Shown piece after piece: positions 1 through 64,000 of a DNA stretch of 64,000 bases (the first letter of the stretch is position 1; every line of letters starts with the position of its first letter). Both the position numbers and the translations under genes were made by a program. The stretch comes from Harmothoe impar (lineage: Eukaryota > Annelida > Polychaeta > Phyllodocida > Polynoidae). The DNA is taken from assembly GCA_947462335.1 (NCBI GenBank), contig OX381706.1, positions 14,360,784-14,424,783 on the forward strand. Direction: 5' to 3'. The notes below the pieces were generated by a model that saw nothing but the letters and a program-made list of their open reading frames with translations, was not told the DNA's origin and searched no databases.

Positions 1-204
1 AACACCGACATGGGGGTGCAGAGGGGATTCATACCACATGGTTTCATTAGTTCCACAATTATAGTTCTCAGGTTTCACACTAGGGGGCAGCACGTCATAA
101 GGAGCTACAGGTAGAGAAAAACTGCATTTATATCAGCCTTATCTCCCCTAGGATAAGACACTTGTATAGATAAGTCTCTGATACCTCCAACCTCAAGGAA
201 CATT

Positions 205-352
205 CATTCATCATGCCAACCTCATGAGGTTAGGAGACTCCCAAAGGTTCAGCATGATGCACCAATGCAGCTCCGGTGAGTTACTTGTCGGGGCTACATT
301 GGTGAATCATGACAACAAATGTCATCTTTTCGCGATATCCACCCTTAAATGG
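205..352. repeat. Family A palindromic repeat, degraded copy
   Basis: Contains GCATGATGCACCAATGCAG and, about 50 bp on, an inverted partner ending in a variant of the family terminus (ACCCTTAAATGGTTAA). The same core occurs at 18551, 25098, 28952, 33898, 34338, 35149, 35817, 52377 and 58421. The left terminus is degraded. Confidence 0.6.
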
Positions 353-2267
353 TTAATTAGATAGCATATTAAAATATTTAGTTACCAATCACCTGAAATG
401 AGCACAGAGGGGAAGTATACGTCTGGGGGGGGGGGGCGTTTCTTCTGGGTACTTATGGAGTCTGTACCTGTTTTTCCATAAACCGTAACTATTTTCCATA
501 CGCCATAACTTCTTTATTTCTTCAATTTCTCTTAACCTAGACTAAGGAGAGCACCGTTTATGCATGAAACAGTGAGGCCCAGCTTGTATGGTCCCCATGG
601 CATAGTTTATTGTATCTTGGTTATGTATTTATACAGCGTCTTTTGACAACTCCATATTCCACAAATTCACTTAAAAATCCATAACTTTCTCATGGAGGTC
701 ATATTTTAAGTTAGCTCCATAAACGAGAAAAGCCTTCTTGTATGGTTATATCTCATGTAGCCTTGACGGGATTAACAGTCCCTATTAGGTCCACCCAAAA
801 AGTATAATGGTTTCTCATCACTGCACGCGTTATAGAAATCAGGTTTTGACGAAAACCTTTTATTTTATGCCGAGGTGGTGGCGTAGCCACCTAATGATGT
901 TTGCACTTTAGGATACTTTGATATGGGATAAGTGTACCTTATAGCAGGTGCCAGTTTATCATGGACAACCTTTAGTATTGAGAGGGATGGGATAATTGTA
1001 TTTTGTAGAAGGATCCAGTTTAGGGGGTGCAGAGAGGTGTCCCGCTCAAGTAGGAAAGTCGCCAAAATAAAGGGCTCCAGGTGGCAAAGTCGCTTTTTAG
1101 ACCATTTTCACGATAGCCAGGTCGCTTAAAGGGAATTGCTAGTTCCTACACAGAAGCCACCTGGTGGCAAAAATTGAAGCCCATGGAAAGCATTCATTAA
1201 GCTGTATTCATATTCCTACAAAGACCATTTTCCCTAAATCAACTATTTGTTTTTGCTATTTGGACAGTATACCTCCATTGTTCACATATATTCACTGCTA
1301 GGACATCCATGGGATCCTATAGTTAAGACAAAAGAAATATTTTTCCAAAGTTCATGCCTTTCTTATTTTATCCGTGACCCCCTGTTTTATTGGTCCTAAA
1401 ATGTTTGTATAGATGTCCATTAATACATTCCCAAGGTTTGGTTGCAATATCAAGAGAAGAAGGGGATTATGTATGACATAATGTGAAGATGCTGTTTTCC
1501 TATTCATTTCTATAGTTAAGGTACTCCTTTGCTCAAATCGCCATATCATGACAGTTAGTACCGCGACATGGCAATTTCTTTTGATTTTCTATTAGATTAT
1601 ACATCAAACTAATATAATCCTGAGTTATATGCAATAGTAAATAGAACATCAGTAGAAAGTCCCTTTAAATCATTGTACCAGGTCAGGTCGCCTGGAAAAC
1701 AGGCCAGGTCGCTAGGTTGCTTTTGAACCATCTGGAGTGATGGGATAAGTGTATATTGTACAATGTGCCAGTTTAACGTGCATGGTCACAGTTTACCGTT
1801 GAGAAGGATGAGTAAATGCATTGCACAGCGGCAGAGAAATCCAGACCATCCAGGCCAGTCCAGATACACAAACCCAAACAGTAACCGCAAGTGTTGTAAT
1901 AATAGGAATAGGAAGAGATATGCATGATGCAATATGTCAACACCAATCCTCTATGAACTCTTACCACTCTTGTTTTGCACAAGTCAAGTGGAGTTCAGTG
2001 TTGTAGTAATGACAGTAGTAGTGACAGTTGTAGGTCGTGTTCAATGGGATTAGAGTCCACGGGTTTCTCAATATCTCACAGGGATTGCCCAACGCTGTCT
2101 ATAAGTACACACAGCAGCAGGAGAACCAGGGCAGTGCACTCCTGGGTCCTCAGCTGTCTGTCCTCCCAGGCCTCCCCTCCCGGCATGCAGTACTAGGCAG
2201 CATCACACAACAGGTAAGACCCACTCACTGCTTCTGTTATTGGAATATACATTAAAATAGGTCCTTT

Positions 2268-2385
2268 TCTACTGTAAACCAACCATATATTCTACTGCCC
2301 ATGTACACTTATATCGTAGTATTTACTGTAAAGTTACAGTAGATTCTACTACTCAGCTACATTTACCCCTATAAGAGTGAACACA
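2268..2385. repeat. TACTGTA-type dispersed repeat
   Basis: The run ACTGTAAACCAACC, TACTGTAAAGTTACAGTAG and CAGCTACATTTAC matches 61765-61885 in the same order. Related, more rearranged copies lie at 23985-24115 and 37135-37330. Short inverted TACTGTA/TACAGTA words suggest a hairpin-forming non-autonomous element; no termini are defined. Confidence 0.55.
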
Positions 2386-3213
2386 CCACCATACCTATAA
2401 ACACTGCTATACTGGTCTATTAGTTGATATACACAGATGGTCTATATTCTCCAGGATCATATATCACAGTGTCCACAGGATGGAGTACACTACTGGCAGG
2501 ACGTTGTACCTTATAGTTGTTTGCTCACGTTATTGTGTCACTCTCACATATATGTTATTTTTATGGGGGTATTCCCTGACCCAGAAACCATCCAGTGTGT
2601 CATGCATGGCTCGTGTGACATCACAGATGGGGCTGGGGGATCCCCACAGGTCTCTCTGTAGCGCTCTGTAGGCCTTTACTAAACCCACAAAATTGCATTT
2701 AACCCACAAAAGAAAAATCAGCTACCTGGGTAGGCATCAGGCCACAAATGGCCACAAATGGCTTTAGGACAGCTTGAGACCTCAAAGGCTATATGCATGT
2801 CGTTTTTATGTGCTGCTAAATATACCACATGTGCTGAATTGTCTACTTACCTTTGGCTCACATTATGTACAAAGGGCATGGTTAACATTGGCCACATTTA
2901 TATTATGGCAAATAAAAGAAATGTTAAACCAGTATAAGAAAAATCATATCATACTCGTATCAAGGACAGGCAATTCAGTTATGTGTATGTATATTGCTTT
3001 AGAAAAACTGCAAAAGGATATAACATAACTATGGCATACGAAATCTATTCCTAAGATGACAAATGAATGAACAGAAATAAGAAAGATGTACATGATCAAA
3101 TCAGGATCTTTGGAAATACACGATTGTGCTATTATTCTCAGTTCAATGATCACGTCATTTTCATGCAGTATATGGAATTATGCCATAATCTTTTCAGTTA
3201 GTAGAAGTTGACC

Positions 3214-6200
3214 ATGGATTCCTTACCGTTACTCCCCACCCTGGCTGTGGGTGCCGGGTCCATGTTAGTGTGGTACACCGTCTCCAGATGGCAGCAGAGA
3301 AGGCAGTACCCACCAGGTCCGACGCCATACCCAGTCATTGGCAATCTCAACTGTGCGTATTTTTTTAAACCATTTTATTTTCTAAAAAAATAGTTGAACC
3401 CCCAAAAATGTCATAATTATTTTCAAAAATTAAAAAAAAAAGTTGTATAAGTATTAGGGTCGGCCTCAAAAACGAAGGGTCGGTCAGCATACCTGAACAC
3501 AACTTCTTTTGGTCATATGGTCATTGACGATTGTAATGCAGGAAGGTAAATCGTCACATAGTCAAATTTGTCTGATATATTAAGGTTTCCCGTCTTTAAG
3601 TTTAAAGCAATTCTTTTTCTTTCTTGTCAATATCCAATAGCCAAAAGGTCTATATCTAGTGCTAAATGTATAAGATATCTCTTTCTGCGACAAATATGTG
3701 TGATGTAAACATATTGATAACAGATTTTGCCTAGAAATATCAATTAATCATGAAGATATTTAACAGTATTTCCATATCTGTTACCTTCTTGAAGACATAA
3801 TGAACGACAAGAAGAAGATGTGGGTGACCATAAGTGAGCTACAGAAGAAACATGGCGATGTTTTGACACTGTTCTTTGGTAGGTATACGTTCAGAACTTT
3901 GAATTAATGTTAGATAGTGGTATATATATATCTACCATTAGGATTTCCTGTTCTTCTATTGCCATTGAGTTCCGCCTGAATACATATTATGTCATACTCA
4001 ACGAAGTAAAAGAAATTGCATATTATTGACAGCAAATCAGCCCACAGTGATCCTTGGGAACCTGGACCTGATCAGAGAGGCGCTCCTCACCAAACAGAAC
4101 GACTTTGCAGGACGGCCAACCTCATATGCATGTAGGTATCCCTGTATGGACGCTGGTATTTAAGCAAAGATAGAGCTACTTGAAGTCACACTTTAATCAT
4201 ATTAAATTCTAGTAAATGCCATTTAACGACATTTAAATGTCCTCATAACCTTAACGTGACATATGTATATATGCCATTTACTGAACTTAAAGCCCCTTAA
4301 AGAGTGACTTTAAGCAATAAAAGTTTGTTTCAATGTTAACGTCCATTCATCATTTTCTCAATCTGTTCATGCAAAACCTATTATTTCTATTATGTATTAC
4401 ACTCACTGCTGGCAAGGAATTTTGGGTTTCCGTATTGAGAGGTGAATTCTATCAGATCAAAGTAGGAAGGAGTGCATGTCCTTCTCCATAAGTAACTTAA
4501 ACTGGGATTTGGGTTTTCAAAAATATTCTTCTTTTCAAGAATAGTATTGATCATGTTGTTTCAAAAGAAGTAATAATTAGCCTTACCTTGTTCAACAGAC
4601 TGGCGCATTAGATCATACATGATAATTTAAACTTATATACTAATAAATCACTCTTAACTTTACAGTTGACCTCTTCAGTAATGGAGGAAGAGACATAGCA
4701 GGAGGACAATTTGGTCCTGTGTGGAAAAGACAACGGAAAATAGTTCATGCAGCTATAAGGTAGGCCTCTTAAGTAAATGTTATAAATGCCTGTGTTGTTA
4801 AATGTTGGAATATTGTTTAGTTGGTCAAATCTGCCCCGAACTCCCTTTCTTTCTTTCTTTCTTTTTTCTATTTTGAATTACACAATAAGGCCAAAAAAAA
4901 GAGGTTTGTTTCAGGTCACCCGTCGACCCTATCAAAACAGGGCCGATCCTACTTTTTTTATGCAATTTCGAAGAAATTCTCGTATTTTCCCCTTTTTATG
5001 GTCGTTTGTAGGGTCCTCGGAGAGGCCGGCCAGTACTTTCATATTTAAAAAAGAGTTAAAAAAAAAAGAAAAATCCGACCTACCCACCCTACATTTTTTG
5101 CCCATGTTACCTGAAACAAACCTTCTTTTTTTTTTGGCCTAACCAAACCGATTTACATATAGAGGCAGAAGACACGACGTACCAGGTATGCAGTTTAAGA
5201 ATGCGCGAGGTATGTACCTGGCCAGGCATCTGGTTCAGTTCGTCCCTACTTGCATAAAAAAACATACTTTAAAAAACCACACCTGCCATCTACTTGATTC
5301 TGTACACTGGCTTTCCTCAACCACCCAGGTAACATAAGTATATTGGGCCATGATTGGGCCAATATACAACTTAAAATTGGGCCAATAATGGCATTTTGAT
5401 ATTTGCCCACAGCTGGTTTGACCGCTGGCCCAGTAATGGCCCATGCTCGGATAAAGGGATATTGATTTCATGTTGGCCCAATGTTGGGCCAACATCAAAA
5501 TGTTTTTACATTATTCCAAGGTTAGAAATTAGACATCGGACCAACCTTGTAATACATATGTCACCCCAACATATAATTTTCAATATAGGACCACTGCAAC
5601 AATCACTGATATTGAACAATATTACTTTTATGTGTATAATTGAATGTGCAAGCATACTTAAGACATTACTCTCAAGAATCATCAGTTTAGAAAAAGCCAT
5701 TTGTCTTTTTAATCCATCTTTGATCTCTATCCCAAAATGGTTAGAAATAATACAAACTGTCATTTAGGACTTATCTAACTCCATTACCCACACATGAGGT
5801 GTCTTCAAGTTACTTTTGACAAATTCCCATGGGTGTCATGCAGTAAATGGCACTTTTAGATATCAAATTTTATCCATGAACTTCCTCTGACCTTTAAACA
5901 TGTAGAGAACACTGGGGATCATGTTTATAACCCAATATGATGGCAAAGTAGGAGCCATCCTGTAAGAAATTCTTCAGGCAACATTGAATCCCCCTGGTGT
6001 AGATCACAACCAATATTGGACAAGTGTAGATAGAGTTGATGTTGGTCCATCATCAGAAATAATATGATGGCCCTGAAGTGTCCCAGCACTGGGTTAACAC
6101 TGGGTCAATATCAATGATATCAAGCATGGACCAGCTCTGGGCCAGCGGTCAACCCAGCGATGGCCCATTATCAGAATTGCCAGAGGTGGTCCATCATTGT

Positions 6201-9200
6201 TATTTGTATGTTGAACCAATGTATGCATTGCTTACAATGGGCCATGGTTGGTATATCGATTGCGATGGAGTCGATCATTGCCGACATTGGCCCAATATAC
6301 CCTTGCTACCTGGGTATGGACTACAACAAATCATTTATATCATACTTGCTCCATTGGGGTCATTTTAGATGCAGTAAGTAGGGAATATGAATATGAAATG
6401 CCTGTTGCTAGGCAACCACCACCCAGCCCTAGCAACAAAAGGATAAGACCATAGAAAAGCTTGAAATATGTTTAGGGGGCAATGCCTGTATGATAAAGGT
6501 TCCTCAATCATGGACTTTTTCAGAAAGTTTGCCTCAGGAGATTGTCTTGCTGACCTCATAAATGAAAGTTGCCAAAAGGTATGTAAATATATGTTCATTC
6601 AATTTAGTTGATGATCAATTTATGGATTAAAGAGGACAGTCATGCCCAGTGGACACAAAATTCAACATTGAGTCAACGTTGCATCAACATTGAATCAAGA
6701 TTGACAACCAGGTATCAATGTTGATTCAATGTTCTGTGCCCACTGGGCATGTTCTATAATATCATTCTTAACTGGCTCAACTATAGAGATTAACAGAAAT
6801 AGTAATTGTTTTCTTAACAACACTGATAATTGCAGGCATTTGTGGAGATGGACAAGGTGGCTGATACAGGGGAAAGGTTCAACCCTCGTCACTCTGTCAA
6901 CATGATCATCTATAACATCATCTGTGCCATGGTCTTCGGCAAGACGTGAGTTAATGCATCTATGTTAAATATACGAATAAAGTTAATTTGTTAAGATGAA
7001 GAATTAATCATTTTTGGCTTGTGGTATTAATCTGGGTCAAGATTAAACCCCCATTATGAAGGCACATACATAAGGCACCCATATTTCAGCTACTCTGGAT
7101 GAAATAGGTTATAATTCTCGAATACAACTAACATGATATTCACAGGAATCCTTCCTCTATATAAGGGAGTGCTCATTTTTTAACAACAGGGGGGTGGGGC
7201 GGTGTGATTCCGTGCGGAGCGCGCGAAATTTTTTCACCCCCCCCCCCCCGCTAGACGGGTCGAAATTTTTTACCCCCCCCCCCCCTGGCAGGCCGAAAAT
7301 TGTGTGCGTTCGCGCCCCTTTGTAGCATAGTAGCGCGCCGGCTTTTTCCCTCTAAACAGGTTGAATTTTTTTCACCCCCCCCAAGAGGGGTCTAAATTTT
7401 TTACCCCCCCCCGGTCAAGGGGTCCAAATTTTTTAGCCCCCCCCCAAATCCACCACCCCCCCTTTTGTTAACAAATGAGCACTCCCTAATACAACAATAC
7501 ATTGTGGGAAAATCATAATGGTAGGTTTAAGCTGGAGCTCCACTACCCAATGTCATGGTTCATTCTTGCGAAAGCAAATTTGTCACATTATGGTAACATG
7601 AATGGTCAGAAATGAGGCTTCATGTTAGGGCTTGTGTATATTTGAGAAAAAATCGGGTAGTGGAGCCCCAACTATTATCACTGTGTGCATGCAATTTCAG
7701 GTTTGAATTCAACGACCCGTTCCTCACAGACTTCATAAAGACCACTGATGAGTTCAATGAAGCGCTCGACTCTGGCATACTGGCAGACTTCTGGCCGATA
7801 TTCCAGTACATCCCCACCCGATCACAGACTCTACTGAAGAAGGCAACCAGCGAACTGCAGGACCTGATAGCGAAAACATACGCAGAACATGAAAAGGATT
7901 TTGATGAGAGTGAGTGTGATTATCTCACTGTACACTGATAATCTAGGGCCGCTTAAAATAAATAATCAGCTTTGCGGATACTTTTTGAAAAAATATGGTG
8001 AGGGCGGGAGGCTTTTTATTTTATTTGTTATTTGTTATTTTTAACCATGAGGGTGGCTCTTTTTTATTTTTACTGAACAAATGACCTCTATTATATACCA
8101 GGCTATTTTCATCTTCGTAATAATTGAAATGTCGATTATCAGAATATTGATATATGCACAGATAAATAAGGAGCAACACCAATTAGTAGCTGATATATCA
8201 ATATTTTTGTATTTTGTTGTAAAACATTTTCATGTAATGCGGTCCTTTTTTATGAAATCTTAAAAAAAAACCACATATATGCGGCCCTTTTTAAGGGATG
8301 CGGGCGGTGTCTGCAAAGCTTATAATCTTTTGTAAGTGGCCTAGCCTGTATATTTTAGTGGTTAGTCAGTATTGGACACCCCACGTCAGTCACAGAGGTA
8401 TTCCTCATGCATCAGTGAAATAGAGGAGCTTCTAAGATCACTATGAAGTCCAAACTAAATTTGTCATTTTAGAATAAAGGTTAATACTGGTTTCTGAGCC
8501 ATGCAGTCAGGCAACACAATGCACAGGATAGGAGCTAACATACATATATAGCCAAACCCCATGATAGGGTGATACATTTGGATTGTTTCCACAAGTGAAG
8601 AACGATGTTTTACGAATCTGTTGGACTTGCCAAATGCTGGGGCTCCACTACCCGATTTTCTGGTCCATTCTCATGAAAGATATTCTGCCAGATCATTTTA
8701 ACATGACCTTAACATTAATGGTTGTTTATGTTAGGGGCTGCTTATGTTTACATTAGGGTATTAGATTTGTGAGAATAGCCCCGATCTGACAACAAAATCG
8801 GGTAGTGGAGTCCCAGCTATAATTATAACATGTAAATCCTATATTCTGAATTTCAGAAAATCTGAGAGACTTTGTGGACTACATGATTCAAACCCGGGAT
8901 GAAGCCGTGAAGGAAGAAGGCAAGGAGGCTACTGAAGGCCTAACCCGCGTCCACTACATGATGAATATCATGGACATTTTCACTGGTAGGTCTTTAATAA
9001 AACAAGGAAATGTAACTGTAAAGAAATTGAGGGTTTGCTTTTGATATGGTTTCGAATGCAATAAATCTGTTTCTGAATTTCGACATAAACAGGGATTATA
9101 GTGTTGATTAAAGTGCCTCAGATATATAAACTATATCTGTCACAGCACATCACGTGAAATAGAGTCTTTGAGAATCGCTAAATGACTTTTAACTCTCTGT

Positions 9201-12200
9201 GGCCTAGTCCATTATCTTTTTTGTAAATTGCATTTATTGCATTTATACTAAACCCTTCCAAAGTTCCATTGACTTCTGGACTGAATATTTAAGGATTCTC
9301 TCTTTAATGCTGCAGGATTTGACCGATTCCATCAAATTGTACATGTCCTATACACTGCAATTCTGCATGTCATGTCTGCTTTTAAGCACATCTGATATGA
9401 TTAAAGGAACACTAATTTGGGCAAATGCCAGTGCACTTAAAACCAACCTCAAAGCCATTATGACCTATTCGTGACATTTACATGGCATTACTGAACTAAA
9501 AGCTGCTTAAAGTGTGCCTTTAACAGTGTTTGATGCATCTTGAATTTGCTTAAATGCAAACATTCATGCAGTGACATTCCTTCCCCTCTGACAGCGGCCA
9601 CAGACACGTCGCGGTTCACGCTGACCTGGGTGGTGCTGTTCCTGGCCGCCCACCCTGAGGTGCAGAGCAAGCTGCAGCAGGAGGTGGACAGTGTTGTAGG
9701 TAAGTGGACTTACCAGCAAATCCTGGTCAAACCTGACTAAGGTTTGCCAATTTGGTCATGACCAAACCCAACCAAAGTTGCTGAATTTAGTTCAAATCTT
9801 ACCAAAATTTGCCAATCTAGTCATAACCAAACCGGACTACAGTTTGCCAATTTGGTCATTAGTGGGGGGGCAATTGTCATGTTCACTACATCCCGTGGGA
9901 TTTTCATGGTTATGGTACTTTTTCAAGTGGAATGTATGGATAAAAGGATGCTAAAGAAGATAGGATACCGCTCCATTTTTGATTTTTACTATTTGAGCTA
10001 TTTTTAGGTCAATTAAGTTAATAAGTGTAATTAAAGCTTAGGGGGGCTCTGTCTCTTCAGAAAATAGAGCTATCACTTTTCTAACAATATCTACCCCCCC
10101 AAAATCAACTATAGGGAATCTTGTGGTGAGATTTATTTTTCTGTATTTCTAATGGTTGCCTAGCAACAGGCATATTTTGCTACTTATCTATAGTAACAGA
10201 GCCAAATACAGTTGCATTACGGTTGGATGGTATATGGATAATCTAGCAATGTTCTAAGGCAAATATATCATGACATGTACATCTATATATGTTTTGGCCC
10301 ATATATTGCCTAGCAACAGGCATACTTTGTCATTTTGCATAGCAACAGTACCTCTAACTGTAGATGTACAGAATAAAGTTATTTCTAGCATCTTGTTCAT
10401 TCAATGCTAAGGTAGGTATACCATGACTTCTAGACACATTATATATACATTAGCTCAGTTATTGCCTAGCAACAAGCATCAATGTATTCTTTACCCCTAC
10501 AGACAACACAGATAGCTTACTCTGGGGAGGGAGGCCCAGCAACTTGCAACAGCAACTTGCAATAGCATTGGTTTGCTTGATGAGTTAATTAATGCTAGGC
10601 AATATCTGGGCTAATAGTTACATAATTATGTTCATGACTTTTTTATTTTTGGTTTAAACAAATTTATCTCCTCACGTGCACTATATTCACCTCACATCCA
10701 CTACCTTCTCCTCACACCCACTACCTTCTCCTCACACCCACTACCTTCTCCTCACGTCCACTACATTTTCCTCACGTCCACCTCCTTTCCTGATGTGAGG
10801 AGAAGGTGCTAGTGTGTGTGTGAGAAGGGTTGGACATGACAGAGGGGTTGGACGTGAGGAAGGAGGTTGGATGGTAGGGAGGGTGTTGGATGTAAGGGAG
10901 GGCGTTGGATGTGAGGGAGGGGGTTTGACTTGATGGAAGGGGTTGGACATGCGGGAGGAGGTTGGATGTAAGAGAGGGTGTTGGAAGTGAGGGCATGGGT
11001 TGGACGCGAGGGAGGGGGTTGGATGTGAGGGTGGGGGTTGGACATATAATTTGTAAGAGATAGTATTGGACATGAGGAATTTGAATGAGATAATATGTTA
11101 TGGACATATGAAATGGACGTGAGGGTGGGGGTTGGACATATAATTTGTAAGAGATAGTGTTGGACATGAGGAATTTGAATGAGATAATATGTTATGGACG
11201 TATGAAATAAACATGAGAATGGTGCCTACAAGCCGGGGGCCTGTAGTCAGGGGTGGCCTGAATGCAGGGGGGCCTGTGTTCAGGGGGCCTATGGGATGTA
11301 GGCCTACTGTCAAGAGGGCCTGTATTCCGGATACCTATACACATACTATCCAACTGTAATGCTTAAACATTATATATTAGCCCAGATATTGCCTAGCAAC
11401 AAGCATCCATGTCTTCTTCACCCCTGCAAGCAGGAATCATCTGAACTCATTAAGCAAAATACTGTTATAACAAAATTCTTGGTCTCTAGTTGAACAGAAT
11501 GAAGTCATTATATAGCATCTTGTTCATTCTATGCTAAGGTAGTTATGAATAAATTTGTTCAAACCCAAAAAGAAATGTCATGAACATATATAGCTATTAG
11601 CCCGGATATTGCCTAGCATTAACCCTTTAGGGACCATAGTCGATGCCATGACTGGCCGAGCATTGACTATAGTCGATGCCATGACTATAGTTGATGCCAT
11701 GGCTGGCTGAACATAGACTATAGTCAGTATAACTCTATGGTATTTAGCTATGGCTCAGCCCAGGCTCCTGTTAAAATAGCCCGGCCCCGTCACCAGCAAA
11801 TACTTTTTTTGGTCAGCCCTAAAGGGTTAATTAACTCATCAAACACACCAATGCTATTGCAAGTTGCTGTTGCAAGTTGCTGGGTCTCTCCCTCCAGAGT
11901 GTTGTCTGTAGGGGTAAAGAATACATTGATGCTTGTTTCTAGGCAATAACTGGGCTAATGTATATAGAATGTATTTAGAATGCATGGTATACCTACCTTA
12001 GCATTGAATGAACAAGATGCTAGAAATAACTTTATTCTGTACATCTACAGTTAGAGGTACTGTTGCTATGCAAAAATAACAAAGTATGTCTGTTGCTAGG
12101 CAATACATGGGCCAAAACATCTGTAGATATACATGTTATGATATATTTGCCTTAGAACATTGCAAGATTATCCATATACCATCCAACCGTAATGCAACTG

Positions 12201-15200
12201 TATTTGGCTCTGTTACTATAGATAAGTAGCAAAATATGCCTGTTGCTAGGCAACCATTAGAAATACAGAAAAATAAATCTCACCACAAGATTCCCTATAG
12301 TTGATTTTGGGGGGGTAGGTATTGTTAGAAAAGTGATAGCTCTATTTTCTGAAGAGACAGAGCCCCCCTAAGCTTTAATTACACTAATTAACTTAATTGG
12401 TCTAAAAATAGCTCAAATAGTAAAAATCAAAAATGGAGCGGTATCCTATCTTCTTAAGCACCTTTCAAACTATAGAAATCAGTTGAGAAACTACCATAAC
12501 CACAAAATTCCCACGGAAATACAATTGCCCCCCCACTACATGACCAAACCTCATTTGGATCAGAGTCAGCAAATATGGTCATGACCAAATTGGCCAGCTT
12601 TGGTCAGCTTTGGTAATGACCACCCCGACCTGGGTGATGCTCTTTCTGGCCGCCTACGCCTAAGTTCAGAGCAAGCTGCAGCAGGAGGTGGACAGTGTTG
12701 TAGGTAGGTGGACTTACCAGCAAATCCTGGTCACACTCGGCCATGATTGCCCAACTTTGTTCATGACCAATTTGGTCAAGGCCAAACCTGACTAAAGGCA
12801 CACTCGGCCATGATTGCCCAACTTTGGTCATGACCAATTTAGTCAAGGCCAAACCTAAACCAAAGTTGCTGAATTTAGTCATGACCAAACCTAACCAAAG
12901 TTGCTGAATTTAGTCATGACCAAAACTAACCAAAGTTTGCCAATTTGGTTATGACCAAACCTAACTAAAGGTGACCAATTTGGTTATGGCCAAACCTAAC
13001 TAAAGTTGACCAATTTGGTCATGACCAAACCTGAGTAAAGTTTGCCAATTTGGTCATGACCAAACCTCATTTGGATCAGAGGCAGCTGACCGATTACTGC
13101 GGCCACTGTAGTCCCCAGGACTATGCGCCGCTGCGCGCGTAATTTACGCGTCTGCCACGGGCGTCCTCGCGCCTATGCCCCCCGCCCGCTTCCCCCCCCC
13201 CCCTGGCTACCCGCTGCCCCCCCCCTCTGCACCTTCTGATAGCCTGCAAGGCTGCATGTGGCCCTACCATGTTTATAGTCCTCAGGACTATGTATAAAGT
13301 CCCCAGGACTACAATTGTAGTCCCCAGGACTACGGTTGTAGTCCACAGGACTATGATTGTTGCCCCCAGGACTAAAATTTAGTATAGATCTGCTTGCTGT
13401 CCCCTTTTCATATCATAAAGGGCCCATGCCTCGCCTTGCGAATGAATTCTAAAAGTTCTGAACAATATTGGTGCATAGTCCTGGGGACTACAGGGGAAGT
13501 CCTTAGGACTACAGAGGAAGTCCCTAGGACTACAGGTATTAAACTTGTAGTCCTGGGGACTTCCCCTGTAGTCTCCAGGACTACAGATGAGGTCCTTAAG
13601 ACTACAGGTATTAAACTTGTAGTCCTGTAGACTTCCTCTGTAGTCCCCAGGTCTACAGAGGAGGTCCCTAGGACTACAAGTATTAAATGTGTAGTCCTGG
13701 GGACTAATAAAATGGTAGTCCTGGGGACTATAGGCATAGTGCTGGGGACTACTACAACAAGCTGCATAGTCCTAGGGACTAGAGAAACAGGCCTACATAG
13801 TCCTGGGGACTACAGACATAGTCCTGGGGACTACCAACCCCCAATCTCTAGTCCCTAAGACTATATTTCTATAGTCCCTAGCACTATGTAGGCCTGTCCT
13901 ATCTACCTCTCTGGTAGTAGCAGTCTTGTAAAGTCCCTAGGACTATGTGGGTAGTCCTCAGGACTACGACCGTAGTCCTGAGGACAACACTTATAGTCTT
14001 CAGGACTACAACTGTAGTCCTCAGGACTGTGCAGGCCATGCAGCCTATAGATGCATGTATTTAGAAGGCCTGTGCATTATGGAATGGCCCCCAGGGTCAC
14101 GCATAGACTTAGTCCCTAGGACTAAATGTATAGTCCCTAGGACTACATGTATAATCCTTAGGACTACATGTATAGTCCCTAGGACTACACAATCATGTGG
14201 TCCCCAGGTCTATAAGTTAATATAACTATAGTCCCCAGAACTATGCAATAGCTTTTTGCTTTATGGGCCTAGATAGCCCCCCCCCCCCTTTCCACCCCCC
14301 TCCCCCCCCCCCCTCTGCGCGCCGCAGAAGGCCGCGCGTATTGGACGCGCAGCGGCGCGCGCGGCAGCGTCGTAGTTCTAGGGACCAGCGTGGCCGCAGT
14401 AATCTGTCAGCTGCGGATCAGAGTCAGCAAATATGGTCATGACCAAATTGGCCAGCTTTGGTCAGGTTTGGTCATGACCACACTGACCTGGGTGGTGCTG
14501 TTCCTGGCCGCCCACCCTGAGGTGCAGATTAAGCTGCAGCAGGAGGTGGATAGCGTTGTAGGTAGGTCAACTTAGGGAGTGGTCATTTTTTAACAACAGG
14601 GGGGGGGGGTCGGTGGATTTTCGCGTGAGCGGGTCGAAATCTTTTTGGTCCCCCCACGGGAGGGGTCGAAAACTTTTTGGTCCCCCCCCTCAGGGAAGTT
14701 GAAAATTCAGCGTGGCCGACTCCTTTGAGCTGTAGTATTGCGCAGGCTTTTTCAATAAAAAGGGGTGCAATCATTTTGGTCCCCCCCTCAAGAGGGGTCC
14801 AATTTTTTTTGGTCCCCCCCGATCCACCAACCCCCCCCCCCTGTTGTTAAAAAATGACCACTCCCTTACATTTGCAGTAGACTGATAATCTTGACGCGTA
14901 GTCAGTAGTGGCTATCTAACTAACTATTATTTATAAGCAGATGTATAATGAGCAACAAAATTACTAGTATTGTATTTTATTTAGTTTAAAACACATTGTG
15001 AATATCACATAACTCTGTAATGAAATCTTTATTCCAAGCATAAATAATTAAAACACAGTGATGCATGTGTCAGTGTAATAAAGCATGAGATAATCCTTTC
15101 AATGTAATTAGGAGCAAACATTACCACATTGCCAACTCCCCATTGCTGCATCATTGGTTATTAGTCATATCTTTATATTATCATAGCGCCAAAGTTCAGA

Positions 15201-16364
15201 TCAGACCAGACATCATCTCAACACCCATCATGTTATTTATTCTCACTATTTCAATGCCTGCACTGTATTTAGAAAATCATTTCATGAATAAAAATATTTC
15301 AAAAAGAGAATAAAAAATGTTTTGTATAGATCGTGAAGAAGTTCTGCGTATCGAGCACCGTGCCCACCTGCCCTACACGGAGGCTTTCCTGCACGAGGTG
15401 ATGAGGATCAGGACGCTGTTACCGCTAGCCGTGCCACACACCACCACCTGCGACACTTCTGTCGGTGAGTATAGCATTGTGCGGTACTAAGCCTATTATT
15501 GATTTAACCCTTTCAATCTTGACCAAAACTGACTTGGTTTGTCATGAGGGCTACCTCTGAAACTACTACTTACCAGAAAAACAGACTTAATTTGAATTCC
15601 TATATTATTATTATGTAAATGGTGTCGACTTTAGTTAACATAAGCCCATATTTGGCCAGCCATGGTGTCAAATGTAGTGGATACTAGCCCTTAAAGGGTA
15701 AAGTCATAGGTTATATTAATGGGAATGAGAATTGGGGAATACTTTTTATTGTGACTGTATATCAACATAGGAATAATGATATGATGAAATATCAACATAC
15801 CATATTGTAGTGTTGTTTTTCCCACATCTCTTTGTGGGTTGGTGTTAAAGAATTTCGCATGCTGACCTTAAAAAGTTAAATGCACACCAAGTGTTTCATA
15901 GATGAACTAGTAGTAAACTTCTGCAAGGTATCATTTGCCTTCAACTGTGTCTTATAGTAAAGGCCATTTTATGATGAATAATGATGATATCATCATTTAT
16001 ATGTTTCCTACATACAGGAGGCTACAACATCCCTAAAGGTACCCAGGTCATGCCCAACATCTGGGCTGTACACATGGACCCAAACCACTGGGACGAACCA
16101 GAGGCTTTCAAACCTGAGCGTTTCCTGACTGAAGACGGCAAGATGGGACCCCGCATTTCCTCCTGGCTTCCCTTCTCCACAGGCCGGCGTGTGTGTGTTG
16201 GGGAGGCAGTAGCCAAGACGGAGCTTCACCTTACTATCGCTGCCCTCATACAGAGGTACAATTTCGCTGCCCCTGACGGAGTCACCATGGACACCAATGC
16301 TAAGAGCACTGGACAGTCCATGATACCTGATGAGTATGAGGTTATTCTCACCAAGAGGAAATGA
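3214..16364 (+). CDS. Cytochrome P450, microsomal, CYP2-clan (CYP17/CYP1/CYP2-like), 11 exons
   Basis: A haem-thiolate mono-oxygenase, expected to be ER-anchored and to use NADPH-P450 reductase; substrate unknown. Exons: 3214-3352, 3795-3878, 4033-4131, 4666-4759, 6524-6578, 6836-6945, 7701-7909, 8857-8985, 9595-9699, 15330-15464 and 16018-16364. All junctions are GT-AG and the phases agree, giving 1506 nt and 501 aa, the usual P450 length. Visible motifs: N-terminal hydrophobic anchor (about 5-22), PPGP hinge (33-36), C-helix WKRQR (127-131), I-helix AATDTS (307-312), ExxR (E364-R367), PERF (419-422) and haem loop FSTGRRVCVG with ligand Cys446. The ATG at 3214 has a strong context (ACCATGG). 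Exon 2's acceptor at 3795 and the 55-nt exon 5 are set by phase and homology, so they are the least certain joins. The I-helix and the WLPFSTGRR region look most like CYP17/CYP1; the family was not assigned. Introns carry many MITEs. Intron 9 contains two broken copies of exon 9. Confidence 0.93.
3393..3514. mobile_element. Half copy of the GGCC/TTTCAGGT MITE in P450 intron 1
   Basis: Matches the right half of the element at 44657-44951: CCCCCAAAAATG, an A-rich run, GGGTCGGCC, GGTCGGTC, ACCTGAACACAAC and a terminal TTTTGGTC. The left half is absent. It starts only about 40 bp after exon 1. Confidence 0.6.
4889..5139. mobile_element. MITE with GGCC-A(n)-GGTTTGTTTCAGGT termini
   Basis: A 251-bp element with inverted ends: GGCCAAAAAAAAGAGG then TTTGTTTCAGGT on the left, and the complement ACCTGAAACAAACC...GGCC on the right. 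It is flanked by TAA on both sides (4886-4888 and 5140-5142), a 3-bp TWA duplication as PIF/Harbinger elements make. It lies in P450 intron 4. The open frames across it are not genes. Confidence 0.75.
5323..6315. mobile_element. MITE-like element with ACCCAGGTARCA ends and TTGGGCCAA core
   Basis: Left end ACCCAGGTAACA; right end TTGCTACCTGGGT, its inverted partner. The interior is built from many TTGGGCCAATA, TGGCCCA and GGGCCAAC words in both orientations, concentrated at 5340-5500 and 6020-6300, so the whole can fold back. A second member is at 31379-32565. No transposase was seen. It occupies intron 4 of the P450. Confidence 0.6.
6641..6751. mobile_element. 111-bp palindromic MITE with CATGCCCAGTGG ends
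   Basis: Ends CATGCCCAGTGG and CCACTGGGCATG are near-perfect inverted repeats. The interior is made of TCAACATTGA/TTGATTCAATG words, so the whole element can form one hairpin. A second copy lies at 16451-16557, just after the P450 stop codon. Confidence 0.8.
7165..7486. mobile_element. GGGAGTG MITE (Harbinger-like), copy 1
   Basis: Ends GGGAGTGCTCATTTTTTAAC and its complement GTTAACAAATGAGCACTCCC, flanked on both sides by TAA (7162-7164, 7487-7489). The interior is runs of G or C separated by AAATTTTTT(A/C)CCCCC words and a GCGCG-rich stretch. This copy lies in P450 intron 6. Confidence 0.85.
7530..7672. mobile_element. MITE with CTCCACTACCC ends, 29 bp before P450 exon 7
   Basis: Left AGCTGGAGCTCCACTACCC and right GGGTAGTGGAGCCCCAACT are inverted repeats, and the interior also folds (TGGTTCATTC...). 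The second copy (8635-8818) holds the equivalent place before the next exon. Confidence 0.75.
8635..8818. mobile_element. MITE with CTCCACTACCC ends, 39 bp before P450 exon 8
   Basis: Left GGGGCTCCACTACCCGATTT and right AAATCGGGTAGTGGAGTCCC are inverted repeats. Same family and same position relative to a splice acceptor as 7530-7672, but with an expanded centre containing a short TTAGGG-type direct repeat. Confidence 0.75.
9395..9525. repeat. TTAAAGTGTGCC dispersed repeat in P450 intron 8
   Basis: Shares CAAATGCCA, TTTACATGGCATTACTGAAC and GCTTAAAGTGTGCCTTTAA with a copy in intron 3 (about 4155-4325) and with 45145-45235. The intron-3 copy reads out as an inverted pair (AGTCACACTTTAA...TTAAAGAGTGACTTTAA), suggesting another small fold-back element. 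Confidence 0.5.
9716..9860. repeat. Minisatellite with TTTGGTCATGACCAAACC unit, first block
   Basis: About four imperfect units of roughly 30-35 bp built around (T)TTGCCAATTTGGTCATGACCAAACC. The block begins right after P450 exon 9 and is cut by the inverted-repeat element at 9862. The same array continues after the exon-9 copy at 12622. Confidence 0.7.
10677..11330. repeat. Minisatellites in the loop of the fold-back element
   Basis: Three successive arrays: CTCCTCACACCCACTACCTT units (10677-10790); GGGAGGGGGTTGGATGTGA units of about 24 bp (10800-11045); and an 85-bp unit containing GGACATATAATTTGTAAGAG, present twice (11035-11210). GGGGCCTG words follow to about 11330. The proline-serine reading frames on the minus strand are by-products of these repeats. 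Confidence 0.75.
11623..11826. mobile_element. piggyBac-like TTAA element nested in the fold-back arm
   Basis: Ends CCCTTTAGGGACC and GGTC(AG)CCCTAAAGGG, flanked by TTAA on both sides (11619-11622, 11827-11830). The opposite arm of the host palindrome has the uninterrupted target: its complement reads GCCTAGCATTAATTAACTC with one TTAA. The interior is built of TAGTCGATGCCATGACTA repeats. TTAA plus CCC termini are hallmarks of piggyBac-type insertion; no transposase is present. Confidence 0.85.
12622..12703 (+). pseudogene. Broken copy of P450 exon 9 (I-helix exon), copy B
   Basis: Repeats exon 9 from its ninth residue onward (T-W...LFLAA..., then SKLQQEVDSVV), followed by a good donor (TAG|GTAGGT). 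An in-frame TAA replaces the HPE codons after FLAAYA. The acceptor and the codons for ATDTSRF are missing and replaced by GGTCATGACC minisatellite sequence. Homology with the true exon continues past the donor (GGACTTACCAGCAAATCCTG). It cannot encode a usable I-helix. Confidence 0.88.
12715..13072. repeat. Minisatellite with TTTGGTCATGACCAAACC unit, second block
   Basis: Around a dozen imperfect units of GACCAAACCTAACTAAAG(T)TTG plus CCAATTTGGTCAT, continuing the array seen at 9716-9860. Its order after an exon-9 copy is the same as after the true exon, so the array belongs to the duplicated unit. Confidence 0.75.
13082..14414. mobile_element. 1.3-kb element of AGTCC..GGACT palindromes with 9-bp target duplication
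   Basis: Terminal repeats begin GCAGCTGAC(C/A)GATTACTGCG on each end. GGATCAGAG is duplicated on both flanks (13073-13081, 14415-14423). The paralogous segment at 12556-12590 has a single uninterrupted GGATCAGAGTCAGCAAATA, i.e. the empty site. Inside the GC-rich ends (CGCGCG, C runs) are several dozen 15-16-bp palindromes of the form TAGTCCCCAGGACTA or TAGTCCCTAGGACTA. A 9-bp duplication fits Mutator-like elements best. No protein is encoded; the frames here are repeat artefacts. Confidence 0.85.
14480..14561 (+). pseudogene. Truncated copy of P450 exon 9, copy C
   Basis: Encodes TLTWVVLFLAAHPEVQ then I instead of S, then KLQQEVDSVV, with an intact donor (GTTGTAG|GTAGGT). As in copy B, the acceptor and the catalytic ATDTSRF codons are replaced by GGTCATGACC sequence, and a GGGAGTG MITE starts 13 bp after the exon end. 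It has no stop, so a cryptic acceptor could in theory include it, but the product would lack the I-helix acid-alcohol pair. Confidence 0.85.
14575..14865. mobile_element. GGGAGTG MITE, copy 2
   Basis: Ends GGGAGTGGTCATTTTTTAAC and GTTAAAAAATGACCACTCCC; TTA duplicated at 14572-14574 and 14866-14868. Internal layout (G run, TCGGTGGATTT, GGTCCCCCC words, TTTGAGCTATAGTA-like piece) matches copies at 26207 and 48995. Confidence 0.9.
15508..15698. mobile_element. TTAA-flanked element with CCCTTT ends, P450 intron 10
   Basis: Starts TTAACCCTTTCAATC (TTAA at 15504-15507) and ends CCCTTAAAGGGTAAAG, an inverted terminus whose right TTAA has become TAAA. The interior is unlike family A. Likely another piggyBac-type non-autonomous element. 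Confidence 0.5.
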
Positions 16365-16450
16365 AATGACTCTCTCACCATCTTTTTACCCCTGGGGGGT
16401 CCTGTATATGATTTAGGACCCAAGACGGGTAAAATTGACAAATTCACAAC

Positions 16451-16557
16451 CCCGTGGGCACAAAAATCAGTTCAATGTTGAATCAATGCTGAATCAACAT
16501 TAAATCAACTTTGACAACCAATTATCAATGTTGATTCAATTTCCTGTGCCCACTGGG
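16451..16557. mobile_element. CCCAGTGGGCACA palindromic MITE, copy 2 (P450 3' UTR)
   Basis: Left CCCGTGGGCACA, right TGTGCCCACTGGG, interior TTCAATGTTGAATCAA and TTGATTCAAT words as in 6641-6751. If the transcript runs to the AATAAA at 17309, this hairpin is in the P450 3' UTR about 90 nt after the stop. Confidence 0.8.
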
Positions 16558-16680
16558 AAGGGCCTGTTTAGTCCTTGTGACAAGGGACCAGAACTATTTC
16601 TTAAATTCAAGAAGGGAAATTGGCATTTCTTGAAATGGACAAGTGATACAGCATCCCCCCTCCCGTTCTGGGGAACTATT

Positions 16681-16719
16681 AGTATGAGGTTATTCTCGTC
16701 AAGAGGAAGTGAAATGAAT
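16681..16719 (+). pseudogene. Remnant repeat of the P450 C-terminal codons
   Basis: AGTATGAGGTTATTCTC then GTCAAGAGGAAGTGAAATGA repeats 16333-16370 with about three changes, including the stop-codon region. No other exon-11 sequence accompanies it, so it is a short local duplication, or the end of a lost second copy, inside the presumptive 3' UTR. Confidence 0.75.
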
Positions 16720-17308
16720 GCCAGCTGTCTTGGAGAAGACAGGGTAATACGTGTAATTATGATTGGCCATTTTGAACTTTCTGTTAAAAGTAGTTTTAGC
16801 ATTCTCACAAAGCAAAATGAGGTTATCAAACTTGACCGCATCTAGCCAGCTGCCACAGCCAATCCATTATATATATCTAGAGCTGTTGTATTATTAATTC
16901 TGATTTCTATTATCATAACTTTGTATTATAGCTGAATTAGGGGGCCATATATACATGTAATGTATAGCCATGCACCAACGTAAATTCTCGCAAATAGGTG
17001 CCGCGGCTACAAGTATGCGAATCAGACTCAGCTTTTAATTTGAAACCTATGATGCCCACATGAATCCAGTTTACGGTGCATTTATTAGTGTCTACATCAC
17101 AAAGAGAGGCTCATCATGTTCCAAGTCCCGGTGAAAGAGCATTACTGCATGTTAGACAATGATATTTCCTGATTCTCTATATTCTGTATAGAATCTGTTG
17201 AATGTGTATCATATGCTGCATTGTTGATGAATGAACATATAAACTTAATTGAAGGGTCCTAGTACCCTTTTTGAAATGTATCGTTATCTTTAGAAAATCC
17301 CTCTGTGC

Positions 17309-17314
17309 AATAAA
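17309..17314 (+). promoter_or_regulatory. Candidate poly(A) signal of the P450 gene
   Basis: AATAAA in GTGCAATAAAGAAACG, about 945 nt after the stop codon; the first canonical signal I found downstream. Coding evidence cannot confirm its use. Confidence 0.45.
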
Positions 17315-17459
17315 GAAACGTTATGAAGCCAAGCTGTAAATATGTGAACTCGTCTTTCTGAACGTCATGTTAGTTCAAAGGCTGCATTGTGTCTTACATA
17401 TGTACATGGTACCCTGGTGAAATCCTTACTCTACTGACAGAAACAATACTTACACTTAG

Positions 17460-18385
17460 TGAGAGGCCACTCCAAATAGAGGCCACTTCAAATAATATCC
17501 TTGTTTCTCATCACCTAGTGCATCTCCAAAATCGTGTTTTTTTTTGTTTTTTTTGCAAATTCTAATGGAAAAACATGATGGTAACGGACAAATATGGACA
17601 TATTTTATATCAAATTGAAGCTTAGAGTGCTGCCAATGCGATGGAATAGAGAAAACATCCATATTTACAACTTGTACGTATAGATAATTGTGAGCAGACA
17701 AGCAGAAAGGATGGACTTAAAGAATGAAAATGCATCATAAGTTTCAACAACAGGGAAACCGGGAGCCTACCCAAGGATGCACTTCGTTTGCTCACTCTCC
17801 ATCCTACTCTTTGCGTTCAAGTATAGGAAACTACAGTCCTAACATCTGCTGGGAGAATGATTTTTCACGACATTACCGAGTCTATTTGAGATAGGCTAAG
17901 GCATTCCCGCCATGCAGTATAGTAGGTCAGACGAACGCTGTCTCCACGATTTTCCCGCGCCAGCATCTCCGGCAGCGGAGCTGCTGGTTATCATAAATAA
18001 TGCTAATTAAATAGGGATATCTTCGAAAATATGAGACATAGAGCTTATTCGGATTTTTGAAGGGGTGATGCCCACACATATTCATGAAGCCATTTCTCAA
18101 AGACTAGAAATAATATCTTCTGGTGTTATATATCACTGGAAAGCTTATGACGTCAATTTCAAAGTTGGCTTTTTCCTCGGAGTACCCTTTTCCCTTGCCT
18201 GTACACAATTTATCTTTTAATTTATTTAAGCATGAATTTAGTTTGGCGGGGAACCTAGATTTCCCTACCTATTCAGGCCCTCGGCCAAAAAACCAGAGAA
18301 AGAAAAAAAAGCTCCCTCGTCATATTTCTCATGGCTTGCTGATAAGAGACAAGGATATCATTTGGAATGGCCTTATAAATATTCG
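17460..18385. repeat. Inverted-repeat-bounded segment
   Basis: AGGCCACTTCAAATAATATCC on the left is matched by GGATATCATTTGGAATGGCC on the right in inverted orientation, and the pairing extends to GTTTCTCATCA / TGATAAGAGAC. The roughly 0.9-kb interior has no coding signal. It may be a non-autonomous transposon; no target duplication was established. Confidence 0.4.
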
Positions 18386-18550
18386 ATGACATGCAAAAGT
18401 AGGGAGTTTAAGGAGCTACTCACATGTTGGGCATTCAACTAAATTGGTGTAAGTATGTACTTACAGTGAGAGGCTTCAGAAACTTGCAGGAAGTGTTTAG
18501 GCTATAGTTTAGTATCGTTACACTGTTGGGCCGTCAGACACTTAAGGATC

Positions 18551-18745
18551 ACCCTTTCAGGACGGCATGTCGCTAAAAGATTAAATTTGTCGTCGTGATG
18601 TCCAATGCAGCCCGGCGTGTAACTCGCAGGTGCATCATGTCGACCCGGGAGTGCATCAACCCTGTAGGGTCGACATAATGCATGAATGCAAGATAGGCGA
18701 GTTACTCGCCAGGGCTGCATTCATGCATTATGACAACATGGTCGA
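18551..18745. repeat. Family A repeat, 3'-truncated
   Basis: Begins ACCCTTTCAGGACGGCATG and carries both hairpins: GCAGCCCGGCGTGTAACTCG and GGCGAGTTACTCGCC followed by AGGGCTGCATTCATGCAT. The right terminus is missing. Confidence 0.75.
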
Positions 18746-19189
18746 TGTTAAGGAATGGTTGTACATACTGGTAAGTTATGATCATACACACTAAATAAAC
18801 ACAAATAGAAGATTCTAAAAACAGTGGAGCTCGGATATATCAGGAACTTGAACAGGCATTTATTAAAATGAAGGCCGGGTAACTCCTGTGACCCGTTAAC
18901 ATACAATTTATACCAAATGAGAACGGATCGTCTGAGGCATATCCCCCCCCCCCCCATGGAGGTCAGTCCCGCAGCAATGTTGGTGCAAAGCAAAGAGGGG
19001 AATTTGCTAAAGATGGAACTATCTCTAATCTAAAAAGTAAGTTTGTGTTATTTATCATGTATAATTACTAGTACATGACCTTTTAATGCATCCAAGTGCA
19101 TGCATATTTGCTAAAATGTGTTGCTGAAAGGAGAGGGGGTCTTTTAGTGACGCACCCTTCTTCTATTACCCTCTCAATCACCAACACGG

Positions 19190-20440
19190 TGCTTGGAGAG
19201 TGAGATAGGTTGGTGCCCTCCCCCCCGATGTGTGGATGGCAGCAGGCAGCATGCGGCGTCTTGGAGCAGCAGACGCACAGACAGACAAGAGCAGCTCACG
19301 GCAGCAGCTGACTCAGTTTGTGATCAGCTCTCAGAGCAACAACTCAAAGAGCAGCTCATAGTTTTTCGGGCCAAACAAAAATCGCTCCCGTGTCGCCTGC
19401 TTTTAGGTTTGTGGGGGCATAGCGCCATTTTGTGGTCTGACGTCATTTGTCACGTGACTTTCTATAAATAGATTCCTCCTCCAACTGTCTGATCACGTGA
19501 CTTCCGCCAATCTCTAGACTATTACATAAGGAGCGAGTTGAGCCAGCAGAAAAGCAGGGAACTCCCGGCTATTGCCAATGGCCGCTGCAGGCTGGAACTG
19601 ACGGTAGCCAGACCACCTAGCGTCAGTGGCACGGACTAAGCAGCTCACAGAGCAGCTCACACTGCTCTAGGGAGTACTACCACAGTTCTCAGCTCTGCAG
19701 TACTACAGACTTGCAGTCTCTGAGGCTTGGTATAGTCTTTGAGCTGCCCACACTGCTAGCTAGAAGTCATATTACAACTCACCTCATCGTTTGATAACCA
19801 CTATACAGGAGATTATATCACTACAGATATGGAACTTCCACCCATTGAAACTTCACAATAAGTAAGTAGGCTATTACATGTTGTCATGTTCAGTTTTGGG
19901 TGGATGCTAAGGCTGGTGCCAGTTTGTGATCAACTCAGTGAGCTGCTCAAACCGAGAGAAGTAACGTCAGAACTCAGCTTATAAATACCACCACTTCTGC
20001 AGGGGAGTTTGTATCATGCTTCTTAGAAACAATACTGAGAAACTTCATAGAGCAAGTATGCGTGGAGAAAACTTCATACAATCCTGTAGTATTGGCGACT
20101 CAAAGTACTCTGTGACCAGTTTTGTTAGTTGTTGGTGTCAGTCAGGTGAGCAACTCGATGAGCTTATATACTGTGGATATAGACATATCCATTGGAAATG
20201 CATAGAGTAAGTATATGTAGAATGTAGAGAAAAAATATAGTATTTGCCATGTACTCAAAGAGGTCTGTGATCAGTTCGGTTAGCCACTCACGCTCTAAGC
20301 AGCTGTACCAGACGTGTATTACAGTGTATACCTTCAGGGGTTTCTTCCTAGCGACAGGGACCTTGGTACCATACTTCACAATCACTGAAACTGGGACTTC
20401 AGCATAAATACCAGGATCCAGATCTTTGATTAGGTGCTAT
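19190..20440 (+). repeat. Degenerate repeats carrying TATA-like boxes
   Basis: Loosely repeated units share GTGATCAGCTC, a nearby GAGCAGCTCA/GAGCTGCTC word, then a TATA-like box: CTATAAATAG (about 19461), CTTATAAATACC (about 19979), CTTATATACTG (about 20163) and GCATAAATACC (about 20403). A CACGTGA E-box-like word precedes the first box and recurs near 19494. Short frames here (for example an ATG at 19829) do not resemble known proteins. Whether these are promoters of a small non-coding or lineage-specific gene is unknown. Confidence 0.35.
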
Positions 20441-20504
20441 CTGTAAAGAACTGGCGATTGTACAGTGGTACTGAAAAATAAAAATGCTTGCGTCCATTGG
20501 AAGT

Positions 20505-20600
20505 GAAATTTATTGGGTAAAAGGTGACAAATACATAGAACATGCATTAATCTGGCATGTACCCATCGCATTGCCTTCGCTGGGGCCCCTGATATGACAA
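20505..20600 (-). mobile_element. 5'-truncated LINE tail related to the NADAR LINE
   Basis: On the plus strand TTTATTGGGT, then about 60 bp on GCATTGCCTTCGCTGGGGC and CCCTGATATGA, matches the 3' end of the 38-43 kb LINE (TTTATTGGGT...GCATTGCCTTCCCTCCGC...CCCTGATGAGA) in the same orientation. Only the terminal ~100 bp is present, as expected from 5'-truncated reverse transcription. Confidence 0.6.
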
Positions 20601-20683
20601 GGGCCCCTGAACTATAGAAGGCCTAGTTGAGTTTTAAATATATACGCAGGTGATTCTGTGAGCTGCAATTAATGTACTCCCAC

Positions 20684-20900
20684 ACAGAGAAAAGAAGTAG
20701 AATCACTGTGACTCCCGACTTGATCACTGAAGTAATCTAAAGTGAAACATTAGCAGGACTCTATAATAACTCTATATTGACTCCTATTCTAAGACTCCCT
20801 GATGATTGGGAGGCACTTTAGAGTCGTGGGGAGAGTTATCCCGGTGATCGAGTCGAGAATCTCATTTGGGAGTCACCATGATTCTACTTCTTTTCTCTGT
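20684..20900. mobile_element. MITE with ACAGAGAAAAGAAGTAGAA ends, copy 1
   Basis: Left ACAGAGAAAAGAAGTAGAA and right TTCTACTTCTTTTCTCTGT are perfect inverted repeats. The interior also pairs (CACTGTGACTCC with GGAGTCACCATG-type words). The second copy at 33264-33497 is similar along its length. Confidence 0.85.
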
Positions 20901-21109
20901 CCAATGTAGGATATCCAGAACTCTCCTGATACTGCCCAACTTCAAAGCTGTGTTTATATCTACATCCGGGGCACTATGATGTAAGAGCAGCTGATGGCAT
21001 CAGCATTAGAGCAGCTCAAGCTGCAGGAGGTGCTGATTGGGTCAAGACTGGATTACGGGAAGGGGGAGCATATTTTATATACACGGGTGTGCGGCTGGCA
21101 AGGGTGGCT

Positions 21110-21450
21110 TTTGAGCAAAATCCCTCTAGCCAAGGGTGGTATAAGGGTCTTTTATTCCACCAAAATCCCCCTCACCAATTGTCTTTTCCTCACCAAAATC
21201 ACCCACACCAAGGGTCTAATTTCACCAAAATCTTTTTACCCAAGGGTCTGTTTTCAGCAAAGTCCCTCTACCCAACGTTCTGTTTTCACCAAAATCCCTC
21301 TACCCAAGGTTCTGTTTTCACCAAAATCCCTCTACCCAAGGTTCTGTTTTCACCAAAATCCCTCTACCCAAGGTTCTTTTTTGAGCAACATATTCTAAAA
21401 CATAGGCACTTTTGAGCAAAATCCCTTTACCAAGGGCAAAATCGCTTTAG
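21110..21450. repeat. 32-bp minisatellite, CACCAAAATCCCTCTACCCA unit
   Basis: Six well-aligned 32-bp units run from 21191 to 21382 (CACCAAAATCCCTCTACCCA then AGGTTCTGTTTT), with looser copies on each side (GAGCAAAATCCC...). Two overlapping proline-rich frames arise from the repeat and are not treated as genes. Confidence 0.85.
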
Positions 21451-22614
21451 CAAGGGTTTGTTGGAGCTTCAACCGCACCCCCATGTCAAAATAAAATTGA
21501 GTGCCCCCCGGCTATGAGGAGCCCTGAAAAGATACAAGACCTATGTGTCTGGCTTATATCAGTTTCGCTTTTTGGGTGTGTGCGCCACCCACTTGAGCCC
21601 ACCTGATCCTGATATCACTATAGTTTATACCATGTGGTTCACAGTACTTTGAATGTGATGTTTCTACCCATCAGGATTTCATCATAAGTATGTTTCTTAC
21701 AACATAGCTACAAGAAAAGATAATTAGGTCAGACCAGGTTCTCCCCAAAATGTCCTGTTCTCATTAAAATTTCTCTGACAAAGGTTCACCTTTTCTCAGT
21801 AGATCTACCCCAACATGGTATAGTTCATAGCCCCCCTTCAATATAAAGAGTGCAGGTTTTTGAGGGCTAAATTTGCCTCAAAAGTTTAAGGTCCAGCTCT
21901 ATACCAGTGGCAATTTGTAGCTGGTGTGCATTTACAGAGTGATGCTTGTTGAAGGGTCAGAACACATCAGTCTTATCAGGCTGAAACTATCCATGAGTCC
22001 ATGGATACATTATAAGTAATATGTCCATTACTTCTACACAGACCCGACACAGATCTGACATATCATACACATAGGCAATTCCTGCAATTCCCATCATACA
22101 TAAATATCCCTTTGCTGCACCCTTCCTTCACCCCTAGGTCAGCTGGATCCAGAGCTCCCTGCGATACTGGCCTCTCCCTGCCATGCTGGCCCCTCCCAGG
22201 CACCCCTGGCAATCTGAGCTTCCAATATAGCTTCACCCTCACTACTAACATGCCATTTGTTATTTGCCTTTAGTATATATGTCTTGGGTATTGAGGACTA
22301 ATCGGCTTTTCTGCTTACATTTTCGTCTGCTTTTAAATACTACATAAACAGAGGTCCACAATAATCTGTCTGAATGATAGGTTTCTCCATGAGTGTTGCC
22401 TTGGATCACATCTCATTCGGCTCCGCACTCTGTACCACAGGTGGAGAATCCAGGAGTTCAGACTGATTAGGGTGGATCTCTGTGTTTATTTCATGTGATT
22501 TATTGATTATTCTATCAAAATGTGCATTTAAAGATTGGCTCATAGCTGTTTACATGATGTCATAGTGGAAAGCTGAGTCATTGAGCACAACCAGATCTGA
22601 AAAAGATCCACTAA

Positions 22615-23795
22615 TGGGCTTGTACAAACCGGTTGACGATCAATGAAAAAAAGACAAAAATAGTGACATACGGTACCCAGCCAAAGCTTGACGCCAACAG
22701 GAAAATCACACTGTCAATAGACGGCAAGCAGATAGCTGTTGAGTCGACCTTTGTGTACTTAGGCGTATCACTGGATCAGACCCTGTCACTGAAGCCACAT
22801 ATGCCTAGCGTGAGAAAAAGGGGCGGGTTATAAAATCAGGCAACTCAACAAAATCAGAGATGAGATCGATAGGGAAACAGCGATATCAGTCTACAAAACC
22901 TGTATCCTGCCCACCTTAGAATACTGCAGCTTCTTGTTAGATTCAGCAACAGTGAAAGACCAACAGCACCTACAGACGCTACAAAACAGAGGCCTCCGAG
23001 CTTGCCTGAAGATTAGAAACCCAATGGACATCACCGAAGATGATCTGCACACAGAGTGCAATGCAACAAAACTGTCAAAAAGAAGGGACATGCAGCCGTT
23101 GTGTTTTATACACAAGCTCTCTAAATCGCCCAGATACACTGTGGCTCATGCCCAAAATCGTACACGTGGTGACCAAAACGTCAAGCTGAAACTAGCCCGA
23201 CCCAAGCTGACCTTGTACAAAAAGTCCCCACTGCACCGAGGCAAACTCCTCTGGGACGTGCTGGACCCCAAGATCCAACGTCTTGAGAAGACCAAATGTT
23301 TCAAAAATAGAGTGACTAACCACAATGGTAAACCCCACAGGTTCCATTTGGTCCTGGACACCGTGGGCCTGTAGGATCGTCAACTGTGCACCAGCACGCT
23401 CAGCCACAGGTTTAATATGTGCACAAGCACACCTGTCAGCAGAGATTCTGACGTCTTGTCTTGAACGATTATCTGTCATTCTGTCGTAAAATATTCACTA
23501 CAACATCTATCACACCACGTGCACAAGCACCAGATAAACTTGCTCTAGATGTTAAATAACACCTACTGATAACAAAGTAGCCCTAGGCTACTACATTGAG
23601 ATGCACAAGCACTCACACTTACTGAAATAGGAAAGCGCCAGCCGCCAATATGAATAACTGTCAAAAATCGTCAGTAGCATAACTGATGACCCAGGCCTAT
23701 ATAACAGCATAATATAACAGCACACATATCATAGCATGTCTGAATATTATGTAACTGTGAAGTCATGACAATAAACAAACTTCAAACTTCAAACA
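22615..23795 (+). mobile_element. 5'-truncated, frameshifted CR1/L2-like LINE
   Basis: Encodes the end of a LINE reverse transcriptase and the region after it. Order: WACTNRLTINEKKTK at the start (the segment just after the YADD box), FVYLGVSLD, ILPTLEYC, then LQTLQNRGLRACL, KLSKRRDMQ, and FKNRVTNHN at the end. A frame change near 22830 and the missing N-terminal half make it dead. The 3' end is ACTTCAAACTTCAAAC following AATAAAC, a short tandem tail of the kind CR1/L2 elements have. Its proteins differ from the 38-41 kb LINE, so it is a different family. Confidence 0.85.
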
Positions 23796-23984
23796 TTGAA
23801 AACACGATTCAGTTTCTCCACAAGAATGTGGATAGTGGCCCTTCCCATACAAAACTATATTGATGTTGAAATTTCGTTTTTATCTTTATAAATATCTTTT
23901 GATTATTTTTCCATGGAGATGACTTTGGCCCACTTGTTACAGGGAATTGCTCTTCCAGTTGACAATGGGTACAAGGTAGACCAA

Positions 23985-24115
23985 ACACACTGGAAAATAA
24001 AAGTTAGTGTGGTTACACAGTAGAAACTACTGTAGATCTACCTAATAGAATCTACTGTAGAATGGATTAAGAGTAGAATCTACTGTAGATTTACAGTAGA
24101 CCAAATAAAAAATTC
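23985..24115. repeat. TACTGTA-type repeat
   Basis: Three tandem-like blocks of TAGAATCTACTGTAGAT in both orientations after AGTTAGTGTGGTTACACAGTAG, which also opens the copy at 37135-37330. Confidence 0.6.
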
Positions 24116-24531
24116 CCAAAACTCAAACTGAAACTGTAACAGCCCCTCAGTGCACCCCTCCTGTACGTAGAAGAGAACTACTCCCCTCTGCCACCAGTTG
24201 GTGTAGGAAGATAAGATTTATGACGTCATGGATAGGGCTTTTAACCAGAGGGGGTTAGTTTATCAGTTGGGGGTGAGGTGAGATTATCAGGGCCTGGTTT
24301 CAGGGTGCTGTGGCAGCAGAGAGCAGAGCCGTGTCGTGTGTTAGTGTGTAGCAGTCTGTATACATCCAGCCTGAGTGTGTTGATGCCTGCTGAGTGGGAC
24401 AGGGTGGGGCAGCAGCCTGCCTCACAGAGCACTGCTTGATATATGCATGGGCCTCTACATACTAAGGCAGCCTGAGTGATAGAGCTATACTTGATATATA
24501 TGTGCATGGGTAATCTGTACCCTCGTTCCCA

Positions 24532-24693
24532 AATTATTCTGTAGGAAGGCTCTGGTGACAGCCACTGTGACCTTGAACTTCGATTTTGCTGAGTTTGGGC
24601 AGTCATTGCTGGTAGCTTGTTGGACTCAGTGAACAAGTTTTACCATCAAAATTTACCACAGAGAGCCTTCCTTCACAAGGAATTGGGAACGAG
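24532..24693. mobile_element. MITE with CTCGTTCCCAA ends
   Basis: CTCGTTCCCAAATTATTCTG...GGAAGGCTCT on the left is matched by AGAGCCTTCCTTCACAAGG...TTGGGAACGAG on the right. Interior GGTGACAGCCACTGTGACC and GATTTTGCTG words recur in altered form near 29965-30020, so that site may hold a relic. The minus-strand frame crossing it is not considered a gene. Confidence 0.65.
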
Positions 24694-24874
24694 AATATGG
24701 TAATCTGTCCCATGCTTGATAAATTAGGGCCTCCACAAAGTCATGCTTGACACTCTTATAATCATAGGGCCTGAACACGACCAACCTCCCCCAGAGCCAT
24801 ACTTGATGTATAGGGCCACAACAGAGCAATACTTGCTATCTGATATAGGACCTGTGTATGGGCAGTCTGCGTGA

Positions 24875-25054
24875 CAGAGCCATACTTGATATATGAGGTC
24901 CCTACAGAGCCATACTTGATATATGAGGTCCCTACAGAGCCATACTTGATATATGAGGTCCCTACAGAGCCATACTTGATATATGAGGTCCCTACAGAGC
25001 CATACTTGATATATGAGGTCTCTACAGAGCCATACCTGATGTATGAGGTCTCTA
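24875..25054. repeat. 30-bp minisatellite, six units
   Basis: CAGAGCCATACTTGATATAT then GAGGTCCCTA repeated six times, with changes only in the last two units. Looser single units (AGAGCCATACTTGATGTATA) lie upstream at 24790-24870. Because 30 is divisible by three it makes an artefactual 10-residue repeat frame. Confidence 0.9.
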
Positions 25055-25097
25055 CCTATCAGGTCACCATAACCCTTCGGCTTAAGGAGTGTTTTGC

Positions 25098-25175
25098 TCT
25101 TGTAGCGTCAAAATGATGCACGCATGCAGCTCATGCACCAGAGCTGCATTCATGCATCATGATGGCAAAAGGGGA
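25098..25175. repeat. Family A repeat, core only
   Basis: AATGATGCACGCATGCAGC, then GAGCTGCATTCATGCATCA; one hairpin and no termini. Confidence 0.55.
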
Positions 25176-25384
25176 TGTCACATTAAAGCACTATACACTG
25201 TTATAAGTTAATATACCGTATCGTTGTGTATAAGCGCCGGGGCGCTCTTCAATTTGGCAGGCCTCTTACCCCCGGCGCTGATACAAGAGAGGCGCTTATT
25301 CAGGGTCACGTTTTTAACATTTGGAGGCATCTATACCCTGGCGCTCATCCAAGACCGCTACTCTTTCAAAACCAGGAGCTTTAT

Positions 25385-26735
25385 CTCGACGGTACAGTAG
25401 CTGATACATAGAGTCTACTGTGGTTTTACGGTGTACATGGTCAGTAGAGCTATACTGTTGGGCTACAGTATAAAAGGATGTATTTTTGGTTTGACTATTT
25501 ACAGTGAATGCTGCCCTTAAGTGTTAACACGGTGGCATGCAGGAAGCTGTACCTGGATGGATGGTGCAGTGTGTGGTGTGGTGGGTGGGTGTAGACAGGT
25601 ATGTAGCAGATGGCACCGAGCTCACGCGAGTGCACGGACAAACGTTTTGAGTGTGTCTCACTCAAATCGTAGTCAAATCGAGGCTATCCTACATAGGTCA
25701 ACCTTGCAGAGGATGCACAAAAACCTGAACATGTATGTCTTCAAAATGTCAAAAAAATCGTTAAAATGCATTTTTAGGATTGTTAAAGACATTTTAAAGA
25801 CTACACATGAATTGTGTCGTGGTAAATGGTAGGAGCCAGAGTAAGACTCTGTATAGAATGGTTCTTTCTATATTTGGTGAGGTTTATCAGGTGCAGGCAA
25901 CTCCTGTAAATGACAAGATTAGAAGTTAATTTAGCTGAGCCATAGAGTATACTGTAGTTTTACAGTTTTCGATGGTATATTAGTGTACATGGTCAGTAGA
26001 AGATACTGTTGGGCTACAGTATAAAAGGACGTGTTTTTGGTTTGACTATTTACAGTGAATGCTGCCCTTAAGTGTTAACACGGTGGCATGCAGGAAGCTG
26101 TACCTGGATGGATGGTGCAGTGTGTGGTGGGTGGGTGTAGACAGGTATGTAGCAGATGGTACCGAGCTCATGCGAGCGCATGGACAAACGTTTTCAGTGT
26201 GTCTTAGGGAGTGGTAATTTTTTTTAAACAGGGGGGGTTGGTGGATTTGGTGGGGGGGACCAAAAAAATGTGGACCCCTTGAAGGGGGGGACTAAAGAAT
26301 TTAGACCCTTCTTGAGGGGGGTACCAAAAGAATTTCACCCCTTTTTAGCGGAAAAGCCTGCTCGTTACTATAACTCAAAGTGGTCGGCAGCTTGCCTGAG
26401 GGGGGGACTAAAAGATTTTCGACCCCTCCCGTGGGGGGGACCAAAAAAGTTTCGGCCCGCTCACGCACAAATCCACCAACTCCCCCTGTTGTTAAAAAAT
26501 GACCACTCCCTTACTGAACTCTTACATCAAGGCTATCCTACATAGGTCAACCTTACAGAGGATGCACAAAAACTTGGACATGCATGTCTTCAAAATGTCT
26601 TCAAAAATCGTTAAAGTGCATTTTGAGGATTGTTAAAGACACCTTAAAGACTACACATGAATTGTGTCATGGTAGATGGTTGGAGCCAGAGTAAGACTCC
26701 GTATAGAATGGTTCTATCTATATTTGGTGAGATTT
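25385..26735. repeat. Imperfect tandem duplication, one copy interrupted by a MITE
   Basis: Copy 1 (about 25385-25890) and copy 2 (about 25945-26735) share, in order, CAGTATAAAAGGA, TGACTATTTACAGTGAATGC, GTTAACACGGTGGCATGCAG, CCGAGCTCA(C/T)GCGAG, GGACAAACGTTTT, GGCTATCCTACATAGGTCAA and TGAATTGTGTC. The 304-bp MITE at 26207 is only in copy 2. A fragment of the same sequence recurs at 47360-47405. The TATAAAA in each copy follows TACAGTA words and may be a promoter-like motif; no coding region follows. Confidence 0.8.
26207..26510. mobile_element. GGGAGTG MITE, copy 3
   Basis: Flanked by TTA (26204-26206, 26511-26513). Copy 1 of the surrounding tandem duplication lacks it. Ends GGGAGTGGTAATTTTTTTTA and TTAAAAAATGACCACTCCC. 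Confidence 0.9.
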
Positions 26736-28951
26736 ATAAAGATCCAGGACAAAGATTTTATGAGGATGAAGAAAAGACACCCAGCTAACAACAAAAAACA
26801 AACAAAATGTTATTTTAATTAAGTTATAAAACTTTATATAACGTTATGCCATAGTAAGGAGCCTTAGAGAAACTTTATATAACGTTATATAACATTATAA
26901 AATGTTGTATAACGTTTTTTTAAGTTTTTTTTTTACTGGGCTTGCTTAAAACGTTTGTCCAGGTACCCTGGTGAGCTCGGCCTGTGGAGCGGTATGTAGC
27001 CTGGTAGGGGGCTGTGTAGGTGAGTCGGAGGTGAGTAATTACCACTGGGAGGGGTGAAAGTTGATGAAAGCATGTGTGGAGATATGAGTATACAGGGTGT
27101 ATACAAACAGACACAGCTCCTGGGGAATGGATGGTTTATAGTTGGCTGAAGGGATAGGGTAGATTCACCATAAGTCGGACGCATACCTTGAGACAGACTC
27201 TGATATTTCTACTTACTTCTGTATACATGATTTGTACCAGTGATTTATTGGGAAAAAAATGACACTTAAACATTAACCAAAAGTAAATATATTACACAAT
27301 TATTACACATATATATCAAAAAATATTATACAAGCACAAATTCAGGTATCCGCCTCAAGATATGCGTCTGACTCCAGATGAACCTACCCTATTCTTTCCC
27401 AGATCCTATAAAATGTAAATACTCAAACACTGTGAGTGCTTTACCTGTGAGGTCTTGAATTCAATCCCTATTGGCATCAAGAAATGGGCGAGATGAGGGG
27501 CCAGTCTTGGGCACACAGTTCCCTGTGGTCTTGAAGATAGCCTATATACCACACCTCCACCCGGACCCTGTGGTGCCCCCTGGTGGAGGTAAGACAAGAC
27601 AAGACCACTGTAGTGTAGGTAATGTAAGGTGATGAGAGGTTACTCAGGGTGGGAGGCCCACACAGCTATAGGCACGTGCATGCTAGGATCCTGGTCAATA
27701 CATTCAAGTCATTTGAGGATTGGTCCTGCACATACATACGACTATGTGGGGCACTCTTATATTAGCTTACAGTGCCCAGGAGAGGGGGTAAGACAAATCC
27801 AGACGCTGATATCTGCATTATAACTAAATAACTATATAGTCATTGCCTGCTCAGGACATCTTATTATAGTTCCAGTCATGAAGAATAGGTAAAATGTTTA
27901 AAACTACCCTTTCACCTTTTCATAGAATGCCATTTATTTGATGATCACATGGCATACGAATGACACTTTAATATCTATTTAAAGCCAATACATCAGAGGA
28001 TATGTATATGTTGTTAAATAGACTTAAACAAAAAATTCTGAATTCTGTTGCCATGGCAACAGGCATTCTAAAATGACGATATTTCTAAGTTTCCACTCCC
28101 CTTCTCAACAGAATCACCATAGCAATTAAAGCCACCCCATTCAGCTAGATGTATTGAGAGATGGAGTTTCAAAATGAAAATATCTTGCAAATGAGACCAT
28201 TAGCGACATTGTATCTAGTCTGGTCTGTTAGAAATGGGTATTTGAGATTGTACTGACCTTGATCCCCGAAGGCACGTGGTGGGGGAGGCCCACAGGGCTG
28301 GGTAGGTGAGGTTGAAGTAGGGGGTGCAGGGGGTTCCCCACAGGAACGTGCAGGCATGCTGTGTTCACACATAGCACCAACTGACCTAGTCAGCAGTCTA
28401 CAACTTCTAGTTCTACCCAGTTCCTGTTTCCACAGCAGGGGCGGACCTAGGAATTAAAAGAAAAAAAGGGGGGGGGGTATCAAACGTGCCAAAAAGTCTC
28501 ACGCCATGAGTTGTAAATAGTGGATCAACATCATTAAAAGAATCCAAGTTCTTTTCAAAAGGCGCCCCCCCCCCTAGGCTACACAGCTTCGACATGAATT
28601 AATTATCTAGGAATTACAACCGAGACCCAACCATGATTCTTTGCTGGGTTTTTGCGTGGTACTCCTATAGGGACCAGCAAGCAGGGACCGTAAAGTATAT
28701 TGAGAGTGTTTCAGGACCTCTCCTATCGCACTTTCCGATTGAGGCATACAGGACAAGCAGGGCAGGCAGCATTAGCAAAACTCAGTAAGAGGTCACTGTG
28801 GAAGCTCGAGCATCTATGGTCATGTTGATGTATACCTACCTGGCGGTAGAACTGCCCTCTCCCCAGGTGGACCTCCACTTGAGGGCAATGTGAATACAGC
28901 CAATGATTCACACCTCACAAAGCTGAAACTAACAGATGGTGGTGCCTGTTC
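26736..28951. other. No gene recognised
   Basis: Contains a TTATATAACGTTATA-rich block (26780-26940) bounded by CCCAG and CTGGG, a MITE at 27155-27391 and plain single-copy-looking sequence from 27400. Near 28045 GTTGCCATGGCAACAGGCAT is a palindromic word like those in the 9862-12536 element. At 28440, GCAGGGGCGGACCTAGGAA resembles a hAT-type terminus but has no clear partner. No exon with homology was seen. Confidence 0.45.
27155..27391. mobile_element. MITE with TAGGGTAGATTCACCAT ends, copy 1
   Basis: Left TAGGGTAGATTCACCATAAG then TCGGACGCATACCTTGAGAC; right CTCAAGATATGCGTCTGACT then CCAGATGAACCTACCCTA, the inverted counterpart. The interior (TGATTTATTGGGAAAAAA, ACACTTAAACATTA) recurs in the copies inside both lipocalin genes. 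Confidence 0.8.
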
Positions 28952-29319
28952 TAACCCTCTACAGCCACCATGCCCCTTTGTCGGCATGATGCAGCCCTGG
29001 TAAGTGACTTGCTGCCTTCATGTACTATGCGTGGCATGCAGCATGGGCGATTTACTTGCAGGCGCAATGTATGGTGCATTATAATGCAAATAAGCATGAA
29101 ACATTGAGGCAACGGGCTAGGAATATCTCTTAAAGATGAAATTGGAGTAACTTGTCGGTGCTGCATTGGTGCATCATGCTGACCCTTTACGAGTGTCTTT
29201 ACCCTGTAGGCAGTATGCACTCATGCGGCCCTGACAAGTTACTTGCCAGGGCTGCGCTCATGCATCAGGACGATCAAGGGCATGGTACATTGATGCATCA
29301 TGCGTCCTCAAAGGGTTAA
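28952..29319. repeat. Family A repeat, expanded copy
   Basis: Begins TAACCCTCTACAGCCACCATG and ends GCGTCCTCAAAGGGTTAA. It holds three or four hairpin cores (GCAGCCCTGGTAAGTGACTTG, GACAAGTTACTTGCC and others) rather than two, so it may be two copies inserted into or duplicated within one another. Confidence 0.65.
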
Positions 29320-29364
29320 AGAGCTACCACAAGCTGGTGCTGGCAGCCTGAGGAGTGTGTGAGT

Positions 29365-29765
29365 GGGAGGAGTACAGATGTACTTAAGGGCAGTAGGATC
29401 AGGTCAATTGTCTGCTGCTGGGGAGGAGTACAGATGTACTTATGGGCAGTAGGAGCAGGTTAATTGTCTGCCTGCTGGGTAGGAGTACAGATGTACTTAT
29501 GGGCAGTAGGAGCAGGTTAATTGTCTGCTGGGGAGGAGTACAGATGTACTTATGGGCAGTAGGGGCAGGTTAATTGTCTGCTGGGGAGGAGTACAGATGT
29601 ACTTATGGGCAGTAGGAGCAGGTTAATTGTCTGCTGCTGGGGAGGAGTACAGATGTACTTATGGGCAGTAGGGGCAGGTTAATTGTCTGCTGGGGAGGAG
29701 TACAGATGTACTTATGGGCAGTAGGAGCAGGTTAATTGTCTGCTGCTGGGGAGGAGTACAGGTGA
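29365..29765. repeat. 53-57-bp minisatellite, about eight units
   Basis: The unit contains GGGGAGGAGTACAGATGTAC, TTATGGGCAGTAGGAGCAGG and TTAATTGTCTGCTG. Unit lengths alternate through presence or absence of an extra CTG. No unique spacers are present, so this is not a spacer array. Confidence 0.9.
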
Positions 29766-30116
29766 GTAAGGGAGGGCACCACACACTGCCTTTACTTCCC
29801 ACCCTGGAGGAGGTTCCTGGAAATAACACATCACTCACTCAGTGTGCTCTACTGTAGTCTGTAATAGAGATGGGTTGACTACTAACACACAGACGGGGGC
29901 GGTGGTAGCTTGATGGATCTTCTCACTAGCCTGTCTAGAATAGCTTACTCTCATCTCCGCTTCCTCAGGAAGTCTCTGGTGACTATCGCCATCACCGTAA
30001 ACTGTGATTTTGTCGTCTCTGCTGGTAGGTTGGAACCAGTGAACATGAACCTGAATGTATGATGGGTGTTCCAGCTGCTGTTTAATGGTTCCAAGCTCAC
30101 CACAGGGACTGCCTAA

Positions 30117-30207
30117 GGGAGTGCTCATTTATTCATTACGGGGGGGGGGGGGGTGGGGGGTGGTGAGATTTCGCGGGGAGCTGCGGGCATTTTTTATGAA
30201 CACTCCC
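30117..30207. mobile_element. GGGAGTG MITE, 91-bp internally deleted copy 4
   Basis: GGGAGTGCTCATTTATTCAT...TTTTTATGAACACTCCC flanked by TAA on both sides (30114-30116, 30208-30210). Only the ends and a G run remain, so the termini alone define the family. Confidence 0.85.
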
Positions 30208-30522
30208 TAAGCCCAGCAAAAACTCAAGTTCAATGTAACAGTGGTGTTAACAAGTGCCATTCTGTGCCAGAATATCATGTAAAAAATGCGTTCAAATGAA
30301 AATATGCAAGAAATAGCAAAATTGGTGATATCTTCTTAGAACTGCATGGCCCCTTCTCTTTTGCCTTACAATTGATGAGCCGCTAGTCTCCCTTTTTATT
30401 TATGACCCTGCTCCTCCAATGTAAATGAGGCTACTGTAAGGTCTACAGGGTCTAGTAATTCCAGGATACATAAAGCACGAAACCTGCTGAGGGTGCAGCG
30501 CTACGTTACATGGCACGCCCGG

Positions 30523-30990
30523 GCTAGTTCTCCACGGTGCGTGTGCAAACGTTAAGAGCGCAATCTTAACCTAAGAATTACGATGGTCTTAATTGTCTTA
30601 GAATTAATTTTGACACTACTCCCTAGAGGGCACCACATAGAATTAAGATCCTTTTAATTATCTTAACCTATCTTAATCTTATCTTAAATCATCTTAAATA
30701 TGTTTCTAAGCAAATGAAGACAGCGCCACTAGTAGTGATGTGCCTACACAGTCCATATGATAGGATAGACTAGTTAACTAGTATGTAATGGGGGGCTCTG
30801 CCCCCCAACCCCCGTTTTTTTTCTTTCTTTTCTTTCCTTTTCTAGGTTTATATTGTCTCAGCTGGGTGCAGAGTACATACTGTAAAGGCAAAAATACTTG
30901 CAGGGCGGGCAGGTATACATTAAGACATTTTAAGATGTCTTAATTAAGATTGCACTTTTAACGTTTGTATGCGCACCTAGGAGAGCTAGC
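30523..30990. mobile_element. 468-bp element with GCTAGTTCTCCACGGTGCG ends
   Basis: About 45 bp of left end (GCTAG...GGTGCG, GTGCAAACGTTAAGAGCGCA, ATCTTAA) is matched by TTAAGATTGCACTTTTAACG, TTTG and CGCACC...GCTAGC on the right. The interior has many TCTTAA(T) words near each end and a GGGGGCTCTGCCCCCCAACCC segment in the middle. That segment recurs at 47555-47580 and 52905-52922 as GGGGCTCTGCCCCTGAACCCCC-type words. Confidence 0.7.
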
Positions 30991-31027
30991 ACGTATTTGC
31001 ATTTAGCACGTGGATGTAATAGTAGGA

Positions 31028-32640
31028 AGTGAGTGATAATAGGGGATGTAAGGGACTGTTTACAGGTGTACAGAAAGTCTTATAAATATCAAGTGGTACA
31101 GTGTGAAACAGAAACAAGTGAGTGATATTTGGGGATGTGAGGGGCTGTGCAGGTGTAAAGAAGGTCTTCTAACCCATCTAGTGTTACCTGAATTGAGAAA
31201 TTGAATAGAAAAAAGTGAGTGATAATGGGTGATGTGAGGGACTCTACAGGTGTTAAAGGTATAGATTAAGCCATGAGAGGTTACCTGTGGGTGTGAGGGG
31301 TGGGTGATAATAGGGGATGTGAGGGGCTGTACAGGTCAAGAAGGTCCTCTAACCCATCTAGTGTTACCTGAAGAGTGTACCCAAGTAGCAAACCTAACTG
31401 GGCCCCAGTTGGGCCCCGGTTGGGCTGGCAACTGGGCCCCGGTTGGGCTGCCCGACTGGGGCCCTGCAAGAACGGGCACTGGGCAAATGTCCGGGCCCAA
31501 GCGGGCTAGCCCAAACTGGGCCCCGACTGGGCCCCGGACGGGCCCCACTCTCATATTTTAGGTTTACAACTTACATAATACGGCAGTCTAGTAATTGATT
31601 TTAATTAATATATAGCAATATATTAATCTAATGACTAATATCTAACTGGGGTTAGGACGGGCACAGGTTGGGCTGGCCCAAGTAGGATTCAGCTAGGGTA
31701 TCCCTGCAGGAAACCGTTCATGTCATACATTTTCTACATGAAAATGTATTCATCAGGTTCAAGTCAGCAAAGGTAGGGACTTGTGCAAGTGGCTATTTTA
31801 GTAAGTCAATACAATTTCATCCTAGCCATCAAATCTTTAGCTGATACCTTGGGGATATGTGGGTCCATGTCTTATAGTTCCTTAGGAACCACAGGATAGG
31901 GGTCTCCAGGTTAATACTTCATTTTCTACATTACCTTACACAATATAATGGTAACTTCCATATATTATGCAAACTGCATTGAAATATCTTCATTCTTATA
32001 CATGTATTAACTGCATGGCATATTTTGGCTGTATTGTATTTATGAAGAAGTGATCTTGAATTGGAGGATTTCTCTCTACATGGTATACCGAGGCCATCTA
32101 GTGTCAAAGCGTAGAACCACATGGCCATCTAGTGTTAACGCTGTGAACTACTTGTTGGGAGGCCCACATCAAACCCAACGAAAGCCCAACTATGATTTTC
32201 CAGCAAAATCACCATTACAAAATTTCGAATTAATTTTTTTTAAAGGAGAGTTTGATTCACACTGTTAGGGACTTCCATAAAGCATTTCTGAAAAAGAAAA
32301 TTGGCCCAGTCCAAGCCCACCTAAAGCCCAATCATACATTTCCTACACAATAGTGCATATAACATGTTCATACTTGGAAATTTATTAATAGAGAGCATGA
32401 TTCAAGATGTCAGGGATATTTACAAGGCATGTTATAATATTCACTTAGCCCAACTGGGGCCCCACTGAAGCCCATGGATTTGCCCAGATCAAAACACAGC
32501 CCAGTCTGGCCCAAGGTTTCCCAAGGTAAACCCAACTGGGCGCCAGTTGGGCATGTTACTTGGGTAACAGAAAAATTGAGTAACAAGTACAACAAGGAGT
32601 GAGTGATAATTGGGGATGTGAAGGATTGTACAGGTGTTAG
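31028..32640. repeat. ~95-bp tandem repeat split by two insertions
   Basis: Units start GTGAGTGATAATNGGGGATGT and continue GAGGGGCTGTACAGGTGT, AAGAAGGTCCTCTAACCCAT, CTAGTGTTACCTGAA. Starts are near 31028, 31118, 31215, 31301 and 32598. The GGGCC element (31379-32565) sits inside the fourth unit and a GGGAGTG MITE fragment starts in the fifth. Confidence 0.75.
31379..32565. mobile_element. Element with ACCCAAGTAGCA ends and GGGCC-rich core, copy 2
   Basis: Left ACCCAAGTAGCAAACC, right CATGTTACTTGGGT. The first 170 bp are CTGGGCCCCAGTTGGGC-type repeats; the last 130 bp are their inverted counterparts; the middle is AT-rich. Same family as 5323-6315. Short GC-rich frames on both strands are repeat artefacts. 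Confidence 0.7.
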
Positions 32641-32770
32641 GGAATGGTCATTTTTAAACAACAGGATCTGGGGCGGTGGATTTTTGTGCAAGCATGCAGA
32701 ATAAATTTAGTCACCTTTTGGATATAGTAATGCGCAGGATTTGTCGCTAAAAAGGGGTGAAATTTTACGC
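32640..32770. mobile_element. GGGAGTG MITE, right-truncated copy
   Basis: Starts TTAGGGAATGGTCATTTTTA and keeps the internal GGTGGATTTTTGTG and TAAAAAGGGGTGAAATTTT words of the family, then ends without an inverted terminus. Confidence 0.65.
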
Positions 32771-33263
32771 TACGTGTGAGCTACTGATAATGTTATAGGT
32801 ATAGATGAGTTGAGTTTGAAGAAGCTTTATTGCCATCTTGGTCTTCTTACTAGTAGTTCGGCTGATATGCCCCTCCTGGTATTATATAGAAACTTTGATT
32901 ATAGAAGAGGTGCATTGAAATTAACACAGAGAGCTACAGTGGCTTCAGTGACTTGCCTCAGAAGCAATTCTGAAATGGCATTTCCACAATAATATTGTGA
33001 TTGTGTCTACTCTGTCAGCAGAGTAAGGAAAGGTGTGGGTACTCAATGTTTCCAGCTTTTAGATTGACCTCACAGGACCATGGAAAATGGGTCTCAAGGA
33101 GTTGACTACAGTTCAATAACATTCAGAAGCCAGTGAGTAAATTGGCACACGGCGAGCCGACTCTAGAAGCCATGTGTGAATTGGCTTCAATGAAGCCTCA
33201 TGTACCTAATACCCCTGAACCTGATACCTAGGGATTAGCTGTGGCTGTTGTATCAGTGGGTAC

Positions 33264-33497
33264 ACAGAGAAAAGAAGTAGAATCACTGTGACTCCCGACT
33301 TGATCACTGAGGTATCTCTCCCCAGGACTCTAAAGTGACTCCCTATAACATTACCAGGACTCTATAATAACTCTATATAATGACTCCTTTTCAAAGACTC
33401 CCTGATGATTGGGAGTCACTTTAGAGCTGTGGGGAGAGTTACCCCAGTGATCAAGTCCATACTTTGGGAGTCACCGTGATTCTACTTTTTGCTCTGT
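33264..33497. mobile_element. MITE with ACAGAGAAAAGAAGTAGAA ends, copy 2
   Basis: Near-identical left end to 20684, right end TTCTACTTTTTGCTCTGT. Shared interior: TGACTCCCGACTTGATCACT, ACATTA(C/G)CAGGACTCTA and GACTCCCTGATGATTGGGAG. Confidence 0.85.
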
Positions 33498-33897
33498 GTA
33501 GGCGGTATTTACGTGCTTGTAGGGGCCAACTCACAAAGTGACGCTGTACACATCTCCTGTCATCTTTAATTTGCATACCCTCTGTAATCATATTGTCTAT
33601 CCACACTAGATGGCGCAACAAAAATAAAACTTTGGGGGCGCCTTTTATCCTTTCATCCCCTTTGTCGGCCACAGTTTTGATAAAGTAATGATAGAATTAT
33701 CCTTTGTGCTCAAAGTGCAGGGGTGTGCGTGATATGAAGGAATAAGAGCCCAGTACGACCCTATATCCTCTTCTGAAAAAAAAAGAAAAGAAAGAAAAGT
33801 AAGTCAGTTAGTGATCATCTTACCGGACTAAGACGGGAGCGGTTAGCTTACACAAGCAGTGTTTGGTCTACTCTGGTGTTTGACAAGATCCCTATAT

Positions 33898-34121
33898 CAA
33901 CCCTTTAAGGATGACATGTCGCTGAAAGATAACATATGTTGTCATCATGCACCAATGCAGCCTCCGCGTGTAACTCGCCGATCCTTTGCCAATATCTTAA
34001 TCTTGTAGGGTCGGCATGATACTTGAATGCAGCACTGGCGAGCTGCTCACCAGGGCTGCAATCATGCATCATGACGACCAAGGGCATGATGCATTAAGGC
34101 ACTAGGCCGTCCTTAAAGGAT
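33898..34121. repeat. Family A repeat
   Basis: AACCCTTTAAGGATGACATG at the left and GGCCGTCCTTAAAGGATATT at the right. Two hairpin cores are separated by TTAATCTTGTAGGGTCGGCA. Confidence 0.8.
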
Positions 34122-34337
34122 ATTAATGGGTGTGTACATGTGTATATATAGCACCTCACTCTAGGTCACTACTATACATATATATGTATAGGATAACGTG
34201 GGTATAGCATAGAGAGTGAATCCATCCCTGTTTTAGTATACAGCTTTGGTAGATGCAGACAAGATGGACAAGATTAAACTGCTGAGTCCACCCTCTTGGA
34301 CATACAGTAAGTCTAATTATAAGTTTTACAGTTTTAA

Positions 34338-34500
34338 CCATTAAGGGGAAGTCTTTTAGTACATTAATGCACCATGCCTTATGTTGGCACAATAAGTCAT
34401 GTACTTATATGTGGCTGATACACTCCCAAAAGGGCAGGCATGATTCATCTACACTGATACAGTATTGGCGCATCATGACGACACATCATAAAGATGGAGA
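34338..34500. repeat. Family A repeat, divergent
   Basis: AACCATTAAGGGGAAG, then AATGCACCATGCC, GATACACTCCCAAAAGGGCAGG and CATGATTC words in the family order, but poor hairpins and no right terminus. Confidence 0.45.
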
Positions 34501-34685
34501 ATTAATTGGACTGATACTTGCATTTTATCTTTATAAAGAAACAACAGGAGAAGAAAGTTTTCAACTTAGATTCCTGTCGTACAGATAACAATTATGATAC
34601 GTGTTAGCCTATGAAAATAGTCATGAAAAAGATACATATAGCTTATAGCCGTCATGGTACAAGATTTTTGGTGAATGAGTCACAG

Positions 34686-34902
34686 TAGGGTAGATTCACC
34701 ATGAATCGGACACATAGCCTGAGACGGACAGTCAAATTTGAGGTTATTCATGTAAACTACGACTTCTAGAGTATGGTTTCTGGAAAGAATAACACTTAAG
34801 CTTTTACATAGTTCATAATTGAAGAGCTTAAAATGCTTGAAAAACCACAAAATCAAGTGTCCATCCTAAGGTATGTGTCCGACTTCAGGTGAATCTACCC
34901 TA
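34686..34902. mobile_element. MITE with TAGGGTAGATTCACCAT ends, copy 2
   Basis: TAGGGTAGATTCACCATGAA, TCGGACACATAGCCTGAGAC on the left; CTAAGGTATGTGTCCGACTT and AGGTGAATCTACCCTA on the right. Confidence 0.85.
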
Positions 34903-35148
34903 ATGGTATTTGATGTTACCATTATCAATTACAGATGTATGGGGTTTGACTATCACTATGCTGTATTTATCTCTAGCATTTGACATTTTAATAGTGACGT
35001 CACCAAAGCCTTGCCTGGATTTGCAGTTGAGTCATGGGTGTCACTGTTTTTTCGGCAGCTGGCATTCAAAGTGAGAAAGCTGTGCAGTGCATGCACCAAA
35101 CCTGACCCAAACTGCGCAGTATGACCACTAATAAGATAAGAGAAGAAT

Positions 35149-35356
35149 AACTCTTTAAGGGCCACATTTTGCATTAATGCATCATGCCCTTGGTCGTCAT
35201 GACGCGTGCATGCAGCCCTGTATGTAACCCGCCAGTGCTACATTCAAGCATCATGTCAACCGGGGTTGATACACTCCTGAAGGGTAGGCATGATGCACAA
35301 ATGCAGAAGTGGGGAGTTACTGGCTCGAGCTGCACTATGCTGGCCCTAAAGGGTTA
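35149..35356. repeat. Family A repeat
   Basis: Left ACTCTTTAAGGGCCACAT, right GCTGGCCCTAAAGGGTTAG. Contains CATGCCCTTGGTCGTCATGA and GGGTTGATACACTCCTGAAG spacer words. Confidence 0.7.
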
Positions 35357-35816
35357 GGTGGGGATGGTATAGGAAGTAGGGGTGTGGTGCCTGCTTGCGG
35401 GTAGTGGCCAGCCTCGGCCAGCGTCTATCCTATTTGGGAGCAGGCTGCAATCTTAGCCCAATACACACATCTTAATTAGCTCTTTAAGATAAAGGTGAAA
35501 TAACCCTCAGGCAAATTCGTTACCGATTTAATCTAGACAAGAATCGGTGTTGTTCTATGTGTATTACCCAATACACACTTTTGCACCACCAAACTGTCGC
35601 AAAGGTCAAGAGGCGGTTTGCTTCCAGCCCATATAGCATAGCGTTGGGCTGGGAGTCTGAGACTGCCTGCTGTCTGGTAGTGGCAGCAGGATACAGGAGG
35701 GGGGTGCAGTGACCGTGATCATCTTCTGGCAGACACTCATATCATAGTCAGCCACATGTACTTCTACTACTGTATGTTAGAGGTCGGGTAAACACTGCTA
35801 AATGTGAAGTTTTTAA

Positions 35817-36052
35817 CCCTTTAAGGACGGCATAATGCTTCATTCCCTTGGTCGTCATGATGCATGAATGCAGCCCTGGCGAGTAACTCGCCAGTGCTGC
35901 ATTCAAGGATCATGACGACCCTATGTGATTTAGACAATCTCAAAGGGTCTGCATGATGCATCAATGCAGCACTGGCGAGCTACTCGCTGGGGCTGCATTG
36001 GTACATCATGACAACATATGTCATCTTTTTCTGACATGGCGTCCTTAAAGGG
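35817..36052. repeat. Family A repeat, best-preserved copy (TTAA flanked)
   Basis: Element between two TTAA tetranucleotides (35813-35816 and 36053-36056), beginning CCCTTTAAGGACGGCAT and ending GGCGTCCTTAAAGGG. Two hairpin cores lie inside: CAGCCCTGGCGAGTAACTCG then CCAGTGCTG, and CAGCACTGGCGAGCTACTCG. The structure is a non-autonomous piggyBac-type element; no protein is encoded. Confidence 0.8.
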
Positions 36053-36534
36053 TTAATCCCCCCCATGGCTTACTTTTCGAGGTGAAATTAAAAAGCTCAG
36101 GGTAGAAAAAGATGAGCTCCTAACACCTACAATATCATGAAGGGCAGGAAATGTGCCATAAAGACCATCAGGCCACGTCCTCCCTGAAGAGTAAAACAGG
36201 TAATATTTTTGCCAATATCTGCAATGGTAAACTTTGTGCAAATATCAGGATATATATTGAAATTGTCAGATTAAGTGAAACCATATAGTAATCCTACACA
36301 ATACAGTATGATCTATCTTAGTAATGGTTGTAATATTCCTGCACACCCAGCTTAATGTTAAAACAATGCAGATGTGCAGGGCCAGGAGCCCGATGCAAAC
36401 ATGAACTACAGGAACCTTTCTCCACCCCCTGAATAAATAAAACCTACCAGTGATAAAAAACTAAGGAAAAGAAGGAAAGTCAAGCAGATTGCAGGGAATT
36501 ATGCCGTACTTCCAAATAGCTTATATTTTCTGTT

Positions 36535-36740
36535 GAATCTGTTAGTTTCCAGTAGGGAAATAGCGATCAACAACTTAAGGGCCAATAGAAAGTAAAATGT
36601 CAAGATGGTCTGAAGATCTATATATACAGACCCTAAAGGATGAGGGTAAGAAAATCTAGCCATGTCGGATTCTACTTTCAGAGGCCACAGCAAAGCTGGA
36701 AATCTGGAGTCTCTATTTCATTGGTCTAGAAGTTTTGGGG
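36535..36740. repeat. Dispersed repeat, two copies in the window
   Basis: CTTAAGGGCCAATAGAAAGT, AAAATGTCAAGATGGTCTGA and GGATTCTACTTTCAGAGGC appear in the same order at 45373-45550. No termini or coding were recognised. Confidence 0.7.
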
Positions 36741-37134
36741 ATATTGCTACGGGGGACCCTTACACGATGGTCTAAGATCATTACACTCCGATAGAACATG
36801 AAGATGACAAAAAAGGAATAATTACACTTACTACTTTTGTAAGATGTTTACACTCCTCCAAAACATGCAGATGACCAAAAAAAGTAATACTTATATTTGC
36901 ACTTACTATCATTGTACGACAAAAAGTCAAATATCCCAGCACCTGTCTCTTTCAAAACCTGCTTTCAAAATGTGAGCATCCCTGCATAAAGCACTGGCAC
37001 AGACAATTCTTTCTGTTTGGCTTTTCACATTTTGAATTACATGCCACAAGTTATTCTAACAAAAAGAAAAGAAAAAAAGAGAGGATAATATACAAATCAG
37101 AAGCAGAAATGATAAAATGGACAACCCGCAAAGA

Positions 37135-37330
37135 ATATAGCAGCCCTCACTGTAAATAGTTAGTGTAGGTACACAGTAGAATCTCCTGTAATTTTACAGT
37201 GCAATTTACGGTAGAGTAGATTACAGTAGAACTTACTGTAGATTTACAGTAGATTCTACTGTTTACCTACAATGAACTATACACCTACAGTAGAATATAC
37301 TGTACATCTACAAAAAGGGCAACCAACTTT
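37135..37330. repeat. TACTGTA-type repeat
   Basis: Dense TACAGTAGA/TCTACTGTA inverted words across 190 bp (for example ACTGTAGATTTACAGTAGAT). It begins AGTTAGTGTAGGTACACAGT as does 23985. Confidence 0.6.
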
Positions 37331-38306
37331 TTAGAGTGAAGATTGTCACTTGTGTCAGTCTATGCCATGTTATTGTAACGTAAATACCATATCTACTACA
37401 TGTCTCGTGTGTAGGTTAGCATAGAGTCAGACATGACATTGTACACATGCTCCTATCAGTATTACACCGCCCATACCACCCTCCACGGTAGTAAGCTAGA
37501 CATGCTGCAAAACAATATTTACTCTACCTCATATCGGCCAATGTTTCCTCCCTTTTTCATCAAAGTGTCCCCACTGGTGTCATTCATGGAATCCAGGGGG
37601 CCTACCCTCCCCGTCCATTCATACAATGCACCAATGCAAACAGTGTAAATAAAAATGCAAGAAAAAGCATTGTCATGGCACATACTTATAGTTAATGATT
37701 TATAAAATGGGACATCATGAGTGGCATCATCGTGTTCAGAGGTTGTGGGCTTAGTTTGAATTCACCCTGCGAAAAGAGTTCCAAAAAGGCTGTGATGTAT
37801 TAATGTCAGATGAAAAGAAAATCTAATCTAACGGACAGTAGTTAAATTATTAGATGATGGGGGAGGGGTCAGAGGCTTTCTGTATTTTATATATTAGAAT
37901 AGCTAAATTTACTCTCTATTATCTATCATTTTTGACAATGACACCCACCCCCCTCATCTGGTGATAAATGGCTCGTTCCTCTCAAGAAATTGTTTTTTTT
38001 AAAAAGGTTTTTATTGGGTCTAATAATACATTCAAAATACGTAGTAAATATGAAATGTATTAATAACCAGCATATTGGCGCATTGCCTTCCCTCCGCTGG
38101 CACCCCTGATGAGAACATTATGTACAATTATTTCATAAAAATATACAGTATGACGTGCATTTGTAAAACGTATCATATGGTGTATCTTTGGTTGTATACG
38201 GTCACTTGCATAGTTTACAGGAGTTATATATCAATGATGAGATGAGATGAGTGATGCAATAATATAAGACATTGTCATTGATGAGACCTGTGTAAAAGAA
38301 TAAAAA

Positions 38307-41132
38307 CTACATAAAACATTTAGGATAGTCTTTTTTGATTGCTATTTTAAAAGAGTTGATGTTCTCAATAAGAGTATACGAGGGCTTAAGATTGTTCCAA
38401 GCTATGACGGCTTTATAGTAGGCACTTCGCAGAACAATTGCCTTCAGAGTCAAGGGGGTGATAAGTCTCTTCCCTGTATGCCTCCTCGTAGGAATACTCC
38501 TTTTATCAATTAAATTATCTCTTTTCGACAATTGATAAGCATAAAACAATAGATGGATTCCTCTTCTATCAGATAACTTTTTACATTTTGTGAGCTCATG
38601 CAGTCCGTCTGTAGTATGAAGGTTTTTTTTCTCAACCTTAACCTTGTATATAATCCTTAGGCATTTATTTTGCATGTACTGTAGTTCAAGGTTCTCTCCC
38701 TTGTTACCCCTATCCCAAATGTAATCAACATAATCGAAAGATGGAAGGACCATGGTTTTATATATACATGTGGCAGTCTCGGTCTCAGAGTAGTGCCTAA
38801 TTCTGGCTAATTGACCTATCTTATACCTAGTGTTATTAACAGTTATTCTTCTATGTTGTACAAATTTCATATCTACATCAAGATTCAAGCCCAGATAGGG
38901 AAAGCAATAGACTCTTTCTAAAAGGGCTCCATTCAAGGCTAAAACAGAATTATCATTTTTTTCACCATTAAAAAGCATCCACTTGGTTTTGCTCTCATTG
39001 ATAGTTAGACTATTTTGTACACACCAGTTGGATATATTCGAGAGAGCTCTATCCATATCATTTTTATCAGTACAAGTGATGACTGCATCGTCAGCGTACA
39101 GTGTAATATTAAAAAGGCCACATTTTCCTAGTGAATTAATATAAATAGAGAATAATACTGGACCCATTACGGATCCTTGAGGAACCCCAAATACAACGTC
39201 ATTATAGCCAGATAAGTGATTGTTAGCTAGAGTACATTGCTTACGTGAGGTTAGGTAGCTCTCAAACCAGCGGCAGGTGTTTTTGTTAAGTCCTAAAGTG
39301 GATAATTTTTTTAGCATAATAAAGTGAGAAACTGTATCGAAAGCCTTTTTATAATCTAAATATAGGCAGTAAGAGGGTTTGTTATTAATAGTATTATTTA
39401 AGACATTTTCAATGTGTTCACAAATAGCCGTCTGGGTTGAGTGTGCCTTACGATAGCCATGCTGCGTCGGGCATAACAAATTATTATTTTCCATGTAAAA
39501 TTGCAATCTATTACACACAATTTTTTCTAAAATCTTTCCTGGTAAGGGTAGAAGGCTAATGGGTCTTAAGTCATTTACACTTTTACTATTAGGTTTTTTT
39601 GGAAGGGGGATTACTGTGGCAGCCTTCCACTCCTCCGGGAATGCATGTTTCTCAAGACAGCGGTTATATAAACTTAACATAACATCAGCAATGGTCATGA
39701 AAGCGTCCTTTAATACATAAGTCTTCATGTGCTTTATGGAAGAGGGCTTTTTAATCTTAATATTTCTAAATAGTTTCATAAGGTCGCAATGGCTAACAGG
39801 TTCAATGAGGCTGGTGTCTACTACTGGAGTACCGTATGGCTGGTTTTCATTATTTACACAAGGTGGCAGCATAGGCAGTGCATCGGCAAGGTTCTTACCT
39901 ACATTCGCAAAGAACTCATTGATAAATTGTGAACATTCTTCCTGTGGAATTAATTGACCCGTGATACTGTTCTTTAACTTAATCAGAGTAGACATTGTTT
40001 TTACAGGCAATAATTTTCTGATACCTTCCCAGAACTTAGATGGATCATCTTTTCTATATATTAAGAGCTTACCAACTTCAGTTTTCCTACTATTAAATAT
40101 AAGTGTTTCCACCTGATTTCTGTAGAAGTTAGCAATATTCCAACAATCTTCGGTATTTACACGTCTAGCAGTTCTATACAAATTATCCCTTTCCCTCATG
40201 GCATCAATAATGGGTGGTGTTAACCATTCAGGGGTGTATTCAGGAATGACCAGCTTACGTATAGGGCACATAACATCAAGACATTTTTTCAAATTAAACA
40301 AGATTCTTAGCCACATTTCATTAGGGTCATGTAAGGCTACGATGTCATTCCAGTTAATATGCAATAAACTGTTTTTGTACGTCAAGAAGTCATACCTTCT
40401 ATAGGACCGTGCTCTTATACATTTCTTAACTACTTTAGTGCGTTCACATTTTAATATCATGTAAATGGGCGTGTGATCAGAAATATGAAAGTTAATTAGA
40501 CCTGATTCTGCTACGTTATGTACATTGGTGTAAATATGATCAAGGAGCGTACCAGAGGTAGGGCGTGTTGGCTCTTGTATAAGTTGAAACAACTCACAAT
40601 CTGTACAAAATTTACCAATGCCTGCTTCCTCTACATGTTTATCATTAAAGAGATCAACATTGAAATCTCCCAACATAATAATTTTTCTATTTTTAGAGAC
40701 AGGGTTTTTCAATTCAGTCAATTTCTTATAAATTGCATCCTTATCAACGTCATCATCAGGAGGCCTATAACACACATATATTTTAAACTTGATCACACCA
40801 ACTTGGACATCTACACATAAAATTTCATAATCTTTAGTAATAGCTGAGGCTTCCATGTCAGCGGTTGCCAGGTACGTGTCCCTCATATATAACATTAATC
40901 CGCCAGCTTTTTTGTTCCTGTTTGGATATCTATCTAGTCTTAAGTACTGATAGCCAGGTACATACATATCAATGTCTCTTTTATGTGGACCCAGCCACGA
41001 TTCAACAATGCCTGTGAAATCTGAACTGCTAATTATCTTAAAAGCATTCACTCTTTTATTAAATACAGACCTAGCATTAATGCTAACAAAGGATAAACCC
41101 TTTGTTTCTTTTATATGATTAATAGTAACCAT
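38307..41132 (-). CDS. LINE ORF2: AP-type endonuclease plus reverse transcriptase, 941 aa
   Basis: Nicks target DNA and primes reverse transcription from the nick. N-terminal endonuclease/exonuclease/phosphatase domain (about 12-225): SINAR (N19), VESW (E44), YRPP, GDFN (155-158) and SDH (D219-H220), i.e. the catalytic set is present. Reverse transcriptase (about 490-760): LRPISLLP, GYRKAHST, LDYKKAFDTV, FGVPQGSVMGP (from G649) and the catalytic YADD (679-682). The C-terminal part ends NSFKIAIKKD, as in the CR1 group. No RNase H was seen. An in-frame TAG lies three codons before the ATG at 41132, so the start is fixed. Length and organisation are typical of CR1/L2/jockey-type ORF2. The frame has no stop or shift, so activity in trans is possible. 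Clade assignment below the superfamily is uncertain. Confidence 0.95.
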   Translation of the reverse strand: MVTINHIKETKGLSFVSINARSVFNKRVNAFKIISSSDFTGIVESWLGPHKRDIDMYVPGYQYLRLDRYPNRNKKAGGLMLYMRDTYLATADMEASAITKDYEILCVDVQVGVIKFKIYVCYRPPDDDVDKDAIYKKLTELKNPVSKNRKIIMLGDFNVDLFNDKHVEEAGIGKFCTDCELFQLIQEPTRPTSGTLLDHIYTNVHNVAESGLINFHISDHTPIYMILKCERTKVVKKCIRARSYRRYDFLTYKNSLLHINWNDIVALHDPNEMWLRILFNLKKCLDVMCPIRKLVIPEYTPEWLTPPIIDAMRERDNLYRTARRVNTEDCWNIANFYRNQVETLIFNSRKTEVGKLLIYRKDDPSKFWEGIRKLLPVKTMSTLIKLKNSITGQLIPQEECSQFINEFFANVGKNLADALPMLPPCVNNENQPYGTPVVDTSLIEPVSHCDLMKLFRNIKIKKPSSIKHMKTYVLKDAFMTIADVMLSLYNRCLEKHAFPEEWKAATVIPLPKKPNSKSVNDLRPISLLPLPGKILEKIVCNRLQFYMENNNLLCPTQHGYRKAHSTQTAICEHIENVLNNTINNKPSYCLYLDYKKAFDTVSHFIMLKKLSTLGLNKNTCRWFESYLTSRKQCTLANNHLSGYNDVVFGVPQGSVMGPVLFSIYINSLGKCGLFNITLYADDAVITCTDKNDMDRALSNISNWCVQNSLTINESKTKWMLFNGEKNDNSVLALNGALLERVYCFPYLGLNLDVDMKFVQHRRITVNNTRYKIGQLARIRHYSETETATCIYKTMVLPSFDYVDYIWDRGNKGENLELQYMQNKCLRIIYKVKVEKKNLHTTDGLHELTKCKKLSDRRGIHLLFYAYQLSKRDNLIDKRSIPTRRHTGKRLITPLTLKAIVLRSAYYKAVIAWNNLKPSYTLIENINSFKIAIKKDYPKCFM

Positions 41133-41768
41133 GATGGACTAACCACTGTGTGTGGTACTGGATGAGGTGATACAAGATATGGCTGATACCTAGTATGTAT
41201 GAACAAATCTGGAACTCCATGTGTGCGGCTTCTTAGTAGACGGTCGGCTGATCGCCCTACTACCGGTATTATATGGTACAATTTATAATGGTGTGTATAG
41301 AACGGTACAGAAAGTGTAGAGAAAAGCATGATATATTCACAAACATGAGGGGTAATATAATATAATTACGGGGGGGGGTGGGGTTAATACACTATATGTC
41401 GTCGGAATTCCTATATATATTTACATTCAAGTGACACAGTGTTGTTAACTATACCGTAAATACTAGTCTAGACCATTTGGTCAGTGTGTTACTGGGTCAT
41501 GATTACATCATACTAGGCCAGGTTGCCCGCTTTTTGGCTATACTTATATTGGTCAGTTGTTGAGCCTTATGTAACACAGATGTGAAATGATTGCCATTAA
41601 CTGGCTATTGAGAGCATACCGTAGGGGGACTGTTAGGCTTTACAGCTAGCATGAAAAAAGACCATGGGTCTGTTTAGTATACACAATACTTATACAGAGT
41701 AGTATAGTCGTACACTGATGAAACTTAAGGAAGGAAAAGACATATATGTTTGTTACCTAACCCTAAAG

Positions 41769-43502
41769 CTATTTCTTTGAGCCTTTTGGGGTTTTGTGCA
41801 TTATATTGAAGAGAGTGTCTCTCATGCTAATCGAGTCCTTTGACTGAGTCTTTTTAGTCTTGTTTGGCTTGACTTTTGTGGAGCTGATCGGGGTGGAGAT
41901 ACTCGAGGTGGCCGTTGTCACCATGGTAGTAGCATGAGTGCTGGTTGGGGGTCTTGGGGTTGGTACACTCTGTTCCGTTGTGAAGACGAGCTGGATCAGG
42001 GCCAGCTTGGTCTGCGTTGGTGTAGATACTACAGGTGAGGTGAGGGTACTGGTGGGCGTGGTCGGTGCGGCGACGTGTGTGACCACTGCTATGGTTGTAG
42101 CAGTTATCACTACTGGAGTGGCGGCAGCAGTCGTCTGGGGCTGGTCATTAAGGCTCACATCAGCATTGGCGGGCACTCCTGCAGCAGGGGTGACTGCTAC
42201 TGTGATGGCTGCTACTGTCTCAGTCGCTGGCGAGCTGGTGTGAGCCGTTGGCACTGGAGGTGGATATAGTTCAGCTAGCCTTTTCCTGACCTTCATGAGT
42301 ACCTCTCCTCCACGGTTCTTTCCAGAATGGCTTCCATTTTCCAGAGCTTTGCTCCTCAGACCTACTCCCACGCCCCAGTGTGGACAGGAAGTGGCTTCCA
42401 AGAGCTTCCGGTCCTGTGTCTCAAGTATGTATTGGCGGAGATGTTCATGTTGTTGGTATTTATACATGTTAATTTCCTCCAGGTGCTTCTCGTCCTCATG
42501 TTTCCAGGCTGGGCAGTCTATAGACTTTGCTATTTTCTGTGCTGGCATGGGATCATAACAGTCCTTTATACGATCTGCCTTTATAACGTTCCCAGCAAAT
42601 ATAGCTTTCCTGTAGGCAAAGAGGTGTTCCACAGAGGCCCAGTCCCTACCATCTGCCGTTATCTTACATGGGTAAAAGTTAGACAATGGCGCGTGCTCAC
42701 TTTGGTAGGCGACATATTCGTCAGTGATGATTGTCTTAGTGTTAGAGAGACGTATTTTCTGTGGCAGATCATTAATTGCATGATGAGGGTAGTAGCGTCC
42801 ATTGTACAGAAGACCCCTGCCTCTTGGTTTCACCGAAATACCTGCTTCAAAAGCCATTTTTGCTATAGCATTGATATCATTCTTCTGTTTGCGCACTTCA
42901 TTATTGGAGTCTTCAGTGATGAAGGCATACCTATACCTGGTGTTTCTCAAGTTACCTTTTAGAGAGAGGATTTTGTCTCTTTATGTGGCCTTTGTCATGA
43001 CAGCCATTATGGACCGATCCTCATTCATAGGTGACCCCTGCCTATAGACATAGTCAATCTCAAATTCATCAAAGGTTGGGTCTAGGGCAGTAAAAATATC
43101 AAGCGCAATTTGTCTTGTGTTTTCCCCTCTGACAAACTTTACACCGTCAATCAAGAGATTTTTCCTCCTTAGCGTATGGTCAATCACGTTGATCATAGAG
43201 AAATGTTCACGAATGTCTGCAGAGTTGACCCTTGCTTGACGCTCATTTTCTTCTAGTTTTTATTTTAGAGCAGCAATTTCCTTATTTTTAGAGATATTCT
43301 GACCCTGGAGGGTGCGCACATCTTCTTGAGAATACTCGAGAGATTCTTTCAATTCACTGTACAAAGTTTCTAGTTTGTCTTTTTCTGTCATGAGATACTC
43401 AACAGTTATGCCCAAACGAGTCTTACCATCTGATCTGGTTTTAGGTTGGGACTCCTCCAGTGCCTTTATGGCTTCTTCCTTTGTAGGAGCTGCCCTTGCC
43501 AT
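41769..43502 (-). pseudogene. LINE ORF1: coiled coil, RRM-like, C-terminal domain and NADAR domain; two in-frame TAA
   Basis: One frame of 577 codons from ATG 43502 to the stop at 41769-41771, broken only by TAA at codon 81 (43260-43262) and codon 174 (42981-42983). Before the first stop: a heptad-like Glu/Lys/Leu coiled coil (about 35-80). Between stops: an RRM-like RNA-binding segment (LRRKNLLIDGV, about 105-115). After the second stop the RRM and an L1-ORF1-style C-terminal domain continue (about 175-250). Codons 263-412 are a NADAR domain: SEHAPLSNFYP, SVEHLFAYRKA, HWGVGVG and NRGGEVLMKVR. A Pro/Thr/Ala-rich tail follows. ORF1 proteins coat LINE RNA. NADAR proteins act on N-glycosidic bonds of riboflavin intermediates or ADP-ribosylated guanine; the role here is unknown. 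Either stop could be a C-to-T change from CAA. Confidence 0.88.
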
Positions 43503-44656
43503 ATTGACTCAGTCTAGTAGTGGCAGTGCGCCGGTGGTCAATAGGTAAATAGAGGTGGTCAGACGAGTGGTGCAGTGTCGGGTTCAAAATGGCCACAGGA
43601 GTGACCACGGTCCCAGACGTTTTGAAAAAAACATATACTAGACACTGGCTTTGAGATGTATGTGAATAATTTTGCGCTTCTTACAGTCACAAAACCTTTA
43701 TACTCCTCCTATGCCTAGCTGGGGACTGCACTCATTCTGTGAGATGTAGAAAAAGGTCTTGTAGTAGGGCGGGCGCCTCGGTGCGTGTTTACTCGGCGAC
43801 CGTCATACTGCAAGGTTTGTTTTGAACCTTGGCAGTCATGGCAGCCTCAAATATATATATTCTTGCACATCAGGTATTTCCAAACATCCTGACTCTTTTA
43901 CACCCAGGGTCGTGTCCCCCACAGGTGGCACTACACTAAATAGTGGCGTAGGGGCGCCTTTGCAGTCACGCGCAGTATGGTGTTGTCCAAACAATTATTG
44001 GTCTAAATTTGACTGTGCACCATGGTATGTAAAGGCATCAAATTAATCCTTAGAGTGCTTACTATAGTGTTGATTCCAGTGGTATTTAAGATGGGTATTT
44101 GCAAAAATGAATCATGGAAATATTCCAAATCTGTCATTACAGTACTGGGGAAGTTGGGTATGGCACATCAAAAGGCCTGTACAAAGAAATTAAGTCTCTA
44201 TGTACCATTCATCATGTACTCTCACGGGCCTAAATATTTGGGAAAATGTAGATCTATTAGAAATTAGCAGTGGCTAAGCCCAACCGACAGCACGAGTATT
44301 TTGTTTTAGCACATCAAAAGGCCTGTACAAAGAAATTAAATGCACTATGTACCATAGAGGGGCGGGGGGGGCTATTTCATGTACTCTCATGGGCCTAATT
44401 ATTTGGGAAAATGTAGATTTATAAGAAATTAGCAGTGAGTGGCTAAGCCCAAATGACAGCAGGGATATTTTATTCTGGCACATATGCTGTATAGGCCTAT
44501 AGTGCAAAAACATTTAGTGTAGTCAAACAAATGCCTGCCCACATCTCGAGCCGCCTGCATGACGCGACTGGGTGGTTCTGGAAACAAACACCAGGTGGTG
44601 CACGTGTCGGCGGTAGGCACAGCGCTATGTTATATGTTGTGCTTTTTTATTTGTAA

Positions 44657-44951
44657 GGCCAAATTTAAAAAAAGTTTTGTTTCAGGTAACATGGAAAGAA
44701 ACTCTAGGGTCAGTATGTCGTATTTAATTTTTTTTTCAACTCTTCTATTTTTTACTTCCCCTCGAAAATTGACCTAAAAAAGTATGAAAATGTGGAGATT
44801 TTTTTCCAAATTTTTGGAAAACCTAATATTGACCCCCAAAAAAGTATAAAAATATAAATATTTCCTGAAAATTGCATAAAAAAACGTAGGGTCGGCCCTC
44901 TTTAGATAGGGTCGGTCGGGTGACCTGAAACAAACCTTTTTTCTTTTGGCC
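44657..44951. mobile_element. MITE with GGCC-A(n)-TTTGTTTCAGGT termini, copy 2
   Basis: Left GGCCAAATTT...TTTTGTTTCAGGTAAC, right GTGACCTGAAACAAACC then TTTTGGCC. The left flank is TAA and the right flank CAA, consistent with one mutated duplication. The interior has AGGGTCGG words and two AAAAATTT-rich arms. A degraded left half also occurs at 55655-55750. Confidence 0.75.
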
Positions 44952-45372
44952 CAAGCAAACTTTCTTTCTTCTCAGCTGGAAAACAGAGCTTCGAGGGAAC
45001 ACTAATCCGCAGTCCCCCCCTGCTGTTTGGCTGCCAGGCTGGATGCTACCTCTCTGCCTTACACCGAGTGTATATATGCCTGCTCCTGTCCATGGCCTGC
45101 TTTCTCTGCGTACTCCCACTGCATGAATATTGGTATTCAAGCAAAGATTGGACTGCTTAAAGTCACACTTTAATTCCAGTAAATGCCACTTAAAGTGGCC
45201 TTAATGTCATTCTAACATTCCTACCCCTGTGCCTTAAACTGTGCGCATGCCTGCTCCCCTTCTCTCTATCCTCCTCCCTTTCCTCTCTCCTATTTCTATC
45301 TATCCCCTTCCCTTCGTGAACTCAGTATCTTTTGCTTCACACCCCTCTGTAGAGGGATCTGCTGCTACTCTA

Positions 45373-45550
45373 CTAGTTTCAAGTAAAAAAATAGCCATCC
45401 ACAGCTTAAGGGCCAATAGAAAGTAAAATGTCAAGATGGTCTGAAGATTTACAGGGAGCAAAAAGATAGGGGTGAGAGAATCTAGCTATGCTGGATTCTA
45501 CTTTCAGAGGCTATAGTAATGCTGCACTATTTCATTGCTCGAGAAGTCCA
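45373..45550. repeat. Second copy of the 36535 dispersed repeat
   Basis: Shares the CTTAAGGGCCAATAGAAAGT and TCAAGATGGTCTGAAGAT order with 36535-36740. Confidence 0.7.
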
Positions 45551-45594
45551 GCATTGCCAAATTCTGAAAGGGGAGTCCAGATGCTCTCCCTTCA

Positions 45595-45984
45595 CTGCTT
45601 GCCACCTCTGGTCTCCACCTCCCTTCCCTGTCTCTGCCTCCCTTCTTGTCTGTCTCCCTCCCTGTCTCTACTTTGCTGTCTCTCTCCCTCCCTGTGTGTG
45701 TCTCTCTGTCTCCCTCTCCCCCTCCCTGTCTGCCTCCCTCCCTCCCTCCTTTCCTCCTTTCCTCCCTACTCCCTCGTTCCCTTGCTCCCTTGCTCGCTCG
45801 CTTCCTCCATTGCTCACTCCCTCCCTCCCTGTCTTCCTTCCTTCCTTCCTTCCTTCTTTCCTTCCTTCCTTCCTTCCTTCCTTCCTTCCTTCCTTCCTTC
45901 CTTCCTTCCTTCCTTCCTTCCTTCCTTCCTTCCTTCCTTCCTTCCTTCCTTCCCTCCTTCCTTCCCTCCTTCCTTCCCTCCTTC

Positions 45985-46018
<34 letters not shown>

Positions 46019-46170
46019 CCCTTCCCTCCCTCCCTCCCTCCCTCCCTCCCTTCCTCCCTCCCTCCCTCCCTCGTTACCCCCTCCCTCCCTCAGTCCCTCC
46101 CTCCCTCCCTCCCTCCCTCCCTCCCTCCCTCCCTCCCTCCCTCCCTCCCTCCTTCTCTCCCTCCCTCCTT
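45595..46170. repeat. Polypyrimidine tract, (TTCC)n, (TTTC)n and (CCCT)n
   Basis: CCTT repeats (45835-45985), TTTC (45985-46018) and CCCT (46020-46155), preceded by mixed CT-rich sequence from 45595. Three overlapping frames of 252-265 codons encode only Leu, Pro, Ser and Phe strings and are artefacts of the repeat. Confidence 0.95.
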
Positions 46171-46497
46171 GCCTCCCCCACCCTCCATTCCTCCTTGCCT
46201 CCCTGCCAGCTGTTTGCCTTTCTCCCTCGATCCTATTACGCTATTTTCCCCTTCCCTGGCGCCCCTCCCCCCTATAATTCGTTAGTTTGCCTCTTTAATA
46301 CCAGCGTCCCAGCCATCATCTTCACAGTATCTCCCTTCCGGCCTCCACCCCAGGAATCTAATCCCTGTTCTGCTATGCCTACCTCCCTATTACCACCCAA
46401 ATCAAACATGCCATAGGTATGCAGAATGCCCCGTGACAAATCAGAGAAAAATAAAAATAATCAAGGACAGATATTGGGGGAATGTGGCTTGATATTA

Positions 46498-46780
46498 GGG
46501 ATGTTAAGTGGTCATTATTTAACAACAGGAGGTGATGGTGGAAAGTCTTAACGCCGACATTCAAGCATGTATCTCTTACGCCCCCTTTTACGCCCCCTCC
46601 AGAGCAGCCCAAATCAACTCATTTTTCAGTAACACATGGGGCAGGGGTCAAAATGTGTCGAACTGCACACCTTACCCCACCCCCTTCCGCCTCCTGAGAA
46701 AAGGTCAACATTTTTTACCCCCCCCCCCAACTGCCCCCATCCACCACATCACCCCCTCTTGATAATAAATGGCCGCTCCC
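46498..46780. mobile_element. GGGAGTG MITE, diverged copy
   Basis: Left GGGATGTTAAGTGGTCATTA then TTTAACAACAGG; right TTGATAATAAATGGCCGCTCCC. Flanking TTA/TGA do not match, so the target duplication has decayed or the left edge is altered. Confidence 0.7.
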
Positions 46781-48252
46781 TGACCGTATATCATACCGGA
46801 AGCTGATACCCGAGACATACCGGAAGTAATTGGACATCCGGGGGATTTAGCAGCGCTGCCTACGGTGGTGTATCTGTGAACAAAATGGTGGGTCGAGGTA
46901 TCAAGATTTATCTTACCATGAGGCATCAGAAAGTACAGTCAAAGGGGCATGGGGGAAAACATGGACATAATTTAGGGCCTGGCACCAGAACAATCACTAT
47001 ATAGTATAGTGGCAATAGCTTCTCAGCTATCCATGGCTAGTCGGGGTATAGCAGAAACTTCAGAGTGTGAACTAGCTCACCTACAGCAGGTTTTCCCCCA
47101 AATTTATACAGGGTTGTAACATTTAACATGAAACCTAGCGTATCATTAGGCCCTGGTTAGTATGCAAGTCAGATCGCCAGTGCGGCTTGTATGATTGGGA
47201 CAAAGGTAGGATGGTACTTATGTGAGGCTTATAGGATTTTCCCAAAATCTAGGTGTGGCTAGTACGCGAGTTAGGTTTACAAATATATGAGAATTTAGGG
47301 TGAGATAGAATTGCCTATAGGTTTAATGAGGCTAGTGCTATAACCCTGATTAAACCAGATGGCACCTGGCTCATGCGAGTGCAAGGACAAACGTTTTGAG
47401 TGAGTCTTTATGAAATCTTACTGAAATCTTATTATGAAAAGATTTGTCAAGGTAAGACAAAATGTGTAGGCTTAAATATGTCTTAAAAAAATCCCGAAAA
47501 ATGTATTTAACTGGGGCCAATTACTAATAAAGGGGAAAAAAGGAAAGAATAAAAGGGGGTTGGGGGGCAGAGCCCCCCATCTATATTAAGATTTCCCAGT
47601 TGTAAGACTTCAATATATAATAAATATATTATAAAATATATCAGTATACCCCTCAAACAGAAAGGAAGGGCAAGAAATGTAGGTGCAAGGAGGTTATTTT
47701 GTATCATCTTGAGCCCTGGAGGCCAAGGCCCCAATGTTTTATCACAGCAGAGGCATTTCTGCCACACCTTATTCACAGCTACTTACAGGTGTGATATGCA
47801 TGCGGGTTCTCTCTGACTGTTTTCAGACCTCCAATATGCAGTACATCATCCTCAAACATCACTGAAATATATATTTATCTTCTACATCTGTAGCTACAAT
47901 AAAAACAGCAATTCTGAAACTGCAATTCCAGAATTGTACAGGTTCTGATTCTGCGTCTGACATATGTATGATAACGTACCTTTATGCTGTAGATAGTACC
48001 TATACATGATATATAATTCTATGCTGGTGCTTTTGATAAGTTGGATAAGCATATTGACTGGAACCTGATATTTTTATGTGTAAGTGCTGCCCTGAGTGCA
48101 TCTTATCTTATATGGGGTGGCTGTTCGCTTGTATCTAGTGACTTGAATCCCACTTCAAAACTGGGAAAGCCATTGAGTTATTTATCCTTGCCATTAGATA
48201 TACCTCCCTTCTTTATAATATAAAAACATCACACCTATTTTCAAACTTCATT
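46781..48252. other. No gene recognised
   Basis: Single-copy-looking sequence. Holds a fragment of the 25385 tandem duplication (47360-47405, GCTCATGCGAGTGCAAGGAC) and GGGGGGCAGAGCCCCCCAT at 47560-47578, a short palindrome shared with the 30523 element. From about 48185 similarity to the segment left of the second lipocalin gene begins. Confidence 0.45.
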
Positions 48253-48258
48253 TTTATT
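48253..48258 (-). promoter_or_regulatory. Poly(A) signal of lipocalin gene 1
   Basis: TTTATT on the plus strand (AATAAA on the transcript) about 100 nt after the stop, in CTTCATTTTTATTTTTCAT. The equivalent AATAAA after gene 2 (54115-54120) is in nearly the same sequence, supporting use. Confidence 0.65.
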
Positions 48259-48358
48259 TTTCATAATTATATATACATGTATATACACACATATCACATT
48301 AAACATATCAAATCATACACAAATAAATACACAATGAATGCCATGAATGCTTATCCTA

Positions 48359-51300
48359 TCACTGGGGCTTGGGGGCATAGATGCAGTCTGTCTCATGGTA
48401 GGTCTTGATGGGCTCGTTGAGGGCGGAGTCAAAGCCGTTCTGGGTGAGATAGGTGAGGACATCGTTCTCGAATTTCTCCCTGAACCTTTCCACGTCGCGG
48501 GTCAGAACAAAGAGACCGAGGCGGTAGGGGTCGGTCACAATGGCGTACTCATACAGGCCTGTCTCTCCGAAGGTTTTTGGGCCCAGTTTGATGATCCAGT
48601 CTGAAAAGGTAATCAGTGGTTTAGAGAAAATGGTGGAGATAGTAGTGAGGGAAAAGGGAGGAATGGTACGAGGTTCTCCCACCAATCACAATTTAAACTG
48701 GCTATAGTCTTCATGATTCACTCCATATATATTTCATAAATGGTAGTGTAAATGTGTCCTCCTATGTGAAAAGGCCTAAACTGAAACATCCCGTACATTC
48801 ATTCATTCAAAATTCTTTGTTTAAACCCAATTACGAGCTCAAACTGAGAACAAATAACTCGATTTTAAGTACAAAGACTCCACGTTTATCCAGATGCTAA
48901 AACTCAAAAATTATATAACTCAAAAATGCACCAATGTCAGGGAGGAATATTCACACATCACGATGACCAATAGCATTGTGCATTGAAGCCCTCAGGGAGT
49001 GGTCTTTTTTTAAACAACAGGGGAGGTTGGTGGATTTTCGTGTGAGTTGGTCTAAATATTAGCCCACCAGGTGAGTTGTAATTAAGCGCGGCCAACCGCT
49101 TTGAGCTATAGTAAAGGGTAAGCTTTGAGGCTAAAAAGAGGTGAAATTTTTTTGGTCCCTCCCTCAAGGGGTCCACATGTTTTTGGCGCACCCCCCAATC
49201 CACCAATCCCCTTAAAGTTAGTACATCCGATGTCTGGGACCAAAAAAATAAATTCCCCTAAAAATGAGTCAGAATGTTCATAAATAACACAATTACTCCA
49301 TTCTTCTTTACTCCCTTAGAATTTGCTCTAATTTGATTTCATTGCTCAAGATATGGTAATCTTAAAATAAAATCGTGCACGATCTTATTCCCCCCATTGA
49401 AAATACACAGTAAAAGACCATGGTTGGACCCCATGGAACCCACTTTTCGAGCTGATACTGGCCATGGATGCAATTATAATGTCCCCCAACCCACAAATAA
49501 TATACTTGTATACTACATGGAAAGTCTTAATGTAGAATTTAAGATTTGGTAAAAATCGGATATACCCACTTTAATGGGTTAAACAATGTAAATGTACTTA
49601 CATGGAGCCATGTGCCACGACCCACCACTGAGGTCAACCTTCAGCTTGCCGGGCTCACTGGTAGTGAACGCATACCCTCTGATGTCCTTCAATTCACCAG
49701 TGGGAATCTTAATTCTGTTAGCGTTGTACACCGTCAGTACAGAGCTGTTGTACACGCCATCTGGAAATTGGAAAAAGTTAAACAAACTTTTCACAATGAT
49801 GATATGGGTAGATTAACCATGAGTCAGTCACATACCCTGAAGTTCAAGTTTCAAGTTTTAAGAATTTATTCACGTAATCATTGCAATCTGTCCATATTTT
49901 ACAATCATTCATGTAAAATGCATACATTATATTAGATATAATATATTATACCTTTATACTATAATTTTCAATAATATCACATTATAATTCACATTATAAA
50001 CTTTGATACATTTTGAAAATAGCCCTCGACACGTCATTAATCCCTTATGACACATTATAATGGTGAATGGGCTGCTGCTTGGTACGGTACACCAATTTTC
50101 GTTAGCCACCTTTATTTTACACATTCATTTGTTATAAAAACATAATTAAATTCTATGTATATATTTTGAGACTTTGTCTTTTTGTACAATATATTAATAT
50201 GCTCCTACAGATACAGATATTTCTGATTACTCCTGTGTGATAAGACTTGTACTAGTGATATATTTGGGTAAAAATACACTTAAACTTTACCATCTTGTAT
50301 CATAGTTGGGCGGATATAGGTTAAAAAGAAAGACAAATACTCATAGAAATTGAAAGACTTTGGTGATTTGTTCAGTTCTGACCAACCTGACATTACCAAC
50401 TAAGGGAATGTTCATTTATTAGTTACAGGGGGGGCGTAAAAATTTCCGACACCTCCCGAGGGGGGGTGTAAAAACTTCTGACCCCTCTTGAGGGGGGGCC
50501 CAAAAATTTAAGCCCCTTTTTATCAAAAAAGCCAGCACGTTACTATAGTTCAGGGGTGGGGCGAAAATTTTTCGCCGCCTTCAGCGAGGGGGGCCCAAAA
50601 ATTGAAGCCCCTTTTTAGCAAAAGAGCCAGCGCCTTACTATAGTTCAAAGGGTGGGGGCGAAAATTTGTCGCCGCCTTCAGCGAGGGGGGCCGCGAAACA
50701 TTCCACGTGCTCTCGAGGGGAGGGGGGAAATTTCGTCCCTCCGCGCGAAATCACACCACTTCCCCCCTGTAAAATAATATATCAACACTCCCTAACGTAG
50801 GTTGGTCGTATAGGAAGCCAGAAAAGACTCACCAGATTAATCACTACATCGACTGAGTTGTTAGCCACGCCCAGAAAATTATGAGGGTCAGCTGGACGCT
50901 AGCTATGTCACAAAAAGGACTCTCATACAAGGGTCAAGTATATTAGTGAGTGTCAGGCATTGCTGAACTCATCCAAAGCGCTTGGGGGTCTGGCCATGCT
51001 GAATCCTCATGCCAGAATCTGGCAAATTCCGCCTCTAAGAGTCCAGCATTGTCTAACACTGGCATGAGGGTCCAGCATGGCATGACTCTCAATCAATTTT
51101 GTGATTGTCTATTATTGAAGGTACAGCATAGCCAGACCCCCCATAACATGACCCTTGACCAATCTAGTATACTACAGCAGTGTGTGACCTTTGTAGGAGG
51201 GTGTTTTTGGCGACATGGACTGATGCTCATGTTTGCCTCAGTGCAGTATTGAATAAGGCCAGAATACCAGTGTAGTTCATACTCACAGTCAGCAGTGACG

Positions 51301-52303
51301 CACACGGCATCCTTCTCAAAGGTATTCATGACAAAAGGGCTGGCATAGGTCTGAAAGGTAGGAAAAACATACCACAATGTAGATTTACACAATTATATAG
51401 TTTGTATATAGAACAAGGAGTCTGGCCCCACAGACAAGCAAATAATAGGTCGAGCGTAAAGTGATGTCAGAGGACTCGATTCACCCTGAATTAAAGAGTG
51501 ATTATGGTTACAGTCGGAAAAGGGCCCCAACATGGTCTAACGGTACCATCCTTTCACCAGTCACTTCCCAGTTTAGCTGATATACACTGGGTTATAGGGG
51601 TATTGCAATGAAATGAATACACTATATTCTGCTCTCTTGAATAAGCGCCTGCCTCATATTAGTGCTGGGTATGTATAATGTTTAATGTTCCTATCTGGGG
51701 TAAAGACCCCCTCAGGTGTGAGGTGGAAGACATAAAAGTATGTATGCGCTGAATACTGCTTGATTTGGATGGGATCCACCCACCTTAAAGCATTAATCAA
51801 AGTAACATGGTCCGATGATTAGAGCTAAAAAAAAAACAATTTTGTAAAGAATGGACCATAATGTTCCCCATGGCTATACTTTATGTGCAACCTACTTTAT
51901 TTAATCTCATCCCCATAGAATTCAGCTGAGAGTTCAACTTATTTTCAAATTATGGCTCAATTCACTTTTGGAATACATGCTATAATCCCCGCTTGAAAAT
52001 ACACTATAGAATACTGTATCTGGGCAGCATAGGACCATGTAATTGGGCTTTTATTGCCAATAGATGACAATGTATTGGGCCCAATCCTTCAAATCAGATA
52101 GTGTACTAACATTTTGAACAGATTCAAGTAAAATTCAAAATATGGAAAAGAATTGAAACTAAAAGTGCAGCACTCACCTGATACCAGCGACCCAGGTACT
52201 TGGCCACGTCTAGCTCTGGGACAGTTTCTGGCACGTCAAGGAGGTCCGTCTGACCCAGAGTCAGGGCCACCAGGCTGCACACCACAGCCAACAACATGGT
52301 CAT
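48359..52303 (-). CDS. Secreted lipocalin, 196 aa, four exons (gene 1 of tandem pair)
   Basis: Exons in transcript order: 52303-52178, 51350-51287, 49760-49602, 48600-48359, all GT-AG, phases 0/1/1, total 591 nt. Lipocalins are extracellular eight-stranded barrels that carry small hydrophobic ligands. Residues 1-17 form a signal peptide ending TLG before QTD. The first lipocalin signature is LDVAKYLGRWYQ (31-42, G38 and W40). The second is YEYAIVTDP (133-141), followed by FVLTR with R151. APYWIIKLGP (115-124) is typical of the ApoD/Blc-type group. The mature protein has two cysteines, C59 and C189, placed for the disulphide that ties the C-terminus to the barrel. ATG 52303 is followed by a second in-frame ATG two codons later; the first is chosen because it completes the signal peptide. 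TATA at 52361-52367. Ligand unknown. Introns 2 and 3 contain MITEs missing from gene 2. Confidence 0.93.
48995..49215. mobile_element. GGGAGTG MITE in lipocalin 1 intron 3, right-truncated
   Basis: GGGAGTGGTCTTTTTTTAAA, CAACAGG, GTTGGTGGATTTTCG and the family's GGTCCCTCCCTCAAGG / AATCCACCAATCCCC words, then the right terminus is lost. Intron 3 of gene 2 has no such element. Confidence 0.75.
49806..50310. mobile_element. GGGTAGATTCACCAT MITE in lipocalin 1 intron 2, itself interrupted
   Basis: Starts GGGTAGATTAACCATGAGTC about 46 bp from exon 3, as in gene 2. At about 49840 it breaks into CAAGTTTCAAGTTTTAAGAA and AT-rich sequence, then resumes near 50210 with TTTCTGATTACTCCTGTG, TGATAAGACTTGTACTAGTG and AAATACACTTAAACTTTACC, which match gene 2. 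The inserted ~370 bp looks like an inverted LINE-type 3' tail but was not assigned. Confidence 0.6.
50404..50792. mobile_element. GGGAGTG MITE in lipocalin 1 intron 2
   Basis: GGGAATGTTCATTTATTAGT...ATATATCAACACTCCC flanked by TAA (50401-50403, 50793-50795). The interior carries a direct repeat with AGCCCCTTTTTA and CGCC(T)TACTATAGTTCA (about 50510-50590 and 50600-50680). Absent from gene 2, where CATCATCAAACAGCC runs straight into TAGGTTGGTCGTATAG. Confidence 0.88.
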
Positions 52304-52360
52304 GTCTCTGTATTCTGTCTGCTGGGATTTTGAAGTAACCTGATGCTCTGTGAGTCCAAC

Positions 52361-52367
52361 TTATATA
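52361..52367 (-). promoter_or_regulatory. TATA box of lipocalin gene 1
   Basis: Transcript-strand CTGTATATAAGTTGG, 58 nt before the ATG, predicting a 5' UTR of about 30 nt. The same box, spacing and flanks recur before gene 2. The family A element ends 9 bp upstream of it. Confidence 0.75.
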
Positions 52368-52376
52368 CAGGGTTAA

Positions 52377-52607
52377 CCCTTTAAGGCTGGCATGTCTTTT
52401 TTTGTCATTATGCACCAATGCAGCCCTGGTGAGTAACTTGCCAGTGCTGCATTGGTACATCATGCTCACCCTTTGGGAGTGTCTCAGCCCTGTAGGGTAG
52501 GCATGGTGCATGAATGCAGCACTGGCAAGTTCCTTGCCAGGGCTGCATAAATGCATCATGACAACCAAGGGCATGATGCATTAAGGCATCACGCCATCCT
52601 TAAAGGG
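52377..52607. repeat. Family A repeat abutting the lipocalin 1 promoter
   Basis: Starts CCCTTTAAGGCTGGCATG after TTAA (52373-52376); ends GCCATCCTTAAAGGG, followed by TAAA, a decayed TTAA. Two hairpin cores: GCAGCCCTGGTGAGTAACTTG and GCAGCACTGGCAAGTTCCTTG. The orthologous insertion precedes gene 2, so it predates the gene duplication. Confidence 0.82.
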
Positions 52608-53411
52608 TAAACACGAGGCTGATAACGTGCATGTTATATAAACCCACAAGAACACTTCAACACATGCTGCCTGAAGAAATGTTCCCAGGTGCTGACCTAG
52701 TAATTTGACAAGGAGAATTGTTTCCCAGTAGGACCACAACTACCCTGCTATCACTTAGGTCGCGGTTAATGGACAATGTTCTCAGCCGATCTTATATCTA
52801 GGTCATTCTAGGCACCAGAGAGGACAGTAGTCTCTGTTTGTGCACTATTTACTCTCTCTAAACATAGTGCTGGTTACCTATAATTATTATCTGACAAATC
52901 AGGGGCTCTGCCCCTGAACCCCCTAATTTTTATGTATTGAACCTCCAGCTCTGAATTAACCAGAGACTACTTTTGTGAGGCTGTATCTCAGATGACCCAG
53001 ATCTAATTGACCTACTTCGGCTGAGGACATTGGTATTGAGCGTTGACTTACTATAGTAGCTGGACTTAATTATACATCAAACTTCCCACCCTGTGCTCCC
53101 ATTGGTTACTCATGTGGTCAGCTGATCTCACTGTGGTCAGGCTCTGACCCATTCATACTGACACTGGTTGCCTTAAACTTTGAATGCATTAAGGATTTCA
53201 CTTCTATGTAATATAATTATACTTTAGACTCTTGTAGCTTCTTCTGCATCAATACCTATAACCCTAAATCTCTTATACCATATACCTTTAGTACCAAGAA
53301 TCTAACTGTTTGCAGAGATCCGTATCAGGCTACATGGGTTTGTGGCCATTGATTAACTTCTATCCTCTGTCACGGAGTGGTCATGTTTTAGCCTAAGAGT
53401 GGTCAGACAGT

Positions 53412-53682
53412 GGTAACCCTAGTCTCCAGAGCAAATGCAGGCAAATCCCTACGTGCTGCTTCGCGTTACTACGGGGAGCCAGCGTCTGCCGCACTCGGTT
53501 GCTACGTTGGCCGTCATTGGCGACGGTGGGACGTACGGGCGCTGCCATTGGTCAGTGCCCCCCAGACGTATAAAATCGTACTTGTGGGAAATTACTGTGC
53601 GGCAGACTGTGGCTCCCAGCAGTGACGCGCAGCACAGCGAATGGATTTGCTATAGTGTTTGCTCCGGAGACTAGTGGTAACC
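53412..53682. mobile_element. 271-bp MITE with GGTAACC(C)TAGTCTCC ends
   Basis: Left GGTAACCCTAGTCTCCAGAG and CAAA; right TTTGCTCCGGAGACTAGTGG and TAACC, its inverted counterpart. The interior is CpG-rich (TTCGCGTTACTACG, GGCGACGGTGGGACGTACGG) in contrast to its surroundings. Two overlapping plus-strand frames are not considered genes. Confidence 0.7.
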
Positions 53683-54114
53683 CCGGAACAGCTGTTGCAT
53701 TTACCGCGCCATCTAGTGTTTGAGGATAACCGCTCCCTTACTGTGTACACATGTTCCTTGAGTAGTTTTGTTTCAACTGAGTCTGGAGTAGTTCATCTCT
53801 CAACATAGATTTCAGGATTTGTATATCTCAGTTTGTACCCACCCTCATACATAATTATCATCTTTAATCAAAATGGAATATTAACATATGAAATAGCAAC
53901 AAATAATAATACTTTTAAATAGTCAGTCTTTATACATGGGCGTCATAGGAGTCCCCATGACAAATTTAGACACACTTGTCTCTCAGGTTGCTGTTCCAGA
54001 TGGAGAACCTTCTCAATATGAATAATACAGTAAGGGCCATTTGCTCCTTGTCATTAGACATATTTCTCTTCTTTATGACATAAAAACAACATTACGCTTG
54101 TTTTCGACTTCATT

Positions 54115-54120
54115 TTTATT
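54115..54120 (-). promoter_or_regulatory. Poly(A) signal of lipocalin gene 2
   Basis: TTTATT on the plus strand in GACTTCATTTTTATTTGTCA, about 85 nt after the stop; collinear with 48253-48258. Confidence 0.65.
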
Positions 54121-54202
54121 TGTCATAATTATATATGTATATACACAAATATCAGATAAATATTTAAATAAATACACAATTAATGCCATGACGTGGGTTA
54201 TC

Positions 54203-54671
54203 CTATAGCTTGGGCATGGGAGCGTAAATGCAGTCCTTCTCATGGTAGGTCTTGATTGGCTCATTGAGGACGGAGTCGAAGCCGTTCTGGTTGAGATAGG
54301 TGAGGACATCCTTCTCAAACTTCTCCCTGAAAATTGCCACATCACGAGTCAGAACGAACAGAGCGACACGGTCTGGGCCAGTCACAATGGCATACTCGTA
54401 CAGGCCTTTCTCTCCGAAGGTTTTTGGGCCCAGTTTGACGATCCAGTCTGAAAATGTGGTTAGTGGTTTAAAAATGGTGGAGACAGTAGTGGTGGAAGGG
54501 GGGGGGGCAAGGCCCTCCCACCAATCACAATTCAAGCTGTGATGCCAAATCTTCTACTAACTATAATTATACATGTGTATACATATAAAAATATACATGT
54601 GTATACATATATGAATATAGATGTACATATATATATATATACATATAGATAGGTGGATAGATAGATAGATG

Positions 54672-54747
<76 letters not shown>

Positions 54748-57700
54748 TACATAACAAACACTCAAATTTTGGTACCACCGTACAACCATAATCTACTTGA
54801 ACATTAATAGTTTGCTAAATAGACAATTAACCTTCAATAAAAAAATTATGTATTCAAACTCCCAGCGCAAGGCATTGGTGACAGAACCAATAACTCAATT
54901 TGAAATACAAAGATAGACTTTGAATGGAGATACAGAGTTAACCCTTAAGAACAGTGTAATGCCTCAAAACTTTATGTTCATCAGTTATCCTAATGCACCA
55001 GTGCTAATGGTATCAATCTCATTGAAGCAAATCTTGCGAGTCACCCATTATAGGGCTGTATTCAACCATTTTGATGACAAAAGGCATGCACTACACAGTC
55101 TTTATTGGGTTAAACAGAGTATAAATGGACTTACATGGAGCCATGGGAAACCATCCTCCGCTGAGGTCAACTTTGAGCTTGCCGGGTTCGCTGGTGGTGA
55201 AGGCATACCCCCTGATGTCCTTCAATTCACCAGTGGGAGTCTTAATTCTGTTAGCGTTGTACACTGTCAGTACAGAGCTGTTGTACACGCCATCTGGAAA
55301 TTGAAAAACAGTTGAGCAAATTTTTTACAAAGATGATAAGGATAGATTCACCATGAGTCAGACAAATATCCTAAAACGGACACAGCTATTACAAATTACT
55401 CCTGTCTGATAAGACTTGTATTAGTAATCTATTAGGAAAAAATACACTTAAACCATATTACTCACAAATAAATAGATAATAATGTTCAAATAAGCACATA
55501 TTTAAATTTTTTTCTCAAGGTATGTGTCCACCTCTAGGTGAATCTATGCTATTATCTCAGAAATTAGTGACTTGTTGGTTTGTTTCGCCAACTCCTGGAT
55601 CGAGTTACGGGCCTTTCCCTGGCATATCCTATTTGCAAAACTGATCTGTTAGACGTAAGGCTAAAATTGAAATGTTTGTTTTAGGTGAAAATGTAGGGTA
55701 GGTTGGTTGGATATTTGTTTTGATTCTCTTTTGTTGAAAAGTATCCCAAAATTGAATTGTATACTTCGGTGCCAACTCGCTGACCACTACCTCGACATGT
55801 GCACTATCAAATCAACTCAAGAAGAGCCCAAAAATGTTCTAAAATAAGGGTCGTAGAGGGGTGTTACAATGCGAGAATAGGAAAATTATAAGGGATGGGA
55901 ATGTGTTTTAATAAGATTGCTTGATGGGCCACAATAAGTAAGAAAAAGTGTCTCTTTCAGGGAACTTAAGTTAGCAGTCAAGTGAATCCTCCTTACTGTT
56001 TGGCCGCTGACATTTAATGATTCTATTCTATGAAGTGGTTTATCAAGAGGGTGGGAAGCATGGGTAGACAACTGTTTGTTTAAATTCTCCAAAATCAGAA
56101 AATGGCTGAAAAGGTATACATTTGATGCAAACTGCTTTGGACTTCTGCTAAGGCCTTAATCTGTGGTGGCTATCCCAGGTTAGTCATAGGGACATTGGTC
56201 AGCTCTGGCCAACTGTTATTCAATCAAAAATCATGGAGGCAGAAACTTAATATATATATAGCCAATGCCTTACTCAAAAAGATGAATACTCCTAGAAATT
56301 GAAAGAGTAAAGGGCCTGTTACACTGGTGGCACTTGCGCACAGCTTGCCGCAAAGAAAGCTAACACTGGTTGCAGCAAGTAGTTGCGGCAAGCTGCAGCA
56401 AGTTTTTAGCCTTTTACACTGGCAGCATCTGCCGTACAGCAACCAGTGTAACAGGCCCTTTAGGTGAGTTTGTCGATGCTTACCAACCTGGCATCATCAA
56501 ACAGCCTAGGTTGGTCGTATAGGGAACCAAAAAAATGACTAACTGGATTAATCACTACAAGGACTGAGTGGTTAGCCAGTACTGACTAAGGTCAGAATAT
56601 CAGTGTATACCGTATATCAGTGTAGGTCATACTCACAGTCAGCAGTGACGCACACGGCATCCTTCTCAAAGGTCTCCATGACAAAAGGGCTGGCATAGGT
56701 CTGAAAATTCGGAAAAAAACGTACCACAATGTAGATATACACAAATATTTAGTTTGTTCTGGCCCTACAGACAAACAAATTATAGGTAGGTTTTACCCAT
56801 TGGGTGTGATGCTGTAGAGACAGTGCATCCACCTTCTTTCCTAAGTCTCTGAGTTCTGATTGATCAGTTCAGAGGCAGTGGTTAACCATTGTACACATCA
56901 GTGGTTGTGGATATAGCAGGGACAAGAAGTTTTTCCTGGTTCCCGAAGTCTAAAAGTGATTAAATTTTGTCAAGATGTTTAAAGAAATATGAGCTCAGCG
57001 TGATTAAATTTCTCTATAATTCCCTTTGGATATAGTCTCTTATATTTTACATCCAGAAACAATATTTTCAACATTTGGTCCCCAGCATATTTCAATGGTT
57101 TTTGGTAATCAAAATCTATGAACATATATCCAGGGACCACCATCTAAGTATGGTACAAATATAGCTTTTCGGGAAGCCTATTCACATATCTTCAATAGAG
57201 TAGGGACCGATCTTTAGACCTTCAAATAGATTTTTAGAGGCAATTACTGTTGAACTTTTTGAACTTTTTTGATCATATGTGTAAAATATTCCCATATGAG
57301 ACAGTAGATCCCTTAAGGATCAAGTGGAAGAACTAAAACCACATATGCGCAGAAAACTGCATACTTTTGATGGGATCCGCCCACCCTAAAGGGCTAATTA
57401 GGGTGACATGGTCTGATGATTAGGGCTCAAAGATCTATTTCGTTAAAAATGAACTGCTATTTTCCCCATAGTCATACAATTATATGCTACCTACTTTATC
57501 TATTTTCATTCTCTAAAATTCAGCTGAATATTCAACCATTAATTATTATCAAATTATGGCTCAATTGGCTTTGATAGTTGCGTTTTTTTGGAATGCATGC
57601 TATAATCCCCCCCCCCATGAAAATAAACTGTAAAATCCTGTACCTGGGCCACATCGGCCCATTAATTGGACTTATATTGCCAATAGGTAATACATTGTGC

Positions 57701-58345
57701 CCTATCCTCCAAATCTGATAGTGTACTAACATTTGGGACAGACTAGAATTTGAAATATGGAAAAGAATCACTTTAAAGCTGCTATGCAAGCTGGCACACT
57801 CAAACCTACATTTTTTTATCATTTGATTCTCAGATGATTGTGTAATCCTTTCCCTGTTATAATCTGGCATTCATATGATGTGGTCCTGACTATTTATATT
57901 CTGGAGGGGTTTGATTATTTAGTGTTGACAAAAGCCAAAGCTTTCCATTGCTCAACTCACTAACACAGTCTATTAGTACCTGGTGTATCCCTGCAGTTGG
58001 CACTATCTTGTTGATTTAATCAAGTGCTGAATAGAATGCAGGAAATATTAAATTTTTCCTCATCTATTTCCTCAAATTTAGCGTGGTTAAAAGACACAAA
58101 AAATGTTGGGATGCTACCAGTACACCCCAACAAGGAGACTCCTTACAACTATGCAGAACTATTCATATATCTGAGGTCATATAGTAGCTTTAAACTAATT
58201 ATAAAAGTGCAGCACTCACCTGATACCAGCGACCCAGGTACTTGGCCACGTCCAGCTCAGGAACAGTTTTTGGCTCGTCGGGGAGGTCCGTCTGACCCAG
58301 AGTCAGGGCCACCAGGCTGCACACCACAGCCAACAACATGGTCAT
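54203..58345 (-). CDS. Secreted lipocalin, 197 aa, four exons (gene 2 of tandem pair)
   Basis: Exons in transcript order: 58345-58220, 56700-56637, 55293-55135, 54447-54203; same phases and, except for one extra C-terminal codon, same lengths as gene 1. Signal peptide 1-17 identical; LGRWYQ at 37-42; cysteines C59 and C189 kept. Differences cluster in places likely to touch ligand or solvent: DLPDEPK for DLLDVPE after the signal peptide, GGWFPMAP for GGSWHMAP before the WIVKLGP strand, and VTGPDRVALF for VTDPYRLGLF. The last replaces the aspartate of the second lipocalin signature (D140 to G), which is unusual. The C-terminus is MPKL rather than KPQ. A duplicate carrier with a shifted ligand range is plausible but not shown. 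TATA at 58405-58411. Confidence 0.92.
54648..54746. repeat. (GATA)n microsatellite
   Basis: About 22 GATA units with two TGGATA interruptions near the left end, in intron 3 of lipocalin gene 2, next to an AT-rich ATATATACAT stretch (54560-54645). The three minus-strand frames reading YLSIYLSI come from it. Confidence 0.97.
55338..55549. mobile_element. GATAGATTCACCAT MITE in lipocalin 2 intron 2
   Basis: Left GGATAGATTCACCATGAGTC then AGACAAATATCC; right CTCAAGGTATGTGTCCACCT then AGGTGAATCTATGC. Uninterrupted, 45 bp from exon 3; the gene-1 copy occupies the same site but is split. Confidence 0.8.
56309..56461. mobile_element. MITE with AAAGGGCCTGTTACACTGG ends in lipocalin 2 intron 2
   Basis: Perfect 19-bp inverted ends; the interior also folds (GCTTGCCGCAA with TTGCGGCAAGC). 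Gene 1 has an uninterrupted site here (GAAATTGAAAGAC next to TTTGGTGA), so this copy inserted after the duplication. A TA target duplication is possible. Confidence 0.88.
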
Positions 58346-58404
58346 GTCTCTGTATTCTGTTCTATGTTATGAGGATGAGTAACATGATGTCCTGTGAATC
58401 CCAC

Positions 58405-58411
58405 TTATATA
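58405..58411 (-). promoter_or_regulatory. TATA box of lipocalin gene 2
   Basis: Transcript-strand CTGTATATAAGTGGG, 60 nt before the ATG; collinear with the gene-1 box. Confidence 0.75.
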
Positions 58412-58420
58412 CAGGGTTAA

Positions 58421-58627
58421 ACCTTTAAGGTTGGCATGTCATTAAAAGATGACATTTGTCATCATGATGCACCAATGCAGCCCCAGCGAGTGACTCGCTG
58501 AGGCTGCATTGGTGCATCATGATGACCCTTCGGGAGTGTCCCAACAATGTATGGTCAGCATGGTGCATGAATGCATCATGATGACCAAGGGCATGATGCA
58601 TTAAGGTATTATGCCGTCCTTAAAGGG
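58421..58627. repeat. Family A repeat abutting the lipocalin 2 promoter
   Basis: TTAA at 58417-58420 and 58628-58631. Begins ACCTTTAAGGTTGGCATG, ends GCCGTCCTTAAAGGG. The first hairpin is GCAGCCCCAGCGAGTGACTCG with TGAGGCTGC; the second is shortened compared with gene 1. Confidence 0.82.
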
Positions 58628-58631
58628 TTAA

Positions 58632-58950
58632 CATGAGGCTGATAACGTGTGTGTTATATAAACCCCAAAAAACACGACTCACCCCCACTCCCCCGGGGGC
58701 CACTCCCTTAGCTATGATTCCAAGGGAAAGGGTCCGTTTTTGGGCAGACCTGTGAGGGCCCTTGATAATGGATGCTTTTTAGGCCATATGCATTTTTGCT
58801 AAATTCTGCTTGGAAATTTTGCTGTTGTCCCCCCGTTACAAGGGTACCAAAATTGTGCCTATTGTTTACGATTGTTCACAAATAGAAAAGATAGGGAGTG
58901 CCCCCCCCCCCTGATAACGTGCGTGTTATATAAACCCACAATAACACCTC
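58632..58950. repeat. Direct repeat around a gene-2-specific insertion
   Basis: CTGATAACGTGTGTGTTATA then TAAACCCCA at 58639-58668 recurs as CTGATAACGTGCGTGTTATA then TAAACCCACA at 58911-58940. Only the second is followed by AACACATGCTGCCTGAAGAA, which in gene 1 follows directly (52660-52680). The intervening ~245 bp therefore arrived after the duplication and carried or duplicated about 30 bp of target. It contains CCACTCCCTTA near its left side and AGGGAGTGCCCCCC near its right. Confidence 0.6.
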
Positions 58951-59539
58951 AACACATGCTGCCTGAAGAAATTCTCCCAGCTGCTAACCTACTTATATAA
59001 CGCCTGATAAGGAGATGGTAGGATAAGACAGTGTAATGTAAGGTTAACCTATTTAATTCATTTGGGGTTGGGGGGGGGCACTTGAATTATTTTTGACATG
59101 GGTGTGCTACTGGACCTTTGACAGACCTATCACCCTTGTTATGGCAGTTTTATCCCCAAAGCACCACCCCTTTTATGTGGATATGTCCCGATGAAAGTCA
59201 CTCTGGTGTATAGGATTTTGACACAAGCTGTGACATTTGGTCGGAAATTAGGTGAAAACCTAGACATTATGGTGAAACATAAAACCTTGTCATGGCGATT
59301 TCTCTTGAAAACTGGACCCTTGTCATCGTGATTTTTAGAAAGGAAATCTTTGCTACACGTGTTGATAACATATATAAAGAGACTTCCCCCTCCCCATCGG
59401 GTTTTACTGCAATGTCATATCACCATAATGTTAAGCTGTCATTACTTCCATTTGTCTGCATCAATATTTAAAACCTTAAACTTTACCAATTGATTTTTTT
59501 TCTCCTACCCAGAGACTCTTGCTAATATGGAATGTGACT

Positions 59540-59763
59540 TACTGTAAAACCTCTCTGATAAGCCAACCTCCCTCATAAGCCGATTCCCCTCTTGGAGAGA
59601 AATGTATAAGCCGATTTGTGGGTCATATTAACAGTTTTAAACTATAATGACCGCTTAAAAAACCTCCCTTATAAGCAGACCCCCCACTTTAAGACAATGC
59701 TATAAGCTGAATTGGCCATAAAGTCCCCCAAAAAGGTCGGCCTATCAGAGGGGTTTCACGGTA
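59540..59763. mobile_element. MITE with TACTGTAAAACCTCTCTGAT ends
   Basis: Left TACTGTAAAACCTCTCTGAT then AAGCC; right GGCCTATCAGAGGGGTTTCA then CGGTAG, the inverted counterpart. The interior has three CC(T)TATAAGC(C/A)GA words. Confidence 0.75.
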
Positions 59764-60861
59764 GTGCAGATTATGGTACATGTGGATACATGTGGGCGTT
59801 GATTATCAGTGTGATTAGGCCGTTTACTTTATCGGGGAGTGGCCACAGTGGCCCTTAACTAGGGGGGGGGGGGGGTTCGTCGTTTCGAACGAACCACCCC
59901 ACCTCCCTGAAGCAGGAAAAGTGTTCCAAGTGGAAGAGGACACAATTGTCTACATCTCATTTTTTACGGCTTGTCAATCAGATAATTATTAAGGATTCTA
60001 GAGAGAAAACTTTCTTTTTAAATTTATAACACAATGTTCCAGCTCATATTAGAAAAGTCCAGTTCCACCATTGAAATATTCGTGTCAAGTTCCACCATAT
60101 CCAAAAACGAACCACCCCGCGAAGAGGGCTTGTTATGGGCCTGCAGTGGCAGAGAATTTTGCCCTGGTGTGTCTGCGTCTGCGTCCGCCCCTCTAGAGGG
60201 GCTAAATATGTTCACCCTTAACCTATATGTAGCATAATGCATCACGGGCCTCTTTGCTCAAAATGGTGCCATTTATGCACCCCCGAAAGGTAGTTGCATC
60301 CACCTCACTACCATAATTTATAAAAAAGCTACATATACCACTTATAACATAACGTTATAACTATCATATTCGGTTTTAGTTATGCATGAAAATAGGTTAG
60401 AGTAACATCTTATAATTCTTTCTATGGGCAATCTTAAGACGTGTAATTAGAGATAGGACATCGTTACAGAGCATGCACAGGTAAAAGAAACCAAAGAGAG
60501 TTCTGGTTGCCTCTAGAATGATTTCCCTCTCTAGTGGAGTCCTGGTCCTTAACTTACTCCCTTAGGTTAGCCAGGGAGCTATATGACTCCCCTAGATGAC
60601 TCCCTTAGACAGGGAGTCACATAGACCCCCTTAATCAGCCAGGGTTTGCCTAAAGAGCACAGTAATTTAGGAGGAAACCTGGACTCCCTTTTGACTGTGT
60701 TCATTTCTGTGTGTATGTAAATCAGATGATAACAACAAACAGCCTTGGTCAGGGTGAAGGCCTGCGTCTGGGCTGCAGCTGTGTTTGGCATTGGTAGCCA
60801 ACAGTTTCCAGTTGACTGGGTCTGACTGTGAGGTGTGTGTGGTGTGTGTAAGGTGTGTGAG

Positions 60862-60892
<31 letters not shown>

Positions 60893-61244
60893 TGGGGGTG
60901 AGAGAGGGGGGGAGGGTTGGACTGACTTCAGCATGAAGCACTGACTCAGACATACACTGAGACACTCCAGACACTCAGCCGAGGTGCTCCCCTACTCTAT
61001 AATTTTGCCCCAGACTGGCATATGGTGGGAAAGAGGGTAAATCAGAGACTTTAGCTTACGCAGCGAAAAAAAGAAGTCACCATTATTCTCTTATTTGGCA
61101 CTAGAATGACACCATTTTGTTACATTACTATTCAAATAATACGTGAAAGCTACTTACAATGGTTACCCTGCATGATCAATTATATTGATGTCCCATGCTG
61201 CCCCCTTGGGGAGGTGGGGGGGGGGTTATTTCACGGGGGTTGGG
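59764..61244. other. No gene recognised
   Basis: Simple sequence only: a 14-G run (59863-59876), GTTCGTCGTTTCGAACGAAC hairpin next to it, CCAAAAACGAACCACCCCGC at 60098, and scattered AGGGAGTC/GACTCCC words at 60540-60640. Frames on both strands lack family motifs. Confidence 0.4.
60838..60915. repeat. (GTGTGTG)n / poly-G simple repeat
   Basis: GTGTGTGGTGTGTGTAAGG then TGTGTGTGTGTG and an 18-G run. It generates His/Thr/Pro-rich minus-strand frames that are not genes. Confidence 0.9.
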
Positions 61245-61410
61245 AACTACTGGGTTCTGGGAACCGTACCCTCAGGGAATCACAACTTCTAGAAACTGAA
61301 TCTAGAGGGAACCAGCTCTGTGGGAACCTACAGGGTTCTGGGAACTGGAGGGAACCAGCTCTTCGGGAACCTACAGGGTTCTAGGAACTGGAGGGAATCA
61401 GCTCTGTGAT
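61245..61410. repeat. ~55-bp minisatellite, GGGAACCTACAGGGTTCTGG unit
   Basis: Two full units and partial ones of GGGAACCTACAGGGTTCTGG, GAACTGGAGGGAACCAGCTC, TGT/TTC. GAACC/GGTTC words let single units pair. Confidence 0.8.
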
Positions 61411-61764
61411 TAGAAACTGTGTGTAAAAACTATCATCCTGATTGGTGGAAAGGATAGTATCATGAACGGAGACTTCCCGGAACCGGAATGCATTGCATCT
61501 CATGCATCAAATCTAGACCTATCATCAGATGTAAACCGCCAGGTTCTCTAGGATAGTAACGGCAAGTATGGTTGCAATGCAATGCAACACAGGGTAATCT
61601 AATTTAGTTCAGTTGTACATATACAGGGCCATCTGGCCTCTCGGACCAATCTGCAAATTAGAAGGTATGTGTAAACAGATTCTCAAGGGATATTCAGTAC
61701 ATCTTCAGGTTCTCAAGCCTCATGAACCGAACTGTAAATAGCACCAAAACTATGTCCTTTTACA

Positions 61765-61885
61765 CTGTAAACCAACAGTAACATATATTTTACCACCCAT
61801 TTACACTAATACCGTGGTGTACCGATATACTGTAAAACTACAGTACATTCTAATGCTAAGCTACATTTACTTCTAGCAGTGCAGA
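61765..61885. repeat. TACTGTA-type repeat
   Basis: ACTGTAAACCAACAGTAACA, TATACTGTAAAACTACAGTA and AAGCTACATTTACTTCTA match 2268-2385 in order and spacing. Confidence 0.6.
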
Positions 61886-63254
61886 TCCCTCTGTGTTTGT
61901 ACACCTAATCCCTTGTAGCTCCTATAAAGACATAACAGGATTAAGTGTACTCCATAGAAACAGGGACTGGGACTGAAGCCATTTCACAAGTGGCTTCTGA
62001 TATAAAGCTAAAATAGAATAATGTTCAGACAATGCACCTGATGTTTATGATGCGCACAGTGATGAGAAACCATTTAATTTTTTGAGTGGCCATACTTAGA
62101 TATGAATAGATGGCTGTCTTGAATAAGCTTCAGGGGAAGTATGGGTTAGATTTTGAATTATCAAGCGCCTGGAACTTGTACAGGACAATATGGTATGTTA
62201 ACACATGTGGTCCTGGTTAGCCCTCCTTGCCCCTGCCTCCATTCTCTCAGTGGCACTCAGACCAACTCCCCCCCCTCTCCCTGCCCCCTGCTGCCTGCAC
62301 TCAGCTAGGAATGCACCAATATCAGTTCCAGCTGGCCCTCTCGTGCATGCTCTCCAGCAGGATGCGCTGCACTCATAGTGCTCAGTGGTCAATCTTTGAT
62401 AAGGCGGTTGGGGGTTGGGGGGTGAGGGGGAGTTGGTTGCTTAACTCGATAGTGCACTAGAATTTCCTCATTTCTCCGCCATTCATCATTCAAGGCGCAT
62501 AGTGTTTTAATGCACTAAGCTGGGTTATCCTATAGTGATTATAGTTTAGAATGTGCCATTTGGATGATATGTTGGCTATTCAAGTTATCATAGAAATTAT
62601 GACGATAACCCACTCAGATATTTGAAATTACGGTATGGATATGTTCCCAAGATATGACTAAGTCTGGTGGAGAGTCCATTTTTGGCGAATGTCATGTCAT
62701 TAGGACGGAACGATTTTGAGGATTAACCTTAAGAGTCTTCCCATACCAATGGTAGTTGCGGTGGTCATCTCCCTCCTCATATGCCCTTATCTTAGCATGA
62801 ATGATTGGTGGAGAATTCATCCCATCAAACAGTGACGTAGGAAAAGGGGGGAATGTATTCGCCCCCTTCCTCGGAATTTTTTTTTTTTGCCAAGATTTGC
62901 CAAAACCATACAGATATAAAACACAAACCTTACCTCTCAGGTGGTCACTGTGAGCACTCTAGGTGATCAGATATAACCACCCTGTGAGAACCAGGGTACT
63001 CCCCCCGTCACCGTGAAGACCTAAGGTGTTCAGTAATGAACACTTCAGACCCCCATTATTGGGTTTTGAGTGTACGCCTCTGCCATCAAATGATGCTGCA
63101 TGCTTTCCTTCCAATGAGAAACCACAGCAGATAACCACCTATAAGTAGCATCCCAGCCAACTATGCTACTTGCAAGAAAATTATGAAACCATATCAGATC
63201 AACATGTAGATCACATCCCAGCTGTGGTGCAGGCTGATATGTCATCCAGGTACA

Positions 63255-63778
63255 TAGGTAGATTCACCCTGAGTCGGACACAGATCCTGAGGCGGTGTTT
63301 TTTTTGGAAACACTTTAACTCTACTATTCAATCTCCCGGCAGAGACTTTCTCTCCCCCCGGTCACTTCATATCTCTGCCAAAACCTAAGAACTCTCCTGT
63401 GGAAAAAGTCTGGAAAAGTGTACTACTTTCCTGCTCTCCTATCCGCTTCACACACTGCCTATATCCCTACTCCAAAATAGTCCCTAGGAAAATCAACAAA
63501 TTCCACCACAAAAACATAACCAATATGTCTGCAACTTTCAGAAATTTATGTTCAGACCTTCCTACAAATATTTGAATCGAATCATGGATAGGAAATTGTA
63601 TATTTCAAGAAGGAGCATGGAGTAAGGTTTTGGCAGAGAGGAAGTGAAGACCGGTGTCGTACGAACTATCTGCCGCAGGAGATTGTCTACTATGTTTCAC
63701 AAATAAAGGGCTTAAAATGCTTAAATAACCAAAAAAACTGGTGACCGTCTCAAGGTATGTGTCCGAGGAGAATCTATA
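63255..63778. mobile_element. TAGGTAGATTCACC MITE, long copy
   Basis: Left TAGGTAGATTCACCCTGAGT then CGGACACAGATCCTGAGGCG; right CTCAAGGTATGTGTCCGAGG then AGAATCTATA. The ~440-bp interior does not match the other copies, so it is either a longer relative or a copy with an insertion. Confidence 0.6.
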
Positions 63779-64000
63779 GAGGTGAAGATTGGTGAATAGC
63801 GCAGTGGTGAACTGTATATTGATGTGGAGGGTTATTCCATGTGATAGGGTTATATCAGTGCTACTAGTGCTATAGTACTAACAGCACCTTACAACCCCAG
63901 CCTTATCAGCACCAGCTGTGTGGGGGGAGATATGGGAGGTACAGCAACACTCTCCCAGCAGAGTCTGGGTCGGTGTGACCTATAGACTCTGTCAGTAGAC

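Follow-up and report, generated by a model that had tools for sequence, protein, structure and literature searches.

The question raised by this locus is whether a LINE retrotransposon carries a NADAR domain as an inherited part of its ORF1 protein, and what such a domain might do there. A preliminary description of the window (the whole stretch of 64,000 nucleotides that was analysed) had proposed a continuous frame in the ORF1 position of a LINE, running from coiled-coil, RRM-like, and C-terminal (CTD) domains to a NADAR domain at codons 263-412 and a Pro/Thr tail. The coordinates given for the domain (42267-42716) are right; the strand, which had been left out, is the minus strand, the plus-strand reading being full of stops. 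Continuity of the frame did not hold, since TAA occurs at codons 81 and 174, so that the window ORF1 is broken and is open for its last 402 codons, from 42977 downward. This open piece matches the Pfam NADAR profile PF08719 with 92.3 bits (E=5.3e-26; cut-off, 35.1 bits) over its residues 92-234, equal to codons 267-409, and its matches in the PDB include YbiA (2b3w, E=2.5e-9) and the NADAR protein 8bau (E=5.6e-6). The four motifs quoted for the domain, SEHAPLSNFYP, SVEHLFAYRKA, HWGVGVG, and NRGGEVLMKVR, are all present in the translation, and the two upstream pieces of ORF1 gave nothing above the Pfam cut-offs. The ORF1 position was also borne out, the frame lying upstream of an ORF2 with endonuclease (Exo_endo_phos_2, E=3.9e-7) and reverse transcriptase (RVT_1, E=8.7e-37) domains. 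A NADAR domain is fused into the ORF1 protein of this LINE (Table 1).

Table 1. Parts of the NADAR-bearing LINE, in positions of the window
Feature	Position	Strand	Basis or remark
Whole LINE element	37990..43812	-	~5.8 kb; ends shared with fetched copies
5' untranslated region	43503..43812	-	
ORF1, broken in the window copy by two in-frame TAA	41769..43502	-	
ORF1 coiled-coil region, codons 1-99	43206..43502	-	L1 ORF1p profile match; helix in P0001 model
In-frame stop TAA, ORF1 codon 81	43260..43262	-	
ORF1 RRM region, codons 100-198	42909..43205	-	Profile matches, P0001 model, Foldseek
In-frame stop TAA, ORF1 codon 174	42981..42983	-	
ORF1 CTD-like region, codons 199-262	42717..42908	-	Position and secondary structure of P0001 model; Foldseek to 2ldy
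NADAR domain, codons 263-412	42267..42716	-	Pfam PF08719; active-site residues kept
Pro/Thr-rich tail of ORF1	41769..42266	-	36% identity to P0001 with indels; P0001 pLDDT<50 there
Inter-ORF spacer, 636 bp	41133..41768	-	
Non-coding block before ORF2, conserved among near copies	41184..41268	-	
Intact ORF2 of 941 aa with endonuclease and reverse transcriptase	38307..41132	-	RVT_1, Exo_endo_phos_2
3' untranslated region, AATAAA and short A-tail	37990..38306	-	

The extent of the element was set by homology with copies fetched from the same genome, whose 5' limit lies at 43808-43812 in several copies and whose 3' limit lies at ~37982-37995 in most. The 5' start is conserved among the compared copies, as is the 3' end, which reads AATAAAAACCTT followed by A's, and the window copy is full length, without 5' truncation. 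Reverse transcriptase (RT) and apurinic-type endonuclease (EN) in ORF2, an A-rich 3' end, many dispersed copies, and the presence of 5'-truncated copies are all as expected of a LINE. A target-site duplication was sought in 14 elements (the ends of L016, L020, and L026 being roughly placed), and none was convincing; the flanks at the element ends share 15 bp in L025 and 5-9 bp in each of the other 13.

The Rfam search of the window gave no match at gathering scores, and for structured RNA in the conserved block of the spacer RNAalifold found weak pairing with 26 rows (-7.0) and none with all 31. This block, at 41184-41268 (-), is partly kept in divergent copies, as ATTCGATCACCC..ATACTTGGTATCA in L029 and in similar form in L031, and might serve, past the long spacer, as a signal for the transcription or translation of ORF2. 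Elsewhere in the window, a frame at 48359-48685 (-) matches the lipocalin domain PF24976 with 27 bits, at the cut-off, and is probably an exon of a host gene, and tandem repeat arrays of several periods are found at 10667-13705, 21143-21382, 24874-25055, 29365-29761, 45710-46204, 50493-50692, 54645-54747, and 61305-61408.

The domain order of ORF1 was explored with relatives from protein searches. A first search yielded one, P0001, which has 571 aa and is 56% identical to the window ORF1; a two-row profile search, which scored the 8000 candidates sharing most words, added P0036 and P0037 (31% and 29%), both with NADAR. Pfam NADAR is found in all 12 ORF1s of the alignment made from nine genomic copies and these three proteins (alignment A3), and profiles of the ORF1s match NADAR 8bau, YbiA, and human L1 ORF1p. 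In two such profile searches, the match to human L1 ORF1p covers the coiled coil together with the RRM (E=2.5e-5 and E=1.8e-5); Pfam Transposase_22 gave no match to the ORF1s at E<=0.01. An AlphaFold model of P0001, built from a six-row alignment in which three rows are pieces of the window ORF1, has a mean pLDDT of 68.3 and a pTM of 0.41, a pTM so low that the model speaks for the single domains rather than for their placing relative to one another. The model displays a long helix at residues 25-111, an RRM-like part, a CTD-like part, and a high-confidence NADAR part, with a pLDDT of 84-97 in ten-residue blocks over 261-410; residues 422-571 stay below 50, and the ORF1 tail is accordingly predicted to have low order.

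The structural comparison that the preliminary description had proposed was carried out with this model. Foldseek against the PDB placed the solved NADARs first, 8bau (E=2.7e-9, TMt 0.72) and 2b3w (E=3.8e-7, TMt 0.73), followed by chains of the human L1 ORF1p trimer (best E=1.6e-4, TMt 0.38), which overlay the whole chain poorly (TMt 0.32-0.38, rmsd 10-15). The RRM-CTD structure of L1 ORF1p, 2ldy, was matched at E=1.5e-3, and regulatory domains of aspartate kinases appear below L1 ORF1p, from E=4.6e-3. By the profiles, the model, and Foldseek, the coiled coil, RRM, and CTD that precede NADAR are those of a Type II ORF1.

With ORF2 as the query, the protein search found P0002, which is 61% identical over the whole length. 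P0001 and P0002 each list one contig, the longest being 5515 bp for both, and they probably sit on the same one. The identity of the window to P0001 is 29% in the coiled coil, 37% in the RRM, 57% in the CTD, 59% in NADAR (89 of 150 residues), and 36% in the tail, and its identity to P0002 is 66% in EN and 64% in RT; the conservation of NADAR thus exceeds that of the RRM and comes close to that of the ORF2 enzymes. Neither the ORF1 alignment nor P0002 gave any match in scans of viral contigs.

Copies in the host genome were sought in its assembly (1.51 Gb, 736 contigs) with the 150-aa window NADAR as the query; all 150 scored places (of 3299 candidates) matched at E<=3.4e-43, an abundance far beyond chance. 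From the 149 other places, 20 near copies (L009-L028) and 6 divergent ones (L029-L034) were fetched. In each of the 26, which were chosen by NADAR similarity and so favour conserved NADARs, NADAR is followed by ORF2 sequence in the same orientation. EN is present in 24; the exceptions are L027, a fragment rearranged so that the end of RT adjoins NADAR, and L030, which retains the later ORF2 portion. All four ORF1 parts, coiled coil, RRM, CTD, and NADAR, were recognised in 17 of the 20 near copies and in 4 of the 6 divergent ones. In the remaining two divergent copies, the coiled-coil match alone is missing; L017, L020, and L027 gave no coiled-coil or RRM match. Several copies (L012, L013, L016, L024, L026, L028, and L034) contain insertions, frameshifts, or deletions. 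Judged by frame length in 27 copies (the 26 fetched and the window), ORF1 is open in 16, the window copy not among them, ORF2 in 13, and both in 8. Pairs of copies at 97-99% identity indicate recent activity of the LINE.

The reverse search, starting from the endonuclease, scored 150 of 6850 candidates, and the first 100 were classed by position. At least 47 of these 100 EN places, the window included, are preceded on their own strand by a NADAR among the matches listed, as are at least 19 of the 29 nearest. Six of the remaining 10 near-family cases (L035-L040) were opened, two of them 99% identical to the window in EN. In all six the element homology stops inside the spacer, ~260, 332, 334, 395, 401, and 401 nt before ORF2; the 4.4 kb upstream showed no ORF1 similarity, and the only frames of at least 200 aa there were two repetitive ones in L039. 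With homology ending in the spacer, these six are best read as 5'-truncated copies rather than as cases of domain loss. Their starts cluster at ~395-401 nt in three, 332-334 in two, and 260 in one, corresponding to window positions ~41390-41535 (-); with n=6, so few start distances hint at preferred RT stops or at shorter ORF2-only RNAs. Among four divergent cases with no listed NADAR, homology breaks off within the ORF1 tail in one; the other three have no ORF1 similarity in 1.2 kb, which would fit truncation as well as a longer spacer or an ORF1 of another kind.

A dN/dS comparison across copies, another of the checks first proposed, gave values of ~0.05-0.1 for NADAR, like those of EN and RT. 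By Nei-Gojobori counts, restricted for NADAR to 16 rows with full-length ungapped matches, the median pairwise dN/dS is 0.047 for NADAR, 0.034 for EN, 0.045 for RRM, and 0.073 for RT, with dS saturated in most pairs. In pairs with dS<1, the pN/pS is 0.075 for NADAR (4 pairs), 0.123 for EN (7 pairs), and 0.122 for RT (5 pairs), and recent pairs that are independent of one another give 0.10 (NADAR, 3 pairs) and 0.15 (RT, 2 pairs). The pair L013/L014 supplies most of the NADAR changes among these few unsaturated pairs, and the pair L017/L020 has three nonsynonymous changes and one synonymous change in NADAR. Moreover, distances between copies in NADAR follow those in ORF2, with Mantel correlations of r=0.944 with RT (25 loci) and r=0.974 with EN (26 loci), reached in 0 of 2000 permutations. 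Within the near family alone, the NADAR distances correlate at r=0.855 with RT and 0.731 with EN, and at 0.453 with the neighbouring RRM and 0.400 with the CTD. NADAR is under purifying selection, is co-inherited with ORF2, and is common to the subfamilies.

These observations bear on the possibility that ORF1 and ORF2 come from different elements brought together by nested insertion, a reading that the long spacer of 636 bp might invite. The same order and strand in every fetched copy, the common ends, the correlated distances, and the probable shared contig of P0001 and P0002 leave it next to no chance, and it was rejected on the order, ends, and distances of the copies.

The genome also appears to hold NADAR genes of other kinds. 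With the Pfam NADAR profile, all 150 scored places (of 3484 candidates) pass the cut-off, and the best four matches, whose frames measure 183-268 aa, resemble stand-alone genes of the host; one that was read, L046, is a 183-aa NADAR frame. Three probable stand-alone host NADAR genes lie within 27 kb on one contig (G000:C21:30057793-30084570). Such genes could have been the source of a one-off capture or 3' fusion by a single copy, with NADAR as a roleless passenger, which is the case that the preliminary description had named as damaging to its proposal. It is contradicted by the 150 of 150 scored places, the purifying selection, and the co-inheritance with ORF2, and L046 aligned with six of the LINE ORF1 queries (L030-L034 and P0037) at only 24-31%, and gave no match to the window NADAR at E<=1e-3. 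One-off capture is very improbable and was rejected on the copies found.

The profile matches listed also include many NADAR frames that reach 750-1331 aa. Another long frame, at L045 3-2036 (+), reported as 1153 aa, has a C-terminal NADAR that is 34% identical to that of the window over 155 columns and a stretch that is RRM-like by eye, with no profile match; it is possibly a second ORF1-like architecture, and several families of NADAR transposons may coexist in this genome.

The active site was examined by alignment with the NADAR of P. nicotianae, 8bau, in whose description the distal ribose and the phosphates are surrounded by E43, K50, and E125, together with W133 (PMC11543638); the offset of 2 in the chain numbering was inferred from D130/W133. 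The equivalents are E, K, E, and W in the window and in all 26 fetched copies, and all four belong to the 33 positions (of 150) that do not vary over 28 rows. Glu at the E125 position, along with the E43 and K50 equivalents, is the signature of the YbiA subfamily. The BC4488 or DarT-linked NADARs have Asp instead of this Glu. In E. coli C7 NADAR, the working Asp lies two residues before the aligned Glu; Leu is found there in the window, the one copy compared for this position. P0037 keeps all four residues, and P0036, which is NADAR-ORF1-like and comes from a contig of 7.5 Mb, has no lysine at the K50 position and is perhaps a degenerate or repurposed copy. Around the site, Asn of the LSNF motif is lost in L027 and L028 and Arg of KNRGG in L034. 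Because known ADP-ribose-handling residues are conserved, the ADP-ribose-removing activity that had been suggested for the ORF1 NADAR is plausible. The domain is very probably a selected and, by its residues, catalytically competent-looking part of ORF1p.

The fold could alternatively serve ORF1p as a binding or structural part, reading RNA, ADP-ribose, or PARP-modified protein with no need of catalysis. The esterase of other LINE ORF1s is thought, in the part of the source covered, to serve transcript binding, stabilisation, and chaperoning (PMC4120745), and the missing lysine of P0036 would fit such a role. The invariance of the four active-site positions among copies speaks against it, and we regard it as quite unlikely.

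In the mechanism that we propose, ORF1p would combine an L1-type RNA-binding module (coiled coil, RRM, and CTD) with a YbiA-type NADAR and a C-terminal tail. By coating the element RNA, it would place a de-ADP-ribosylating hydrolase on the RNP, where NADAR would free guanines in the element's RNA, in new cDNA, or in the target DNA of their ADP-ribose. The template would then stay readable when postulated host or foreign ADP-ribosyltransferases modify nucleic acid. In the preliminary description, such a countering of host ADP-ribosylation would occur during integration, an opponent and a timing that are conjectural. In the portions available of the sources, tested NADARs, YbiA among them, undo the ADP-ribosylation of guanosine in RNA, and NADARs are inactive on phosphate ends (PMC11833690), and a guanine N2 ADP-ribosylation activity is reported in clams, with pierisins in pierid butterflies (PMC11209040). 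Guanine as the target, drawn by analogy with these enzymes, is tentative and falls just short of an even chance; the explanation as a whole, a NADAR-bearing ORF1p acting as guanine de-ADP-ribosylase on the RNP, might equally be right or wrong.

NADAR might instead act near the RNP on small molecules, such as free ADP-ribose derivatives, cyclic ADPr, or N-glycosidic NAD or riboflavin intermediates, rather than on nucleic acid. NADARs are reported to act on riboflavin intermediates, soluble ADPr derivatives have been proposed as substrates in viruses in the part covered of PMC9503650, and the residues observed here do not separate the two kinds of substrate. Fusion to an RNA-binding module favours a nucleic-acid substrate, as does the activity of tested NADARs on guanosine-ADPr RNA (PMC11833690, as far as covered), which makes the small-molecule reading unlikely.

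What NADARs do physiologically in eukaryotes, also in animals, is described as unclear in the part available of PMC11125620. The strong purifying selection on NADAR in ORF1p suggests that RNA or DNA ADP-ribosylation limits retrotransposition in this host, and the LINE makes this limit testable, through a defined protein whose catalytic residues are clear and with retrotransposition as the read-out. The domain is in addition an added enzyme among the accessory domains of LINE ORF1 proteins. The widest version, in which a LINE lineage outside L1/Tx1 fixed a catalytic guanine de-ADP-ribosylase in its RNP and more than one family of NADAR transposons multiplied in the genome, is doubtful. If true, it would imply that invertebrates defend themselves against transposons by ADP-ribosylating nucleic acid, a defence of which we know no earlier description and to which NADAR would be the antidote.

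The class of the LINE was assessed by comparing ORF2 with human L1 ORF2p, to which the window protein aligns with at most 50.6 bits and at residues 395-756 only. The control P0035, which we take to be L1-type from its PF13966 domain, reaches 314 bits from EN onward. Since the window ORF2, unlike P0035, is not alignable to L1 ORF2p from EN to the C-terminus, it is on sequence grounds outside the L1/Tx1 superfamily, a placement made with one control and without a Tx1 reference.

Known systems are compared here as described in the portions covered of the cited papers. Type II ORF1s of the L1, CR1, L2, and R1 clades (PMC4120745; human L1 ORF1p 2yko/2ykp) have the same N-terminal domain order and fold, to which the window LINE adds a C-terminal NADAR and a Pro/Thr tail. 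Type IV ORF1s of CR1 and L2 likewise carry an enzyme-like domain, but it is an esterase and not NADAR (PMC4120745). The YbiA-type NADAR enzymes (2b3w; 8bau, PMC11543638) share the fold and the Glu-Lys-Glu set; they are stand-alone, whereas the window NADAR is fused to an RNA-binding module. NADAR also occurs in invertebrate RNA viruses (PMC9503650), likewise RNA-replicating genetic parasites, where it lies in polyproteins and not in a LINE ORF1.

Among retrotransposons, Ectocarpus Gypsy elements carry NADAR too, but these are LTR elements of a brown alga with the domain at the N-terminus of Pol instead of in ORF1 (PMC12477816). The parts covered of a study of gastropod LINEs report no NADAR in them (PMC11203168), and in a literature search that left subscription papers largely outside, PMC12477816 was the only source found to join NADAR to retrotransposons. 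In that 2025 paper, a Repbase query found NADAR (YbiA family) in ORF1 of several Tx1 LINEs of Crassostrea gigas; its role was left open, with RNA processing suggested. The oyster elements are alike in having NADAR in a LINE ORF1 protein and are set apart by their description as Tx1, in the L1 superfamily, whereas the window ORF2 is not L1/Tx1-like. Exchange of ORF1 between LINE lineages has been argued for (PMC4120745), and such exchange could have spread a NADAR-bearing ORF1. NADAR in LINE ORF1 is already known as a kind, and the aspects of the window element that are new follow from its different LINE type and from the added copy, selection, and active-site evidence.
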